Source of the DNA: Marinobacter nanhaiticus D15-8W
GTDB lineage: Bacteria > Pseudomonadota > Gammaproteobacteria > Pseudomonadales > Oleiphilaceae
NCBI RefSeq assembly: GCF_036511935.1
Contig: NZ_AP028878.1
Coordinates: forward strand, 806,001-870,000
Direction: 5' to 3'
DNA: 64,000 nucleotides
Shown one piece after another: positions 1 to 64,000 of this stretch. Position numbers and translations under genes: made by a program. Under the pieces are notes generated by a model. The model was not told the origin of the DNA and ran no database searches. It saw nothing but the letters and a program-made list of their open reading frames with translations. Each line of letters opens with the position of its first letter. Position 1 is the stretch's first letter.

Positions 1-150
1 ACTATCACCGTATACAGGTAATTTATTCGTATTTGGTTTTGTTTCCATTTATTTGCCTGATCGGAACCGGATGATAGCAGTACGAATCCGTCGCAAACCA
101 CAAAAGGGCAAATCTTGCGTTTATGGCTGTCTTGAGGAGCTCAGGAAGGA

Positions 151-408
151 ATGAACATCGAAAAAGACCCTCTATACACGATAGATGAAGCCGCAGAAGC
201 ACTGCGGATCTCGAAGCCTTACTTCAAAAAAATTCGGGATGAGAACCCCGATATCTTCCGGCCGATCATGGTGGCGGGGAGAACCACCTTTTCAGCCTCT
301 CAGCTCAACCGGTATCTACTCCGTGCGAATCCACATCTAACGGCCTGCACCGTCGAAATAGCTAAAGCCGCCTCAGATGCAGCCGGAAGCGGTACTGGGG
401 GCGCGTAA
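151..408 (+). CDS. Small helix-turn-helix protein, first gene of the early operon
   Basis: This 85-residue protein has an N-terminal helix-turn-helix of the MerR/AlpA/excisionase type (about residues 9-55, with DEAAEALRISKPYFKKI followed by GRTTFSASQLNRYL). The start has a good ribosome site, AGGAAGG, directly upstream. The stop and the next start overlap as TAATG, so translation is probably coupled to the primase. It is the first rightward gene opposite the repressor, the place of Cox/Apl in P2-type phages, so a role as excisionase and repressor of the leftward promoter is inferred. It could instead be a DNA-binding helper for replication. Confidence 0.8.
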   Translation: MNIEKDPLYTIDEAAEALRISKPYFKKIRDENPDIFRPIMVAGRTTFSASQLNRYLLRANPHLTACTVEIAKAASDAAGSGTGGA

Positions 409-3119
409 TGGATCAATACGCTGGACCCAATCCGGCCGATATCGTCCAGGCACTGCTGAACGATCCGGCCCTGCAGTTCAAGAAGGTCGGCAAGTACCTG
501 CAGCGCGGCGTGTGTCCTGAGTGCCAGAAAAAGGAACTGTTCGTTTCGGCAGAGCAGCCCTGGCAGTTGGCATGCAACCGCAGCAACAACTGCGGATATA
601 CGGAAAGCACCCGCACTCGTTACCCGCATCTGTTCGATAACTACAGCGAGCGCTTCCCGGCCACGCCGGAAGATCCCAACGCCACCGCCCGGGCGTACCT
701 GGCGGAAAACAGGGGATTCAACCCGGGCCTTATTGCCGGCATGTACCAGCAAGCATCGGTTCGGCTAAGTGATGGTGAGTATGCCGATACGGTCCGCTTC
801 TACCTGTTCGGCGGTACCGAAACCTATTGGGAGCGTCTGATCGACACCGGCATGGTGAAGAAGGCCGGGAAGAAGGCGCACTTCGGAGGGAAGCGCCAGC
901 CGGACGGATCCATGTACAAGAACAAGTGCTGGCAGCCCCGGGGCTTGCAGGTCGAGAAGGGCGACTGGGTCTGGATAACTGAGGGCATCTTTAAGTCGAT
1001 CGCCCTGATGCACTGCGAGCACAACGGCCAGCGCGTGAAGTCGGTCAGCCCCTTGAGCACCAACAATTTGCCCAGGGAACTGATCGAGGCGAACCGCGAC
1101 CGTGATGTGACGTGGGTTCTGGCACTCGACAACGACCCGGCCGGCATCAAGTTCGCCCGCAAATACCGCGAGGAACTGCGGGCCATGGGTGAGCACGTGT
1201 TGATCGCTCTGCCCGATGGCAAGGCCGATTGGGACGATGAGCTACGCAACGGCCGGCTGGATGAGAAATACCTGAATGAAAGCATCTGGCGGGGCTTCGC
1301 GGCGGCCGCTGAGACAGCCCAGGAAAAGGCGTTCTGGCTGTGGGTGAAGCAGCCCCGGGCCCAGGTCAATTTCGCCTGGGGCGCCAGCCTTTGGAAATAC
1401 AAAGTTGATGAACGCGATATCGGCGATCTGCAGGACGCGCTGGATCCGGCCGAGCCGCCCTGGCTGGCCGATGATGACCTGATCAAGGATCTGCAGCGCA
1501 ACTTCTTTGGCGCCACGCGGGGCGAGCGTATCAGCAACTGCCACCCGCAGTTTCTTTATATCGAGCAGGACGCGCTGACCGAAGAACAGCTTTATTTCTT
1601 CCGGTTCGACTTCACCAGCGGTAACCCCACCAGCCTGGTGTCGCTGGAGGGATCCGCCCTCGAATCTCCCAGCGCATTCAACAAGGCGCTACTGAACCGC
1701 ACCGCCGGTGGCACGTTCGATGGCGACGCCCGCGACCTCAAGCGCCTACGTGATCAGTGGTTTAACCGCCGGATCAGCTACGTACACACGATCCCGTTTG
1801 TGGGCTACTACCGCGATGCCGGTTCTTACGTGTTCCCAGGCTTTGGGTACCACAAGGGTCAGGGGCTGGAGCTCAACGAACAGGGATTCATGGAGTGCGG
1901 AAAGCACCGGCTCAAATCGGGTTTGAAGTCCCTGAACCTGATTCGCGGTGAGTCCTTTAATCCGGGATGGATCGACGGCTACAAGGCTGCATTCAGCGAC
2001 AACGGCATGCTTTTGATGGCGTGGTGGCTGGGCAGCCTTTTCGCTGAACAGGTCCGGGCGCTGCAAAAGAGTTGGTGTTTCCTCGAGTACACCGGCGACC
2101 AGGGCGCCGGTAAGTCTACCCAGATTGAATTCCTGTGGCGCTGCTGCGGCCGTGACGGATACGAGGGCTTTGACCCGAGCAAGGCCACGCCGGCCGGCCG
2201 CGCCCGTAACTTCATGCAGGTGTCCAACCTCCCGGTTGTCCTGATCGAAGGCGATCGGAACAGCGACGATCGAGGCGCGCGCAAAGGCGGCTTTGACATG
2301 GACGAGCTGAAAACGGCCTTCAACGGCCGGGGCATTCGGTCCATGGGGGTCAAAAAGCGCGGCGCAGAAACGGATGAACCGCCATTCCGGGGCAGCATCC
2401 TGCTGAGCCAGAACGCCACCGTAGACGGATCCGAAGCGCTGCTTTCCCGGATCGTCCATGGCCACTGCACCCGGGCCCATTTCAGCCGCAGGACCGAACA
2501 ACATGCACGCCGACTGGCGTCTATTCCTGCCGAGGATCTGGCCGGCTGGATGGGTAAGGCGCTGTCGCTTGAGCGCAGCCTGCTGGATCTCTATCAGGAA
2601 CGGTTCGCCCAGGTAGAGGACATCTATCAGGGCCTGTCAGACGGCAAGATCCAGAACCGCCTGGTACTCAACCACGCCCAGGTGGCCGCCTGGGGCTGGT
2701 GCCTACCCCTGATCTTTGGCGATCGCTGGAGCGCGGAGGACAGTCAGCGGCTGCAGGACTTTGCCTGGTCCCGCGCCCTTGATCGCCAGCGCCGCCTGCA
2801 GGCCGATCACCCGATGGTCGAGCAGTTCTGGGAAATCTACGACCTGATCAACGTCCGCCCAAGCAACGACGAATTCAGCATCGAGGATCCCGAGATCCTG
2901 AACCACTCCCGCGATTCCGACTTCATAGCCGTTCATCTCCAGCAGTTCGCGCAGGAGTGCGCTCGTAATCGCACCGAGATGATCAGTACCCGTGAGCTGA
3001 AAAGGCTGCTGCCGCAGAGCCAGCGCCGGCCATTTGTAGGGCAAAAGAAGGTGCTTAGCAAGCTAACAGGGAAGGCTGTTCATTGTTGGGTTTTCCGCGA
3101 CGAGAGAGCGGCTTCATGA
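408..3119 (+). CDS. Replication protein: zinc-finger/Toprim primase fused to P-loop helicase
   Basis: The 903-residue protein should prime and unwind phage DNA. Residues C36, C39, C56 and C62 form a primase-type zinc finger. E192 (in WITEG) and D241/D243 (in ALDNDPAG) fit a Toprim catalytic centre. GDQGAGKST with K569 is a Walker A motif, and VVLIEGD around E614 a likely Walker B. The order primase then helicase resembles P4 alpha and N15/plasmid RepA-type proteins, not the HUH initiator gpA of P2. The C-terminal 200 residues have no motif I recognise and may bind the origin. The iteron cluster begins about 60 bp downstream, which supports a role as initiator. The copy-2 version is frameshifted. 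Confidence 0.88.
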   Translation: MDQYAGPNPADIVQALLNDPALQFKKVGKYLQRGVCPECQKKELFVSAEQPWQLACNRSNNCGYTESTRTRYPHLFDNYSERFPATPEDPNATARAYLAENRGFNPGLIAGMYQQASVRLSDGEYADTVRFYLFGGTETYWERLIDTGMVKKAGKKAHFGGKRQPDGSMYKNKCWQPRGLQVEKGDWVWITEGIFKSIALMHCEHNGQRVKSVSPLSTNNLPRELIEANRDRDVTWVLALDNDPAGIKFARKYREELRAMGEHVLIALPDGKADWDDELRNGRLDEKYLNESIWRGFAAAAETAQEKAFWLWVKQPRAQVNFAWGASLWKYKVDERDIGDLQDALDPAEPPWLADDDLIKDLQRNFFGATRGERISNCHPQFLYIEQDALTEEQLYFFRFDFTSGNPTSLVSLEGSALESPSAFNKALLNRTAGGTFDGDARDLKRLRDQWFNRRISYVHTIPFVGYYRDAGSYVFPGFGYHKGQGLELNEQGFMECGKHRLKSGLKSLNLIRGESFNPGWIDGYKAAFSDNGMLLMAWWLGSLFAEQVRALQKSWCFLEYTGDQGAGKSTQIEFLWRCCGRDGYEGFDPSKATPAGRARNFMQVSNLPVVLIEGDRNSDDRGARKGGFDMDELKTAFNGRGIRSMGVKKRGAETDEPPFRGSILLSQNATVDGSEALLSRIVHGHCTRAHFSRRTEQHARRLASIPAEDLAGWMGKALSLERSLLDLYQERFAQVEDIYQGLSDGKIQNRLVLNHAQVAAWGWCLPLIFGDRWSAEDSQRLQDFAWSRALDRQRRLQADHPMVEQFWEIYDLINVRPSNDEFSIEDPEILNHSRDSDFIAVHLQQFAQECARNRTEMISTRELKRLLPQSQRRPFVGQKKVLSKLTGKAVHCWVFRDERAAS

Positions 3120-3178
3120 GTGGGTTACGCACACGCATGCGCGCCTATAGAGCCTGAATTCTGTGTCCGTGGGTGAGC

Positions 3179-3473
3179 GTCGCAAAAAGGTAATTTAGGT
3201 AATACGTGAAATTATAAGTAAGAAAATTAATAAAAAACAGTGAGATAGGAGCTAAAGCTAAAGGTAATAAATGAGTAATAGAAAGGTAATTAATTACCAA
3301 ATCACCAGAGAGGAAAAAGGTAATAATGGCGAACAAACAATTTCTTATAAATCAAAGACATAACTTTTTGTATTACCCGAAATTACCTTTTAAAGGTAAT
3401 ACCGGAAACCCAGTAACCACGCGGGTTAGCGGCCCGTTTTGCACCGGCATTACCAATATTACCTTTTTGCGAC
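3179..3473. other. Probable replication origin with iterons
   Basis: This AT-rich stretch carries eleven GGTAAT/ATTACC hexamers in under 300 bp. Six read forward (3189, 3198, 3263, 3285, 3319, 3395) and five reverse (3293, 3372, 3382, 3449, 3458). Several are paired into palindromes: GGTAATTAATTACC at 3285-3298 and a near-perfect 19-bp palindrome at 3382-3400. The cluster is bounded by a perfect 16-bp inverted repeat, GTCGCAAAAAGGTAAT at 3179-3194 and its complement at 3458-3473. The position just downstream of the primase-helicase gene is typical of iteron origins. The start of a long open frame at 3326 lies inside, but it reads through the repeats and is not taken as a gene start. Confidence 0.75.
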
Positions 3474-3508
3474 ACACCAACTTAGAACGAGCAAGTAAGG
3501 GGGCGGGT

Positions 3509-3856
3509 ATGCAGTACAAGAACACGGCCACGTTGGGCCCAGAGAAGCCGGAACACGGCGAGGCGCACCGGCGCGATTGCCTCGCCCGGTTCGTGATGCG
3601 GCAGAAACCCGAAAGCCGGGAATTCCTGTTGGAACAAATGAAACCGCGCCTGCGAGCTGACATTCGCCAGCGGATGCTGAATCAGTTCGCGGAACAGCTT
3701 ATGGCCCTCGATCCCGAACGTCGCGAAGCCCGGCTGGCCCGGATCCGCTTTAACGCTCGCAAAGGGGAGAGGCACAGGGCATTCGCCACCGATATCGAGT
3801 CGCGGGTTCGCCATATGCAAAAAGCCGAGGGAGGCGACTATGGCCGACGCGCTTGA
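3509..3856 (+). CDS. Conserved early phage protein, unknown function
   Basis: This 115-residue, Arg-rich protein is probably helical (RRDCLARFVMRQKPESREFLLEQ followed by more charged helices). The frame is open from 3326, but that part runs through the iteron repeats. The ATG at 3509 has a GGGGGCGG purine-rich site before it and begins ordinary coding sequence. It overlaps the next gene by 17 bp. Short proteins with the same RDCLARxVxR pattern are common among early genes of prophages, with no known function that I can assign. Confidence 0.72.
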   Translation: MQYKNTATLGPEKPEHGEAHRRDCLARFVMRQKPESREFLLEQMKPRLRADIRQRMLNQFAEQLMALDPERREARLARIRFNARKGERHRAFATDIESRVRHMQKAEGGDYGRRA

Positions 3857-4169
3857 TGACCTGGCCGAACGCTGGCCAGGACTGGATATGGCAAAGCTGC
3901 GGATTCTGCGGGAAGTGGATCGGAAGCCGGGCGGCTTTATGTGTGATATCGCCGATGCCCTCCACCTGCCGCACCAGCACGTCCAGTTTCACGTCACCAC
4001 TCTGGCGACGGGAAAGAAAGGGCGCCCGTCAGCAGGGTTGGGGCTGGTTCGTTTGGAGGACCACCTGCTGGATCGGCGGTACCGCGAAGTTTATCTGACC
4101 CGGGCCGGCCGGCATGTGATACGCCACATTCGCCCGCTACTGGATCAAGAACCACAGGAATCGGTTTAG
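3840..4169 (+). CDS. Small winged-helix DNA-binding protein
   Basis: The 109-residue protein looks like a MarR/ArsR-type winged helix: KLRILREVDRKPGGFMCDIADALHLPHQHVQFHVTTL suits a recognition helix, and the wing would be GRPSAGLGLVRLEDHLLDRRYREVYLTRAGR. The start ATG overlaps the end of the previous gene, with GAGGCGAC just upstream. It may regulate early genes or assist replication. The target is unknown. Confidence 0.7.
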   Translation: MADALDDLAERWPGLDMAKLRILREVDRKPGGFMCDIADALHLPHQHVQFHVTTLATGKKGRPSAGLGLVRLEDHLLDRRYREVYLTRAGRHVIRHIRPLLDQEPQESV

Positions 4170-4182
4170 GAGAAAGCTACCC

Positions 4183-4515
4183 ATGACTAACGCAACCCAA
4201 CAACGACACGAGGGCCACACCATGAAATTTCAGCTTGTTGACCAGCCGGGCATCCGGATTCCACAAGACATAATGTTGGACGGAAAGAAAATTGGAGAGA
4301 TCAAGCCAATGGACGATGGCCGCCATCACGCGGCGCTATACGTACCGGGTGGGGATTCTGTCAGCGCCGGCCTCGCCCAGGGTTTCGGGCGCACTGAAGA
4401 TGAGGCTATTCAGGATGCTCTGACCGCTGGAGAAAAGGATGGCAGGGCGTACCTGACAGGTGTCGCTCAACTGCAAGCACTGCTCGGATTCATTGACGGT
4501 AAGGAGGCGCAATAA
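4183..4515 (+). CDS. Early phage protein, unknown function
   Basis: This 110-residue acidic protein has no recognised domain. The start at 4183 is preceded by AGGAG with about 9 bases of spacing. A second in-frame ATG at 4222 (MKFQLVDQP) would give a 97-residue product and is where the conserved-looking sequence begins. The gene lies 13 bp after the winged-helix gene and 2 bp before the next, so it belongs to the early operon. Confidence 0.65.
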   Translation: MTNATQQRHEGHTMKFQLVDQPGIRIPQDIMLDGKKIGEIKPMDDGRHHAALYVPGGDSVSAGLAQGFGRTEDEAIQDALTAGEKDGRAYLTGVAQLQALLGFIDGKEAQ

Positions 4516-4517
4516 CC

Positions 4518-4751
4518 ATGGCTTCCATAAATCATGACGTGATCAACGTAGGCATGCAGGTAAGCGAAATTCTGCATCGCATCGAGGACATGGCCGATCA
4601 ATCGACCGGCCCGGACCTGGCGGCCATTTTTGTCGCCAGGGAGGCCGCGGCGGACTTCCGATCAACTGTCTTTCAGTGGCAGTCCAAAGCGACCGAACTG
4701 ATCCGGCAGCTCGATGAGCTCAATGGTTGCTGTATAGAAGAAGGGGAGTGA
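4518..4751 (+). CDS. Small early phage protein, unknown function
   Basis: The 77-residue protein is predicted to be mostly helical (VSEILHRIEDMADQS, ATELIRQLDELNG) and is the last gene of the compact early operon. A strong AGGAGG ribosome site sits in the end of the preceding gene. No family is recognised. Confidence 0.62.
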   Translation: MASINHDVINVGMQVSEILHRIEDMADQSTGPDLAAIFVAREAAADFRSTVFQWQSKATELIRQLDELNGCCIEEGE

Positions 4752-5129
4752 GTAGGGGCGGTAAAGAGTATAGGTTCGCGGTGTGGGCTATATCGTACGG
4801 GAAACTCCGATTATGCCGACAGCGCGAGCCCTCAAGCATGGTAAGGTTTGTGCCGCCTTTCTATAGAGTTCCTCGTTCGAAATACTGCCGGCAAGGATGC
4901 CAGGCATTAGCGACACCTGCCTAGTGGTGTGACTTCCAGGGAGAGATCTGGTTCTTCAGTTGTTACCCGTCTACTGCGCCCACGTTCGGTCAAAGCCAGT
5001 CTAGGCGAACCCTTTCGATATAGCTATTCGCGCGGTATGCCGCCAGCGTTGACGTTTCCGTCGTTTCGAACTAAGTATTAGGTCGAATGGTAACGAGAGA
5101 TTGTTATCGTGGGGTAGGAGGCATTTGCC
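4752..5129. other. Gene-free stretch between early operon and cargo
   Basis: About 380 bases hold no convincing gene. The frames open here (for example 4727-4924) lack ribosome sites and protein-like composition. A TTGACG at 5049 could be a -35 element for the cargo genes, but no good -10 lies at normal spacing. No terminator with a T-run is seen. A short stem, ACACC/GGTGT, occurs near 4912-4929. Confidence 0.5.
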
Positions 5130-5219
5130 ATGTTATATCGTATCACCTCCAGGGGGGCTAGATATGGAATTAAAGGATTTTATTCGGGAGACATTAGTCC
5201 AGCTTGCCCAAGGAATTGA
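5130..5219 (+). CDS. Possible 29-codon leader ORF overlapping the next gene start
   Basis: ATG at 5130 follows a strong TAGGAGG site (GGAGG at 5117-5121) with about 8 bases of spacing and opens a 29-residue frame ending TGA at 5217-5219. That is past the start of the Trypco2-like gene (5164) in another frame. A CCTCC at 5146-5150 could pair with this GGAGG and mask it. This could be a translational leader controlling the cargo gene, or a chance frame using a strong site. Confidence 0.3.
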   Translation: MLYRITSRGARYGIKGFYSGDISPACPRN

Positions 5220-5532
5220 AGAAGCCAATATGGAACTCAGGAGTTCGGCTGCAGTAGTTAATCCGGAGAATGTCATAGTCGATGTCACGGGAAAGGCAAA
5301 ACACTATGGCATCTTATCTGCGTCGGATGACATCGTTGAGTATCTTCCCTCTGTGCAAGCAATTGAGTTCGATGTGGCGGTGCATGCGACTGAAGGTAAG
5401 GAAAAGTCCGCAAAAGGCGGCATATCGGTTGGAGCTATGAACATCGGCGGTTCCGGCGGAGCAAGCGAATCTAAGAGCTCTGAATCTCGAATCCAATTCA
5501 AAATTCCTATGGTGTTGCCCCACGGAAAGTAA
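5164..5532 (+). CDS. Small Trypco2-like protein, defence-associated family
   Basis: This 122-residue protein begins MELKDFIRETLVQLAQGIEEA, has a central segment with V-E-F-D-V-like strand sequence, a Gly/Ser-rich linker (GAMNIGGSGGASESKSS) and ends SRIQFKIPMVLP. This pattern matches the small trypsin-co-occurring domain proteins (Trypco2) described beside conflict-system effectors, where they are thought to act as partners or adaptors. The frame is open from 5101, but ATG 5164 has the ribosome site AGGGGGG and starts the conserved part. It lies 96 bp upstream of the AIPR gene. The family call is from memory and not certain. Confidence 0.6.
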   Translation: MELKDFIRETLVQLAQGIEEANMELRSSAAVVNPENVIVDVTGKAKHYGILSASDDIVEYLPSVQAIEFDVAVHATEGKEKSAKGGISVGAMNIGGSGGASESKSSESRIQFKIPMVLPHGK

Positions 5533-5628
5533 GGAAGTGACTGGACAATAGGTCGGGAATCGAATCGGCTCGGGATCATGCGTGCGTTCAGTGATATTGA
5601 AGTTTACTTAAAATAGAAGGGTTATAAA

Positions 5629-7329
5629 ATGCATCGCATTGTAGCAAGTCACCTTGATAGTTTTGTTGATCAATACGCTCTAGCAGCCGATGACCGTACA
5701 GTTCAATTCGAGAAATTTGCGAACTTCGCAGTTCTTTCTGGGAAATTAGCAACATCAGTTGATCTCGACGATGTAACTACTGGGAATGACGATGACGGTA
5801 CTGATGGCGTAGCCCTTATTATAAATGAAGAGCACATTGTTTCAGCTGGGGATGCCGAATCTCTGTTTGCCCACGAAAGACGAAATAATGATGTGGAGGT
5901 GGTTTTTGTACAGGGAAAAACAAGTGACGGCTTTGATCTAGGTGACTTTCTTAAATTCAAAGAGTCTGTGCTCAGGTTTTTTACACAAGAGCCATACTTG
6001 GCCCTTAGTGATTTGCAGCAGGAAGCAAGAGCGGCTTTCGATGTCGCGATTAAGAACGTCCCAAAGATTAGGCATGGTAAGCCAAGTGTTTCCGCATTCT
6101 TTGTAACAACAGGCAATTATAGTGCTCCTGATGCCTTGGAGGCTGGGCGAAAGGATATGATTTCCCAGCTTGGCGAACTCGGTTTATTCCAAAATGTTGA
6201 CGTTCGCTTCATGGGACGTGATGACCTTGTGAGTGCTTGGGTAGCTAGCTACAGTGGAATCGAGGCGAGCCTTACAATGAATAGTAGTGCTTCGCTTCCA
6301 GAAATAGCCGGAATCGACGAGTCATATCTCGTTGTGGCGAAAGCTAAGGACTACGTCGAAAATTTGCTTGTCAGTGATGATGGTAGCATCCGCGGGCAAC
6401 TGTTCGAAGAAAACGTTCGGCACTTCCTGGGGCCTGAGAATCCTGTTAACGAACAGATTGCGGAAACCATTCTTAATCAAAGTAGTAAGACAAGATTTCC
6501 CGTGCTAAATAATGGAGTGACTCTAGTAAGTCCAGATGTAAGAGTCCAAGGTACGACTTTGCATATTTCGAACTTTCAGATCGTCAATGGATGTCAAACG
6601 TCTCATGTTCTATATGAGAATCGTGAAGCTCTAACTGATGATTTAATGGTTACATTGAAGGTGGTTGAAACAACCGATGAGGATGTTTTTAGTGAACTGG
6701 TTCGTGCGACAAATAGCCAGTCAAAAATTGAAGAGTCGCAGTTCTTGTCATTGAGTCCTATAGCAAAAAGAGTGGAAGCTTATTTTAATACATACGAAGG
6801 ACAGGATGGTCGGCTATATTTTGAGCGGAGAGATAGGCAGTATGTTGGAAAAGGCGTAGCGGCAATTAGAGTAGTATCGCTCCATAATGCGGCGAAATGT
6901 GTATGTGCAATGTTCGTTAGAAGGCCGGACCTTTCTTTTAAATATCCAAAAAGAATGTATGAAGATTTTGGTGCGAAAATTTTCAACGAAGGGAATAGGG
7001 AGATAATATATTACGCTAGTGCGCTAGCGTTGTATCGATTTCATTTGCTTACTTCAAATAATACTATTCCGCAGAATATGCGAAGGTTTAAATGGCATAT
7101 TCTTCCTTTGGCTGCCGCTCTAGTGGCTGGTAAAGATGTTCCACCACTAGGATCAAAAAAGATGGATGCATATGCACAAAAGATCATTGATAAGTTTAGT
7201 CACCATAGTGCGGAAGGCACTGCGATATTCACAAAAGCTGTAGGCATTATTGAAAGTTTGGGCGAAATAACGAACGATCGACTTAAAAGGCAAGCTGTTT
7301 TGGATGAAATGCTCGCCCATGTTAGCTAG
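5629..7329 (+). CDS. AIPR-family (abortive infection phage resistance) protein
   Basis: The 566-residue protein carries hallmarks of the AIPR family: an N-terminal segment with VEVVFVQGKTSDGFDLGD (restriction-endonuclease-like strand with Gln-Gly-Lys), then VLNNGVTLVSP (N294, N295, G296) and IVNGCQTSHVLYEN (NGCQT at 320-324). AIPR proteins are linked to phage exclusion and occur beside restriction or defence genes. Here it is probably lysogenic cargo that protects the host from other phages. The gene is visibly AT-richer than the structural genes, a sign of recent acquisition. The start at 5629 has a weak AAGG site. The nuclease-like role is an inference from the QxK-type motif. Confidence 0.85.
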   Translation: MHRIVASHLDSFVDQYALAADDRTVQFEKFANFAVLSGKLATSVDLDDVTTGNDDDGTDGVALIINEEHIVSAGDAESLFAHERRNNDVEVVFVQGKTSDGFDLGDFLKFKESVLRFFTQEPYLALSDLQQEARAAFDVAIKNVPKIRHGKPSVSAFFVTTGNYSAPDALEAGRKDMISQLGELGLFQNVDVRFMGRDDLVSAWVASYSGIEASLTMNSSASLPEIAGIDESYLVVAKAKDYVENLLVSDDGSIRGQLFEENVRHFLGPENPVNEQIAETILNQSSKTRFPVLNNGVTLVSPDVRVQGTTLHISNFQIVNGCQTSHVLYENREALTDDLMVTLKVVETTDEDVFSELVRATNSQSKIEESQFLSLSPIAKRVEAYFNTYEGQDGRLYFERRDRQYVGKGVAAIRVVSLHNAAKCVCAMFVRRPDLSFKYPKRMYEDFGAKIFNEGNREIIYYASALALYRFHLLTSNNTIPQNMRRFKWHILPLAAALVAGKDVPPLGSKKMDAYAQKIIDKFSHHSAEGTAIFTKAVGIIESLGEITNDRLKRQAVLDEMLAHVS

Positions 7330-7431
7330 TTGATGATCGATCTACTTTCCCTCGTCACTTCTGGCTTACATTAAGAGTAAACTTTCGCCTTAATTTACGA
7401 CTACCTTGAATCAACCAAAAGGAGCTGGAGC

Positions 7432-7758
7432 ATGAGTTTTAATGCCAATGTCGTGGAAATGAGCCAGCAGTTGGAGAATCTTGAAAGCGCTCTTTTAAAT
7501 GAATATGGATATCCAGCACCCCATAGTGCGGCGGATACAAATAACTTAATGATCTGTCTAGCAAAAATTAAAGGCAGTGCTGAAGCGATAGCTGATGAAT
7601 GCGAGGAGGCGCATGACATTGTCGCAGAGTGTGATGATTTTAGGGGCTCTCTCATTGGACAGGATGGTGATCCAATTGACTTCGACACAGGGTTGGGAAT
7701 TGAACTTGGGCTCAAGGACCGCCTCGCCAACCTCAGAGTCTTGATAGATAACTTATAG
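7432..7758 (+). CDS. Unknown small acidic cargo protein
   Basis: The 108-residue protein is acidic and helical (MSQQLENLESALLNEYGY; IKGSAEAIADECEEAHDIVAECDDF) with no recognised family. ATG 7432 follows AAAAGGAGCTGGAGC, a good ribosome site. It sits 102 bp after the AIPR gene and may be part of the same cargo operon. A partner or antitoxin-like role is possible but unproven. Confidence 0.6.
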   Translation: MSFNANVVEMSQQLENLESALLNEYGYPAPHSAADTNNLMICLAKIKGSAEAIADECEEAHDIVAECDDFRGSLIGQDGDPIDFDTGLGIELGLKDRLANLRVLIDNL

Positions 7759-7909
7759 GCGTGGCCACTTTAAGTGGTGGTCTCTCTAAAGTAAACGTCC
7801 ATAACGAGGGCAGCGTTTGTAAGCGAACGCACGGCGCTTTGAGTCGTAGAACTACCGGTTTTTGGCGGTTTCAGGTTGGCCATTACGAGTGCCAGCCAGG
7901 GAGGGATAT

Positions 7910-8836
7910 ATGCTCATCCGTAAGAAAAGGATCAGATCGGCGCGCAGTAACATCCGGGGAATAAAGGATGGCGAGCGGTTCTGTATGGCAGTTACTTCAA
8001 TTGAGCGATTTAGCAGCGAACTGGATAAAATCGGTTTCTCTTCCTCTCTTGGAGTAGGCGAACAGTTGTTGCCTGCGGCGCTTGGCAAGGTCAGCTATTT
8101 CAATGCAGAAGGCGGGTACGAGGTTCATCGCGATCAGCCTATGGAAACGGCGTTCCGTCAGGCCGAGTGGCGCTGGGAAGAATTCCGCGGTAGGTATGGC
8201 AAAGTTGAGAAATCAAAAATCGCCGAAATACCCTATAAAAGGTATCCGAGAACGTTTGTAGAACCGCCCGCGGTTGAGCTGCAGATTGCGTTATCTCCAA
8301 ACAACGAGAAGGTGGTTACCTCGGCATCCGTTACGTTCGACAGTACTTCAGAAAAGCTATTGACTCACATCATCAATCTCTTCTTAGAGCTTTTTGGTGA
8401 ATGCGACATTCTCAAGAAGGATCTCTCTCCAGTATCTCCATCTAAGTTGATTCGCCTGAACTGGGAAGTACTACCTAAAGGCAAACTTCCGTGGGAGAAG
8501 CTCCAAAAGGAGTTGAAGCCAATTGTTAATCGCCAGCCCAAGGGGAATAGAACCGTAATTGATAGCCGTCATGAGGCAATCGCGCGGCATGACCCTGAGT
8601 TTGTAGCTGTCGGGCGCGGTGGATTTGATGGGTATGTGATCTTCGGGTTTCCATCGAAGTCTCTTTACGTTCTAGAAAGCGTTCAAGTAAATAATGCTAC
8701 GTATGTGTTGGATCGAGACTGGGAAGAATTGTCGTCGCTTACGAAGGCGGATCTACTTAACGCCAACCTGCACAAGGGGCGGGTTATTCATCGAGAGTCA
8801 TGGTTTTCTGAGATTCACTCGTTGCTCGGCAAGTGA
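7910..8836 (+). CDS. Unknown cargo protein, about 308 residues
   Basis: No domain is recognised. The N-terminus is very basic (MLIRKKRIRSARSN), followed by mixed alpha/beta sequence with conserved-looking aromatic and charged patches (QAEWRWEEFRGRYGK; RDWEEL). The open frame runs from 7862, but ATG 7910 has the ribosome site AGGGAGGG. An alternative start is ATG 7985. It is the last gene before the HicAB promoter and may complete a cargo cluster with the AIPR gene. Confidence 0.65.
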   Translation: MLIRKKRIRSARSNIRGIKDGERFCMAVTSIERFSSELDKIGFSSSLGVGEQLLPAALGKVSYFNAEGGYEVHRDQPMETAFRQAEWRWEEFRGRYGKVEKSKIAEIPYKRYPRTFVEPPAVELQIALSPNNEKVVTSASVTFDSTSEKLLTHIINLFLELFGECDILKKDLSPVSPSKLIRLNWEVLPKGKLPWEKLQKELKPIVNRQPKGNRTVIDSRHEAIARHDPEFVAVGRGGFDGYVIFGFPSKSLYVLESVQVNNATYVLDRDWEELSSLTKADLLNANLHKGRVIHRESWFSEIHSLLGK

Positions 8837-8854
8837 CATGCACGTGCGTTAAAA

Positions 8855-8903
8855 GTGTGTAGCGTAAGTAAAAAATTGACTGTGTGTGTAGCGTGTGTAT
8901 AAT
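8855..8903 (+). promoter_or_regulatory. hicAB promoter with direct-repeat operator
   Basis: TTGACT (8876-8881) and a perfect TATAAT (8898-8903) are separated by 16 bp. An 11-bp direct repeat, GTGTGTAGCGT, occurs at 8855-8865 and again at 8884-8894, inside the promoter spacer. The arrangement suits autorepression by HicB, whose ribbon-helix-helix domain would bind the repeats. Confidence 0.8.
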
Positions 8904-8930
8904 TGCCTCATCTTGAGTAAGGAGCCCCGC

Positions 8931-9113
8931 ATGAAAAGCAGAGACCTGATCAAGATGATGGAAGAAGACGGTTGGTACGAGGTTGCCGTCCGGGGGAGTC
9001 ACCACCAGTTCAAGCACCCAAAAAAGCCTGGACGAGTGACGATTCCACACCCGAAAAAGGATCTGCCTCGAGGAACCGTCAACAGCATCTTGAAGCAGGC
9101 CGGGCTTAAATAG
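8931..9113 (+). CDS. hicA: HicA mRNA interferase toxin
   Basis: The 60-residue protein has the full HicA pattern: MKSRDLIKMMEEDGWYEVAVRGSHHQFKHP with the catalytic His in GSHHQF (about H24), and a C-terminal PHPKKDLPRGTVNSILKQAGL. HicA is a dsRBD-like ribonuclease that cuts mRNA. AAGGAG lies 6 bases before ATG 8931. The frame is open 36 bases further upstream, but that part overlaps the promoter. The toxin precedes the antitoxin, as is usual for HicAB. Confidence 0.95.
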   Translation: MKSRDLIKMMEEDGWYEVAVRGSHHQFKHPKKPGRVTIPHPKKDLPRGTVNSILKQAGLK

Positions 9114-9120
9114 CCCGGCC
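9098..9120 (+). promoter_or_regulatory. Hairpin across the hicA stop codon
   Basis: GGCCGGGCT (9098-9106) and AGCCCGGCC (9112-9120) form a perfect 9-bp stem with a 5-base loop that contains the start of the hicA stop codon region. There is no T-run after it, so it is not a standard terminator. It may slow transcription or stabilise or process the mRNA between toxin and antitoxin. Confidence 0.6.
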
Positions 9121-9204
9121 GGATTTCTGCCTGATTGCTGGTGACGCGGGCGACCGCCCCAAACAGAGCTAAACAGCGAACAAAGAGAGAAGAGAGGTGG
9201 CGAT

Positions 9205-9609
9205 ATGTACTATCCCATCGTAATTCACCAGGAAGACGACAGCGCATACGGTGTAATCGTGCCGGATCTGCCAGGCTGTCACTCCGCTGGTGAAACTATG
9301 AATGACGCATTAGAAAACGTGGCAGAGGCCATCGATTTTCATCTGGAAGGCATGGCTGAGGACGGTGCGGAAATTCCTGCTCCGAGCGATCTTGAAGGTC
9401 TGAAAGATAACCCGGACTACGCCGGTGGTACTTGGGTTTTGGTCCCGGTGGACCTGAGCCGTTACCTGGGAACCGCGCAGCGTATCAATATTTCGTTACC
9501 CAACCGACTGATCACTCAGATTGACCGTTTCGTTGACACGCATAAGGAATATAAGGACCGGTCGAAGTTTTTGGCGGACGCTGCGCTTAAGGTGTTGCGG
9601 CACGCGTAA
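9205..9609 (+). CDS. hicB: HicB antitoxin
   Basis: The 134-residue protein has the HicB partial RNase H fold at the N-terminus (MYYPIVIHQEDDSAYGVIVPDLPGCHSAGETMNDALENVAEAI) and a C-terminal ribbon-helix-helix DNA-binding domain (RINISLPNRLITQIDRFVD). It neutralises HicA and represses the operon. The start has AGAGGTGG at good spacing. The 91-bp gap after hicA is longer than usual and holds the tail of a hairpin. Confidence 0.94.
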   Translation: MYYPIVIHQEDDSAYGVIVPDLPGCHSAGETMNDALENVAEAIDFHLEGMAEDGAEIPAPSDLEGLKDNPDYAGGTWVLVPVDLSRYLGTAQRINISLPNRLITQIDRFVDTHKEYKDRSKFLADAALKVLRHA

Positions 9610-9625
9610 GGTCCAAGAGAATCTC

Positions 9626-9651
9626 AAGCCCCGCCCGTTGGGGCTTTTTTT
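9626..9651 (+). terminator. Intrinsic terminator of hicAB
   Basis: AAGCCCC (9626-9632) pairs with GGGGCTT (9640-9646) around a 7-base loop and runs into seven T. It lies 17 bp after the hicB stop. Confidence 0.92.
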
Positions 9652-9740
9652 ATGCAGGCGAGCGCATTCTTGAGCTTAGAAAAGTTCGCCGAATTCTAGT
9701 ATTCCTTTTATCTGCAGGGAATCCCTTCCCTTACATACCC

Positions 9741-9953
9741 CTAATCGAGGTTGTTATTCACCTTAGCGTCGGGATTTGAAACGGGGGTATCGATACCATT
9801 GACGTTTCGTACATGGTAATTCGGATAATCCCCATTTCTAATCGCTTTTACGAACTGGCCACGAGTCATGTCAGCACCAGTATGGTTATCGTGAAAGCGT
9901 TCATTTCGACCAGTCTTCGATTCTTGCCGCACGGTTACTCGTTTTCTTCCCAT
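9741..9953 (-). CDS. Small conserved basic protein, unknown function
   Basis: The 70-residue product begins MGRKRVTVRQESKTGRNERF and ends with a NYHVRNVNGIDTPVSNPD-like segment. Similar short proteins with the GRNxRF and DTPVSNPD patterns occur widely in bacteria and mobile elements with no known role. The frame opens 18 bases earlier, but the ATG at 9953 has GAGGCGAG before it. It faces the hicAB terminator. Confidence 0.65.
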   Translation of the reverse strand: MGRKRVTVRQESKTGRNERFHDNHTGADMTRGQFVKAIRNGDYPNYHVRNVNGIDTPVSNPDAKVNNNLD

Positions 9954-10343
9954 TAGCACTCGCCTCTTCACAGATCCACCTTGCCATTGTTTAATAATTG
10001 TACAGTCATGATGTGTTTATGTACAGTTTCTGCTCGTTGCGATGGGAATGTACCTATCCTGTGTAGACTTTGAAGCTGTGGCCTCTGGAACGACAAACTA
10101 TGGGGGGCGTCTATATTGATGGCCCGTATGGGTCCCTGACGTTGTTCAATTGGATGGATGATGTTGAGCTATTAAAGTGTAGAGCCGATGTTCGGCCGAT
10201 TAAGTTTTGCGCCTATGCTAGTGGCGACTGCAGCATGGGAAAAGGTGCTCTATGCTATTAGGGAAAAGTGATTGAAGTCACTGGAGAGAGGCATGTTTCA
10301 CGCCATAATAAGCTGCTCTAACTACACAGTTGAGACGGGTTGA
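9954..10343. promoter_or_regulatory. Divergent control region with TGTACAGT direct repeats
   Basis: This 390-bp stretch separates the small leftward gene from the membrane-protein gene. TGTACAGT occurs at 9999-10006 and 10020-10027, exactly 21 bp (two helical turns) apart, with a third TGTAC at 10049. This looks like a two-site operator for one of the neighbours. A 63-codon frame from a TTG at 10070 has no ribosome site and is not called. No strong promoter hexamers are seen. Confidence 0.45.
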
Positions 10344-11327
10344 ATGCTTGATTGGCTTAAATCTGCAAAAATAAATTTTTTCCGATTCCTGTTTTTTTTC
10401 CTAAAGCCACGTTTGTTTTTTGATGTGGTTATACGTCAAGGCAATCTTAAGAATCTCCTTGTTCTGACAGCATGGATTGTATTCCCAGTGTTTCTAATCC
10501 AGTCCGCAACTAGTCACTTTTTGCGTAATGCCGGAGTTGGTTCACCTTATGAGGTATTGTTTTGCCAGGCAGAAGATGTGGAAGAGTTCATGAAACAGCC
10601 AGAGATAAAAGAATTTATCTCAAGCCGGGAGCAGGCAGCAAGCTCGGGTGAGAATTTTCCACATTTTATGGGCGTGAAGTTTTATGGAAAAGCGCTCGCC
10701 GTTGCTACTGGAAACGAGGACCTCGATAGAGCAAACGATAGAGTTCTCGAGTTTGGTATATATGCTGGCGTTGCAGCGATTCAGCAATGTTTCTTTGAAC
10801 CGGATGTGCCGCAGTTGGCTCTTCTTAAAATGGGATTTTCTTCCATATTGTTTGACGAAGTCAGACCGGCAGATCTCGATGGACCCACCTTTTTTATTGT
10901 TTATGCAATGGCTTTTTCTTTTTCTTTTGCCTTCTCGATATTTGTTCTAAGCCGTCTTTTTGGTGTTGCTGCTAAATTATCGGATATATTTAAAGTGACG
11001 CTTTCAAGTTACATAATATGGAGTTGTTGTTCTCGTATTATCATGACTTTATCATTCATTGTGTTTTGGAATGAGCCTTCTGATTACTTAAGATACGGAA
11101 TGTTTGACTGGCTCAAGTCGAATTTTTTGTTGATTTATATTTTTTCTGCTGTCGTTTTGATTTTAAACATCTACTACTATCTAAAGGCTATGCCTGTCGG
11201 ATTCTTCGCCAGTATGGCGCTATTTGGGGCTTCCGTAGTGCTAGTCGGCTTCTTGGGAGTGGCTATCATCCTGCCTGCGTTATATCTGCTATTTTATATG
11301 GGATTCTGGATAAACCTACTGTTCTAG
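10344..11327 (+). CDS. AT-rich multi-pass membrane protein, unknown function
   Basis: The 327-residue protein has a short basic N-terminus, a hydrophobic helix near 37-58, a soluble middle section (about 65-170) and four or five C-terminal membrane helices (about 183-327). Base composition is much more AT-rich than in the structural genes. No family is recognised. As a single membrane-protein gene in the cargo zone, a superinfection-exclusion role is plausible but unproven. Its last 12 bases overlap the end of the opposing XRE gene. Copy 2 carries one extra Phe in the stretch GENFPH. Confidence 0.7.
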   Translation: MLDWLKSAKINFFRFLFFFLKPRLFFDVVIRQGNLKNLLVLTAWIVFPVFLIQSATSHFLRNAGVGSPYEVLFCQAEDVEEFMKQPEIKEFISSREQAASSGENFPHFMGVKFYGKALAVATGNEDLDRANDRVLEFGIYAGVAAIQQCFFEPDVPQLALLKMGFSSILFDEVRPADLDGPTFFIVYAMAFSFSFAFSIFVLSRLFGVAAKLSDIFKVTLSSYIIWSCCSRIIMTLSFIVFWNEPSDYLRYGMFDWLKSNFLLIYIFSAVVLILNIYYYLKAMPVGFFASMALFGASVVLVGFLGVAIILPALYLLFYMGFWINLLF

Positions 11328-11648
11328 CTCTTCATCTGACAATAGATTTTCTATTAGCTGCTCCACAGCCCGCTGCTGATGTTCCGGAAGCTGACGAATC
11401 TGCGATATTAAGCTTAGGTCCGCTTCGGTCATTTTTGTATTCCTCCCGAATAAAAGCCAATCGATGCTGATTTTTAGGTATTTTTGAATATTCGCTAGCT
11501 GTGACGCAGATATCTCGTGGCCCTTACGCCAGTTGCTCACAGTAGCGGGCGAGCATTCGCAGAAACGGGCTAAATGGGTCACTGAGACCCCCGCAGCCGC
11601 CATGGCGCGCACCAGGCGCGCACCTCGGTCGGGGTCAACGTGTCCCAT
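11316..11648 (-). CDS. XRE-family transcriptional regulator
   Basis: The 110-residue protein has an N-terminal helix-turn-helix (VSVTHLARFCECSPATVSNWRKGHEISASQLANIQKYL, about residues 21-58) and a helical C-terminal tail for dimerisation (EHQQRAVEQLIENLL). An imperfect palindrome, TTTAGTGTCACTGAAA, lies just upstream of the start (11651-11666) and may be its operator. It is convergent with the membrane-protein gene and divergent from the gene at 11767. Confidence 0.82.
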   Translation of the reverse strand: MGHVDPDRGARLVRAMAAAGVSVTHLARFCECSPATVSNWRKGHEISASQLANIQKYLKISIDWLLFGRNTKMTEADLSLISQIRQLPEHQQRAVEQLIENLLSDEELEQ

Positions 11649-11766
11649 TGTTTAGTGTCACTGAAAAACTGCCAATCCTTTGTTCAGCTCAAGTGAAAGG
11701 GCGCAAGCACAAATGTGAACCAGTCGTGCAAAATAAAGCCCGCGCTATGCTAGAGGAAAACGCAGT

Positions 11767-12090
11767 ATGTCAGAAGGGCAATATCCAATGGCACTCAGGG
11801 AAGAACAAGAAGCGGCCATCGACTTGGTTTCGGTACTTCAAGGGTGGCTGACTAAGCCGGTGGTTGGAGAGCAGGGAGTGCATCTGAGTGAACGGGATCA
11901 GGCGGGGATTGATCGACTGCTTGCCCAACTACTGAACCACATCATAGCCCTGGCGCCGGTCAGCTTCCGACCCCCGCCTGCCGCAACACGGCCGATCGAT
12001 CGGCCGCCGGAAGGGCCCCGAGCCATTCGGCCATCATGCTGTGAAGCTGAGCTTTTGGGGGTTGGATGTCATGCTTGTGCGAAACAGTGA
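11767..12090 (+). CDS. Small unknown protein, 3' end antisense to ogr
   Basis: The first 65 residues (MSEGQYPMALREEQEAAIDLVSVLQGW and on to LLNHIIALAP) look like real helical coding sequence, and AGAGGAAAA precedes the ATG. From about residue 66 the frame runs antisense through the ogr gene and the sequence becomes Pro/Arg-rich and shadow-like. The gene may be a read-through version of a formerly shorter one. Function unknown. Confidence 0.5.
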   Translation: MSEGQYPMALREEQEAAIDLVSVLQGWLTKPVVGEQGVHLSERDQAGIDRLLAQLLNHIIALAPVSFRPPPAATRPIDRPPEGPRAIRPSCCEAELLGVGCHACAKQ

Positions 12091-12214
12091 TGACGCCGCG
12101 CCATCCGCAGTCGGCATTGGTGCAACTGGCATAAACATCTTTCACGGCCGGGCTGAGCTTGTTGTGTCCAGTGATCGCGGCTTTCTGCTGGCAGTGGGGG
12201 CACTCAATCCGCAT
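11960..12214 (-). CDS. ogr: Ogr/Delta-type zinc-finger late activator
   Basis: The 84-residue product starts MRIECPHCQQ and holds C5, C8, C31 and C36 in the Cys4 pattern of Ogr/Delta, with CTNADCG as in the family. These proteins bind upstream of P2-type late promoters and recruit RNA polymerase. The frame is open to 12352. The start at 12214 is chosen because a likely promoter lies at 12251-12278 and most family members begin close to the first Cys pair. The start at 12262 is possible. The gene follows the portal gene on the same strand, unlike P2, where ogr lies near att. Confidence 0.88.
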   Translation of the reverse strand: MRIECPHCQQKAAITGHNKLSPAVKDVYASCTNADCGWRGVITVSHKHDIQPPKAQLHSMMAEWLGALPAADRSAVLRQAGVGS

Positions 12215-12250
12215 GCCGTGTTGATCCTCAGTGATTTGACCAATGGATAA

Positions 12251-12278
12251 ATTGTAACCCATTCTAGAAAAACTCCAA
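12251..12278 (-). promoter_or_regulatory. Probable ogr promoter
   Basis: On the minus strand TTGGAG (12278-12273) and TACAAT (12256-12251) are 16 bp apart. The start would fall about 30 bp before the ogr ATG at 12214. The -10 is good and the -35 weak, which would suit a host-polymerase middle promoter. Confidence 0.45.
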
Positions 12279-12312
12279 GCGTGGCAAGGCTTTTGTTGTG
12301 TTTCGGTTAGTG

Positions 12313-13335
12313 TCACAAACTGGTTTCGGGGAAGTCGAACGCCAGGTGACACCGGGCAGGAAGCTGAGCGTTTAAGTCCAGAAACGGCTGGGCCTTGCTG
12401 CGCACTTCGTTATCGATATAGACGCGGCTGATCTTCTCAATATCCCCAAACCCGCCGGTGTTATCCGGCTTGATGCCCGCAAGGGCCGGGGGTACCCGGT
12501 GCGCCACCACAACATCGTCGGCGCTGATCTTCTTCACCCGCTCGAACTCGTCTTTTTGGCTGATATCTCCGACCGGTATCACCTGAACGCCTTTTTCCTT
12601 CCCGTTGGGCACATGCAGGTACATGCTGCGGAAATTCCCCACACCTTTGCCTTCCCGCACCTTATCAGTGATTTCTTTCTCGACTTCCGGGTCCATCTGC
12701 GGATCCGTGGTGTAAAGGATGTATCCCAGGTGGCTGCCATTCAGGAAATAGCGGCGGCGAAATAGGGTCGCGTCCTGATTGAGTAGCGCCGACTGCAGAC
12801 CGCCCAGCCATTCGGGCACGCCATACACCTGCTGCACGGTGTCGTATTCTTTCACCATCAATACTTCGTCTTCCCGGTACTCAATATCCGGGGTTCCGTA
12901 GGGCTGCAGCATCCGGTACCCGCCGTCGCGGCGAACACGCATATTCATGGCGGGCAGATGGCGCAAGCGGACCGGAACACCGAGGAAGTCGGTTAGCACT
13001 TGCAGATAGGCCATGCCGAAGTTTTCAAAGTCCAACGCCGCAGCGCGGAAATCGGCCAGGCTCATGTGCCCGCCGGGTTTGAAAAATCGGGCCAGCATGT
13101 TGCGCTTGAAAAACAGGCAACTGGAGTGATGCGCGTTGGCGCGGCTGATCTGCGCCAGGCCACTGAGCGACACCGGGGGCAAATAAAGGTCGCCCCCAGG
13201 CGAGGTAAACACACCCAGGTAATCCGCCAAAGCGCCCAAAGGGACCGGTTCCGGATCCCCGAAACTCAGGTCGATGCTGTTTTTCTCCGGCGCTTTGGTG
13301 GCGCTGGTACGTTTTGGCTTGCGCTTGTTGCTCAT
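12313..13335 (-). CDS. Q: Phage portal protein (P2 gpQ / PBSX family)
   Basis: The 340-residue protein matches the P2-type portal: a basic N-terminus, YLPPVSLSGLAQISRANAHHSS, the MAYLQVLTDFLGVPVRLRHLPA core, and the C-terminal AGIKPDNTGGFGDIEKISRVYIDNE segment. Twelve copies would form the DNA entry ring at one capsid vertex and dock the terminase. The length is close to P2 gpQ. The start lies 17 bp after the terminase gene, with GGAACC before the ATG. Confidence 0.95.
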   Translation of the reverse strand: MSNKRKPKRTSATKAPEKNSIDLSFGDPEPVPLGALADYLGVFTSPGGDLYLPPVSLSGLAQISRANAHHSSCLFFKRNMLARFFKPGGHMSLADFRAAALDFENFGMAYLQVLTDFLGVPVRLRHLPAMNMRVRRDGGYRMLQPYGTPDIEYREDEVLMVKEYDTVQQVYGVPEWLGGLQSALLNQDATLFRRRYFLNGSHLGYILYTTDPQMDPEVEKEITDKVREGKGVGNFRSMYLHVPNGKEKGVQVIPVGDISQKDEFERVKKISADDVVVAHRVPPALAGIKPDNTGGFGDIEKISRVYIDNEVRSKAQPFLDLNAQLPARCHLAFDFPETSL

Positions 13336-13352
13336 GATCGGTTCCTTTCGGG

Positions 13353-15131
13353 TTAGGCCGCGTCCGCGAACACAACCTTGCTGCGGCGGGTGTCGTCGGG
13401 TGTCAGCAATCCCTCGTTAATCAGGGCGTGAGTGACGGCCCAGGCGGCATCCGCGTGGCCGGTCTTGTCGTTGCGATCGGCCACGTAGACGATTTGGCCG
13501 GATCCGGTGGTGGTCTTTCTGATCTGCATGAAGCCGGCGGCGATATCGGACCAGCTCGCGTCCCACTCCACACGGCCCTCGAGCACAACCTGTTGTGCCT
13601 TGAGTACAAGGCGGGTTTTCATCTGCGGGGAGTAGGTGATGGCTGTGGCTGCCGGGAAGAAGCGCTGCACCTGCTCAAAGACGCCGGATCCGGGACCGGT
13701 CACATCGACGCCGATGTATTCCACGCGGTACCGCTCGCACAGGTCCTTGATGGTTTGCGCCTGGTACTGCCACGCGCAGTTATGTAGCGCGATTCGCTCA
13801 ACGATCCGGAACTTACCGCCGGCCTTGAGCGGTGGGGCGACCACGACGATGCAGGCACCGTCCCGAGTGCGGCTGGGGTCGTATCCGATCCACACCGGCC
13901 GGTTGCCCAGCGGCCGATCGGAATCGGGTTTGAAGTCGCGCCAGTCCTGCAGATCGCCAAGGCACTTTTCCAGATCCGACAACTTGAACACGCTGGCCGT
14001 GTCGTCGATGAACTTGCACTCGAATAGCTGGCTGAACTCATCAAGGTTGTACTCGATACGCAGTTGCTTGATATCGAACAGGTCACAACCACCTTTCACG
14101 GCATCATGAACGGTGATGATCTGACGCCACTGGCCGTCCGCACACACGACACCGCCCTTCAGCTCTGTACGGCTGGGCAGGTTGTAGTCGGGCTCGTTGG
14201 CAGCGCGCTGGCGCTTGTTGAACGTTTCCATGCTCCAGAACGGATAGGCGCTGTGACTCATCGCACTGGGCGTGGAGAAGTAGGTTTTGCGCCAGTTCTT
14301 ATGTGTGGCTACCGCGCTGGCCACCTTGTTGAGCTTGTCGAAATTCGGGATCCAGAAATATTCATCCACATAAACGTGGCCGTGATACCCCTGGGCCGTG
14401 GCGCTGTTGGTGCTGAGGAAATACAGCGTTGCGCTGCCGGCGTCGCTGTGAATCTTGATCTTGTCCTTGCCCTTCAACTCGATACCGAACCACTCACTCG
14501 CAAAATGCGCGATGTACTCACGGAACAGATCGGCCTGGGCCCGGGAGGCGGATAGAAACACCTGGTTGTCGCCGGTCAGCAGGGCATCGGTGAAGGCTTC
14601 CCGGGCGAAATAGAACGTCAGCCCCAACTGACGGGACTTGAGGACGTTACGGATCCGGTGGTGTCGTTCGTCCCAAAGGTTCAACTGATAATCGAATAGA
14701 CCGGCCTTGAAGTGATCGAGGATCGTTTCGGCGTCATAGCCGCTGAAGTCATTATTTCGGCGTCCCTTGCGCTTCTTCTTCGGCTTACTGGCGCCCCCTT
14801 GATCCTGTTCAGTAGGTGGCGTTACGTCTGCCGCCTTGGTGGTCTGCTTACGGCTTTCAAGCCGCTGCAGCCGCTCCAGCATCCCCACCAGCTTGTCCAT
14901 CTCTTCCAGTTCGGCGCCGGTCTTCTTATCCCGGTCAGCGAGCAACACCAGACGGCGGGTGATCGCGCTTGTCGCTTCTTCGTCCTGCAGTTGATCCAAC
15001 CAGCCGTAGGAGGCGGCCCACTGGTACAGAGTACGGCGGGGCACCCCGAGTTCGGTCTGAATCTCGGGTACCCGGAAGCGCCGCAAAAACAGTTTGCGCG
15101 CCGCGTCTTTGGTTTCCTGGCTGTAGCTCAT
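13353..15131 (-). CDS. P: Large terminase ATPase-nuclease (P2 gpP)
   Basis: The 592-residue packaging motor has an N-terminal helix-turn-helix (residues 5-45, typical of gpP), a deviant Walker A KSRQLGLT (165-172), a Walker B VYVDE (D256, E257), and a C-terminal RNase H-like nuclease with acidic residues D418 (WIGYDPS), D476 (GVDVTG) and D561 (HADAAW). It pumps DNA through the portal and cuts concatemers at cos. It is transcribed away from the scaffold gene, as in P2. Confidence 0.96.
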   Translation of the reverse strand: MSYSQETKDAARKLFLRRFRVPEIQTELGVPRRTLYQWAASYGWLDQLQDEEATSAITRRLVLLADRDKKTGAELEEMDKLVGMLERLQRLESRKQTTKAADVTPPTEQDQGGASKPKKKRKGRRNNDFSGYDAETILDHFKAGLFDYQLNLWDERHHRIRNVLKSRQLGLTFYFAREAFTDALLTGDNQVFLSASRAQADLFREYIAHFASEWFGIELKGKDKIKIHSDAGSATLYFLSTNSATAQGYHGHVYVDEYFWIPNFDKLNKVASAVATHKNWRKTYFSTPSAMSHSAYPFWSMETFNKRQRAANEPDYNLPSRTELKGGVVCADGQWRQIITVHDAVKGGCDLFDIKQLRIEYNLDEFSQLFECKFIDDTASVFKLSDLEKCLGDLQDWRDFKPDSDRPLGNRPVWIGYDPSRTRDGACIVVVAPPLKAGGKFRIVERIALHNCAWQYQAQTIKDLCERYRVEYIGVDVTGPGSGVFEQVQRFFPAATAITYSPQMKTRLVLKAQQVVLEGRVEWDASWSDIAAGFMQIRKTTTGSGQIVYVADRNDKTGHADAAWAVTHALINEGLLTPDDTRRSKVVFADAA

Positions 15132-15323
15132 GCAGCGGAGTTTAACGGGGAAACGTACCCCGAAAACGGGCCTTCATTGCTGGGGTTTCAAGTCATGAAA
15201 ATCCTTGAAAAACAAAGAATAAAGCGCGTTGAAGGTGTCCCGGTCGCCGCCTAATCTGCAATCCGTTGAAGCACGAAAGCGCTGGATCATGCGCCATCGA
15301 ATCACCGGAAAACGGACCCGAAC

Positions 15324-16238
15324 ATGCCCAAGAAAACCGCCCTCTATACCGACTGGATTGTCATCGGCACTGCCGGGCCAACGATCGATGGCCGGAACAT
15401 TTCCGACACCCTGCTGGAGCAGGCGGCGAGCAACTACGACCCGAGCGAATACACGGCGGTGATCAATTCTGACCACCTGCTGGGCCTTTACGGCAATTTC
15501 GGCAGCGTTGTGGAACTGCAGACAGCGAGGGACGAAAAGGACCGCACGGTACTGCAAGCACGCCTGGCACCTAACAAACGACTGCTGCAGATGAATGCAG
15601 AGGGCCAGCGGCTTTTCACCAGCATGGAATTGATCGAGGACTTCGTCGGTACCGGCGAGGGTTATCTGATTGGCCTGGCCGTAACAGATCAGCCGGCCAG
15701 CATCGGTACCACTGAACTGCACTTTTCCAAATCATCGTCCGTTGTCCCGTCCTTGCTGGGTGAGTCGACCGAACTTTCCCTGGAAACACCGGCGACGGAC
15801 GACAGCCTATTTCAGCGATTCATGCGCGCTTTCGTGAACAGTTCCCACGCCACCGGTGCGGTGGCGGATGACGCCAATGAAAACCCCACCGAGGACGACG
15901 AAATGACCCAACAGCAATACGACGCGCTGATGCAGAAGCTGCAGGCGCTGAGCGCAAAGGTTAACCCTGAGCAGGGCGAGACTGCCGACACGACCGTGAC
16001 CGCCGAACAGTTCAACACCCTGACCGAACAGGTCGAAGCCCTGGGCGCCAAGATCGAGCAGCTCGCCGGCGGTGGTGAGTCGGCCGAGCCCGGCGCCAGT
16101 GAGGGTGTAGATCAGTTTGCGCAGATCACGGACGCCGTGAAGGGATTGGCTGCGAAATTTGATGCTCTGCTGCAGGAACGCCCGGACGGTCGCAAGCCAG
16201 CAGGCACCGGAGCCAATGAGGCCCAGGGTTTCGTTTAA
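15324..16238 (+). CDS. O: Capsid scaffold and maturation protease (P2 gpO)
   Basis: The 304-residue protein has the gpO N-terminal protease. By alignment from memory to P2 gpO, the catalytic triad is D22 (TIDGR), H51 (NSDHLLG) and S100 (LFTSMEL). A long Gln/Glu-rich coiled-coil scaffold follows (about 190-290). It shapes the procapsid, cleaves the capsid, portal and itself, then leaves. It is the first gene of the rightward late block and diverges from the terminase across 192 bp with no clear ribosome site. Confidence 0.95.
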   Translation: MPKKTALYTDWIVIGTAGPTIDGRNISDTLLEQAASNYDPSEYTAVINSDHLLGLYGNFGSVVELQTARDEKDRTVLQARLAPNKRLLQMNAEGQRLFTSMELIEDFVGTGEGYLIGLAVTDQPASIGTTELHFSKSSSVVPSLLGESTELSLETPATDDSLFQRFMRAFVNSSHATGAVADDANENPTEDDEMTQQQYDALMQKLQALSAKVNPEQGETADTTVTAEQFNTLTEQVEALGAKIEQLAGGGESAEPGASEGVDQFAQITDAVKGLAAKFDALLQERPDGRKPAGTGANEAQGFV

Positions 16239-16283
16239 GCCCTCCGGCACCTTTCTTTAAAACCCAGAACAGGACCTATTTTC

Positions 16284-17297
16284 ATGAAGCAGCATACCGT
16301 TCAGGCGTTCACTGCCTTGCAGGTCGCGATGGCTGAAGCCTATGGCGTTGGCGACGTGACAAGAAATTTCGCGGTGTCCATTCCGATGGAAACGCGACTG
16401 AATGACGCCATTCAGTCGTCGTCCGACTTCCTCCAGCGCATCAACATCATTCCTGTGACCGACAAGATCGGCCAGGCGCTCAATATGGTGATTTCCAGCA
16501 CTCTGGCCCGCCGCACGGATACCAGCGGTACCGGCGAGCGCAAGCCGAAAGACGCCAGCGGGCCTGACGGCATGAAATACACCTGCGTGAAAACTGAATT
16601 CGACGTGGCTATTACTTATGCGCTGTTGGACGCCTGGGCCCGCTTCCCGAACTTTCAGGAGCGGTATATGCAGCACGTATACCGGCGCATTGCGCTGGAC
16701 CGGATCCTGATCGGCTGGCACGGCACCAGCGCAGCTACAAACACGGATGACGCGGCTAACCCGAATCTGGAAGACGTGAACATCGGCTGGCTGAAGCTGC
16801 TGGAAGACAACAACGCGGCGAACTTCCTGACCGAAAGCACCGACGCGACCGGGAAAATCACACTGGGACCCGCCGGCGATTATAAGAACCTCGATGCGCT
16901 GGCTTATGACATCTACAGCATGATCGGCGACGCCCACCGCACCGGAAATGAGGTGGCTGTTGTCGGGCGTGGCCTCGTAGCGGATGACATGGGGAAAGTG
17001 CTCACGAGCCACGCCCAGCAACCCACCGAGAAGAACCATATCCAGATCATGGAAAAGTCATACGGGGGCCTTCCCACGCTGACCGTGCCTGGCTTCCCCG
17101 ACACCGGCCTGGTCGTGACTGATCTGGAGAACCTGTCCATCTACTGGCAGGAGGGCAGCATGCGCCGCAAGTCCGAGGATAACGCGCGCCGCGATCGCGT
17201 CGAGGACTTCAACTCGTCCAATGAGGCTTACGTGATCGAGGACACCAAGGGCATCGCCGGCATCAAGGCCGGTAACGTCCAGTTCGCCGAGGCGTAA
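16284..17297 (+). CDS. N: Major capsid protein (P2 gpN)
   Basis: The 337-residue protein matches the P2 family HK97-fold capsid in length and motifs (SSDFLQRINIIPV, FPNFQERY, IALDRILIGWHGTSAA, EDFNSSNEAYVIED). P2 gpN is trimmed at the N-terminus by gpO, and the same is expected here. ACAGGACC is the ribosome site. A short stem without a T-run follows at 17316-17333. Confidence 0.96.
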   Translation: MKQHTVQAFTALQVAMAEAYGVGDVTRNFAVSIPMETRLNDAIQSSSDFLQRINIIPVTDKIGQALNMVISSTLARRTDTSGTGERKPKDASGPDGMKYTCVKTEFDVAITYALLDAWARFPNFQERYMQHVYRRIALDRILIGWHGTSAATNTDDAANPNLEDVNIGWLKLLEDNNAANFLTESTDATGKITLGPAGDYKNLDALAYDIYSMIGDAHRTGNEVAVVGRGLVADDMGKVLTSHAQQPTEKNHIQIMEKSYGGLPTLTVPGFPDTGLVVTDLENLSIYWQEGSMRRKSEDNARRDRVEDFNSSNEAYVIEDTKGIAGIKAGNVQFAEA

Positions 17298-17364
17298 GGC
17301 GGGTTAACCATAAACGCCCCGGGGAACTGGGGCTGCTGATCATCCTGGGGAGGAGACAGTAACC

Positions 17365-18084
17365 ATGACTACACCAGCCATGCGACACCAGCAACGGGTG
17401 CGCCAGCAGCAGGCCGAGGCGCGCGCAAAGGCGCAGTTGGATGCGAAGCAGGCCGACGAGATCGACAACCTCGCCGGCGACTACGAGCAACACCAGCTTG
17501 TTGTGACCAGCCTCGAGCAGGACGCCCAGCGCTTGCAGGGACTGACCCTTGAGGAAAAGGGCGATATGAAGCGGGACGAGCTGCTACCGCGGTACCGCCC
17601 GGTGGTGGATGCCTACCTGGCCGCCTGTGAAGACGGTGAGGAACCTTACCGCAATCCGGTTCTGGTGCAGGTGATGATCTGGCTTTTCGACCTGGGGGAA
17701 ATTCAGCCCGCGCTGGACCTGGCCAAGGTTGCGCACGAACAGCGCCAGCCCATGCCCGAGCGATTCAACCGCAGCCTGGAAACCTACGTGGCGGACGCCC
17801 TGCGAGAGTGGGCCGAGAACCAGCAGGCCGAGGGTGACCCGATCGAGCCCTATTTTTCGGACACGTTCGACCGGATCCGATCGGAGCAATGGCAGGTCAA
17901 CCCGGCGGCCTTGATGAAGCTGCACAAGCTGGCCGGCCAGGAGTGCCAGAAGCGCGAGGCGCTGGAAGATGCTCTGGCGCACTACAAGACAGCCGTAAAG
18001 CTGGACCCGAAGCGGAGCAAGGTAAAAACCGTAATCGCCAGGCTGGAAAAGCAACTGGCGAGCAAGGCACCAGCAGACGAGTAA
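17365..18084 (+). CDS. M: Small terminase subunit (P2 gpM)
   Basis: The 239-residue protein matches P2-type gpM: a Gln/Arg-rich N-terminus (RHQQRVRQQQAEARAKAQ), the LPRYRPVVDAYLAACE segment and the VMIWLFDLGEIQPALDLAKVA core. It recognises cos DNA and guides the large subunit. GGAGGAGA precedes the ATG. Confidence 0.94.
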   Translation: MTTPAMRHQQRVRQQQAEARAKAQLDAKQADEIDNLAGDYEQHQLVVTSLEQDAQRLQGLTLEEKGDMKRDELLPRYRPVVDAYLAACEDGEEPYRNPVLVQVMIWLFDLGEIQPALDLAKVAHEQRQPMPERFNRSLETYVADALREWAENQQAEGDPIEPYFSDTFDRIRSEQWQVNPAALMKLHKLAGQECQKREALEDALAHYKTAVKLDPKRSKVKTVIARLEKQLASKAPADE

Positions 18085-18229
18085 CCCGAGTTTCAGCTCC
18101 GTAAGGGGCACGGTGGACCGACTCCACCCCACCGCAGGCCCCCGGCCCGGATGACAACGCCCCATGGGCGACCGTCTGAAGGTGCCGGACCGGCCTGCAC
18201 CTACTGATCCACTGAGAGAGGACAGACTG

Positions 18230-18703
18230 GTGAGCGGATACAGCTTTGCAGGCGGCAGTCCCGCGCCGGCGGAACCGGTGACGCTGACCAATGTGGCTTT
18301 TTTCCCGGACATCGACACAGGCGAGTTTTTAACGCTTTACCGGATCCCGACTGAGATCGACGCCCAGATCATCGAGCACCAACTGTTGCAGGCGATGACA
18401 CGAACCAATCACAGCCTTCAGACCTGGCGCGCAACACAGGAAAGCGAGGGGCACACCGCGCTATCGGATGTACCAGCGGAGAGCCTGGGCAATGAGTCGG
18501 AACTCGTCCGCCTCTACAAACGCGCCGTGATGTGCGAGGCGAAAGCCGAGCTGCTGAAAGAGACCGAGACGGTGGACCGCCGGGCGGTGGCTGAGAACGC
18601 CGCTAAGGCAGGGGAAGAAACGGAAGACAAGTATCGGGAGTTTGCGGCCGAGGCGATCCGGGTGATTGCCGGCCTCAATCGGATAGGAGTGGCCCTGATA
18701 TGA
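18230..18703 (+). CDS. L: Head completion protein (P2 gpL)
   Basis: The gpL family pattern starts at EPVTLTNVAFFPDIDTGEF and ends with the helical AEAIRVIAGLNRIG. The frame is open to an ATG at 18164, but that start lacks a ribosome site and gives 22 extra Pro/Arg-rich residues. The GTG at 18230 has GAGAGG upstream and gives 157 residues, closer to P2 gpL. The stop overlaps the next start as ATGA. The protein seals the filled head beneath the portal. Confidence 0.88.
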   Translation: MSGYSFAGGSPAPAEPVTLTNVAFFPDIDTGEFLTLYRIPTEIDAQIIEHQLLQAMTRTNHSLQTWRATQESEGHTALSDVPAESLGNESELVRLYKRAVMCEAKAELLKETETVDRRAVAENAAKAGEETEDKYREFAAEAIRVIAGLNRIGVALI

Positions 18704-19182
18704 GCAAGCTGCAGGCCCTGAGCGATCACCTGGCCGGCCACTTTTCCCAGCTTGGGATCCGCCGCGAGAACTTCGACAGCTTCCAAGAAAACGGCGAGCT
18801 ACAGCCCGGCGGCGGAAGCGAAACCGAACTGGGCTGGCACCTGGCAGATTGGAAGTACCGCGCCGCGCTTGTTTTCGAACGGATCCCGTCAAATTCCGCC
18901 GGCCTTCTGCTGGCGCTGGTGCAGGCGTGGCTGAGCGACCACGACCCCGAACGCGAGGATGCCGGGCTGGATGCCCCCCAGGGTCAGGTGGACATGAACG
19001 ATGGCAACAAATTCGCTGATCTGGAGCTGACCCTGGACTTTATGGATCCGATTTACCTGGTGGAAGCCGAGGACGGACCCATTACCTGGCAGGGCCGCCA
19101 GTACGAATTCGGCGATTACGACCTGTGGGTTGCAGAGCAGGGCGACGTGACCCACGGCGCTGATACGGATCTGCCGGCATGA
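18700..19182 (+). CDS. R: Tail completion protein (P2 gpR)
   Basis: The 160-residue protein matches gpR (MSKLQALSDHLAG, LGWHLADWKYRAALVFERIP, DLELTLDFMDPIYLVE). It helps finish the tail tip that joins the head. ATGA overlaps link it to gpL before it and gpS after it, suggesting coupled translation. Confidence 0.93.
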   Translation: MSKLQALSDHLAGHFSQLGIRRENFDSFQENGELQPGGGSETELGWHLADWKYRAALVFERIPSNSAGLLLALVQAWLSDHDPEREDAGLDAPQGQVDMNDGNKFADLELTLDFMDPIYLVEAEDGPITWQGRQYEFGDYDLWVAEQGDVTHGADTDLPA

Positions 19183-19856
19183 AACTGACAGTCAGTGTGT
19201 CCGGCGATCTGGTGTTGCGTGACCAGCTTGCGCTGTTGCGACTGGATGGCGCTCAGCGCAGGCGATACCACCGGCTGCTGGGCAAGGAAGTGGCCCGCCT
19301 CAGTCGCGCCCGGATCAAGCGGCAGCAGGACCTGAACGGGCAGCCATGGCCGGGCCGAAAGAACGGCCGGCGCAAGATGATGCGCAAGATCATGCGGCCT
19401 AAGCACCTGCGCATTGATGCCTCGTCCGAGGCGGTGACGGTCACCTGGCGCAGCCGCTTGATGGGACAAATTGCCCGCCGGCAGCAGGAAGGGATCCCCG
19501 AACGGATGACCGCGAAACGGGCTGAGCGGATCCACGGCCGCCCCGACTACCAGGCCGACGCGACGCCTGCGCAGGCAAAGGCGCTGATCCAGTCCGGGTT
19601 CCGGGTGTACGCCGGGAAGACCAAGGGCGGAAAGGTGAAGACACGCCGGGTCAGCCAGCGGTGGATCCGCGAAAACATGACCCTTGGGCAGGCGGGGCTG
19701 GTGCTGCGACTGATCGGGGACCAACCGAGCAAGCAGAGCTGGGATATCCCGCTGCCGGCTCGCAGCTTCCTGGGACTGACTCCAGACGAGCGGGCCAGTG
19801 TGGGCCAGGAAATATTGACGAAGATGACCGACAACGCCCAACGGCGGAGAGGATAA
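19179..19856 (+). CDS. S: Tail completion / virion morphogenesis protein (P2 gpS)
   Basis: The 225-residue, very basic protein fits the phage virion morphogenesis family: LLGKEVARLSRARIKRQQDLNGQPWPGRK at the start and a C-terminal PARSFLGLTPDERASV. It acts with gpR in tail completion. At 225 residues it is longer than P2 gpS, with an inserted basic middle section. Confidence 0.92.
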   Translation: MKLTVSVSGDLVLRDQLALLRLDGAQRRRYHRLLGKEVARLSRARIKRQQDLNGQPWPGRKNGRRKMMRKIMRPKHLRIDASSEAVTVTWRSRLMGQIARRQQEGIPERMTAKRAERIHGRPDYQADATPAQAKALIQSGFRVYAGKTKGGKVKTRRVSQRWIRENMTLGQAGLVLRLIGDQPSKQSWDIPLPARSFLGLTPDERASVGQEILTKMTDNAQRRRG

Positions 19857-19860
19857 AACC

Positions 19861-20988
19861 ATGGCAATCGGACAAGTCACTGTAAGCAACGTGAACCGGA
19901 TGCAGGGCGGGTTCACGGAAGTGGAGCGCCAGTTCCTTTACATCGGCGCCGGTGCGGCCGGCGCAAGTGAAGACGCCCTGCTGGCACTGAATGGCGACAG
20001 CGATCTGGACGCCTTGCTGGGCGAGACAACCAGCGAGCTCAAAACCCAACTGGAGGCGGCGCGCTCCAATGCGGGCCAGAACTGGCAAGCCTACGCGATC
20101 AACACGACCGGCACGTGGACTGACGCGCTGGACATGGCCTTGGAGCAACCGAACAACCTTGAGCCGGAGGCGGTGGTGGTCACCACGCCGGTGGTGGATA
20201 GCAGCGAAGTGAACGCGGCCTATACCGCTGCGATGGATTCCCTCGCGAGGTATGCGCGTTTTCTCACGATTCACCTGTGCGTGTCGGGTATCGATTTGGC
20301 CATGGAGGAGACCTGGGCCCAGTACACCGCACGGATCAAGCCGATTATCAACGGTGTCGCCGGTAACCGGGTCTCTGTAACGCCCCAACTCCATGGCAAC
20401 AACCTTGGCGTAGTCACCGGTCGCCTTTGTAACCGTTCGGTCAGTATCGCGGACAGCCCCATGCGCGTACGCACGGGCCCGCTGGTCGGTCTGGGTGAAA
20501 AACCGGTGGACATCGATGGTAACCCGCTGACCATGGCGCACCTGACAGACCTGGCGCAGTCCCGCTTTTCAGTACCGCAGACCTATGCGGGCTACAACGG
20601 CACGTATTGGGCCGATCACATGATGCTGGATAACGATGGCGGCGATTTTCAGGTGTACGAAAACCTGCGGATCCTTGACTACTGCGCTCGTCGTGTTCGC
20701 AAGCTGGCGATCGCCAAGATTGCCGATCGAGCCCTCAACAGCACGCCAAAGTCGATCGCCTTTCACCAGACCTATTTCGCCCGCCCACTACGCGAGGCAA
20801 GCCGGGGCGTGGTGATTGGTGGCGAGCCATTCCCCGCGATGATCCGGGCCCCCGAGGAAGGGGATGTGGTGATCAACTGGGTGAGCCGCACAGAGGTTGA
20901 GATTTACATTCAGGCGGCCCCCTTCGAGTGTCCGAAAAAGATCGGCGTCTATCTGATGCTTGACCTGACCCGTGGGCTGGAAGGCTAA
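19861..20988 (+). CDS. Tail sheath protein, DUF2586 type
   Basis: The 375-residue protein begins MAIGQVTVSNVNRMQGGF and resembles the DUF2586 proteins of K139/kappa-like vibriophages, which hold the sheath position before the tube gene. The sheath contracts to drive the tube through the cell wall. The position between gpS and the tube gene equals P2 FI, though direct sequence likeness to P2 FI is not evident. Confidence 0.88.
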   Translation: MAIGQVTVSNVNRMQGGFTEVERQFLYIGAGAAGASEDALLALNGDSDLDALLGETTSELKTQLEAARSNAGQNWQAYAINTTGTWTDALDMALEQPNNLEPEAVVVTTPVVDSSEVNAAYTAAMDSLARYARFLTIHLCVSGIDLAMEETWAQYTARIKPIINGVAGNRVSVTPQLHGNNLGVVTGRLCNRSVSIADSPMRVRTGPLVGLGEKPVDIDGNPLTMAHLTDLAQSRFSVPQTYAGYNGTYWADHMMLDNDGGDFQVYENLRILDYCARRVRKLAIAKIADRALNSTPKSIAFHQTYFARPLREASRGVVIGGEPFPAMIRAPEEGDVVINWVSRTEVEIYIQAAPFECPKKIGVYLMLDLTRGLEG

Positions 20989-21021
20989 GCCAGGCCCTGA
21001 CGCTTTGACGAGGAACGAGCG

Positions 21022-21486
21022 ATGAGCAAACAGCGCATTAACGGCAAGAGCTTTGACTTTTCCCTGGGGGATCTGGCGGTGCATGCCAACAAATTCACCC
21101 TGGATATTACCGACAACACGGCCGTGGCAAAGACGCGCGGCGTACCGGATGGGTACACCGCCGGCGACGTGGAAGCGTCCGGCGAAATCGAGGTGGACCG
21201 CGCAAACCTGAAACTGATCACCGAAGCCGCCCGCAAGGCGGGCAGCTTCCGCAGCCTGGAGCCGTTCGACGTTACCGGCTATGCCCAGGCCGGTGATGAC
21301 GAACTGAAGGTGGAGGCATTCGGCTGCAAGTTGACGATCAGCAGCCTGCTGGACGTGGACCCGAGCAGCGCAGACAAGTCGGTATTCAAGCTGCCGTTCA
21401 TGGTGACAAGCCCGGACTTTGTGCGCATCGATGGCGTGTCTTATCTCGCCGCCGAGGAAATCGAATCACTGAGCGAGTCCAGCTAA
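21022..21486 (+). CDS. Tail tube protein, DUF2597 type
   Basis: The 154-residue protein (MSKQRINGKSFDFSLGDLAVHANKFTLDITDNTA) fits the DUF2597 family, which occupies the tail-tube place next to DUF2586 sheaths. It forms the inner tube through which DNA passes. GAGGAACGAGCG precedes the ATG. Confidence 0.88.
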   Translation: MSKQRINGKSFDFSLGDLAVHANKFTLDITDNTAVAKTRGVPDGYTAGDVEASGEIEVDRANLKLITEAARKAGSFRSLEPFDVTGYAQAGDDELKVEAFGCKLTISSLLDVDPSSADKSVFKLPFMVTSPDFVRIDGVSYLAAEEIESLSESS

Positions 21487-21496
21487 GGGGTAGGTC

Positions 21497-21901
21497 ATGG
21501 CGAAGACTGACTGGAAGAACTTTCAGGACACCGAGCTGCAGTGCCATTGCGGCGAGTGCGGGCCGGAAACCTGGCGAAAGATAGATCCGGACTTTATGGA
21601 CAGTGTGCAGGTCCTGCGCGAGCGGCTGGGTTTCCCCTTGCCGATATCCAGCGCCTACCGCTGCCCCAATCACCCGGACGAGCGGAAGAAAAGCAAACCG
21701 GGTAGTCATTCCCGTGGCCTGGCTATTGATCTGCAGGTGAGCGGTGACAAGGCGCTCCGGGTTCTGGCGGCTGTCATGAGCATGGGTTTTGCCGCCGGCG
21801 TCGGGATTGCCCAGAACGGGCCGCATGCTTCCCGGTTCATTCATCTGGATGCGGACAAGCCAAGCAGCGGCGCCCCCCGTCCATGGCTCTGGAGTTACTG
21901 A
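21497..21901 (+). CDS. Endolysin, M15 peptidase type
   Basis: The 134-residue protein has the M15A zinc peptidase pattern: SSAYRCPNHP, SHSRGLAIDL with H71 and D78, and RFIHLD with H116 as zinc ligands. Such enzymes cut peptidoglycan cross-links for host lysis. There is no signal peptide, so a holin is needed to release it. The holin gene follows directly. Confidence 0.92.
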   Translation: MAKTDWKNFQDTELQCHCGECGPETWRKIDPDFMDSVQVLRERLGFPLPISSAYRCPNHPDERKKSKPGSHSRGLAIDLQVSGDKALRVLAAVMSMGFAAGVGIAQNGPHASRFIHLDADKPSSGAPRPWLWSY

Positions 21902-21902
21902 C

Positions 21903-22397
21903 ATGGGTGTGCTGAGCAAACTGGGCGATCTGGTCACTGGCGGCCTGGCGAAAGAGGCGATTGAGGCGATCAAGGACTATTTCCCGCCGGACATGACGCC
22001 CCAGCAGCAAGCCGACATGGAACTGGCCCTGCAGAAGGTCGAGCAACGGCGACGCGATTCGGCCGCGCAGGCTGCAGCAGACGCCGAAGAACGCTTTAAC
22101 CAACGCATTAAGGCTTTGGAGGGTACCGCTTCTGATCTGAGGACGATTCCGCTGCTGGGCCCCATCGTTCTATTCCTGCGGGGGTGCCAGCGGCCGTTGT
22201 GGGGCTTCGCAACGCTCTGGCTGGACTGGTGCTGGTTCAGTGCTTGGACACTCACCGATAAGCAGCAGAGCGCCCTGATTGTGATCAACGTGCTGGTGCT
22301 GGGTTTTCTATTCGGCGAACGAACCGTGAAGAACTTGCAGCCCCTGATCGTGCAGGTGTTCGGCGGGAGTCGGGCAAAAGGAGCGGGCGATGGCTGA
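21903..22397 (+). CDS. Holin of the three-transmembrane, gene-transfer-agent type
   Basis: The 164-residue protein has an N-terminal amphipathic section (MGVLSKLGDLVTGGLAKEAIEAIKDYFPP), a charged helix rich in Gln/Arg, then hydrophobic helices at about 111-150 (IPLLGPIVLFLRGCQRPLWGF and following) and near the C-terminus (ALIVINVLVLGFLFG). This fits the 3TM holin family. ATG 21903 is used; longer frames upstream overlap the endolysin. Confidence 0.85.
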   Translation: MGVLSKLGDLVTGGLAKEAIEAIKDYFPPDMTPQQQADMELALQKVEQRRRDSAAQAAADAEERFNQRIKALEGTASDLRTIPLLGPIVLFLRGCQRPLWGFATLWLDWCWFSAWTLTDKQQSALIVINVLVLGFLFGERTVKNLQPLIVQVFGGSRAKGAGDG

Positions 22398-22713
22398 CGC
22401 CGAACCACAGCGGCCGCTGACCGATGAGGAGCTGCTGTCTATGCGAAACGAATTCCGGGCCCTGGTTGACCGCTTCGACAAGCACGAAGCCGAGGAAAAA
22501 CAGAAGTACGACAAGCTGCTGACGATGCAATCGGAGAGCGCGGCAGCGATCAACCGTCTGGCCGACGCCACCCACGAAGTGGTGGAAGCCTGGAAGGCGG
22601 CCCAGGGGGCTCTGAAGGTCGGGGCCTTACTGGGGCGATTCATGAAATGGCTGACCAGTTTGGCGGTGATCGGCGGTGCCGTGACCTGGGCTGTTCAGCA
22701 CGTCACGAAGTAA
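22390..22713 (+). CDS. Tail-anchored small membrane protein of the lysis cassette
   Basis: The 107-residue protein has a charged helical N-terminal part (FDKHEAEEKQKYDKLLTMQSESAA) and one C-terminal membrane helix (MKWLTSLAVIGGAVTWAVQHV). It overlaps the holin gene by 8 bases. It may be a second holin, an antiholin, or a structural helper. No spanin pair is recognised elsewhere. Confidence 0.72.
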   Translation: MADAEPQRPLTDEELLSMRNEFRALVDRFDKHEAEEKQKYDKLLTMQSESAAAINRLADATHEVVEAWKAAQGALKVGALLGRFMKWLTSLAVIGGAVTWAVQHVTK

Positions 22714-22741
22714 CGACCAACGAAGCAACAAGGGGTGAACC

Positions 22742-23011
22742 ATGGCCGAGAAAAGCGGCAAGAAAATCGAACTGGAAGTCGGCGACGCAAGCCTGGCGTT
22801 TCGGGTGTCCCTGGAGGATTACCACAACTACCAGAACGCCTTTATGCCCGACAACAAGGTGGCGCCGAGCGCCAATTTCCTGAAACGCACGGTGGAGTCT
22901 GGAAGCAAAGACACGCTGCAGGACTATTTGGAACAGGGACTGACCGTCGAGCTGGCCAGCGCCGTGGCGTCTGAATTCAAACCGGATTTGGAGATCCGGG
23001 TAAAAAAATAA
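22742..23011 (+). CDS. Tail assembly chaperone, short form (E-like)
   Basis: The 89-residue protein fits the small tail assembly chaperone that comes before the tape-measure gene (LEDYHNYQNAFMPDNKVAPSANFLKRTV). It ends in a slippery A-AAA-AAA run followed at once by TAA. The chaperone pair coats the tape measure during tail assembly. GGGGTGAACC precedes the ATG. Confidence 0.88.
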   Translation: MAEKSGKKIELEVGDASLAFRVSLEDYHNYQNAFMPDNKVAPSANFLKRTVESGSKDTLQDYLEQGLTVELASAVASEFKPDLEIRVKK

Positions 23012-23029
23012 ATGCCGGTATAAGCCGGC
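23002..23029 (+). promoter_or_regulatory. -1 ribosomal frameshift signal
   Basis: The heptamer A-AAA-AAA (23002-23008) is in the correct phase (GTA AAA AAA TAA). After a 5-base spacer a GC-rich stem, GCCGG (23014-23018) with CCGGC (23025-23029), extended by a G-U pair, closes a short AUAA loop. This is a standard bacterial -1 frameshift layout. Confidence 0.85.
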
Positions 23030-23199
23030 TGCACGACGACACCGTGGGCCAGTTGTTGGCCCTGGTTCACAAGCATTTTCCGGGGCGTGATCCGGACCCG
23101 GCCGCGATGATCGAGGCGGCCTGGCTGGAGCAGGACCACTGGAAGCGAATGGAAGTAGCGATCGCCAATGGGATAGCCCGGGCGGTTAACGGTAAGTGA
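23008..23199 (+). CDS. Tail assembly chaperone extension (E'), made by -1 frameshift
   Basis: From base 23008 the -1 frame is open for 63 codons (INAGISRLHDDTVGQLLALV and on to TGA 23197-23199) with protein-like content. It has no start codon or ribosome site of its own. Joined to 22742-23008 by a -1 shift it gives a 152-residue fusion, as in P2 E+E' and lambda G/GT. Confidence 0.85.
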   Translation: MNAGISRLHDDTVGQLLALVHKHFPGRDPDPAAMIEAAWLEQDHWKRMEVAIANGIARAVNGK

Positions 23200-23213
23200 A
23201 GAGAGGAAATTTG

Positions 23214-23969
23214 ATGGTCCGGAAAGTAGTCATCGGTAATGCGACGCTCTACTGCGGTGAAGCGCTGGAAATCCTACGACAGCTCGAGGCTGAGAGTGTG
23301 GATGCAGTTGTGACGGATCCGCCGTACAGCTCCGGTGGACAGTATCGTGGCGATCGGGCCGCAGGAAGTTGCAGCGCTAAATACCAGCAGACTGGAACCA
23401 AGAAGCAATACCCGGAGTTTCTCGGTGAAAACAGGGATCAGCGCAGCTTTGCCATGTGGTCGACGCTTTGGCTGACGGCAGCCGTAGAGCTATGTCGATC
23501 CGGGGCCCCCGTCTGCACGTTTACTGACTGGCGACAGCTTCCGGTCACCACCGATTACATGCAGGCCGCCGGCCTGGTTTGGCGCGGGGTTTTGCCTTGG
23601 GATAAAACCCCAGCCGTCAGGCCCGTCGCTGGTCGTTTCCGAGCTCAAGCGGAATACGTGGTATGGGGGAGCAAGGGGCCGATGCCACTCGACCGACCGG
23701 TGAAGTGTCTGCCTGGGGCATACAGCATCCGGCTGGATCCCCGGGAAAAACAGCATATGACCGCGAAACCGGTGGAGTTGATGAAAAGTATCAATGCCAT
23801 CTGTGAGCCTGGCGGGGTGATTCTGGACCCCTTTATGGGGTCAGGTACCACGGGGGTGGCGGCGGTTGAAGAAGGCTTCCGGTTTATAGGTATCGAACGC
23901 AGTCCCGAATACTTCGAGATCGCTTGTGAGCGCATCGCATCCGCACAGAGCCAGGCGAAGGCTGCGTAG
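23214..23969 (+). CDS. Site-specific DNA methyltransferase, class beta, probably N6-adenine
   Basis: The 251-residue enzyme has TDPPY (34-38, catalytic motif IV) before DPFMGSGTTG (205-214, the SAM-binding motif I), which is the beta order, and HMTAKPV (181-187) as the usual HxTxKP segment. DPPY favours adenine-N6 over cytosine-N4. GAGAGGA lies 6 bases before ATG 23214; a GTG at 23196 is less likely. Its place between tail chaperone and tape measure is unusual: it would be made late and could mark progeny DNA against host restriction. No matching endonuclease is seen. Confidence 0.92.
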   Translation: MVRKVVIGNATLYCGEALEILRQLEAESVDAVVTDPPYSSGGQYRGDRAAGSCSAKYQQTGTKKQYPEFLGENRDQRSFAMWSTLWLTAAVELCRSGAPVCTFTDWRQLPVTTDYMQAAGLVWRGVLPWDKTPAVRPVAGRFRAQAEYVVWGSKGPMPLDRPVKCLPGAYSIRLDPREKQHMTAKPVELMKSINAICEPGGVILDPFMGSGTTGVAAVEEGFRFIGIERSPEYFEIACERIASAQSQAKAA

Positions 23970-23984
23970 ATTCAGAGGTAACCG

Positions 23985-25811
23985 ATGAGTGCCGCACTGG
24001 AAAAACTGTTCTTCTCAGTTGGGATGCGCGATCAAGTCAGCGGCCCGCTTGGAAAAATAGACAAATCGCTGATGAGTGTTCGGCGCTCGGCTTCCGCTGG
24101 TTTTCAGGAAATCGCCGGCGGGGCAGTCGGTCTGGCCGGAACCGGTCTGGCGATTAAAAGCATGATCCAGCCGGCGATGGAGATGGAACGGGCCATCGGT
24201 GAAGTGCGGAGCCTGGGCGTGGCCGACGCCGAGCTCCAGAAGCTGACTGATACCGCGCTGCAGTTTTCTATCCAGTACGGCAAATCCGCCAAGGACTTCG
24301 TGCGCAGCTCCTACGATATCCAATCTGCGATCGCCGGACTTAATAACGGTGAGCTGGCGACCTTTACCGAATCTTCCAACCTTTTGGCGGCAGCGACCAA
24401 GGCCGATGCCGGCACGATCACGTCCTACATGGGGACCATGTACGGGATCTTTTCGCGCCAGGCTGACGCGATGGGGCGTAGCGAGTGGGTGCAGCAGCTT
24501 ACCGGCCAAACAGCCGCGGCTGTCCAGATGTTCAAAACGGACGGCCAGAACATGAGCGCAGCATTCACTAGTCTGGGCGCGAACGCCCGGGCCGCCGGCG
24601 TGGATCTATCCGAGCAGATGGCCATTCTGGGAACGCTGCAAGCCACCATGAGCGGATCCGAGGCGGGGACGAAATACAAAGCCTTCCTGGCAGGCGTCGG
24701 TAATGCCCAGAAAAAACTGGGGCTGTCCTTCACAGACAGCGAAGGCCGGTTGCTGCCCATGATTCAGATTCTGGAAGAGCTGCAAGGCAAGTTCGGCGAC
24801 ACCCTCAACGTGGCCGAATCCGACGCGCTTAAGTCAGCCTTTGGATCCGATGAGGCTGTGAGCATGGTCAAGCTATTGCTTAAGGACACCGGGCGCCTGG
24901 CTGGAAGCATCAACGATCTGGGCAAAGTGACCGGCATGGATAAGGCGCGACAGATGGCCAGTGCCATGGTCGATCCCTACCAGCAATTCAGCGCGGCCGT
25001 TGATGCGATCCGCGTCAGCTTTGGCCAGGTGCTGCTACCGGTGATCAACCCGGTTCTGGAGTCGCTGGCAGAAGGCGGTGCCACGCTGACCCGATGGACA
25101 CAGCTTTTCCCGAACCTGACCCGCTGGGTAGGACTTGGGGCGATAGGTGTTCTGGGACTGGGCGCGGCCGTTTCCGCCTTTGCCTTGCTGACGGGCCTAG
25201 CCACGCTGGCGACAGCCGGCTGGACAGGTGCTCTGTTGGCTGCCCGTGGCGTGATGTGGATGGTGAACGCCGGACTCGTAGTGATGCGTGTCATGGCGAT
25301 CGCCGGCCTGGTAACCGCACTTGTGGGAGCCGTGGGAGTGATGGGCGCAGTCCGGGGCGCAATGCTGCTATGGCAAGGGGCGATCTGGCTGGTCAATGCG
25401 GCGATGTGGGCGAATCCCCTGACTTGGATAGTGGCCGGGATCATCGCCCTGATTGGGGCCGTTGCGGCAATGATTTACTGGTGGAACGACCTCAAAGCCG
25501 CGTTTATGGATTCTGCCTGGGGCCAGGCGCTCATGGCCGTGATTGACGGCATTGTCGGCTGGTTCAAGGAGCTTGGCAGCATCTTCGACTGGGTGATTGA
25601 AAAACTGGAAACGATCCCCGGCATCGATTTCGGCGATAGCACAGTGCCCGCCCTCGAGCAGGGCCGGCAACTGAATGTGCCAGCCGGTGGCGTAGCCGCC
25701 CAGGCGGGAGGCGGGAACCGTTCGGCCAATTACGGCGATGTGTATATCAACAGCAGCCAGCCAATGGGACCGGCCGAGCTGGAAGAGTGGTCAATGATGG
25801 AGGCCGGATAA
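23985..25811 (+). CDS. Tail tape measure protein
   Basis: The 608-residue protein has the tape-measure family N-terminus (MSAALEKLFFSVGMRDQVSGPLGKIDKSL; DFVRSSYDIQSAIAGL) and a hydrophobic Gly/Ala/Trp-rich middle (about 380-510). It sets tail length and probably enters the host envelope during DNA transfer. The stop is directly followed by the next ATG. Confidence 0.93.
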   Translation: MSAALEKLFFSVGMRDQVSGPLGKIDKSLMSVRRSASAGFQEIAGGAVGLAGTGLAIKSMIQPAMEMERAIGEVRSLGVADAELQKLTDTALQFSIQYGKSAKDFVRSSYDIQSAIAGLNNGELATFTESSNLLAAATKADAGTITSYMGTMYGIFSRQADAMGRSEWVQQLTGQTAAAVQMFKTDGQNMSAAFTSLGANARAAGVDLSEQMAILGTLQATMSGSEAGTKYKAFLAGVGNAQKKLGLSFTDSEGRLLPMIQILEELQGKFGDTLNVAESDALKSAFGSDEAVSMVKLLLKDTGRLAGSINDLGKVTGMDKARQMASAMVDPYQQFSAAVDAIRVSFGQVLLPVINPVLESLAEGGATLTRWTQLFPNLTRWVGLGAIGVLGLGAAVSAFALLTGLATLATAGWTGALLAARGVMWMVNAGLVVMRVMAIAGLVTALVGAVGVMGAVRGAMLLWQGAIWLVNAAMWANPLTWIVAGIIALIGAVAAMIYWWNDLKAAFMDSAWGQALMAVIDGIVGWFKELGSIFDWVIEKLETIPGIDFGDSTVPALEQGRQLNVPAGGVAAQAGGGNRSANYGDVYINSSQPMGPAELEEWSMMEAG

Positions 25812-26186
25812 ATGAGCCTGCAGGCGCCAGAAGGCGCGAAGTACATCGACCTGCTGATCAGGGGCGACGACCTGGCGCTGGATCCGGCCGGGGTGCCGGA
25901 ACTGGTCTGGGATCGGGATAGCATCGCCCAGGACATCAAGCACGCAATCCGCGAGAGCGGGTACCTCGTCGAGATGGTGGCCGAGCGGTCACGCGATCGC
26001 CGGCGGCTGCTGATGCAGAAGATCCGACTTCTGTTGGAAGACGATCTGCGCATTGTACCGGGCACGGTCGAGATTGAGCCGTTGTTGCCCGGCTTCCCCA
26101 AGGACGAGGGTCGCTGGGGACTGGTGGCGCAAACCCGTGAATTCGGTGCTGTGGATCTGGACTTATCGCAACTGGTGACGACATGA
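25812..26186 (+). CDS. DUF2590-type baseplate-region protein
   Basis: The 124-residue protein fits DUF2590, a family found between tape measure and baseplate J genes in K139-like phages. The IRESGYLVEMVAERSRDRRRLLMQKIRLLLEDDLRIVPGTVEIE segment is like gpW/gp25 wedge proteins, so it probably takes the gpW place in the baseplate wedge. The stop overlaps the next start as ATGA. Confidence 0.82.
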   Translation: MSLQAPEGAKYIDLLIRGDDLALDPAGVPELVWDRDSIAQDIKHAIRESGYLVEMVAERSRDRRRLLMQKIRLLLEDDLRIVPGTVEIEPLLPGFPKDEGRWGLVAQTREFGAVDLDLSQLVTT

Positions 26187-27388
26187 CGGAACTGAATCTG
26201 GACAACCTGAACCGCCAGGAGAAGGAGTTTAAAGCAGCTCTGGATCAAGCAGGGGTACCAACGAGTGCGGCGGCACTGGAGTCGCAGTTTCAGACTATCG
26301 CGGACAATGAGGGCGTGCCGTTTTCCAATGATTCGGCGTATTCGCCGTTCTGGCGGATGACGCGGGCCCTGGTAACCAAGCCTGTCCTTTGGTTACTGGC
26401 CTATCTGGTTCGGCACCTGATGCCGCAGACGTTCGTCAAGCTGGCGACCGGATCCATGCTGGAGCTGCTGGCCTGGACGTTCGATATTGAGCGCAAGCCG
26501 GCGGCAAAGCTGACGGGCACGCTCACGTTTACCCGCGCATCCAGCAGTGGGGCGCTGATGGTAGCGAAGGGCACTTGGGTGCGCACGGTGGCGATCAATG
26601 GCACTACCTACCGCGTGCGGGTCACCGCAGACTCCAGTTTTGCAGATGGCGAAACGACGCTGCAGGCACCGGTCGAGGCGGAACTGGCCGGGAGCGCCTA
26701 CAACCTGGCCGGCGGATACTTCACGGTTCTGGAAGAACCGATAGATGGCGTTACGTCTGTCACCAACGCCAGCGACTGGATCACGACGCCCGGAGCCGAG
26801 GAGGAAAGCGACGACGCCATGCGGCTGCGTGTTCGCAACCAGTTCAGCGCGGTAAACCAATACCACACGGATGCCGTTTACCGCTCCATGATCGCAGAGC
26901 AGATCGGGATCGATCCTGATCGGATCTATTTTGACCATTCAGCCCCGCGCGGTCCCGGATCGGCCGACGCCTATGTGCTTTTCGATACAGGGACACCTTC
27001 GCAGTCTTATCTGGATCCGGTGAACACCTATATCACCGATGAGGGCAACCACGGGCATGGGGACGACCTGCAGGTGAAAGCCATGCCCGAGCAGGTCGAG
27101 GATGTGGCCGGGACATTTATCTATCCCAGTACGCTGACGGCCGCAGAGCTCACGCTGCTGCAGGCTGATGTTGAACAGTTCATCCGGGCCGCATTCCGCG
27201 AAAACAGCGATTACAGCCCGTCGCGGACTTGGCCGTTCAATCGATTCAGCTTTTCGAAACTGTCCCAGGAGTTGCATGCCCAGTTTGCGGTCCTCGTTTC
27301 GATTAGCTGGGGGCAGCCCGACATTGTGACGGAACTGGCGGTGGCCCGGCTGGGGACGCTGGCCCTTACGTGGACGATGGAGGCGTAA
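26183..27388 (+). CDS. J: Baseplate J-like protein
   Basis: The 401-residue protein carries the baseplate J pattern: TGTLTFTRASSSGALMVAKGTWVRT, the GSAYNLAGGYFTVLEEPIDGVTSVTN strand and AEEESDDAMRLRVRNQF. It forms the baseplate wedge with gpI and the DUF2590 protein. At 401 residues it is longer than P2 gpJ. Confidence 0.94.
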   Translation: MTELNLDNLNRQEKEFKAALDQAGVPTSAAALESQFQTIADNEGVPFSNDSAYSPFWRMTRALVTKPVLWLLAYLVRHLMPQTFVKLATGSMLELLAWTFDIERKPAAKLTGTLTFTRASSSGALMVAKGTWVRTVAINGTTYRVRVTADSSFADGETTLQAPVEAELAGSAYNLAGGYFTVLEEPIDGVTSVTNASDWITTPGAEEESDDAMRLRVRNQFSAVNQYHTDAVYRSMIAEQIGIDPDRIYFDHSAPRGPGSADAYVLFDTGTPSQSYLDPVNTYITDEGNHGHGDDLQVKAMPEQVEDVAGTFIYPSTLTAAELTLLQADVEQFIRAAFRENSDYSPSRTWPFNRFSFSKLSQELHAQFAVLVSISWGQPDIVTELAVARLGTLALTWTMEA

Positions 27389-27392
27389 GGGC

Positions 27393-27941
27393 ATGAGCAG
27401 CAACGAATCACCTATACGGCCGCGCCTGGCGCTGACTTTTTGGCAGGCGTTGGGCGGTATGCAGGCACTGCGGCGCGCAGCCGATCGTTGGTGGGATTTG
27501 GTGCAGACGTGGCTGGAATGGCCGATGCAGCAGCTTGATGCGGACACCGCGCCGCTGGCAATCCTCAACCTGCTGGCCTGGGAGCGGGACATAACGCGAT
27601 TCACCGGTGAACCAGACTGGCTCTACCGCAAGCGCGTGAAATACGCCTATCTCAACAGTGCCGATGCCGGCAGCGTGGCGGGCTTCAAACGAATACTGCA
27701 GCGGCTGGGTGTGGGATATGTCGAGATCGAGGAACGGCGCCTCGATCGGGACTGGGACATTATCGTGCTGCGATTGACGGACAGCCAGCTGGGTGAGAAC
27801 CCCGAGCTGCTGGACATTATCCGGCAAATGTACGGGCGAACCTGCAGGCGATACGAGTTTGAAGTGGTAACGCCGGTGTCTGTGGGCGCTGCCGCGCCTG
27901 AATTCTCAAACGTCTGGGATTACGCCCGGGCAGAGCTGTAA
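27393..27941 (+). CDS. I: Tail protein I, baseplate wedge
   Basis: The 182-residue protein matches gpI (LNLLAWERDITRFTGEPDWLYRKRVKYAYLNSADAGSVAGFKRILQRLG). It bridges the baseplate wedge and the tail fibre. It begins 4 bp after gpJ. Confidence 0.92.
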   Translation: MSSNESPIRPRLALTFWQALGGMQALRRAADRWWDLVQTWLEWPMQQLDADTAPLAILNLLAWERDITRFTGEPDWLYRKRVKYAYLNSADAGSVAGFKRILQRLGVGYVEIEERRLDRDWDIIVLRLTDSQLGENPELLDIIRQMYGRTCRRYEFEVVTPVSVGAAAPEFSNVWDYARAEL

Positions 27942-27958
27942 CGAGGAAAGGAACGATC

Positions 27959-29359
27959 ATGAGCGCTTTTACAAAGGCCGGCCGGGATCTGATAGCCCAG
28001 AAGCAGGGCGCGCGGGAGGTGCTGACTCTCGACCGCTTTGTTCTGGCCAATATCGAGGGCCTGGATTACACCCAGCCGGTGAATCCCGACGAGGTACTGC
28101 CCGACGCCGGCGACATCGTTTGGCAGGGCGCAGTAAGCGCGCAGGGCTATGTGGACCCCGAACAGGTGGTATACAGCCTGTTGCTGGGCACGAACGTGGG
28201 CGACTTCTCGTTTAACTGGGTTGGTCTGTTAGCAGACGATGACACGCTGGTGGCGGTCTCCTATGTTCCGCCACAGCAGAAATCTGCAACCAGCGGAACA
28301 GCGACGGGCAACAACCTGACTCGCAATTTCCTGTTGGCGTTCACCGATGCCCAGGCGACCACCAACATCACGGTGCAGGCGGAGACCTGGCAAATCGACT
28401 TCAACGCCCGGGTGGACGGTATCGACGAGCGCGAGCGGATGGCGAACCTGGCCATCTATGGCCGTCAGCGCTTCATGAATGACGGTTTTAAGGTGCTCGA
28501 GGAGGCCGGCAGCTATTCGATCAGTGCCGGGGAAGGATTTGTGGCCGGGCTTCATGTTTCCCTTGAGCAAGCCCTGACACTAGACGATCCCGGTGTGCTG
28601 CCGAAGGACATTTGGCTGGACGTGAGTTTGGCCGGTGACCTGACTGGGAAAACGATCAGGATAGTGCCGGCGTTTTTTACCGCTGCCCAGAGTGACTATG
28701 TGGATGGCGTGGGGACCCCTCACTTTCTGGTCAAAATTGCGAAGATCGAGACCAACGGGACCGCCACTGACCTGCGCCAAGCGGTCGACGTCACGACTGC
28801 GCTGATCGATGAGTTTTTGCGTCAGCCGCCTGCCGAATTTGAACCTGGCGACATCATCATGCACTACGGCGATATCTCGAAAATTCGTCCGGGATGGGCT
28901 TTGTGTGACGGTACAAACGGCACGCCGGATTTGACGGATCGCTTTGTGGTTGGGGCCGGCAAGGCATACGAAGTTGGCGCTGTCGGAGGTAGTGCAGACG
29001 CGGTGGTCGTAAGCCACTCGCATGGCGCCTCAGCAAGCACAGGGGGCTATCACGGGCACTCAGCGAGTACGAGCAGTGCCGGCAGTCACAGACACCTGTC
29101 GGGAAAGGCTGAAGCGAACGACTTCGCAAGCGCCTATGGCGGTGTGTCAGGATCCTCGAGGCATCGCCGAGAAGGGCTTACCGGTAGCAACGCGTCAACG
29201 TACCACTACACATCGACAGCAGGCGGCCATAGCCACAGTGTGTCTGTGAGCGGCAATGGTAGCCACTCGCACTCAATCTCGGTCCAATCTGCAGGTGAAG
29301 ACGGCAAAGGTAAGAATTTACCCCCGTACTACGCACTCGCTTTCATCATGAAACTGTAG
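27959..29359 (+). CDS. Tail fibre protein with collar domain and His-rich tip
   Basis: The 466-residue protein starts with the fibre N-terminal domain that binds the baseplate (MSAFTKAGRDLIAQKQGAREVLTLDRFVLANIEG). A phage collar domain follows (GWALCDGTNGTPDLTDRFVVGAG, about 317-340), then a tip with many HxH pairs (SHSHG, YHGHS, SHRH, GGHSHS, GSHSHS). In T4-like and lambda-like fibres such pairs hold iron ions and stabilise a trimer. The tip is the likely receptor-binding end. AGGAAAGG precedes the ATG. Confidence 0.92.
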   Translation: MSAFTKAGRDLIAQKQGAREVLTLDRFVLANIEGLDYTQPVNPDEVLPDAGDIVWQGAVSAQGYVDPEQVVYSLLLGTNVGDFSFNWVGLLADDDTLVAVSYVPPQQKSATSGTATGNNLTRNFLLAFTDAQATTNITVQAETWQIDFNARVDGIDERERMANLAIYGRQRFMNDGFKVLEEAGSYSISAGEGFVAGLHVSLEQALTLDDPGVLPKDIWLDVSLAGDLTGKTIRIVPAFFTAAQSDYVDGVGTPHFLVKIAKIETNGTATDLRQAVDVTTALIDEFLRQPPAEFEPGDIIMHYGDISKIRPGWALCDGTNGTPDLTDRFVVGAGKAYEVGAVGGSADAVVVSHSHGASASTGGYHGHSASTSSAGSHRHLSGKAEANDFASAYGGVSGSSRHRREGLTGSNASTYHYTSTAGGHSHSVSVSGNGSHSHSISVQSAGEDGKGKNLPPYYALAFIMKL

Positions 29360-29376
29360 CGACAAAGGAGGCAGGC

Positions 29377-30300
29377 GTGACGTGGTATTCACTTGATCTT
29401 ACAGAACCTGCAACCGCTGGTGCGGCGTCAGATGCCGCCGATCCAAGCCTGGAGGCTATACCGGGAGCGATCGAGACCTCGACAGCGTCACTGGCTGCTA
29501 TTTCGTCTCGCAGCAAGTGGAAGCCCGGCGATCTGGCTTCGGGAGCCGGCGGCATCGTTGAGCAACGTGCAGCGCTTTCTGACCTGCTGGCCAGTGGTGG
29601 GCAGGTCGTCACCATCCACCCCTGGACTCAAGGGGCCGGCGACACTGGGAACGGGGTTAGAAGCGAACCCGCGCGCGGGTGGTTGAGCCCGGCCCAGGCA
29701 GTTCAGGCTCTGGTAGACAAGCTCAAGGACAAACTGGATCCAGCAAAGGATGAATCCGAAGAATTGTTGCTGATCATGGTCAGCGGCAGCGACTACGGAA
29801 GCTGGGCCCGTTCGTTGGCGGCGTTCAATTCAGTTTTGCCTTTGGGTGATCTTTCTTTGTGCCAGCGTCGCGCCGAGCAGTTGGCCACCCTGGAAGCTGA
29901 CAAGCGGCAGCGCATCGCGGCATCACATAACCCACGATGGCGGCGCCTGAACGGACAACAGCATGGGACGGGCGCGGCTATTCGGACGCAGCTTGGTGCG
30001 CTGTTGGCAAGGGTTGAAACACTGTCCAGCGATACGGATCCGCTAATGGACCTGCAGGCGTTTCTGGACAACCGGACGGCAATGCTCACGGAAAGGCAGC
30101 GGGCATGGGATGACTTGCGCGGAACATTGGGCCCGACGACACAGCAGCTTTACGTTGCGGCCGGTGGAAGTCCGGAGGGACTGGCGGCACAACTGCAGCA
30201 ATCCTCGCCACCGAATCCCGGCGCCCCGCTTTGCGCTTTGGTGGCCGTGACGGGCCCGGCTGGTTGTCTGAGTTACTTCAAAGAGGTTGTAGGCCAATGA
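29377..30300 (+). CDS. Unknown virion-region protein
   Basis: The 307-residue protein has no recognised domain. It starts at GTG 29377 with the strong site AAAGGAGG, 17 bp after the fibre gene. The first half is Ala/Ser/Gly-rich; the middle has helical segments (QALVDKLKDKLDPAKDESEELLL). It overlaps the next gene as ATGA, so it is co-translated with baseplate genes and is probably a tail component or assembly factor. Confidence 0.7.
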   Translation: MTWYSLDLTEPATAGAASDAADPSLEAIPGAIETSTASLAAISSRSKWKPGDLASGAGGIVEQRAALSDLLASGGQVVTIHPWTQGAGDTGNGVRSEPARGWLSPAQAVQALVDKLKDKLDPAKDESEELLLIMVSGSDYGSWARSLAAFNSVLPLGDLSLCQRRAEQLATLEADKRQRIAASHNPRWRRLNGQQHGTGAAIRTQLGALLARVETLSSDTDPLMDLQAFLDNRTAMLTERQRAWDDLRGTLGPTTQQLYVAAGGSPEGLAAQLQQSSPPNPGAPLCALVAVTGPAGCLSYFKEVVGQ

Positions 30301-30869
30301 TTCTTTCTAACGGAGATACGGAATATCTGGTACCCGGCAAGGATCTTTCGGTATCACTGGCTATGCCATTGGCCCGGAAGGATATCAGCGGTCAGACCAG
30401 CAGCACCGACACCGTTACGGCTGGGAATAAGGCCAAAAAGTTAAGCGTTGCTCTGACGTTAACCTTTGCTGAGGGCAACGCGCTGCGCCGGCTTTCCTCT
30501 GTAGCGGAAGCGATCGACGACAGCGGTGACCCGCTGACGTACACCATTGCCGACGACCTGGCCGAGGCAATGAATATCCGCCAGGTGCGCTTTGCTGAAT
30601 CGCTGCGGGTGGATCCCCAAACCGGAAAAAGAGCGTGGACGGTTCGATTTACCCTGGCTGAACACCTGAGCGTCGCGGAGAAGCGAGAGCAACGCGCGGA
30701 AGAGCCCACGCCAAATGCGAGGGAGACGGCCGGCGAGAATGTCAGCGCCAGTAATACCAGCGCGGCCGTGCCCAACGGGGTGCAGATGACAGGGTTTGAG
30801 CAGTTCCTTAGCAGCGTCGACAAGGCGTTGCCGCAGGCGCCTGGAGGTAATGGCAATGCGTCTGCATAA
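30297..30869 (+). CDS. Probable baseplate/tail protein
   Basis: The 190-residue protein has a beta-rich first part (MILSNGDTEYLVPGKDLSVSL; SVALTLTFAEGNALRRLSS) and a low-complexity Asn/Ala/Ser tail. Placed between an unknown tail protein and hub-like genes, it may correspond to a baseplate or tail-terminator component. No family is recognised with confidence. ATG 30297 is used; the frame opens earlier within the previous gene. Confidence 0.65.
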   Translation: MILSNGDTEYLVPGKDLSVSLAMPLARKDISGQTSSTDTVTAGNKAKKLSVALTLTFAEGNALRRLSSVAEAIDDSGDPLTYTIADDLAEAMNIRQVRFAESLRVDPQTGKRAWTVRFTLAEHLSVAEKREQRAEEPTPNARETAGENVSASNTSAAVPNGVQMTGFEQFLSSVDKALPQAPGGNGNASA

Positions 30870-31593
30870 ACGGTTGGCGATCGGCGGCGATCGCTATCCG
30901 CTGGTAAGCGATCAACTGACCCTGGAGCTTTCAACGCCAGGGCGGGCCGTTTTCACCATTCAGGCGACCGGCCCGGTTTCGGGGCTGGTGCAGCTTTGCG
31001 TCGGGTATGACGCGAAAACGATCCCGGTCTACATGTTGGGTTATGTCGAGCAGTGCCAGGCACTGGACGCAAAGCAGCGGCGCGTGGTGGTTCGTGAGTT
31101 GCCGGCAACGCTGAACCGGCGCGTGCCGCTGTCTCTCAGGCACTGCCGCGCGTCTGAGGTGCTGCGGGCTGTCACTGATCAGACTGGTCTGGCGTTTTCA
31201 ATGGGTGAGGGCGCCTGGAGTGAAGTGATGCTACCGCGCTTTGCTCATCGAGGCGGCGGCTATATGGCCTTGGACAACCTGGGCCAGGCTCTGGAGATCC
31301 CCCGCTTTATTTGGCAGCAACAGCCTGACGGCCGCGTGTATTTTGGTAGCTGGGATTCGTCGCCCTTTGGCGGATCCACGGTTCCGGTACCGATCGCGCG
31401 GCTGACCCGGCAAAGCGCCGCCAATGGGGCAACGCTGCCCGTGGTACCGGCTTTGCGGCCAGGTGTGCGGATAAGCATCGCCGGCGGGCAACCCGTGTAC
31501 ATCACGCGGGTGGAAATCATGGGTGTGGACATGCGGATTCGCTGGAGCCTGAACCCTTGGGATAATCGTTTGAAAAAGGAGGTGGCGGCGTGA
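30856..31593 (+). CDS. Baseplate hub-like protein (gpD position)
   Basis: The 245-residue protein resembles the hub fold of late control protein D: MRLHKRLAIGGDRYPLVSDQLTLELSTPGRAVFTIQ, then LRHCRASEVLRAVTDQTGLAF and RPGVRISIAGGQPVYITRVE. The hub would join the tube to the spike. The ribosome site GGAGG fits ATG 30856 (8-base spacing) better than ATG 30850. Its stop overlaps the next start as GTGA. Confidence 0.72.
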   Translation: MRLHKRLAIGGDRYPLVSDQLTLELSTPGRAVFTIQATGPVSGLVQLCVGYDAKTIPVYMLGYVEQCQALDAKQRRVVVRELPATLNRRVPLSLRHCRASEVLRAVTDQTGLAFSMGEGAWSEVMLPRFAHRGGGYMALDNLGQALEIPRFIWQQQPDGRVYFGSWDSSPFGGSTVPVPIARLTRQSAANGATLPVVPALRPGVRISIAGGQPVYITRVEIMGVDMRIRWSLNPWDNRLKKEVAA

Positions 31594-32702
31594 TCGAGAC
31601 TGTGCGGCGCCTGGTGTCCCGAATGTTTCCTGAGCTGGTGGCTGGCTATCACCTACCGGTTTTCGCGGTTGTTGAGGGCATCGCCGATTCACCCGTTGAA
31701 GGCGGTCTGGCCGATCCCTACCGGCCGCGCTGGGCGGTGGACCTGCAGCTATTGGATGAGAATGGCCGCCCTGATACCGATCAGCCCCTGCTGGAATCGG
31801 TACCGGTCACGGTGCCCGGAGTAGGGCACGAGCGGGGCCAGTTCGCGCTACCACAGCCGGGCACCGTTGTTGAGGTTGCCTGGGCATACGGCCGGGCTGA
31901 TCAACCATTCGTGCGTTCTGTGCTTCCTTTTCGGCAAAGCCTGCCGGCCTGCGACCGATACGAGCAGGTTTGGCAGCAGCGCGATGGTGTGGCCCAAAAG
32001 GTAGATAACGAGGGCGATTGGACCCGAACCACAAACGCGAGCATTACGGATGCCAGCGAAGTCCATTTGACCCAGACGCTGGAGAAGATCGACCAGCTAC
32101 AGAACGAAGTGCGCGAAATCCTCGAGCATTCAGTGGAACACATCGGCGGCATCAAGCAGACCGAGGCCGGGACCATCAAGATGATGGCGGAATCCACGGT
32201 ACACGCAGGATCCGGGGGAAGCCTGAACATGACGGCTGCAGGGGACCAAAACCACATCGCCGGCGGATCCTTGAATCAGATCACCGGAAAAGACTTGGTG
32301 CAGGACATCGGACAGAACGTTAGCCGTACCGTGGCCGGTTCGGTTTCGGATACTGTCTCGCTCGACTATTCGCAGACAGTGGCGGGTACGGCCTCGATCA
32401 CGGTCAAGGCGGATATGACGATGATGAGCCAGGGTAATGCCCAGATGGGTAGTGCGGGTACAACCACTGTTTCGGCTGCTGGGCCATTGGTGCTGCAGGG
32501 GGCTAATGTTTGGATAGGTTCGCCTGCTGTCAATTTGCTGGCTGTAATTGGCGCATTCATGCAGTCGACTAGTGATGCTCTGACTGTTTTATCAACGCAT
32601 ACTCATCCAAGCGTTGGGACTATAAACGAAGGAAGCAGTATTGCTTCATGCGCAGCAGCGATTAACAGTAATAAAACTACAGTTGATGGATTGCAGAAGT
32701 AA
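31590..32702 (+). CDS. V: Baseplate spike protein (gpV-like)
   Basis: The 370-residue protein has an OB-fold-like N-terminal half (RWAVDLQLLDENGRPD; VEVAWAYGRADQPFVRSVLPF) followed by a repetitive beta-helix (about 170-320, GGSLNMTAAGDQNHIAGGSLNQITGK and similar). This is the layout of gpV/gp5-type cell-piercing spikes. GTG 31590 overlaps the hub gene. The last 150 bases turn AT-rich, as if the end was exchanged. Confidence 0.88.
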   Translation: MIETVRRLVSRMFPELVAGYHLPVFAVVEGIADSPVEGGLADPYRPRWAVDLQLLDENGRPDTDQPLLESVPVTVPGVGHERGQFALPQPGTVVEVAWAYGRADQPFVRSVLPFRQSLPACDRYEQVWQQRDGVAQKVDNEGDWTRTTNASITDASEVHLTQTLEKIDQLQNEVREILEHSVEHIGGIKQTEAGTIKMMAESTVHAGSGGSLNMTAAGDQNHIAGGSLNQITGKDLVQDIGQNVSRTVAGSVSDTVSLDYSQTVAGTASITVKADMTMMSQGNAQMGSAGTTTVSAAGPLVLQGANVWIGSPAVNLLAVIGAFMQSTSDALTVLSTHTHPSVGTINEGSSIASCAAAINSNKTTVDGLQK

Positions 32703-32781
32703 CCTTTTGCACAATATTTTCGACAGTATGCTTGCGCGGCATGTCCGCCCTGTCGACTCCTATTTGCGCTTGAGGCCAACG

Positions 32782-33462
32782 CTATTTTGGAGCACTTAGT
32801 TGGCTACCATAGTATTTTTTATATCTGTAATTTCTCGGGTCTTTAAAGCACTCCGGCAAACCCTCTGGGAACGGCTCTCCTCCCAAGTAAACGAGAATTT
32901 TCGATAAATAAGCAGTAACTCTGAGCCAGGCATTTCTAAATGAGTCTATGAGCTCTTCCTCAAACCCTTCAATGTGCCATTCTCGGATCAATGCTAGTAC
33001 TTGAATTTCGTCTGGCGCTAACGCCTGCAACACTATGGGGTTGTCTTTTGACATGTCGATAAATCTTCTTATAGCCATGTCGCTGTCTTCGAATGGATCC
33101 ACATGGAACCCAAACTGCATTTTAACAGTGTATCCTCGGATCGAAGCGACAAACGCCTTGCTTTTTGGCTTTAACATCGATTTATGAACGATGTGGCGAC
33201 GATGCCGAATTATCTGAGAGAAAAGGTGGTCAGCTAGCTCCAGTTCTCTTCTGATGGGCTTGTGCCAAGTGGAGAATCCATCGTGGTTTTGTAATGCCAT
33301 AGCGACCATGTCAGGGATTTCTCTCAGGGATCGTATAAACGCATTCATTGAATAACGCATAGCGTCTGCATTGTGGTAGTGGACTTCAATTTGATGCAGA
33401 TACCAATGGCTTTCGTCCCACCGGTCTAACGCAGCTTCAATTTTTTTGTGACTACAGCCCAT
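32782..33462 (-). CDS. HEPN-like accessory protein, unknown function
   Basis: The 226-residue helical protein has MRYSMNAFIRSLREIPDMVAMAL and a later IIRHRRHIVHK segment. An N-terminal helical bundle with an Arg-x4-6-His motif is typical of HEPN proteins, some of which are RNases in defence or toxin systems. It is AT-richer than the late genes and is transcribed against them. The start codon directly follows the stop of the preceding gene (TGAATG), so the two are coupled. The HEPN call is tentative. Confidence 0.65.
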   Translation of the reverse strand: MGCSHKKIEAALDRWDESHWYLHQIEVHYHNADAMRYSMNAFIRSLREIPDMVAMALQNHDGFSTWHKPIRRELELADHLFSQIIRHRRHIVHKSMLKPKSKAFVASIRGYTVKMQFGFHVDPFEDSDMAIRRFIDMSKDNPIVLQALAPDEIQVLALIREWHIEGFEEELIDSFRNAWLRVTAYLSKILVYLGGEPFPEGLPECFKDPRNYRYKKYYGSQLSAPK

Positions 33463-33690
33463 TCAATCCACCTGGCGAATACGACCTTTCCCGGCACTAG
33501 CGGCCTTCAATAAATAAGCTGACTGATAACGTTTTACGCCTTGATACGGTTCAGCTTCCGAGTATATACGCCCACTGGCGTTCACTAATGGGTCAAATTT
33601 TAACAACTCGTAGCTGAGCATTCTCGTTGTAGAAGACGGAAACTGGTTCAAAAAATAGTATTGGTCAGAAAAACCACTCCTCCACACCAC
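33463..33690 (-). CDS. Small partner gene upstream of the HEPN-like gene
   Basis: The frame encodes up to 75 residues (…YYFLNQFPSSTTRMLSYELLKFDPL…) from a GTG at 33690. The true start is uncertain because GGAGGAG lies inside the frame and an internal TTG is possible. Immediate adjacency to the HEPN-like gene suggests a two-gene unit such as toxin and partner. No family is recognised. Confidence 0.5.
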   Translation of the reverse strand: MVWRSGFSDQYYFLNQFPSSTTRMLSYELLKFDPLVNASGRIYSEAEPYQGVKRYQSAYLLKAASAGKGRIRQVD

Positions 33691-33885
33691 ACCTGTGGCG
33701 TTCTGGGTCCAATTTAGTGCGATTTCTGTGTGAGTGCAGCGGGATGCTTAGGTGTTGGCGTTATGCCGTGTCAGAGGCTTCTGAGGGCTTTGCACGAAGT
33801 GCGAAAAACTGAAGGGCAGGGCAATACTGGAATCGGAGGTTTGGGACTCATCTCAAGCGTGGCGCGGGTTGCCCGCTTGGGGTGG

Positions 33886-33967
33886 GTGTCACAATCCCCT
33901 GTGACACCTCAGTGACACAAATGGGCTGTGACACCCGTCTTTAGGCTGGGTGGCACTTTTGTGACAC
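33886..33967. promoter_or_regulatory. attP arm with GTGACAC repeats
   Basis: Five copies of GTGACAC or its complement lie at 33886 (reverse), 33901, 33912, 33928-33934 and 33961, and looser AGTGAC copies occur on the other side of the core near 34099-34120. Repeated short sites flanking an attachment core are typical arm-type integrase or excisionase sites. The 33691-33885 stretch before them holds no convincing gene. Confidence 0.65.
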
Positions 33968-33986
33968 TTAGCTAAGTCATTGAAAA

Positions 33987-34031
33987 TGGTGGGCCTTGCT
34001 GGACTTGAACCAGCGACCAATCGATTATGAG
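33987..34031 (-). other. attP core: 3' half of a CAU-anticodon tRNA
   Basis: Read on the minus strand this 45-bp segment is the anticodon loop CTCATAA, anticodon-stem half, variable loop, T-arm GCTGG-TTCAAGT-CCAGC, acceptor half AAGGCCC and ACCA of a tRNA (elongator Met or Ile2). The 5' half is missing, so it is not a tRNA gene. It lies beside the integrase gene and restores the host tRNA 3' end after integration. Confidence 0.9.
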
Positions 34032-34121
34032 CAGGGTCATGGTATTGGTATTTTTTCGTAGGCTTTTGATTTTCAGTGTCTTTAAATAATTGCACAAGCT
34101 AAGTGACGTGCGAGTGACATT

Positions 34122-35315
34122 TTACAGCAGGTCCGCAAGCCGGTTTGCGGCTTCCTCCTGGCTGATTCTCCGGCTGTCTCGATAGAGCATTGTGGTTGAT
34201 ATATCGTCGTGGTCGGCCAGTTGCTGGACCTTCACTGGATCCACGCCTTCACTGAGTAGGGCAGTGATCATCGTTGCCCTCATTCCCCAGTGGAACGGCT
34301 TCAGTTTTGGCAATCCGGCGCCGGCGCACATCTTCGACGCGAGCTTAGAGATATCCGCGCGATCGGCGTACCAGGGATAGCCGCGCCCGTTGTCCAGAAA
34401 GTACACCTCCCGTGGGTCTCTGGCCTCGATATCGGCTTCCAAGAAAGCGGCCAGCTTCTCGTTGATGGGTTTCAGCGGCCACTTATTCATCTTGTTTACC
34501 CATTTCAGTTCCGGGTTGTTCTGCACCCGGATGACTCGCTTGTCCAAGTCGATATTCTCTAGCCGCATAGCCCATATCGGCCCAAGTCTTAGTAGTGAGT
34601 GGGTAGCCATCATGTAGGCCCGCAGCATGTTGCGCATATGCTTGATCTGCCGGGTGTCCTCATCCACTTCCGCTTCGGTCAGGCGTTCCTGAATGTAGTT
34701 TTTCAGCACGCGCAGGTCGTCGACGGTGTAGGTGTCCATATCCCGCCTGGGCACCTTTGGTTTTTTCAGCGACCAGATCCGGTCGATAATTTCGTGGTCG
34801 TAAGCCCAGCGAAGGAAGACTTCAAACTGTCGCAGGTGGCTATTTTTCGTCGACTCGCTCATGGGACGGCCCTGGTAAGCGCAGGTGCCCAAGTGCTTCA
34901 GAAACTTGATGTTGTATGAGCGATCGAAATCACGGAAACGATGGTCGCCGATACCTTGCAGGTAATAGCTGATTGTTTTCGTGTACTTCTGCAGGGTCTG
35001 GGGCGAGTTCGTAATGGCGACTTCCTCGAGCCAAAGTTTGCTTGCTCTCCGGATGGTGATGTTCTTCTTCCGCTGTTTTTCTATGTTGCGCGCTTCTGCC
35101 TTCCCGCTTTGCTCCCGCCGAAGCTTGTCATGCGCGATGTGATAGAGATCGGACAGCCGCCTGGTCTTTTCCGCGTGATCAAGTCCATCCAGATCTGAGA
35201 CTTTGCAGAGTGTTCGGCGGATACCGCGCCGCCCGCTCTCCCAGCCTTCTATTGGGTCGTGGGGAAACTCGCCCACCCAGCGGCCGTTGCGAATGGTGAA
35301 AAGCTTTCTCGCCAT
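34122..35315 (-). CDS. int: Tyrosine-type site-specific integrase
   Basis: The 397-residue recombinase has an N-terminal arm/SAM-like part and a C-terminal catalytic domain with R243 (LLRLG), a Lys hairpin (KWVNKMNKWPLKP), R346 (HWGMRAT), H369 (ADHDDIST) and nucleophile Y378 (TMLYRD). The box-II residue normally His (HxxR) is Trp here, with His one place earlier. ATG 35315 is used because GGGAGG lies 8 bases before it. It begins 2 bp after the repressor stop, so both are on one leftward transcript, as in P2. Confidence 0.95.
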   Translation of the reverse strand: MARKLFTIRNGRWVGEFPHDPIEGWESGRRGIRRTLCKVSDLDGLDHAEKTRRLSDLYHIAHDKLRREQSGKAEARNIEKQRKKNITIRRASKLWLEEVAITNSPQTLQKYTKTISYYLQGIGDHRFRDFDRSYNIKFLKHLGTCAYQGRPMSESTKNSHLRQFEVFLRWAYDHEIIDRIWSLKKPKVPRRDMDTYTVDDLRVLKNYIQERLTEAEVDEDTRQIKHMRNMLRAYMMATHSLLRLGPIWAMRLENIDLDKRVIRVQNNPELKWVNKMNKWPLKPINEKLAAFLEADIEARDPREVYFLDNGRGYPWYADRADISKLASKMCAGAGLPKLKPFHWGMRATMITALLSEGVDPVKVQQLADHDDISTTMLYRDSRRISQEEAANRLADLL

Positions 35316-35317
35316 CC

Positions 35318-35974
35318 TCAGCACCTCCCGCCATGCCAGGCAACACGCCCAATAACCTGCAAGTCGGCCAGTTGTTCTTTGCCCAGGGTGTAGTTGTCGT
35401 AAGCCTCGCTATCGCTGATGACTTTGACTTCACCCGTAGGAAGAAACTGCAGCCGCTTCAGCATGGTCTCGTCATTCAAACGCAGCACGAAAATGTCGTC
35501 GCCGCGCCGGACTGACTGATCGATAATTAGTAAATCGCCGCTCTTGATGGTGGGAGCCATGCTGTCCCCGCGGGCCCTGAAAAGTGCGCATGCTTGAGGT
35601 TCTACATGGACTTCATCACGCAGGTAATCGATGTCGAACAAGATTGGAACTGATTTCTCGCCGGTCGTTGATCTCTCGGCACCACTAGAGGACTGATTGC
35701 TACGATAAAAATGTATTACTACGGTCCCTTCGGGAACTTGCTCGTTTCCTTCTTTCTTTGGGCCTTTGCCGGTAGCCAACCACTTTAGGCTGTAGCCTCC
35801 AGCATTTGCGATGGCGATGACATTTCCGATAGTTGGCTGGCCCTCGTTACGGGCATACCTGGATAGCTGGCTTTGAGAGATGCCGGTCCTATCGATCAGT
35901 ACCTTCCTTCCTCCCAACTCGAACTCAATTTGTTTCAAGCGTTCCCCGAAGTTCTCTCGCGATTCTGCGTTCAT
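35318..35974 (-). CDS. CI-like repressor with S24 peptidase domain
   Basis: The 218-residue protein has an N-terminal helix-turn-helix (GISQSQLSRYARNEGQPTIGNVIAIANAG, about 31-60) and a C-terminal LexA/S24 domain with S138 (RGDSMAPT) and K173 (ETMLKRLQ) as the Ser-Lys pair. It maintains lysogeny and could be cleaved after DNA damage, but no clear Ala-Gly or Cys-Gly site is seen in the linker. GAGG precedes the ATG. Confidence 0.93.
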   Translation of the reverse strand: MNAESRENFGERLKQIEFELGGRKVLIDRTGISQSQLSRYARNEGQPTIGNVIAIANAGGYSLKWLATGKGPKKEGNEQVPEGTVVIHFYRSNQSSSGAERSTTGEKSVPILFDIDYLRDEVHVEPQACALFRARGDSMAPTIKSGDLLIIDQSVRRGDDIFVLRLNDETMLKRLQFLPTGEVKVISDSEAYDNYTLGKEQLADLQVIGRVAWHGGRC

Positions 35975-36004
35975 CCTTTAACCTCATATGCACAAAATGA
36001 CCAT

Positions 36005-36039
36005 TAACGGTTGACAGTTAGGGTTTGCGCATCCACTAT
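36005..36039 (+). promoter_or_regulatory. Early rightward promoter and likely repressor operator
   Basis: TTGACA at 36011-36016 and CACTAT at 36034-36039 are 17 bp apart; the -35 is perfect and the -10 weak. The -35 is covered by an imperfect palindrome, TAACGGTTGACAGTTA (36005-36020, 12 of 16 positions symmetric), a good candidate operator. It would drive the HTH-primase operon of copy 2. The equivalent -35 for copy 1 would lie before base 1. Confidence 0.6.
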
Positions 36040-36184
36040 CACCGTATACAGGTAATTTATTCGTATTTGGTTTTGTTTCCATTTATTTGCCTGATCGGAA
36101 CCGGATGATAGCAGTACGAATCCGTCGCAAACCACAAAAGGGCAAATCTTGCGTTTATGGCTGTCTTGAGGAGCTCAGGAAGGA

Positions 36185-36442
36185 ATGAACATCGAAAAAG
36201 ACCCTCTATACACGATAGATGAAGCCGCAGAAGCACTGCGGATCTCGAAGCCTTACTTCAAAAAAATTCGGGATGAGAACCCCGATATCTTCCGGCCGAT
36301 CATGGTGGCGGGGAGAACCACCTTTTCAGCCTCTCAGCTCAACCGGTATCTACTCCGTGCGAATCCACATCTAACGGCCTGCACCGTCGAAATAGCTAAA
36401 GCCGCCTCAGATGCAGCCGGAAGCGGTACTGGGGGCGCGTAA
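36185..36442 (+). CDS. Small helix-turn-helix protein (copy 2)
   Basis: This is the second copy of the gene at 151 and encodes the same protein. Unlike copy 1, its upstream promoter region is inside the window. Confidence 0.8.
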   Translation: MNIEKDPLYTIDEAAEALRISKPYFKKIRDENPDIFRPIMVAGRTTFSASQLNRYLLRANPHLTACTVEIAKAASDAAGSGTGGA

Positions 36443-39152
36443 TGGATCAATACGCTGGACCCAATCCGGCCGATATCGTCCAGGCACTGCTGAACGATCC
36501 GGCCCTGCAGTTCAAGAAGGTCGGCAAGTACCTGCAGCGCGGCGTGTGTCCTGAGTGCCAGAAAAAGGAACTGTTCGTTTCGGCAGAGCAGCCCTGGCAG
36601 TTGGCATGCAACCGCAGCAACAACTGCGGATATACGGAAAGCACCCGCACTCGTTACCCGCATCTGTTCGATAACTACAGCGAGCGCTTCCCGGCCACGC
36701 CGGAAGATCCCAACGCCACCGCCCGGGCGTACCTGGCGGAAAACAGGGGATTCAACCCGGGCCTTATTGCCGGCATGTACCAGCAAGCATCGGTTCGGCT
36801 AAGTGATGGTGAGTATGCCGATACGGTCCGCTTCTACCTGTTCGGCGGTACCGAAACCTATTGGGAGCGTCTGATCGACACCGGCATGGTGAAGAAGGCC
36901 GGGAAGAAGGCGCACTTCGGAGGGAAGCGCCAGCCGGACGGATCCATGTACAAGAACAAGTGCTGGCAGCCCCGGGGCTTGCAGGTCGAGAAGGGCGACT
37001 GGGTCTGGATAACTGAGGGCATCTTTAAGTCGATCGCCCTGATGCACTGCGAGCACAACGGCCAGCGCGTGAAGTCGGTCAGCCCCTTGAGCACCAACAA
37101 TTTGCCCAGGGAACTGATCGAGGCGAACCGCGACCGTGATGTGACGTGGGTTCTGGCACTCGACAACGACCCGGCCGGCATCAAGTTCGCCCGCAAATAC
37201 CGCGAGGAACTGCGGGCCATGGGTGAGCACGTGTTGATCGCTCTGCCCGATGGCAAGGCCGATTGGGACGATGAGCTACGCAACGGCCGGCTGGATGAGA
37301 AATACCTGAATGAAAGCATCTGGCGGGGCTTCGCGGCGGCCGCTGAGACAGCCCAGGAAAAGGCGTTCTGGCTGTGGGTGAAGCAGCCCCGGGCCCAGGT
37401 CAATTTCGCCTGGGGCGCCAGCCTTTGGAAATACAAAGTTGATGAACGCGATATCGGCGATCTGCAGGACGCGCTGGATCCGGCCGAGCCGCCCTGGCTG
37501 GCCGATGATGACCTGATCAAGGATCTGCAGCGCAACTTCTTTGGCGCCACGCGGGGCGAGCGTATCAGCAACTGCCACCCGCAGTTTCTTTATATCGAGC
37601 AGGACGCGCTGACCGAAGAACAGCTTTATTTCTTCCGGTTCGACTTCACCAGCGGTAACCCCACCAGCCTGGTGTCGCTGGAGGGATCCGCCCTCGAATC
37701 TCCCAGCGCATTCAACAAGGCGCTACTGAACCGCACCGCCGGTGGCACGTTCGATGGCGACGCCCGCGACCTCAAGCGCCTACGTGATCAGTGGTTTAAC
37801 CGCCGGATCAGCTACGTACACACGATCCCGTTTGTGGGCTACTACCGCGATGCCGGTTCTTACGTGTTCCCAGGCTTTGGGTACCACAAGGGTCAGGGGC
37901 TGGAGCTCAACGAACAGGGATTCATGGAGTGCGGAAAGCACCGGCTCAAATCGGGTTTGAAGTCCCTGAACCTGATTCGCGGTGAGTCCTTTAATCCGGG
38001 ATGGATCGACGGCTACAAGGCTGCATTCAGCGACAACGGCATGCTTTTGATGGCGTGGTGGCTGGGCAGCCTTTTCGCTGAACAGGTCCGGGCGCTGCAA
38101 AAGAGTTGGTGTTTCCTCGAGTACACCGGCGACCAGGGCGCCGGTAAGTCTACCCAGATTGAATTCCTGTGGCGCTGCTGCGGCCGTGACGGATACGAGG
38201 GCTTTGACCCGAGCAAGGCCACGCCGGCCGGCCGCGCCCGTAACTTCATGCAGGTGTCCAACCTCCCGGTTGTCCTGATCGAAGGCGATCGGAACAGCGA
38301 CGATCGAGGCGCGCGCAAAGGCGGCTTTGACATGGACGAGCTGAAAACGGCCTTCAACGGCCGGGGCATTCGGTCCATGGGGGTCAAAAAGCGCGGCGCA
38401 GAAACGGATGAACCGCCATTCCGGGGCAGCATCCTGCTGAGCCAGAACGCCACCGTAGACGGATCCGAAGCGCTGCTTTCCCGGATCGTCCATGGCCACT
38501 GCACCCGGGCCCATTTCAGCCGCAGGACCGAACAACATGCACGCCGACTGGCGTCTATTCCTGCCGAGGATCTGGCCGGCTGGATGGGTAAGGCGCTGTC
38601 GCTTGAGCGCAGCCTGCTGGATCTCTATCAGGAACGGTTCGCCCAGGTAGAGGACATCTATCAGGGCCTGTCAGACGGCAAGATCCAGAACCGCCTGGTA
38701 CTCAACCACGCCCAGGTGGCCGCCTGGGGCTGGTGCCTACCCTGATCTTTGGCGATCGCTGGAGCGCGGAGGACAGTCAGCGGCTGCAGGACTTTGCCTG
38801 GTCCCGCGCCCTTGATCGCCAGCGCCGCCTGCAGGCCGATCACCCGATGGTCGAGCAGTTCTGGGAAATCTACGACCTGATCAACGTCCGCCCAAGCAAC
38901 GACGAATTCAGCATCGAGGATCCCGAGATCCTGAACCACTCCCGCGATTCCGACTTCATAGCCGTTCATCTCCAGCAGTTCGCGCAGGAGTGCGCTCGTA
39001 ATCGCACCGAGATGATCAGTACCCGTGAGCTGAAAAGGCTGCTGCCGCAGAGCCAGCGCCGGCCATTTGTAGGGCAAAAGAAGGTGCTTAGCAAGCTAAC
39101 AGGGAAGGCTGTTCATTGTTGGGTTTTCCGCGACGAGAGAGCGGCTTCATGA
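36442..39152 (+). pseudogene. Frameshifted primase-helicase (copy 2)
   Basis: The gene matches 408-3119 but CCCC becomes CCC at about 38739-38742, so the frame meets TGA at 38743-38745 after 767 residues. The last 136 residues remain readable from a GTG at 38733 to 39152. The primase, Toprim and P-loop parts are intact. The lost tail might bind the origin. A sequencing error in the C-run is the simplest cause. If real, copy 1 could supply the full protein. Confidence 0.85.
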
Positions 39153-39211
39153 GTGGGTTACGCACACGCATGCGCGCCTATAGAGCCTGAATTCTGTGTC
39201 CGTGGGTGAGC

Positions 39212-39506
39212 GTCGCAAAAAGGTAATTTAGGTAATACGTGAAATTATAAGTAAGAAAATTAATAAAAAACAGTGAGATAGGAGCTAAAGCTAAAGGTAA
39301 TAAATGAGTAATAGAAAGGTAATTAATTACCAAATCACCAGAGAGGAAAAAGGTAATAATGGCGAACAAACAATTTCTTATAAATCAAAGACATAACTTT
39401 TTGTATTACCCGAAATTACCTTTTAAAGGTAATACCGGAAACCCAGTAACCACGCGGGTTAGCGGCCCGTTTTGCACCGGCATTACCAATATTACCTTTT
39501 TGCGAC
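39212..39506. other. Probable replication origin with iterons (copy 2)
   Basis: This is the second copy of the GGTAAT/ATTACC cluster with the same 16-bp bounding inverted repeat. Confidence 0.75.
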
Positions 39507-39541
39507 ACACCAACTTAGAACGAGCAAGTAAGGGGGCGGGT

Positions 39542-39889
39542 ATGCAGTACAAGAACACGGCCACGTTGGGCCCAGAGAAGCCGGAACACGGCGAGGCGCA
39601 CCGGCGCGATTGCCTCGCCCGGTTCGTGATGCGGCAGAAACCCGAAAGCCGGGAATTCCTGTTGGAACAAATGAAACCGCGCCTGCGAGCTGACATTCGC
39701 CAGCGGATGCTGAATCAGTTCGCGGAACAGCTTATGGCCCTCGATCCCGAACGTCGCGAAGCCCGGCTGGCCCGGATCCGCTTTAACGCTCGCAAAGGGG
39801 AGAGGCACAGGGCATTCGCCACCGATATCGAGTCGCGGGTTCGCCATATGCAAAAAGCCGAGGGAGGCGACTATGGCCGACGCGCTTGA
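39542..39889 (+). CDS. Conserved early phage protein, unknown (copy 2)
   Basis: Same protein as 3509-3856. The start follows the iteron cluster. Confidence 0.7.
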   Translation: MQYKNTATLGPEKPEHGEAHRRDCLARFVMRQKPESREFLLEQMKPRLRADIRQRMLNQFAEQLMALDPERREARLARIRFNARKGERHRAFATDIESRVRHMQKAEGGDYGRRA

Positions 39890-40202
39890 TGACCTGGCCG
39901 AACGCTGGCCAGGACTGGATATGGCAAAGCTGCGGATTCTGCGGGAAGTGGATCGGAAGCCGGGCGGCTTTATGTGTGATATCGCCGATGCCCTCCACCT
40001 GCCGCACCAGCACGTCCAGTTTCACGTCACCACTCTGGCGACGGGAAAGAAAGGGCGCCCGTCAGCAGGGTTGGGGCTGGTTCGTTTGGAGGACCACCTG
40101 CTGGATCGGCGGTACCGCGAAGTTTATCTGACCCGGGCCGGCCGGCATGTGATACGCCACATTCGCCCGCTACTGGATCAAGAACCACAGGAATCGGTTT
40201 AG
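39873..40202 (+). CDS. Small winged-helix protein (copy 2)
   Basis: Same protein as 3840-4169, overlapping the previous gene by 17 bp. Confidence 0.7.
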   Translation: MADALDDLAERWPGLDMAKLRILREVDRKPGGFMCDIADALHLPHQHVQFHVTTLATGKKGRPSAGLGLVRLEDHLLDRRYREVYLTRAGRHVIRHIRPLLDQEPQESV

Positions 40203-40215
40203 GAGAAAGCTACCC

Positions 40216-40548
40216 ATGACTAACGCAACCCAACAACGACACGAGGGCCACACCATGAAATTTCAGCTTGTTGACCAGCCGGGCATCCGGATTCCACAAG
40301 ACATAATGTTGGACGGAAAGAAAATTGGAGAGATCAAGCCAATGGACGATGGCCGCCATCACGCGGCGCTATACGTACCGGGTGGGGATTCTGTCAGCGC
40401 CGGCCTCGCCCAGGGTTTCGGGCGCACTGAAGATGAGGCTATTCAGGATGCTCTGACCGCTGGAGAAAAGGATGGCAGGGCGTACCTGACAGGTGTCGCT
40501 CAACTGCAAGCACTGCTCGGATTCATTGACGGTAAGGAGGCGCAATAA
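40216..40548 (+). CDS. Early phage protein, unknown (copy 2)
   Basis: Same protein as 4183-4515. Confidence 0.65.
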   Translation: MTNATQQRHEGHTMKFQLVDQPGIRIPQDIMLDGKKIGEIKPMDDGRHHAALYVPGGDSVSAGLAQGFGRTEDEAIQDALTAGEKDGRAYLTGVAQLQALLGFIDGKEAQ

Positions 40549-40550
40549 CC

Positions 40551-40784
40551 ATGGCTTCCATAAATCATGACGTGATCAACGTAGGCATGCAGGTAAGCGA
40601 AATTCTGCATCGCATCGAGGACATGGCCGATCAATCGACCGGCCCGGACCTGGCGGCCATTTTTGTCGCCAGGGAGGCCGCGGCGGACTTCCGATCAACT
40701 GTCTTTCAGTGGCAGTCCAAAGCGACCGAACTGATCCGGCAGCTCGATGAGCTCAATGGTTGCTGTATAGAAGAAGGGGAGTGA
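40551..40784 (+). CDS. Small early phage protein, unknown (copy 2)
   Basis: Same protein as 4518-4751. Confidence 0.62.
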   Translation: MASINHDVINVGMQVSEILHRIEDMADQSTGPDLAAIFVAREAAADFRSTVFQWQSKATELIRQLDELNGCCIEEGE

Positions 40785-41162
40785 GTAGGGGCGGTAAAGA
40801 GTATAGGTTCGCGGTGTGGGCTATATCGTACGGGAAACTCCGATTATGCCGACAGCGCGAGCCCTCAAGCATGGTAAGGTTTGTGCCGCCTTTCTATAGA
40901 GTTCCTCGTTCGAAATACTGCCGGCAAGGATGCCAGGCATTAGCGACACCTGCCTAGTGGTGTGACTTCCAGGGAGAGATCTGGTTCTTCAGTTGTTACC
41001 CGTCTACTGCGCCCACGTTCGGTCAAAGCCAGTCTAGGCGAACCCTTTCGATATAGCTATTCGCGCGGTATGCCGCCAGCGTTGACGTTTCCGTCGTTTC
41101 GAACTAAGTATTAGGTCGAATGGTAACGAGAGATTGTTATCGTGGGGTAGGAGGCATTTGCC
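40785..41162. other. Gene-free stretch before cargo (copy 2)
   Basis: Matches 4752-5129. No convincing gene or terminator is seen. Confidence 0.5.
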
Positions 41163-41252
41163 ATGTTATATCGTATCACCTCCAGGGGGGCTAGATATGG
41201 AATTAAAGGATTTTATTCGGGAGACATTAGTCCAGCTTGCCCAAGGAATTGA
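41163..41252 (+). CDS. Possible leader ORF (copy 2)
   Basis: Same 29-codon frame as 5130-5219, with the strong GGAGG before it. Confidence 0.3.
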   Translation: MLYRITSRGARYGIKGFYSGDISPACPRN

Positions 41253-41565
41253 AGAAGCCAATATGGAACTCAGGAGTTCGGCTGCAGTAGTTAATCCGGA
41301 GAATGTCATAGTCGATGTCACGGGAAAGGCAAAACACTATGGCATCTTATCTGCGTCGGATGACATCGTTGAGTATCTTCCCTCTGTGCAAGCAATTGAG
41401 TTCGATGTGGCGGTGCATGCGACTGAAGGTAAGGAAAAGTCCGCAAAAGGCGGCATATCGGTTGGAGCTATGAACATCGGCGGTTCCGGCGGAGCAAGCG
41501 AATCTAAGAGCTCTGAATCTCGAATCCAATTCAAAATTCCTATGGTGTTGCCCCACGGAAAGTAA
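41197..41565 (+). CDS. Trypco2-like small protein (copy 2)
   Basis: Same protein as 5164-5532, with the AIPR gene downstream. Confidence 0.6.
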   Translation: MELKDFIRETLVQLAQGIEEANMELRSSAAVVNPENVIVDVTGKAKHYGILSASDDIVEYLPSVQAIEFDVAVHATEGKEKSAKGGISVGAMNIGGSGGASESKSSESRIQFKIPMVLPHGK

Positions 41566-41661
41566 GGAAGTGACTGGACAATAGGTCGGGAATCGAATCG
41601 GCTCGGGATCATGCGTGCGTTCAGTGATATTGAAGTTTACTTAAAATAGAAGGGTTATAAA

Positions 41662-43362
41662 ATGCATCGCATTGTAGCAAGTCACCTTGATAGTTTTGTT
41701 GATCAATACGCTCTAGCAGCCGATGACCGTACAGTTCAATTCGAGAAATTTGCGAACTTCGCAGTTCTTTCTGGGAAATTAGCAACATCAGTTGATCTCG
41801 ACGATGTAACTACTGGGAATGACGATGACGGTACTGATGGCGTAGCCCTTATTATAAATGAAGAGCACATTGTTTCAGCTGGGGATGCCGAATCTCTGTT
41901 TGCCCACGAAAGACGAAATAATGATGTGGAGGTGGTTTTTGTACAGGGAAAAACAAGTGACGGCTTTGATCTAGGTGACTTTCTTAAATTCAAAGAGTCT
42001 GTGCTCAGGTTTTTTACACAAGAGCCATACTTGGCCCTTAGTGATTTGCAGCAGGAAGCAAGAGCGGCTTTCGATGTCGCGATTAAGAACGTCCCAAAGA
42101 TTAGGCATGGTAAGCCAAGTGTTTCCGCATTCTTTGTAACAACAGGCAATTATAGTGCTCCTGATGCCTTGGAGGCTGGGCGAAAGGATATGATTTCCCA
42201 GCTTGGCGAACTCGGTTTATTCCAAAATGTTGACGTTCGCTTCATGGGACGTGATGACCTTGTGAGTGCTTGGGTAGCTAGCTACAGTGGAATCGAGGCG
42301 AGCCTTACAATGAATAGTAGTGCTTCGCTTCCAGAAATAGCCGGAATCGACGAGTCATATCTCGTTGTGGCGAAAGCTAAGGACTACGTCGAAAATTTGC
42401 TTGTCAGTGATGATGGTAGCATCCGCGGGCAACTGTTCGAAGAAAACGTTCGGCACTTCCTGGGGCCTGAGAATCCTGTTAACGAACAGATTGCGGAAAC
42501 CATTCTTAATCAAAGTAGTAAGACAAGATTTCCCGTGCTAAATAATGGAGTGACTCTAGTAAGTCCAGATGTAAGAGTCCAAGGTACGACTTTGCATATT
42601 TCGAACTTTCAGATCGTCAATGGATGTCAAACGTCTCATGTTCTATATGAGAATCGTGAAGCTCTAACTGATGATTTAATGGTTACATTGAAGGTGGTTG
42701 AAACAACCGATGAGGATGTTTTTAGTGAACTGGTTCGTGCGACAAATAGCCAGTCAAAAATTGAAGAGTCGCAGTTCTTGTCATTGAGTCCTATAGCAAA
42801 AAGAGTGGAAGCTTATTTTAATACATACGAAGGACAGGATGGTCGGCTATATTTTGAGCGGAGAGATAGGCAGTATGTTGGAAAAGGCGTAGCGGCAATT
42901 AGAGTAGTATCGCTCCATAATGCGGCGAAATGTGTATGTGCAATGTTCGTTAGAAGGCCGGACCTTTCTTTTAAATATCCAAAAAGAATGTATGAAGATT
43001 TTGGTGCGAAAATTTTCAACGAAGGGAATAGGGAGATAATATATTACGCTAGTGCGCTAGCGTTGTATCGATTTCATTTGCTTACTTCAAATAATACTAT
43101 TCCGCAGAATATGCGAAGGTTTAAATGGCATATTCTTCCTTTGGCTGCCGCTCTAGTGGCTGGTAAAGATGTTCCACCACTAGGATCAAAAAAGATGGAT
43201 GCATATGCACAAAAGATCATTGATAAGTTTAGTCACCATAGTGCGGAAGGCACTGCGATATTCACAAAAGCTGTAGGCATTATTGAAAGTTTGGGCGAAA
43301 TAACGAACGATCGACTTAAAAGGCAAGCTGTTTTGGATGAAATGCTCGCCCATGTTAGCTAG
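41662..43362 (+). CDS. AIPR-family protein (copy 2)
   Basis: Same 566-residue protein as 5629-7329, with NNG and NGCQT motifs intact. Confidence 0.85.
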   Translation: MHRIVASHLDSFVDQYALAADDRTVQFEKFANFAVLSGKLATSVDLDDVTTGNDDDGTDGVALIINEEHIVSAGDAESLFAHERRNNDVEVVFVQGKTSDGFDLGDFLKFKESVLRFFTQEPYLALSDLQQEARAAFDVAIKNVPKIRHGKPSVSAFFVTTGNYSAPDALEAGRKDMISQLGELGLFQNVDVRFMGRDDLVSAWVASYSGIEASLTMNSSASLPEIAGIDESYLVVAKAKDYVENLLVSDDGSIRGQLFEENVRHFLGPENPVNEQIAETILNQSSKTRFPVLNNGVTLVSPDVRVQGTTLHISNFQIVNGCQTSHVLYENREALTDDLMVTLKVVETTDEDVFSELVRATNSQSKIEESQFLSLSPIAKRVEAYFNTYEGQDGRLYFERRDRQYVGKGVAAIRVVSLHNAAKCVCAMFVRRPDLSFKYPKRMYEDFGAKIFNEGNREIIYYASALALYRFHLLTSNNTIPQNMRRFKWHILPLAAALVAGKDVPPLGSKKMDAYAQKIIDKFSHHSAEGTAIFTKAVGIIESLGEITNDRLKRQAVLDEMLAHVS

Positions 43363-43464
43363 TTGATGATCGATCTACTTTCCCTCGTCACTTCTGGCTT
43401 ACATTAAGAGTAAACTTTCGCCTTAATTTACGACTACCTTGAATCAACCAAAAGGAGCTGGAGC

Positions 43465-43791
43465 ATGAGTTTTAATGCCAATGTCGTGGAAATGAGCCAG
43501 CAGTTGGAGAATCTTGAAAGCGCTCTTTTAAATGAATATGGATATCCAGCACCCCATAGTGCGGCGGATACAAATAACTTAATGATCTGTCTAGCAAAAA
43601 TTAAAGGCAGTGCTGAAGCGATAGCTGATGAATGCGAGGAGGCGCATGACATTGTCGCAGAGTGTGATGATTTTAGGGGCTCTCTCATTGGACAGGATGG
43701 TGATCCAATTGACTTCGACACAGGGTTGGGAATTGAACTTGGGCTCAAGGACCGCCTCGCCAACCTCAGAGTCTTGATAGATAACTTATAG
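43465..43791 (+). CDS. Unknown small acidic cargo protein (copy 2)
   Basis: Same protein as 7432-7758. Confidence 0.6.
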   Translation: MSFNANVVEMSQQLENLESALLNEYGYPAPHSAADTNNLMICLAKIKGSAEAIADECEEAHDIVAECDDFRGSLIGQDGDPIDFDTGLGIELGLKDRLANLRVLIDNL

Positions 43792-43942
43792 GCGTGGCCA
43801 CTTTAAGTGGTGGTCTCTCTAAAGTAAACGTCCATAACGAGGGCAGCGTTTGTAAGCGAACGCACGGCGCTTTGAGTCGTAGAACTACCGGTTTTTGGCG
43901 GTTTCAGGTTGGCCATTACGAGTGCCAGCCAGGGAGGGATAT

Positions 43943-44869
43943 ATGCTCATCCGTAAGAAAAGGATCAGATCGGCGCGCAGTAACATCCGGGGAATAAAGG
44001 ATGGCGAGCGGTTCTGTATGGCAGTTACTTCAATTGAGCGATTTAGCAGCGAACTGGATAAAATCGGTTTCTCTTCCTCTCTTGGAGTAGGCGAACAGTT
44101 GTTGCCTGCGGCGCTTGGCAAGGTCAGCTATTTCAATGCAGAAGGCGGGTACGAGGTTCATCGCGATCAGCCTATGGAAACGGCGTTCCGTCAGGCCGAG
44201 TGGCGCTGGGAAGAATTCCGCGGTAGGTATGGCAAAGTTGAGAAATCAAAAATCGCCGAAATACCCTATAAAAGGTATCCGAGAACGTTTGTAGAACCGC
44301 CCGCGGTTGAGCTGCAGATTGCGTTATCTCCAAACAACGAGAAGGTGGTTACCTCGGCATCCGTTACGTTCGACAGTACTTCAGAAAAGCTATTGACTCA
44401 CATCATCAATCTCTTCTTAGAGCTTTTTGGTGAATGCGACATTCTCAAGAAGGATCTCTCTCCAGTATCTCCATCTAAGTTGATTCGCCTGAACTGGGAA
44501 GTACTACCTAAAGGCAAACTTCCGTGGGAGAAGCTCCAAAAGGAGTTGAAGCCAATTGTTAATCGCCAGCCCAAGGGGAATAGAACCGTAATTGATAGCC
44601 GTCATGAGGCAATCGCGCGGCATGACCCTGAGTTTGTAGCTGTCGGGCGCGGTGGATTTGATGGGTATGTGATCTTCGGGTTTCCATCGAAGTCTCTTTA
44701 CGTTCTAGAAAGCGTTCAAGTAAATAATGCTACGTATGTGTTGGATCGAGACTGGGAAGAATTGTCGTCGCTTACGAAGGCGGATCTACTTAACGCCAAC
44801 CTGCACAAGGGGCGGGTTATTCATCGAGAGTCATGGTTTTCTGAGATTCACTCGTTGCTCGGCAAGTGA
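43943..44869 (+). CDS. Unknown cargo protein (copy 2)
   Basis: Same protein as 7910-8836, with AGGGAGGG before the chosen ATG. Confidence 0.65.
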   Translation: MLIRKKRIRSARSNIRGIKDGERFCMAVTSIERFSSELDKIGFSSSLGVGEQLLPAALGKVSYFNAEGGYEVHRDQPMETAFRQAEWRWEEFRGRYGKVEKSKIAEIPYKRYPRTFVEPPAVELQIALSPNNEKVVTSASVTFDSTSEKLLTHIINLFLELFGECDILKKDLSPVSPSKLIRLNWEVLPKGKLPWEKLQKELKPIVNRQPKGNRTVIDSRHEAIARHDPEFVAVGRGGFDGYVIFGFPSKSLYVLESVQVNNATYVLDRDWEELSSLTKADLLNANLHKGRVIHRESWFSEIHSLLGK

Positions 44870-44887
44870 CATGCACGTGCGTTAAAA

Positions 44888-44936
44888 GTGTGTAGCGTAA
44901 GTAAAAAATTGACTGTGTGTGTAGCGTGTGTATAAT
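44888..44936 (+). promoter_or_regulatory. hicAB promoter and operator repeats (copy 2)
   Basis: Same TTGACT/TATAAT pair and GTGTGTAGCGT repeats as 8855-8903. Confidence 0.8.
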
Positions 44937-44963
44937 TGCCTCATCTTGAGTAAGGAGCCCCGC

Positions 44964-45146
44964 ATGAAAAGCAGAGACCTGATCAAGATGATGGAAGAAG
45001 ACGGTTGGTACGAGGTTGCCGTCCGGGGGAGTCACCACCAGTTCAAGCACCCAAAAAAGCCTGGACGAGTGACGATTCCACACCCGAAAAAGGATCTGCC
45101 TCGAGGAACCGTCAACAGCATCTTGAAGCAGGCCGGGCTTAAATAG
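44964..45146 (+). CDS. hicA: HicA toxin (copy 2)
   Basis: Same 60-residue toxin as 8931-9113, with GSHHQF intact. Confidence 0.95.
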   Translation: MKSRDLIKMMEEDGWYEVAVRGSHHQFKHPKKPGRVTIPHPKKDLPRGTVNSILKQAGLK

Positions 45147-45153
45147 CCCGGCC
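45131..45153 (+). promoter_or_regulatory. Hairpin across hicA stop (copy 2)
   Basis: Same 9-bp stem as 9098-9120. Confidence 0.6.
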
Positions 45154-45237
45154 GGATTTCTGCCTGATTGCTGGTGACGCGGGCGACCGCCCCAAACAGA
45201 GCTAAACAGCGAACAAAGAGAGAAGAGAGGTGGCGAT

Positions 45238-45642
45238 ATGTACTATCCCATCGTAATTCACCAGGAAGACGACAGCGCATACGGTGTAATCGTGCCGGAT
45301 CTGCCAGGCTGTCACTCCGCTGGTGAAACTATGAATGACGCATTAGAAAACGTGGCAGAGGCCATCGATTTTCATCTGGAAGGCATGGCTGAGGACGGTG
45401 CGGAAATTCCTGCTCCGAGCGATCTTGAAGGTCTGAAAGATAACCCGGACTACGCCGGTGGTACTTGGGTTTTGGTCCCGGTGGACCTGAGCCGTTACCT
45501 GGGAACCGCGCAGCGTATCAATATTTCGTTACCCAACCGACTGATCACTCAGATTGACCGTTTCGTTGACACGCATAAGGAATATAAGGACCGGTCGAAG
45601 TTTTTGGCGGACGCTGCGCTTAAGGTGTTGCGGCACGCGTAA
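45238..45642 (+). CDS. hicB: HicB antitoxin (copy 2)
   Basis: Same 134-residue antitoxin as 9205-9609. Confidence 0.94.
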   Translation: MYYPIVIHQEDDSAYGVIVPDLPGCHSAGETMNDALENVAEAIDFHLEGMAEDGAEIPAPSDLEGLKDNPDYAGGTWVLVPVDLSRYLGTAQRINISLPNRLITQIDRFVDTHKEYKDRSKFLADAALKVLRHA

Positions 45643-45658
45643 GGTCCAAGAGAATCTC

Positions 45659-45684
45659 AAGCCCCGCCCGTTGGGGCTTTTTTT
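45659..45684 (+). terminator. hicAB terminator (copy 2)
   Basis: Same GC stem and T-run as 9626-9651. Confidence 0.92.
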
Positions 45685-45773
45685 ATGCAGGCGAGCGCAT
45701 TCTTGAGCTTAGAAAAGTTCGCCGAATTCTAGTATTCCTTTTATCTGCAGGGAATCCCTTCCCTTACATACCC

Positions 45774-45986
45774 CTAATCGAGGTTGTTATTCACCTTAGC
45801 GTCGGGATTTGAAACGGGGGTATCGATACCATTGACGTTTCGTACATGGTAATTCGGATAATCCCCATTTCTAATCGCTTTTACGAACTGGCCACGAGTC
45901 ATGTCAGCACCAGTATGGTTATCGTGAAAGCGTTCATTTCGACCAGTCTTCGATTCTTGCCGCACGGTTACTCGTTTTCTTCCCAT
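45774..45986 (-). CDS. Small conserved basic protein (copy 2)
   Basis: Same protein as 9741-9953. Confidence 0.65.
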   Translation of the reverse strand: MGRKRVTVRQESKTGRNERFHDNHTGADMTRGQFVKAIRNGDYPNYHVRNVNGIDTPVSNPDAKVNNNLD

Positions 45987-46376
45987 TAGCACTCGCCTCT
46001 TCACAGATCCACCTTGCCATTGTTTAATAATTGTACAGTCATGATGTGTTTATGTACAGTTTCTGCTCGTTGCGATGGGAATGTACCTATCCTGTGTAGA
46101 CTTTGAAGCTGTGGCCTCTGGAACGACAAACTATGGGGGGCGTCTATATTGATGGCCCGTATGGGTCCCTGACGTTGTTCAATTGGATGGATGATGTTGA
46201 GCTATTAAAGTGTAGAGCCGATGTTCGGCCGATTAAGTTTTGCGCCTATGCTAGTGGCGACTGCAGCATGGGAAAAGGTGCTCTATGCTATTAGGGAAAA
46301 GTGATTGAAGTCACTGGAGAGAGGCATGTTTCACGCCATAATAAGCTGCTCTAACTACACAGTTGAGACGGGTTGA
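45987..46376. promoter_or_regulatory. Control region with TGTACAGT repeats (copy 2)
   Basis: Matches 9954-10343, with the repeats at about 46032 and 46053. Confidence 0.45.
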
Positions 46377-47363
46377 ATGCTTGATTGGCTTAAATCTGCA
46401 AAAATAAATTTTTTCCGATTCCTGTTTTTTTTCCTAAAGCCACGTTTGTTTTTTGATGTGGTTATACGTCAAGGCAATCTTAAGAATCTCCTTGTTCTGA
46501 CAGCATGGATTGTATTCCCAGTGTTTCTAATCCAGTCCGCAACTAGTCACTTTTTGCGTAATGCCGGAGTTGGTTCACCTTATGAGGTATTGTTTTGCCA
46601 GGCAGAAGATGTGGAAGAGTTCATGAAACAGCCAGAGATAAAAGAATTTATCTCAAGCCGGGAGCAGGCAGCAAGCTCGGGTGAGAATTTTTTTCCACAT
46701 TTTATGGGCGTGAAGTTTTATGGAAAAGCGCTCGCCGTTGCTACTGGAAACGAGGACCTCGATAGAGCAAACGATAGAGTTCTCGAGTTTGGTATATATG
46801 CTGGCGTTGCAGCGATTCAGCAATGTTTCTTTGAACCGGATGTGCCGCAGTTGGCTCTTCTTAAAATGGGATTTTCTTCCATATTGTTTGACGAAGTCAG
46901 ACCGGCAGATCTCGATGGACCCACCTTTTTTATTGTTTATGCAATGGCTTTTTCTTTTTCTTTTGCCTTCTCGATATTTGTTCTAAGCCGTCTTTTTGGT
47001 GTTGCTGCTAAATTATCGGATATATTTAAAGTGACGCTTTCAAGTTACATAATATGGAGTTGTTGTTCTCGTATTATCATGACTTTATCATTCATTGTGT
47101 TTTGGAATGAGCCTTCTGATTACTTAAGATACGGAATGTTTGACTGGCTCAAGTCGAATTTTTTGTTGATTTATATTTTTTCTGCTGTCGTTTTGATTTT
47201 AAACATCTACTACTATCTAAAGGCTATGCCTGTCGGATTCTTCGCCAGTATGGCGCTATTTGGGGCTTCCGTAGTGCTAGTCGGCTTCTTGGGAGTGGCT
47301 ATCATCCTGCCTGCGTTATATCTGCTATTTTATATGGGATTCTGGATAAACCTACTGTTCTAG
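46377..47363 (+). CDS. AT-rich membrane protein (copy 2, one extra Phe)
   Basis: Matches 10344-11327 except that a run of four T has become seven T (46688-46694), adding one Phe (GENFFPH instead of GENFPH). The product is 328 residues and the frame is kept. The change is in the soluble segment, so either version could work. Confidence 0.7.
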   Translation: MLDWLKSAKINFFRFLFFFLKPRLFFDVVIRQGNLKNLLVLTAWIVFPVFLIQSATSHFLRNAGVGSPYEVLFCQAEDVEEFMKQPEIKEFISSREQAASSGENFFPHFMGVKFYGKALAVATGNEDLDRANDRVLEFGIYAGVAAIQQCFFEPDVPQLALLKMGFSSILFDEVRPADLDGPTFFIVYAMAFSFSFAFSIFVLSRLFGVAAKLSDIFKVTLSSYIIWSCCSRIIMTLSFIVFWNEPSDYLRYGMFDWLKSNFLLIYIFSAVVLILNIYYYLKAMPVGFFASMALFGASVVLVGFLGVAIILPALYLLFYMGFWINLLF

Positions 47364-47684
47364 CTCTTCATCTGACAATAGATTTTCTATTAGCTGCTCC
47401 ACAGCCCGCTGCTGATGTTCCGGAAGCTGACGAATCTGCGATATTAAGCTTAGGTCCGCTTCGGTCATTTTTGTATTCCTCCCGAATAAAAGCCAATCGA
47501 TGCTGATTTTTAGGTATTTTTGAATATTCGCTAGCTGTGACGCAGATATCTCGTGGCCCTTACGCCAGTTGCTCACAGTAGCGGGCGAGCATTCGCAGAA
47601 ACGGGCTAAATGGGTCACTGAGACCCCCGCAGCCGCCATGGCGCGCACCAGGCGCGCACCTCGGTCGGGGTCAACGTGTCCCAT
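47352..47684 (-). CDS. XRE-family regulator (copy 2)
   Basis: Same protein as 11316-11648. Confidence 0.82.
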   Translation of the reverse strand: MGHVDPDRGARLVRAMAAAGVSVTHLARFCECSPATVSNWRKGHEISASQLANIQKYLKISIDWLLFGRNTKMTEADLSLISQIRQLPEHQQRAVEQLIENLLSDEELEQ

Positions 47685-47802
47685 TGTTTAGTGTCACTGA
47701 AAAACTGCCAATCCTTTGTTCAGCTCAAGTGAAAGGGCGCAAGCACAAATGTGAACCAGTCGTGCAAAATAAAGCCCGCGCTATGCTAGAGGAAAACGCA
47801 GT

Positions 47803-48126
47803 ATGTCAGAAGGGCAATATCCAATGGCACTCAGGGAAGAACAAGAAGCGGCCATCGACTTGGTTTCGGTACTTCAAGGGTGGCTGACTAAGCCGGTGGT
47901 TGGAGAGCAGGGAGTGCATCTGAGTGAACGGGATCAGGCGGGGATTGATCGACTGCTTGCCCAACTACTGAACCACATCATAGCCCTGGCGCCGGTCAGC
48001 TTCCGACCCCCGCCTGCCGCAACACGGCCGATCGATCGGCCGCCGGAAGGGCCCCGAGCCATTCGGCCATCATGCTGTGAAGCTGAGCTTTTGGGGGTTG
48101 GATGTCATGCTTGTGCGAAACAGTGA
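47803..48126 (+). CDS. Small unknown protein antisense to ogr end (copy 2)
   Basis: Same frame as 11767-12090. Confidence 0.5.
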   Translation: MSEGQYPMALREEQEAAIDLVSVLQGWLTKPVVGEQGVHLSERDQAGIDRLLAQLLNHIIALAPVSFRPPPAATRPIDRPPEGPRAIRPSCCEAELLGVGCHACAKQ

Positions 48127-48250
48127 TGACGCCGCGCCATCCGCAGTCGGCATTGGTGCAACTGGCATAAACATCTTTCACGGCCGGGCTGAGCTTGTTG
48201 TGTCCAGTGATCGCGGCTTTCTGCTGGCAGTGGGGGCACTCAATCCGCAT
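47996..48250 (-). CDS. ogr: Ogr-type late activator (copy 2)
   Basis: Same zinc-finger protein as 11960-12214. Confidence 0.88.
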   Translation of the reverse strand: MRIECPHCQQKAAITGHNKLSPAVKDVYASCTNADCGWRGVITVSHKHDIQPPKAQLHSMMAEWLGALPAADRSAVLRQAGVGS

Positions 48251-48286
48251 GCCGTGTTGATCCTCAGTGATTTGACCAATGGATAA

Positions 48287-48314
48287 ATTGTAACCCATTC
48301 TAGAAAAACTCCAA
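48287..48314 (-). promoter_or_regulatory. Probable ogr promoter (copy 2)
   Basis: Same hexamers as 12251-12278. Confidence 0.45.
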
Positions 48315-48348
48315 GCGTGGCAAGGCTTTTGTTGTGTTTCGGTTAGTG

Positions 48349-49371
48349 TCACAAACTGGTTTCGGGGAAGTCGAACGCCAGGTGACACCGGGCAGGAAGC
48401 TGAGCGTTTAAGTCCAGAAACGGCTGGGCCTTGCTGCGCACTTCGTTATCGATATAGACGCGGCTGATCTTCTCAATATCCCCAAACCCGCCGGTGTTAT
48501 CCGGCTTGATGCCCGCAAGGGCCGGGGGTACCCGGTGCGCCACCACAACATCGTCGGCGCTGATCTTCTTCACCCGCTCGAACTCGTCTTTTTGGCTGAT
48601 ATCTCCGACCGGTATCACCTGAACGCCTTTTTCCTTCCCGTTGGGCACATGCAGGTACATGCTGCGGAAATTCCCCACACCTTTGCCTTCCCGCACCTTA
48701 TCAGTGATTTCTTTCTCGACTTCCGGGTCCATCTGCGGATCCGTGGTGTAAAGGATGTATCCCAGGTGGCTGCCATTCAGGAAATAGCGGCGGCGAAATA
48801 GGGTCGCGTCCTGATTGAGTAGCGCCGACTGCAGACCGCCCAGCCATTCGGGCACGCCATACACCTGCTGCACGGTGTCGTATTCTTTCACCATCAATAC
48901 TTCGTCTTCCCGGTACTCAATATCCGGGGTTCCGTAGGGCTGCAGCATCCGGTACCCGCCGTCGCGGCGAACACGCATATTCATGGCGGGCAGATGGCGC
49001 AAGCGGACCGGAACACCGAGGAAGTCGGTTAGCACTTGCAGATAGGCCATGCCGAAGTTTTCAAAGTCCAACGCCGCAGCGCGGAAATCGGCCAGGCTCA
49101 TGTGCCCGCCGGGTTTGAAAAATCGGGCCAGCATGTTGCGCTTGAAAAACAGGCAACTGGAGTGATGCGCGTTGGCGCGGCTGATCTGCGCCAGGCCACT
49201 GAGCGACACCGGGGGCAAATAAAGGTCGCCCCCAGGCGAGGTAAACACACCCAGGTAATCCGCCAAAGCGCCCAAAGGGACCGGTTCCGGATCCCCGAAA
49301 CTCAGGTCGATGCTGTTTTTCTCCGGCGCTTTGGTGGCGCTGGTACGTTTTGGCTTGCGCTTGTTGCTCAT
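48349..49371 (-). CDS. Q: Portal protein (copy 2)
   Basis: Same 340-residue protein as 12313-13335. Confidence 0.95.
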   Translation of the reverse strand: MSNKRKPKRTSATKAPEKNSIDLSFGDPEPVPLGALADYLGVFTSPGGDLYLPPVSLSGLAQISRANAHHSSCLFFKRNMLARFFKPGGHMSLADFRAAALDFENFGMAYLQVLTDFLGVPVRLRHLPAMNMRVRRDGGYRMLQPYGTPDIEYREDEVLMVKEYDTVQQVYGVPEWLGGLQSALLNQDATLFRRRYFLNGSHLGYILYTTDPQMDPEVEKEITDKVREGKGVGNFRSMYLHVPNGKEKGVQVIPVGDISQKDEFERVKKISADDVVVAHRVPPALAGIKPDNTGGFGDIEKISRVYIDNEVRSKAQPFLDLNAQLPARCHLAFDFPETSL

Positions 49372-49388
49372 GATCGGTTCCTTTCGGG

Positions 49389-51167
49389 TTAGGCCGCGTC
49401 CGCGAACACAACCTTGCTGCGGCGGGTGTCGTCGGGTGTCAGCAATCCCTCGTTAATCAGGGCGTGAGTGACGGCCCAGGCGGCATCCGCGTGGCCGGTC
49501 TTGTCGTTGCGATCGGCCACGTAGACGATTTGGCCGGATCCGGTGGTGGTCTTTCTGATCTGCATGAAGCCGGCGGCGATATCGGACCAGCTCGCGTCCC
49601 ACTCCACACGGCCCTCGAGCACAACCTGTTGTGCCTTGAGTACAAGGCGGGTTTTCATCTGCGGGGAGTAGGTGATGGCTGTGGCTGCCGGGAAGAAGCG
49701 CTGCACCTGCTCAAAGACGCCGGATCCGGGACCGGTCACATCGACGCCGATGTATTCCACGCGGTACCGCTCGCACAGGTCCTTGATGGTTTGCGCCTGG
49801 TACTGCCACGCGCAGTTATGTAGCGCGATTCGCTCAACGATCCGGAACTTACCGCCGGCCTTGAGCGGTGGGGCGACCACGACGATGCAGGCACCGTCCC
49901 GAGTGCGGCTGGGGTCGTATCCGATCCACACCGGCCGGTTGCCCAGCGGCCGATCGGAATCGGGTTTGAAGTCGCGCCAGTCCTGCAGATCGCCAAGGCA
50001 CTTTTCCAGATCCGACAACTTGAACACGCTGGCCGTGTCGTCGATGAACTTGCACTCGAATAGCTGGCTGAACTCATCAAGGTTGTACTCGATACGCAGT
50101 TGCTTGATATCGAACAGGTCACAACCACCTTTCACGGCATCATGAACGGTGATGATCTGACGCCACTGGCCGTCCGCACACACGACACCGCCCTTCAGCT
50201 CTGTACGGCTGGGCAGGTTGTAGTCGGGCTCGTTGGCAGCGCGCTGGCGCTTGTTGAACGTTTCCATGCTCCAGAACGGATAGGCGCTGTGACTCATCGC
50301 ACTGGGCGTGGAGAAGTAGGTTTTGCGCCAGTTCTTATGTGTGGCTACCGCGCTGGCCACCTTGTTGAGCTTGTCGAAATTCGGGATCCAGAAATATTCA
50401 TCCACATAAACGTGGCCGTGATACCCCTGGGCCGTGGCGCTGTTGGTGCTGAGGAAATACAGCGTTGCGCTGCCGGCGTCGCTGTGAATCTTGATCTTGT
50501 CCTTGCCCTTCAACTCGATACCGAACCACTCACTCGCAAAATGCGCGATGTACTCACGGAACAGATCGGCCTGGGCCCGGGAGGCGGATAGAAACACCTG
50601 GTTGTCGCCGGTCAGCAGGGCATCGGTGAAGGCTTCCCGGGCGAAATAGAACGTCAGCCCCAACTGACGGGACTTGAGGACGTTACGGATCCGGTGGTGT
50701 CGTTCGTCCCAAAGGTTCAACTGATAATCGAATAGACCGGCCTTGAAGTGATCGAGGATCGTTTCGGCGTCATAGCCGCTGAAGTCATTATTTCGGCGTC
50801 CCTTGCGCTTCTTCTTCGGCTTACTGGCGCCCCCTTGATCCTGTTCAGTAGGTGGCGTTACGTCTGCCGCCTTGGTGGTCTGCTTACGGCTTTCAAGCCG
50901 CTGCAGCCGCTCCAGCATCCCCACCAGCTTGTCCATCTCTTCCAGTTCGGCGCCGGTCTTCTTATCCCGGTCAGCGAGCAACACCAGACGGCGGGTGATC
51001 GCGCTTGTCGCTTCTTCGTCCTGCAGTTGATCCAACCAGCCGTAGGAGGCGGCCCACTGGTACAGAGTACGGCGGGGCACCCCGAGTTCGGTCTGAATCT
51101 CGGGTACCCGGAAGCGCCGCAAAAACAGTTTGCGCGCCGCGTCTTTGGTTTCCTGGCTGTAGCTCAT
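49389..51167 (-). CDS. P: Large terminase (copy 2)
   Basis: Same 592-residue protein as 13353-15131. Confidence 0.96.
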   Translation of the reverse strand: MSYSQETKDAARKLFLRRFRVPEIQTELGVPRRTLYQWAASYGWLDQLQDEEATSAITRRLVLLADRDKKTGAELEEMDKLVGMLERLQRLESRKQTTKAADVTPPTEQDQGGASKPKKKRKGRRNNDFSGYDAETILDHFKAGLFDYQLNLWDERHHRIRNVLKSRQLGLTFYFAREAFTDALLTGDNQVFLSASRAQADLFREYIAHFASEWFGIELKGKDKIKIHSDAGSATLYFLSTNSATAQGYHGHVYVDEYFWIPNFDKLNKVASAVATHKNWRKTYFSTPSAMSHSAYPFWSMETFNKRQRAANEPDYNLPSRTELKGGVVCADGQWRQIITVHDAVKGGCDLFDIKQLRIEYNLDEFSQLFECKFIDDTASVFKLSDLEKCLGDLQDWRDFKPDSDRPLGNRPVWIGYDPSRTRDGACIVVVAPPLKAGGKFRIVERIALHNCAWQYQAQTIKDLCERYRVEYIGVDVTGPGSGVFEQVQRFFPAATAITYSPQMKTRLVLKAQQVVLEGRVEWDASWSDIAAGFMQIRKTTTGSGQIVYVADRNDKTGHADAAWAVTHALINEGLLTPDDTRRSKVVFADAA

Positions 51168-51359
51168 GCAGCGGAGTTTAACGGGGAAACGTACCCCGAA
51201 AACGGGCCTTCATTGCTGGGGTTTCAAGTCATGAAAATCCTTGAAAAACAAAGAATAAAGCGCGTTGAAGGTGTCCCGGTCGCCGCCTAATCTGCAATCC
51301 GTTGAAGCACGAAAGCGCTGGATCATGCGCCATCGAATCACCGGAAAACGGACCCGAAC

Positions 51360-52274
51360 ATGCCCAAGAAAACCGCCCTCTATACCGACTGGATTGTCAT
51401 CGGCACTGCCGGGCCAACGATCGATGGCCGGAACATTTCCGACACCCTGCTGGAGCAGGCGGCGAGCAACTACGACCCGAGCGAATACACGGCGGTGATC
51501 AATTCTGACCACCTGCTGGGCCTTTACGGCAATTTCGGCAGCGTTGTGGAACTGCAGACAGCGAGGGACGAAAAGGACCGCACGGTACTGCAAGCACGCC
51601 TGGCACCTAACAAACGACTGCTGCAGATGAATGCAGAGGGCCAGCGGCTTTTCACCAGCATGGAATTGATCGAGGACTTCGTCGGTACCGGCGAGGGTTA
51701 TCTGATTGGCCTGGCCGTAACAGATCAGCCGGCCAGCATCGGTACCACTGAACTGCACTTTTCCAAATCATCGTCCGTTGTCCCGTCCTTGCTGGGTGAG
51801 TCGACCGAACTTTCCCTGGAAACACCGGCGACGGACGACAGCCTATTTCAGCGATTCATGCGCGCTTTCGTGAACAGTTCCCACGCCACCGGTGCGGTGG
51901 CGGATGACGCCAATGAAAACCCCACCGAGGACGACGAAATGACCCAACAGCAATACGACGCGCTGATGCAGAAGCTGCAGGCGCTGAGCGCAAAGGTTAA
52001 CCCTGAGCAGGGCGAGACTGCCGACACGACCGTGACCGCCGAACAGTTCAACACCCTGACCGAACAGGTCGAAGCCCTGGGCGCCAAGATCGAGCAGCTC
52101 GCCGGCGGTGGTGAGTCGGCCGAGCCCGGCGCCAGTGAGGGTGTAGATCAGTTTGCGCAGATCACGGACGCCGTGAAGGGATTGGCTGCGAAATTTGATG
52201 CTCTGCTGCAGGAACGCCCGGACGGTCGCAAGCCAGCAGGCACCGGAGCCAATGAGGCCCAGGGTTTCGTTTAA
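51360..52274 (+). CDS. O: Scaffold/protease (copy 2)
   Basis: Same protein as 15324-16238. Confidence 0.95.
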   Translation: MPKKTALYTDWIVIGTAGPTIDGRNISDTLLEQAASNYDPSEYTAVINSDHLLGLYGNFGSVVELQTARDEKDRTVLQARLAPNKRLLQMNAEGQRLFTSMELIEDFVGTGEGYLIGLAVTDQPASIGTTELHFSKSSSVVPSLLGESTELSLETPATDDSLFQRFMRAFVNSSHATGAVADDANENPTEDDEMTQQQYDALMQKLQALSAKVNPEQGETADTTVTAEQFNTLTEQVEALGAKIEQLAGGGESAEPGASEGVDQFAQITDAVKGLAAKFDALLQERPDGRKPAGTGANEAQGFV

Positions 52275-52319
52275 GCCCTCCGGCACCTTTCTTTAAAACC
52301 CAGAACAGGACCTATTTTC

Positions 52320-53333
52320 ATGAAGCAGCATACCGTTCAGGCGTTCACTGCCTTGCAGGTCGCGATGGCTGAAGCCTATGGCGTTGGCGACGTGACAAGA
52401 AATTTCGCGGTGTCCATTCCGATGGAAACGCGACTGAATGACGCCATTCAGTCGTCGTCCGACTTCCTCCAGCGCATCAACATCATTCCTGTGACCGACA
52501 AGATCGGCCAGGCGCTCAATATGGTGATTTCCAGCACTCTGGCCCGCCGCACGGATACCAGCGGTACCGGCGAGCGCAAGCCGAAAGACGCCAGCGGGCC
52601 TGACGGCATGAAATACACCTGCGTGAAAACTGAATTCGACGTGGCTATTACTTATGCGCTGTTGGACGCCTGGGCCCGCTTCCCGAACTTTCAGGAGCGG
52701 TATATGCAGCACGTATACCGGCGCATTGCGCTGGACCGGATCCTGATCGGCTGGCACGGCACCAGCGCAGCTACAAACACGGATGACGCGGCTAACCCGA
52801 ATCTGGAAGACGTGAACATCGGCTGGCTGAAGCTGCTGGAAGACAACAACGCGGCGAACTTCCTGACCGAAAGCACCGACGCGACCGGGAAAATCACACT
52901 GGGACCCGCCGGCGATTATAAGAACCTCGATGCGCTGGCTTATGACATCTACAGCATGATCGGCGACGCCCACCGCACCGGAAATGAGGTGGCTGTTGTC
53001 GGGCGTGGCCTCGTAGCGGATGACATGGGGAAAGTGCTCACGAGCCACGCCCAGCAACCCACCGAGAAGAACCATATCCAGATCATGGAAAAGTCATACG
53101 GGGGCCTTCCCACGCTGACCGTGCCTGGCTTCCCCGACACCGGCCTGGTCGTGACTGATCTGGAGAACCTGTCCATCTACTGGCAGGAGGGCAGCATGCG
53201 CCGCAAGTCCGAGGATAACGCGCGCCGCGATCGCGTCGAGGACTTCAACTCGTCCAATGAGGCTTACGTGATCGAGGACACCAAGGGCATCGCCGGCATC
53301 AAGGCCGGTAACGTCCAGTTCGCCGAGGCGTAA
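52320..53333 (+). CDS. N: Major capsid protein (copy 2)
   Basis: Same protein as 16284-17297. Confidence 0.96.
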   Translation: MKQHTVQAFTALQVAMAEAYGVGDVTRNFAVSIPMETRLNDAIQSSSDFLQRINIIPVTDKIGQALNMVISSTLARRTDTSGTGERKPKDASGPDGMKYTCVKTEFDVAITYALLDAWARFPNFQERYMQHVYRRIALDRILIGWHGTSAATNTDDAANPNLEDVNIGWLKLLEDNNAANFLTESTDATGKITLGPAGDYKNLDALAYDIYSMIGDAHRTGNEVAVVGRGLVADDMGKVLTSHAQQPTEKNHIQIMEKSYGGLPTLTVPGFPDTGLVVTDLENLSIYWQEGSMRRKSEDNARRDRVEDFNSSNEAYVIEDTKGIAGIKAGNVQFAEA

Positions 53334-53400
53334 GGCGGGTTAACCATAAACGCCCCGGGGAACTGGGGCTGCTGATCATCCTGGGGAGGAGACAGTAACC

Positions 53401-54120
53401 ATGACTACACCAGCCATGCGACACCAGCAACGGGTGCGCCAGCAGCAGGCCGAGGCGCGCGCAAAGGCGCAGTTGGATGCGAAGCAGGCCGACGAGATCG
53501 ACAACCTCGCCGGCGACTACGAGCAACACCAGCTTGTTGTGACCAGCCTCGAGCAGGACGCCCAGCGCTTGCAGGGACTGACCCTTGAGGAAAAGGGCGA
53601 TATGAAGCGGGACGAGCTGCTACCGCGGTACCGCCCGGTGGTGGATGCCTACCTGGCCGCCTGTGAAGACGGTGAGGAACCTTACCGCAATCCGGTTCTG
53701 GTGCAGGTGATGATCTGGCTTTTCGACCTGGGGGAAATTCAGCCCGCGCTGGACCTGGCCAAGGTTGCGCACGAACAGCGCCAGCCCATGCCCGAGCGAT
53801 TCAACCGCAGCCTGGAAACCTACGTGGCGGACGCCCTGCGAGAGTGGGCCGAGAACCAGCAGGCCGAGGGTGACCCGATCGAGCCCTATTTTTCGGACAC
53901 GTTCGACCGGATCCGATCGGAGCAATGGCAGGTCAACCCGGCGGCCTTGATGAAGCTGCACAAGCTGGCCGGCCAGGAGTGCCAGAAGCGCGAGGCGCTG
54001 GAAGATGCTCTGGCGCACTACAAGACAGCCGTAAAGCTGGACCCGAAGCGGAGCAAGGTAAAAACCGTAATCGCCAGGCTGGAAAAGCAACTGGCGAGCA
54101 AGGCACCAGCAGACGAGTAA
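53401..54120 (+). CDS. M: Small terminase subunit (copy 2)
   Basis: Same protein as 17365-18084. Confidence 0.94.
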   Translation: MTTPAMRHQQRVRQQQAEARAKAQLDAKQADEIDNLAGDYEQHQLVVTSLEQDAQRLQGLTLEEKGDMKRDELLPRYRPVVDAYLAACEDGEEPYRNPVLVQVMIWLFDLGEIQPALDLAKVAHEQRQPMPERFNRSLETYVADALREWAENQQAEGDPIEPYFSDTFDRIRSEQWQVNPAALMKLHKLAGQECQKREALEDALAHYKTAVKLDPKRSKVKTVIARLEKQLASKAPADE

Positions 54121-54265
54121 CCCGAGTTTCAGCTCCGTAAGGGGCACGGTGGACCGACTCCACCCCACCGCAGGCCCCCGGCCCGGATGACAACGCCCCA
54201 TGGGCGACCGTCTGAAGGTGCCGGACCGGCCTGCACCTACTGATCCACTGAGAGAGGACAGACTG

Positions 54266-54739
54266 GTGAGCGGATACAGCTTTGCAGGCGGCAGTCCCGC
54301 GCCGGCGGAACCGGTGACGCTGACCAATGTGGCTTTTTTCCCGGACATCGACACAGGCGAGTTTTTAACGCTTTACCGGATCCCGACTGAGATCGACGCC
54401 CAGATCATCGAGCACCAACTGTTGCAGGCGATGACACGAACCAATCACAGCCTTCAGACCTGGCGCGCAACACAGGAAAGCGAGGGGCACACCGCGCTAT
54501 CGGATGTACCAGCGGAGAGCCTGGGCAATGAGTCGGAACTCGTCCGCCTCTACAAACGCGCCGTGATGTGCGAGGCGAAAGCCGAGCTGCTGAAAGAGAC
54601 CGAGACGGTGGACCGCCGGGCGGTGGCTGAGAACGCCGCTAAGGCAGGGGAAGAAACGGAAGACAAGTATCGGGAGTTTGCGGCCGAGGCGATCCGGGTG
54701 ATTGCCGGCCTCAATCGGATAGGAGTGGCCCTGATATGA
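54266..54739 (+). CDS. L: Head completion protein (copy 2)
   Basis: Same protein as 18230-18703; the GTG start is preferred for the same reason. Confidence 0.88.
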   Translation: MSGYSFAGGSPAPAEPVTLTNVAFFPDIDTGEFLTLYRIPTEIDAQIIEHQLLQAMTRTNHSLQTWRATQESEGHTALSDVPAESLGNESELVRLYKRAVMCEAKAELLKETETVDRRAVAENAAKAGEETEDKYREFAAEAIRVIAGLNRIGVALI

Positions 54740-55218
54740 GCAAGCTGCAGGCCCTGAGCGATCACCTGGCCGGCCACTTTTCCCAGCTTGGGATCCGCCG
54801 CGAGAACTTCGACAGCTTCCAAGAAAACGGCGAGCTACAGCCCGGCGGCGGAAGCGAAACCGAACTGGGCTGGCACCTGGCAGATTGGAAGTACCGCGCC
54901 GCGCTTGTTTTCGAACGGATCCCGTCAAATTCCGCCGGCCTTCTGCTGGCGCTGGTGCAGGCGTGGCTGAGCGACCACGACCCCGAACGCGAGGATGCCG
55001 GGCTGGATGCCCCCCAGGGTCAGGTGGACATGAACGATGGCAACAAATTCGCTGATCTGGAGCTGACCCTGGACTTTATGGATCCGATTTACCTGGTGGA
55101 AGCCGAGGACGGACCCATTACCTGGCAGGGCCGCCAGTACGAATTCGGCGATTACGACCTGTGGGTTGCAGAGCAGGGCGACGTGACCCACGGCGCTGAT
55201 ACGGATCTGCCGGCATGA
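54736..55218 (+). CDS. R: Tail completion protein R (copy 2)
   Basis: Same protein as 18700-19182. Confidence 0.93.
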   Translation: MSKLQALSDHLAGHFSQLGIRRENFDSFQENGELQPGGGSETELGWHLADWKYRAALVFERIPSNSAGLLLALVQAWLSDHDPEREDAGLDAPQGQVDMNDGNKFADLELTLDFMDPIYLVEAEDGPITWQGRQYEFGDYDLWVAEQGDVTHGADTDLPA

Positions 55219-55892
55219 AACTGACAGTCAGTGTGTCCGGCGATCTGGTGTTGCGTGACCAGCTTGCGCTGTTGCGACTGGATGGCGCTCAGCGCAGGCG
55301 ATACCACCGGCTGCTGGGCAAGGAAGTGGCCCGCCTCAGTCGCGCCCGGATCAAGCGGCAGCAGGACCTGAACGGGCAGCCATGGCCGGGCCGAAAGAAC
55401 GGCCGGCGCAAGATGATGCGCAAGATCATGCGGCCTAAGCACCTGCGCATTGATGCCTCGTCCGAGGCGGTGACGGTCACCTGGCGCAGCCGCTTGATGG
55501 GACAAATTGCCCGCCGGCAGCAGGAAGGGATCCCCGAACGGATGACCGCGAAACGGGCTGAGCGGATCCACGGCCGCCCCGACTACCAGGCCGACGCGAC
55601 GCCTGCGCAGGCAAAGGCGCTGATCCAGTCCGGGTTCCGGGTGTACGCCGGGAAGACCAAGGGCGGAAAGGTGAAGACACGCCGGGTCAGCCAGCGGTGG
55701 ATCCGCGAAAACATGACCCTTGGGCAGGCGGGGCTGGTGCTGCGACTGATCGGGGACCAACCGAGCAAGCAGAGCTGGGATATCCCGCTGCCGGCTCGCA
55801 GCTTCCTGGGACTGACTCCAGACGAGCGGGCCAGTGTGGGCCAGGAAATATTGACGAAGATGACCGACAACGCCCAACGGCGGAGAGGATAA
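55215..55892 (+). CDS. S: Tail completion protein S (copy 2)
   Basis: Same protein as 19179-19856. Confidence 0.92.
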   Translation: MKLTVSVSGDLVLRDQLALLRLDGAQRRRYHRLLGKEVARLSRARIKRQQDLNGQPWPGRKNGRRKMMRKIMRPKHLRIDASSEAVTVTWRSRLMGQIARRQQEGIPERMTAKRAERIHGRPDYQADATPAQAKALIQSGFRVYAGKTKGGKVKTRRVSQRWIRENMTLGQAGLVLRLIGDQPSKQSWDIPLPARSFLGLTPDERASVGQEILTKMTDNAQRRRG

Positions 55893-55896
55893 AACC

Positions 55897-57024
55897 ATGG
55901 CAATCGGACAAGTCACTGTAAGCAACGTGAACCGGATGCAGGGCGGGTTCACGGAAGTGGAGCGCCAGTTCCTTTACATCGGCGCCGGTGCGGCCGGCGC
56001 AAGTGAAGACGCCCTGCTGGCACTGAATGGCGACAGCGATCTGGACGCCTTGCTGGGCGAGACAACCAGCGAGCTCAAAACCCAACTGGAGGCGGCGCGC
56101 TCCAATGCGGGCCAGAACTGGCAAGCCTACGCGATCAACACGACCGGCACGTGGACTGACGCGCTGGACATGGCCTTGGAGCAACCGAACAACCTTGAGC
56201 CGGAGGCGGTGGTGGTCACCACGCCGGTGGTGGATAGCAGCGAAGTGAACGCGGCCTATACCGCTGCGATGGATTCCCTCGCGAGGTATGCGCGTTTTCT
56301 CACGATTCACCTGTGCGTGTCGGGTATCGATTTGGCCATGGAGGAGACCTGGGCCCAGTACACCGCACGGATCAAGCCGATTATCAACGGTGTCGCCGGT
56401 AACCGGGTCTCTGTAACGCCCCAACTCCATGGCAACAACCTTGGCGTAGTCACCGGTCGCCTTTGTAACCGTTCGGTCAGTATCGCGGACAGCCCCATGC
56501 GCGTACGCACGGGCCCGCTGGTCGGTCTGGGTGAAAAACCGGTGGACATCGATGGTAACCCGCTGACCATGGCGCACCTGACAGACCTGGCGCAGTCCCG
56601 CTTTTCAGTACCGCAGACCTATGCGGGCTACAACGGCACGTATTGGGCCGATCACATGATGCTGGATAACGATGGCGGCGATTTTCAGGTGTACGAAAAC
56701 CTGCGGATCCTTGACTACTGCGCTCGTCGTGTTCGCAAGCTGGCGATCGCCAAGATTGCCGATCGAGCCCTCAACAGCACGCCAAAGTCGATCGCCTTTC
56801 ACCAGACCTATTTCGCCCGCCCACTACGCGAGGCAAGCCGGGGCGTGGTGATTGGTGGCGAGCCATTCCCCGCGATGATCCGGGCCCCCGAGGAAGGGGA
56901 TGTGGTGATCAACTGGGTGAGCCGCACAGAGGTTGAGATTTACATTCAGGCGGCCCCCTTCGAGTGTCCGAAAAAGATCGGCGTCTATCTGATGCTTGAC
57001 CTGACCCGTGGGCTGGAAGGCTAA
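55897..57024 (+). CDS. Tail sheath, DUF2586 type (copy 2)
   Basis: Same protein as 19861-20988. Confidence 0.88.
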   Translation: MAIGQVTVSNVNRMQGGFTEVERQFLYIGAGAAGASEDALLALNGDSDLDALLGETTSELKTQLEAARSNAGQNWQAYAINTTGTWTDALDMALEQPNNLEPEAVVVTTPVVDSSEVNAAYTAAMDSLARYARFLTIHLCVSGIDLAMEETWAQYTARIKPIINGVAGNRVSVTPQLHGNNLGVVTGRLCNRSVSIADSPMRVRTGPLVGLGEKPVDIDGNPLTMAHLTDLAQSRFSVPQTYAGYNGTYWADHMMLDNDGGDFQVYENLRILDYCARRVRKLAIAKIADRALNSTPKSIAFHQTYFARPLREASRGVVIGGEPFPAMIRAPEEGDVVINWVSRTEVEIYIQAAPFECPKKIGVYLMLDLTRGLEG

Positions 57025-57057
57025 GCCAGGCCCTGACGCTTTGACGAGGAACGAGCG

Positions 57058-57522
57058 ATGAGCAAACAGCGCATTAACGGCAAGAGCTTTGACTTTTCCC
57101 TGGGGGATCTGGCGGTGCATGCCAACAAATTCACCCTGGATATTACCGACAACACGGCCGTGGCAAAGACGCGCGGCGTACCGGATGGGTACACCGCCGG
57201 CGACGTGGAAGCGTCCGGCGAAATCGAGGTGGACCGCGCAAACCTGAAACTGATCACCGAAGCCGCCCGCAAGGCGGGCAGCTTCCGCAGCCTGGAGCCG
57301 TTCGACGTTACCGGCTATGCCCAGGCCGGTGATGACGAACTGAAGGTGGAGGCATTCGGCTGCAAGTTGACGATCAGCAGCCTGCTGGACGTGGACCCGA
57401 GCAGCGCAGACAAGTCGGTATTCAAGCTGCCGTTCATGGTGACAAGCCCGGACTTTGTGCGCATCGATGGCGTGTCTTATCTCGCCGCCGAGGAAATCGA
57501 ATCACTGAGCGAGTCCAGCTAA
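57058..57522 (+). CDS. Tail tube, DUF2597 type (copy 2)
   Basis: Same protein as 21022-21486. Confidence 0.88.
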   Translation: MSKQRINGKSFDFSLGDLAVHANKFTLDITDNTAVAKTRGVPDGYTAGDVEASGEIEVDRANLKLITEAARKAGSFRSLEPFDVTGYAQAGDDELKVEAFGCKLTISSLLDVDPSSADKSVFKLPFMVTSPDFVRIDGVSYLAAEEIESLSESS

Positions 57523-57532
57523 GGGGTAGGTC

Positions 57533-57937
57533 ATGGCGAAGACTGACTGGAAGAACTTTCAGGACACCGAGCTGCAGTGCCATTGCGGCGAGTGCGGGCC
57601 GGAAACCTGGCGAAAGATAGATCCGGACTTTATGGACAGTGTGCAGGTCCTGCGCGAGCGGCTGGGTTTCCCCTTGCCGATATCCAGCGCCTACCGCTGC
57701 CCCAATCACCCGGACGAGCGGAAGAAAAGCAAACCGGGTAGTCATTCCCGTGGCCTGGCTATTGATCTGCAGGTGAGCGGTGACAAGGCGCTCCGGGTTC
57801 TGGCGGCTGTCATGAGCATGGGTTTTGCCGCCGGCGTCGGGATTGCCCAGAACGGGCCGCATGCTTCCCGGTTCATTCATCTGGATGCGGACAAGCCAAG
57901 CAGCGGCGCCCCCCGTCCATGGCTCTGGAGTTACTGA
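57533..57937 (+). CDS. M15 endolysin (copy 2)
   Basis: Same protein as 21497-21901, with zinc ligands intact. Confidence 0.92.
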   Translation: MAKTDWKNFQDTELQCHCGECGPETWRKIDPDFMDSVQVLRERLGFPLPISSAYRCPNHPDERKKSKPGSHSRGLAIDLQVSGDKALRVLAAVMSMGFAAGVGIAQNGPHASRFIHLDADKPSSGAPRPWLWSY

Positions 57938-57938
57938 C

Positions 57939-58433
57939 ATGGGTGTGCTGAGCAAACTGGGCGATCTGGTCACTGGCGGCCTGGCGAAAGAGGCGATTGA
58001 GGCGATCAAGGACTATTTCCCGCCGGACATGACGCCCCAGCAGCAAGCCGACATGGAACTGGCCCTGCAGAAGGTCGAGCAACGGCGACGCGATTCGGCC
58101 GCGCAGGCTGCAGCAGACGCCGAAGAACGCTTTAACCAACGCATTAAGGCTTTGGAGGGTACCGCTTCTGATCTGAGGACGATTCCGCTGCTGGGCCCCA
58201 TCGTTCTATTCCTGCGGGGGTGCCAGCGGCCGTTGTGGGGCTTCGCAACGCTCTGGCTGGACTGGTGCTGGTTCAGTGCTTGGACACTCACCGATAAGCA
58301 GCAGAGCGCCCTGATTGTGATCAACGTGCTGGTGCTGGGTTTTCTATTCGGCGAACGAACCGTGAAGAACTTGCAGCCCCTGATCGTGCAGGTGTTCGGC
58401 GGGAGTCGGGCAAAAGGAGCGGGCGATGGCTGA
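57939..58433 (+). CDS. 3TM holin (copy 2)
   Basis: Same protein as 21903-22397. Confidence 0.85.
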   Translation: MGVLSKLGDLVTGGLAKEAIEAIKDYFPPDMTPQQQADMELALQKVEQRRRDSAAQAAADAEERFNQRIKALEGTASDLRTIPLLGPIVLFLRGCQRPLWGFATLWLDWCWFSAWTLTDKQQSALIVINVLVLGFLFGERTVKNLQPLIVQVFGGSRAKGAGDG

Positions 58434-58749
58434 CGCCGAACCACAGCGGCCGCTGACCGATGAGGAGCTGCTGTCTATGCGAAACGAATTCCGGGCCCTG
58501 GTTGACCGCTTCGACAAGCACGAAGCCGAGGAAAAACAGAAGTACGACAAGCTGCTGACGATGCAATCGGAGAGCGCGGCAGCGATCAACCGTCTGGCCG
58601 ACGCCACCCACGAAGTGGTGGAAGCCTGGAAGGCGGCCCAGGGGGCTCTGAAGGTCGGGGCCTTACTGGGGCGATTCATGAAATGGCTGACCAGTTTGGC
58701 GGTGATCGGCGGTGCCGTGACCTGGGCTGTTCAGCACGTCACGAAGTAA
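58426..58749 (+). CDS. Tail-anchored lysis-cassette protein (copy 2)
   Basis: Same protein as 22390-22713. Confidence 0.72.
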   Translation: MADAEPQRPLTDEELLSMRNEFRALVDRFDKHEAEEKQKYDKLLTMQSESAAAINRLADATHEVVEAWKAAQGALKVGALLGRFMKWLTSLAVIGGAVTWAVQHVTK

Positions 58750-58777
58750 CGACCAACGAAGCAACAAGGGGTGAACC

Positions 58778-59047
58778 ATGGCCGAGAAAAGCGGCAAGAA
58801 AATCGAACTGGAAGTCGGCGACGCAAGCCTGGCGTTTCGGGTGTCCCTGGAGGATTACCACAACTACCAGAACGCCTTTATGCCCGACAACAAGGTGGCG
58901 CCGAGCGCCAATTTCCTGAAACGCACGGTGGAGTCTGGAAGCAAAGACACGCTGCAGGACTATTTGGAACAGGGACTGACCGTCGAGCTGGCCAGCGCCG
59001 TGGCGTCTGAATTCAAACCGGATTTGGAGATCCGGGTAAAAAAATAA
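58778..59047 (+). CDS. Tail assembly chaperone, short form (copy 2)
   Basis: Same protein as 22742-23011. Confidence 0.88.
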   Translation: MAEKSGKKIELEVGDASLAFRVSLEDYHNYQNAFMPDNKVAPSANFLKRTVESGSKDTLQDYLEQGLTVELASAVASEFKPDLEIRVKK

Positions 59048-59065
59048 ATGCCGGTATAAGCCGGC
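59038..59065 (+). promoter_or_regulatory. -1 frameshift signal (copy 2)
   Basis: Same A-AAA-AAA heptamer and GC stem as 23002-23029. The seven-A run has the same length in both copies. Confidence 0.85.
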
Positions 59066-59235
59066 TGCACGACGACACCGTGGGCCAGTTGTTGGCCCTG
59101 GTTCACAAGCATTTTCCGGGGCGTGATCCGGACCCGGCCGCGATGATCGAGGCGGCCTGGCTGGAGCAGGACCACTGGAAGCGAATGGAAGTAGCGATCG
59201 CCAATGGGATAGCCCGGGCGGTTAACGGTAAGTGA
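59044..59235 (+). CDS. Tail assembly chaperone extension (copy 2)
   Basis: Same 63-codon -1 frame as 23008-23199. Confidence 0.85.
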   Translation: MNAGISRLHDDTVGQLLALVHKHFPGRDPDPAAMIEAAWLEQDHWKRMEVAIANGIARAVNGK

Positions 59236-59249
59236 AGAGAGGAAATTTG

Positions 59250-60005
59250 ATGGTCCGGAAAGTAGTCATCGGTAATGCGACGCTCTACTGCGGTGAAGCG
59301 CTGGAAATCCTACGACAGCTCGAGGCTGAGAGTGTGGATGCAGTTGTGACGGATCCGCCGTACAGCTCCGGTGGACAGTATCGTGGCGATCGGGCCGCAG
59401 GAAGTTGCAGCGCTAAATACCAGCAGACTGGAACCAAGAAGCAATACCCGGAGTTTCTCGGTGAAAACAGGGATCAGCGCAGCTTTGCCATGTGGTCGAC
59501 GCTTTGGCTGACGGCAGCCGTAGAGCTATGTCGATCCGGGGCCCCCGTCTGCACGTTTACTGACTGGCGACAGCTTCCGGTCACCACCGATTACATGCAG
59601 GCCGCCGGCCTGGTTTGGCGCGGGGTTTTGCCTTGGGATAAAACCCCAGCCGTCAGGCCCGTCGCTGGTCGTTTCCGAGCTCAAGCGGAATACGTGGTAT
59701 GGGGGAGCAAGGGGCCGATGCCACTCGACCGACCGGTGAAGTGTCTGCCTGGGGCATACAGCATCCGGCTGGATCCCCGGGAAAAACAGCATATGACCGC
59801 GAAACCGGTGGAGTTGATGAAAAGTATCAATGCCATCTGTGAGCCTGGCGGGGTGATTCTGGACCCCTTTATGGGGTCAGGTACCACGGGGGTGGCGGCG
59901 GTTGAAGAAGGCTTCCGGTTTATAGGTATCGAACGCAGTCCCGAATACTTCGAGATCGCTTGTGAGCGCATCGCATCCGCACAGAGCCAGGCGAAGGCTG
60001 CGTAG
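59250..60005 (+). CDS. DNA methyltransferase (copy 2)
   Basis: Same protein as 23214-23969. Confidence 0.92.
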   Translation: MVRKVVIGNATLYCGEALEILRQLEAESVDAVVTDPPYSSGGQYRGDRAAGSCSAKYQQTGTKKQYPEFLGENRDQRSFAMWSTLWLTAAVELCRSGAPVCTFTDWRQLPVTTDYMQAAGLVWRGVLPWDKTPAVRPVAGRFRAQAEYVVWGSKGPMPLDRPVKCLPGAYSIRLDPREKQHMTAKPVELMKSINAICEPGGVILDPFMGSGTTGVAAVEEGFRFIGIERSPEYFEIACERIASAQSQAKAA

Positions 60006-60020
60006 ATTCAGAGGTAACCG

Positions 60021-61847
60021 ATGAGTGCCGCACTGGAAAAACTGTTCTTCTCAGTTGGGATGCGCGATCAAGTCAGCGGCCCGCTTGGAAAAATAGACAA
60101 ATCGCTGATGAGTGTTCGGCGCTCGGCTTCCGCTGGTTTTCAGGAAATCGCCGGCGGGGCAGTCGGTCTGGCCGGAACCGGTCTGGCGATTAAAAGCATG
60201 ATCCAGCCGGCGATGGAGATGGAACGGGCCATCGGTGAAGTGCGGAGCCTGGGCGTGGCCGACGCCGAGCTCCAGAAGCTGACTGATACCGCGCTGCAGT
60301 TTTCTATCCAGTACGGCAAATCCGCCAAGGACTTCGTGCGCAGCTCCTACGATATCCAATCTGCGATCGCCGGACTTAATAACGGTGAGCTGGCGACCTT
60401 TACCGAATCTTCCAACCTTTTGGCGGCAGCGACCAAGGCCGATGCCGGCACGATCACGTCCTACATGGGGACCATGTACGGGATCTTTTCGCGCCAGGCT
60501 GACGCGATGGGGCGTAGCGAGTGGGTGCAGCAGCTTACCGGCCAAACAGCCGCGGCTGTCCAGATGTTCAAAACGGACGGCCAGAACATGAGCGCAGCAT
60601 TCACTAGTCTGGGCGCGAACGCCCGGGCCGCCGGCGTGGATCTATCCGAGCAGATGGCCATTCTGGGAACGCTGCAAGCCACCATGAGCGGATCCGAGGC
60701 GGGGACGAAATACAAAGCCTTCCTGGCAGGCGTCGGTAATGCCCAGAAAAAACTGGGGCTGTCCTTCACAGACAGCGAAGGCCGGTTGCTGCCCATGATT
60801 CAGATTCTGGAAGAGCTGCAAGGCAAGTTCGGCGACACCCTCAACGTGGCCGAATCCGACGCGCTTAAGTCAGCCTTTGGATCCGATGAGGCTGTGAGCA
60901 TGGTCAAGCTATTGCTTAAGGACACCGGGCGCCTGGCTGGAAGCATCAACGATCTGGGCAAAGTGACCGGCATGGATAAGGCGCGACAGATGGCCAGTGC
61001 CATGGTCGATCCCTACCAGCAATTCAGCGCGGCCGTTGATGCGATCCGCGTCAGCTTTGGCCAGGTGCTGCTACCGGTGATCAACCCGGTTCTGGAGTCG
61101 CTGGCAGAAGGCGGTGCCACGCTGACCCGATGGACACAGCTTTTCCCGAACCTGACCCGCTGGGTAGGACTTGGGGCGATAGGTGTTCTGGGACTGGGCG
61201 CGGCCGTTTCCGCCTTTGCCTTGCTGACGGGCCTAGCCACGCTGGCGACAGCCGGCTGGACAGGTGCTCTGTTGGCTGCCCGTGGCGTGATGTGGATGGT
61301 GAACGCCGGACTCGTAGTGATGCGTGTCATGGCGATCGCCGGCCTGGTAACCGCACTTGTGGGAGCCGTGGGAGTGATGGGCGCAGTCCGGGGCGCAATG
61401 CTGCTATGGCAAGGGGCGATCTGGCTGGTCAATGCGGCGATGTGGGCGAATCCCCTGACTTGGATAGTGGCCGGGATCATCGCCCTGATTGGGGCCGTTG
61501 CGGCAATGATTTACTGGTGGAACGACCTCAAAGCCGCGTTTATGGATTCTGCCTGGGGCCAGGCGCTCATGGCCGTGATTGACGGCATTGTCGGCTGGTT
61601 CAAGGAGCTTGGCAGCATCTTCGACTGGGTGATTGAAAAACTGGAAACGATCCCCGGCATCGATTTCGGCGATAGCACAGTGCCCGCCCTCGAGCAGGGC
61701 CGGCAACTGAATGTGCCAGCCGGTGGCGTAGCCGCCCAGGCGGGAGGCGGGAACCGTTCGGCCAATTACGGCGATGTGTATATCAACAGCAGCCAGCCAA
61801 TGGGACCGGCCGAGCTGGAAGAGTGGTCAATGATGGAGGCCGGATAA
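60021..61847 (+). CDS. Tape measure protein (copy 2)
   Basis: Same protein as 23985-25811. Confidence 0.93.
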   Translation: MSAALEKLFFSVGMRDQVSGPLGKIDKSLMSVRRSASAGFQEIAGGAVGLAGTGLAIKSMIQPAMEMERAIGEVRSLGVADAELQKLTDTALQFSIQYGKSAKDFVRSSYDIQSAIAGLNNGELATFTESSNLLAAATKADAGTITSYMGTMYGIFSRQADAMGRSEWVQQLTGQTAAAVQMFKTDGQNMSAAFTSLGANARAAGVDLSEQMAILGTLQATMSGSEAGTKYKAFLAGVGNAQKKLGLSFTDSEGRLLPMIQILEELQGKFGDTLNVAESDALKSAFGSDEAVSMVKLLLKDTGRLAGSINDLGKVTGMDKARQMASAMVDPYQQFSAAVDAIRVSFGQVLLPVINPVLESLAEGGATLTRWTQLFPNLTRWVGLGAIGVLGLGAAVSAFALLTGLATLATAGWTGALLAARGVMWMVNAGLVVMRVMAIAGLVTALVGAVGVMGAVRGAMLLWQGAIWLVNAAMWANPLTWIVAGIIALIGAVAAMIYWWNDLKAAFMDSAWGQALMAVIDGIVGWFKELGSIFDWVIEKLETIPGIDFGDSTVPALEQGRQLNVPAGGVAAQAGGGNRSANYGDVYINSSQPMGPAELEEWSMMEAG

Positions 61848-62222
61848 ATGAGCCTGCAGGCGCCAGAAGGCGCGAAGTACATCGACCTGCTGATCAGGGG
61901 CGACGACCTGGCGCTGGATCCGGCCGGGGTGCCGGAACTGGTCTGGGATCGGGATAGCATCGCCCAGGACATCAAGCACGCAATCCGCGAGAGCGGGTAC
62001 CTCGTCGAGATGGTGGCCGAGCGGTCACGCGATCGCCGGCGGCTGCTGATGCAGAAGATCCGACTTCTGTTGGAAGACGATCTGCGCATTGTACCGGGCA
62101 CGGTCGAGATTGAGCCGTTGTTGCCCGGCTTCCCCAAGGACGAGGGTCGCTGGGGACTGGTGGCGCAAACCCGTGAATTCGGTGCTGTGGATCTGGACTT
62201 ATCGCAACTGGTGACGACATGA
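61848..62222 (+). CDS. DUF2590-type protein (copy 2)
   Basis: Same protein as 25812-26186. Confidence 0.82.
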   Translation: MSLQAPEGAKYIDLLIRGDDLALDPAGVPELVWDRDSIAQDIKHAIRESGYLVEMVAERSRDRRRLLMQKIRLLLEDDLRIVPGTVEIEPLLPGFPKDEGRWGLVAQTREFGAVDLDLSQLVTT

Positions 62223-63424
62223 CGGAACTGAATCTGGACAACCTGAACCGCCAGGAGAAGGAGTTTAAAGCAGCTCTGGATCAAGCAGGGGTACCAACGA
62301 GTGCGGCGGCACTGGAGTCGCAGTTTCAGACTATCGCGGACAATGAGGGCGTGCCGTTTTCCAATGATTCGGCGTATTCGCCGTTCTGGCGGATGACGCG
62401 GGCCCTGGTAACCAAGCCTGTCCTTTGGTTACTGGCCTATCTGGTTCGGCACCTGATGCCGCAGACGTTCGTCAAGCTGGCGACCGGATCCATGCTGGAG
62501 CTGCTGGCCTGGACGTTCGATATTGAGCGCAAGCCGGCGGCAAAGCTGACGGGCACGCTCACGTTTACCCGCGCATCCAGCAGTGGGGCGCTGATGGTAG
62601 CGAAGGGCACTTGGGTGCGCACGGTGGCGATCAATGGCACTACCTACCGCGTGCGGGTCACCGCAGACTCCAGTTTTGCAGATGGCGAAACGACGCTGCA
62701 GGCACCGGTCGAGGCGGAACTGGCCGGGAGCGCCTACAACCTGGCCGGCGGATACTTCACGGTTCTGGAAGAACCGATAGATGGCGTTACGTCTGTCACC
62801 AACGCCAGCGACTGGATCACGACGCCCGGAGCCGAGGAGGAAAGCGACGACGCCATGCGGCTGCGTGTTCGCAACCAGTTCAGCGCGGTAAACCAATACC
62901 ACACGGATGCCGTTTACCGCTCCATGATCGCAGAGCAGATCGGGATCGATCCTGATCGGATCTATTTTGACCATTCAGCCCCGCGCGGTCCCGGATCGGC
63001 CGACGCCTATGTGCTTTTCGATACAGGGACACCTTCGCAGTCTTATCTGGATCCGGTGAACACCTATATCACCGATGAGGGCAACCACGGGCATGGGGAC
63101 GACCTGCAGGTGAAAGCCATGCCCGAGCAGGTCGAGGATGTGGCCGGGACATTTATCTATCCCAGTACGCTGACGGCCGCAGAGCTCACGCTGCTGCAGG
63201 CTGATGTTGAACAGTTCATCCGGGCCGCATTCCGCGAAAACAGCGATTACAGCCCGTCGCGGACTTGGCCGTTCAATCGATTCAGCTTTTCGAAACTGTC
63301 CCAGGAGTTGCATGCCCAGTTTGCGGTCCTCGTTTCGATTAGCTGGGGGCAGCCCGACATTGTGACGGAACTGGCGGTGGCCCGGCTGGGGACGCTGGCC
63401 CTTACGTGGACGATGGAGGCGTAA
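62219..63424 (+). CDS. J: Baseplate J-like protein (copy 2)
   Basis: Same protein as 26183-27388. Confidence 0.94.
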   Translation: MTELNLDNLNRQEKEFKAALDQAGVPTSAAALESQFQTIADNEGVPFSNDSAYSPFWRMTRALVTKPVLWLLAYLVRHLMPQTFVKLATGSMLELLAWTFDIERKPAAKLTGTLTFTRASSSGALMVAKGTWVRTVAINGTTYRVRVTADSSFADGETTLQAPVEAELAGSAYNLAGGYFTVLEEPIDGVTSVTNASDWITTPGAEEESDDAMRLRVRNQFSAVNQYHTDAVYRSMIAEQIGIDPDRIYFDHSAPRGPGSADAYVLFDTGTPSQSYLDPVNTYITDEGNHGHGDDLQVKAMPEQVEDVAGTFIYPSTLTAAELTLLQADVEQFIRAAFRENSDYSPSRTWPFNRFSFSKLSQELHAQFAVLVSISWGQPDIVTELAVARLGTLALTWTMEA

Positions 63425-63428
63425 GGGC

Positions 63429-63977
63429 ATGAGCAGCAACGAATCACCTATACGGCCGCGCCTGGCGCTGACTTTTTGGCAGGCGTTGGGCGGTATGCAG
63501 GCACTGCGGCGCGCAGCCGATCGTTGGTGGGATTTGGTGCAGACGTGGCTGGAATGGCCGATGCAGCAGCTTGATGCGGACACCGCGCCGCTGGCAATCC
63601 TCAACCTGCTGGCCTGGGAGCGGGACATAACGCGATTCACCGGTGAACCAGACTGGCTCTACCGCAAGCGCGTGAAATACGCCTATCTCAACAGTGCCGA
63701 TGCCGGCAGCGTGGCGGGCTTCAAACGAATACTGCAGCGGCTGGGTGTGGGATATGTCGAGATCGAGGAACGGCGCCTCGATCGGGACTGGGACATTATC
63801 GTGCTGCGATTGACGGACAGCCAGCTGGGTGAGAACCCCGAGCTGCTGGACATTATCCGGCAAATGTACGGGCGAACCTGCAGGCGATACGAGTTTGAAG
63901 TGGTAACGCCGGTGTCTGTGGGCGCTGCCGCGCCTGAATTCTCAAACGTCTGGGATTACGCCCGGGCAGAGCTGTAA
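63429..63977 (+). CDS. I: Tail protein I (copy 2)
   Basis: Same protein as 27393-27941. Confidence 0.92.
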   Translation: MSSNESPIRPRLALTFWQALGGMQALRRAADRWWDLVQTWLEWPMQQLDADTAPLAILNLLAWERDITRFTGEPDWLYRKRVKYAYLNSADAGSVAGFKRILQRLGVGYVEIEERRLDRDWDIIVLRLTDSQLGENPELLDIIRQMYGRTCRRYEFEVVTPVSVGAAAPEFSNVWDYARAEL

Positions 63978-63994
63978 CGAGGAAAGGAACGATC

Positions 63995-64000
63995 ATGAGC
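63995..64000 (+). CDS. Tail fibre, first two codons only (copy 2)
   Basis: ATG AGC with the same AGGAAAGG site as 27959. The window ends here. Confidence 0.85.

Follow-up and report, generated by a model that had tools for sequence, protein, structure and literature searches.

A P2-like phage with a unit of about 36.03 kb occurs twice, head to tail, in the window, a stretch of 64,000 nucleotides (G000:C1:806001-870000). The copies are 36,034 and 36,036 bases long, and positions 1-27964 match positions 36035-64000 at 99.986%. The prophage unit is bounded by a 48-base attachment core. The joined 100 kb contain this core three times without any difference: one copy, to which no strand is assigned, separates the two prophages (33984-34031), and the third shares bases with the end of a tRNA-Met gene. 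Among the head and tail genes, those for the portal, terminase, scaffold, major head protein and tail sheath match PHROGs of the P2 type. The primase frame is intact in the first copy and broken in the second by a single-base difference at about 38.7 kb of the window, the sole other difference between the copies being three bases inside an ORF of 327 aa. The tandem double prophage could be an assembly artefact. Near the attachment site, a 226-aa ORF (32782-33462) has no PHROG match, and a 179-base tandem duplication (L096:15632-15968) lies immediately outside the left attachment site.

The variable slot of the first prophage is flanked by the phage primase (408-3119, plus strand; PHROG 1139, E 3.3e-216) on the left and by a regulator (11960-12352, minus strand; PHROG 603, transcriptional regulator, E 2.9e-17) on the right. 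The latter, for which "Ogr-like" is our own label, stands beside the portal gene in relatives too; here this is a portal gene of the gpQ type on the opposite strand (12313-13335, minus strand; PHROG 68, E 5.2e-116). Four ORFs in the slot, all on the plus strand, encode proteins of 122, 566, 108 and 308 aa. The preliminary description had placed them at 5130..8836, inside a phage and in one direction, as a candidate exclusion system formed by the whole set. The phage location, the common direction and the four ORFs proved right, but the start of the first gene supported by homologues is 5164, inside the span given, and both the duplication of the phage and the second copy of the set (41163-44869, plus strand, 100% identity to the first) had been missed. 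None of the four frames is interrupted in either copy.

The spacing of the genes is not tight, the gaps from the gene before the set through to hicA being 412, 96, 102, 151 and 94 bases. The set was also said to be AT-richer than the backbone, and indeed its GC content of 45.3% ranks in the bottom 0.6% when every 3,707-base stretch of positions 1-33983 is considered; the slot as a whole (4752-11650) has 46.2% GC versus 58.8% for the rest. The HicAB pair reported after the set was recovered with Pfam: the HicA toxin (8931-9113, plus strand; PF07927, E 2.3e-26) and the HicB antitoxin (9205-9609, plus strand; PF15919, E 2.2e-48) form a separate module in the same slot, which further along also holds the 327-aa ORF and the regulator. 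This AT-rich ORF (10344-11327, 40% GC) matches no Pfam, PADLOC, PHROG or NCBIfam family. A promoter-like site is seen at hicA (8876-8903, 11/12) and a terminator-like site at hicB (9626-9646), in scans that overall stayed at the chance level (10 vs 9.8 and 7 vs 8.2, respectively). An Rfam search gave no match, and a sequence search of solved structures yielded only chance-level rows for queries A1 and A2 and none for A3.

In P2, a hotspot for defence genes lies between gpA and gpQ, according to Rousset et al. (PMC9122126, section 10). As in the hotspot described there, the cargo is variable and comprises several modules at once; however, the replication gene here is the PHROG 1139 primase, and the cargo is longer than in any of 32 bounded relatives. 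The comparison is based on the best 80 of 444 portal loci found, of which 33 have a primase in the same orientation at the border of the slot; the remaining 47 were set aside, the primase being on the other strand, of the gpA type, cut off or not found. The slot lengths are 2.4–5.8 kb in the 32 relatives and 8.8 kb here, the contents being mostly clusters of small ORFs. The hicA and hicB genes recur in one relative (L122). Few known families were seen among 46 scanned slot ORFs (PADLOC DEDDh and PDC-S48, two each; five Pfam families), drawn from 154 ORFs of relatives, many of which are probably not genes. Hence a role of the slot in defence is visible only in part in this lineage. With this locus, the P2 hotspot for defence genes reaches a further phage lineage.

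The second gene of the set (5629-7329, plus strand) encodes an AIPR/AbiU-like protein of 566 aa with an N-terminal D59...Q95-x-K97 motif and a C-terminal AIPR domain. Its identity, already recognised in the preliminary description, is certain: the protein matches PF10592 (E 1.3e-41; 143.7 bits vs the cut-off of 25), PHROG 1841, annotated as "Abi alpha-like" (E 1.7e-104), and, over its full length, PADLOC AbiU (E 1.3e-110; residues 2-561 on positions 3-530 of the 537 in the model). It has the AIPR domain in common with MzaE of the MZA system, but its score of 41.9 bits is far from the NCBIfam equivalog cut-off of 1050. According to a PADLOC survey (excerpts of PMC9958689), prophages of Salmonella carry AbiU-type genes.

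Fels-2 carries a full-length relative, 58% identical, in the same slot before the portal gene. RE-2010, whose record notes "prevents superinfection", has an AIPR gene at that place too. An AIPR gene is also found in the slot of E. coli 30EVA1, flagged as frameshifted. All three have the slot AIPR gene without the other three genes. A literature search for Fels-2 together with AIPR found no paper. Among 13 other viral AIPR loci, the portal gene directly follows AIPR in five (L052, L053, L055, L056 and L061), the AIPR gene being broken in L061. In contrast to the Fels-2-type loci, the AIPR gene here is followed by more cargo, and the proteins belong to separate clades. In a tree of 120 homologues, five Fels-2-type slot copies and three outgroups (the RE-2010 and E. 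coli copies were left out), the five slot copies form one clade with the support of 0.995, which excludes our protein; the nearest relatives of the latter are other proteins, e.g. a plasmid protein at 78%. Hence our AIPR gene and those of the Fels-2 type probably entered the slot separately. The tree thus points to more than one entry of AIPR genes into the slot, which recommends AIPR as a single gene to try in exclusion tests.

Residues D59, Q95 and K97 are invariant in 25 out of 25 close AIPR proteins. In 12 divergent or reference proteins with the motif region, inspected by eye, the aspartate is kept in all and Q-x-K in nine, the lysine being absent in three of the 12. When N-terminal pieces were compared with nuclease models, nine out of ten gave no match; one distant N-terminus matched Mrr_cat over the motif with E 0.0035, below the cut-off. 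The conservation of the three residues and this weak match suggest that the AIPR N-terminus is a PD-(D/E)XK-like nuclease. Passages of PMC3506569 instead attribute to AIPR proteins a HEPN RNase domain at the N-terminus. In the proposed mechanism, an Mrr-like PD-(D/E)XK nuclease at the N-terminus would be combined with a C-terminal AIPR domain that senses or regulates, and an infecting phage would trigger nucleic-acid cleavage that stops its own growth.

The first gene (5164-5532, plus strand) encodes a small protein of 122 aa, labelled Trypco2-like in the preliminary description. The match to PF19631 reaches only E 0.01, and its score of 16.5 bits is below the cut-off of 24.2. Among 43 homologues, PF19631 is present in one, and another bears the name "trypco2 family protein". 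In all 12 other loci with neighbours listed, the gene stands alone, the neighbours having been scanned in part; for the most part these are phage or housekeeping genes, and one of them matched AbiGi. A trypsin-like peptidase gene is given as a neighbour of Trypco2 in part of PMC7159879; no trypsin family was found in the four genes, nor among the families listed (25 of 31) for 38 neighbours of relatives.

The two remaining genes had been called unrecognised. This holds insofar as neither matches any Pfam, PADLOC, PHROG or NCBIfam model; nonetheless, 1,061 homologues of the 308-aa protein were found in the database at E ≤ 0.001. No relative of the 108-aa protein was detected. The latter (7432-7758, plus strand) is acidic, with pI 4.1 and net charge –15. 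No relatives of it were found in plasmids, phages and 387 other genomes, the viral contigs yielded its own phage only, and PDB gave no sequence relative or family pointing to a function. However, a good ribosome-binding-like sequence is seen by eye before its ATG, and the ORF may be a real gene even though no relative was detected.

The 308-aa protein (7910-8836, plus strand) shares its start with the family, and its AlphaFold model has the mean pLDDT of 88.7 and pTM of 0.55. The distribution of this family is patchy: the genome considered here is the only one with a member among 274 of the class, and one of three among 398 of the phylum, while 17 plasmid records and six other viral contigs contain it. 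No constant partner was seen in the annotated surroundings of ten of the 17 plasmid hits. Large and unnamed, the family is worth testing. On plasmid 5 of Lactococcus cremoris SK11 (L064:2301-7912), a gene of this family starts 17 bases after a large DEAD/DEAH helicase gene, a possible two-gene unit and a possible parallel to zorC/zorD. The Pfam domain EH_Signature of the type I Zorya protein ZorC has no match in 32 members of the family, and the comparison of the profiles, with the EH profile comprising three proteins only, gave a chance-level result.

The same neighbourhood was not found elsewhere in the collections examined, an outcome that the preliminary description had named as refuting its proposal. 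Among 58 AIPR loci other than our own (45 from genomes and 13 viral), homologue profiles detected the 108-aa or the 308-aa gene in none, and a Trypco2-like ORF in one (L034), about 1 kb downstream with another gene in between. On each side, more than 3 kb of flanking sequence is available in 34 of these loci and more than 5 kb in 29; the remaining 24 provide a weaker test, as their flanks are not longer than 3 kb on both sides. Not one of the four genes was seen in 79 related portal loci. In 216 loci overall, the 308-aa family was paired neither with AIPR nor with the Trypco2-like family outside this phage. These collections are samples, each picked by way of one member, rather than a census. 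Elsewhere, the Trypco2-like and 308-aa genes stand among unrelated genes. Thus the proposed four-gene unit is not supported.

We consider it likely that the four genes were acquired independently of one another, as cargo of a P2-like hotspot. The AIPR gene would be the likeliest working part of this cargo, a single-gene AbiU-like abortive-infection or exclusion protein, with the Trypco2-like and 308-aa genes as separate accessory genes. The defence part of the original proposal thus survives, with an AbiU/AIPR-type gene in the gpA–gpQ slot, and the find is ordinary in kind: cargo of a defence type at a hotspot already known, with a system of four genes not demonstrated. Genes that adjoin each other in a cargo slot do not necessarily belong to one system.

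It is unlikely that AIPR acts as a two-gene module whose small partner is the Trypco2-like protein as an adaptor or the 108-aa protein as an antitoxin or inhibitor, with the 308-aa gene standing apart. Trypco2 is called an adapter domain in conflict systems in passages of PMC10907252, the lactococcal AbiU system comprises abiU1 and abiU2 according to part of PMC3985639, the 108-aa protein is strongly acidic, and L034 has both AIPR and a Trypco2-like gene; however, AIPR occurs without either candidate in 57 of the 58 loci, and in Fels-2 it adjoins the portal gene with neither. Slightly less probable is cargo with no present defence role, that is, decaying or neutral morons: the slots of relatives seldom match known defence models, and the slot AIPR is damaged in E. 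coli 30EVA1 and L061, but here the four frames have stayed open in both copies and AIPR retains the residues of its motif. That all four genes make up a new multi-gene exclusion system is very improbable, since, although the set has one strand and low GC in common, lies in a defence hotspot and recalls L034, where AIPR is near a Trypco2-like gene and beside a TIR-like ORF, its gaps are 96–151 bases, its third gene has no detected relative, and the counts of 0/58 AIPR loci and 0/79 portal loci, with no combination in 216 loci, rule it out as the main reading.

The L034 region itself (L034:5001-11043, Acidithiobacillus sulfuriphilus) is an apparent defence island, where methylase-like, TIR-like, AIPR, GIY-YIG-like and Trypco2-like ORFs, assigned by eye, stand in a row.
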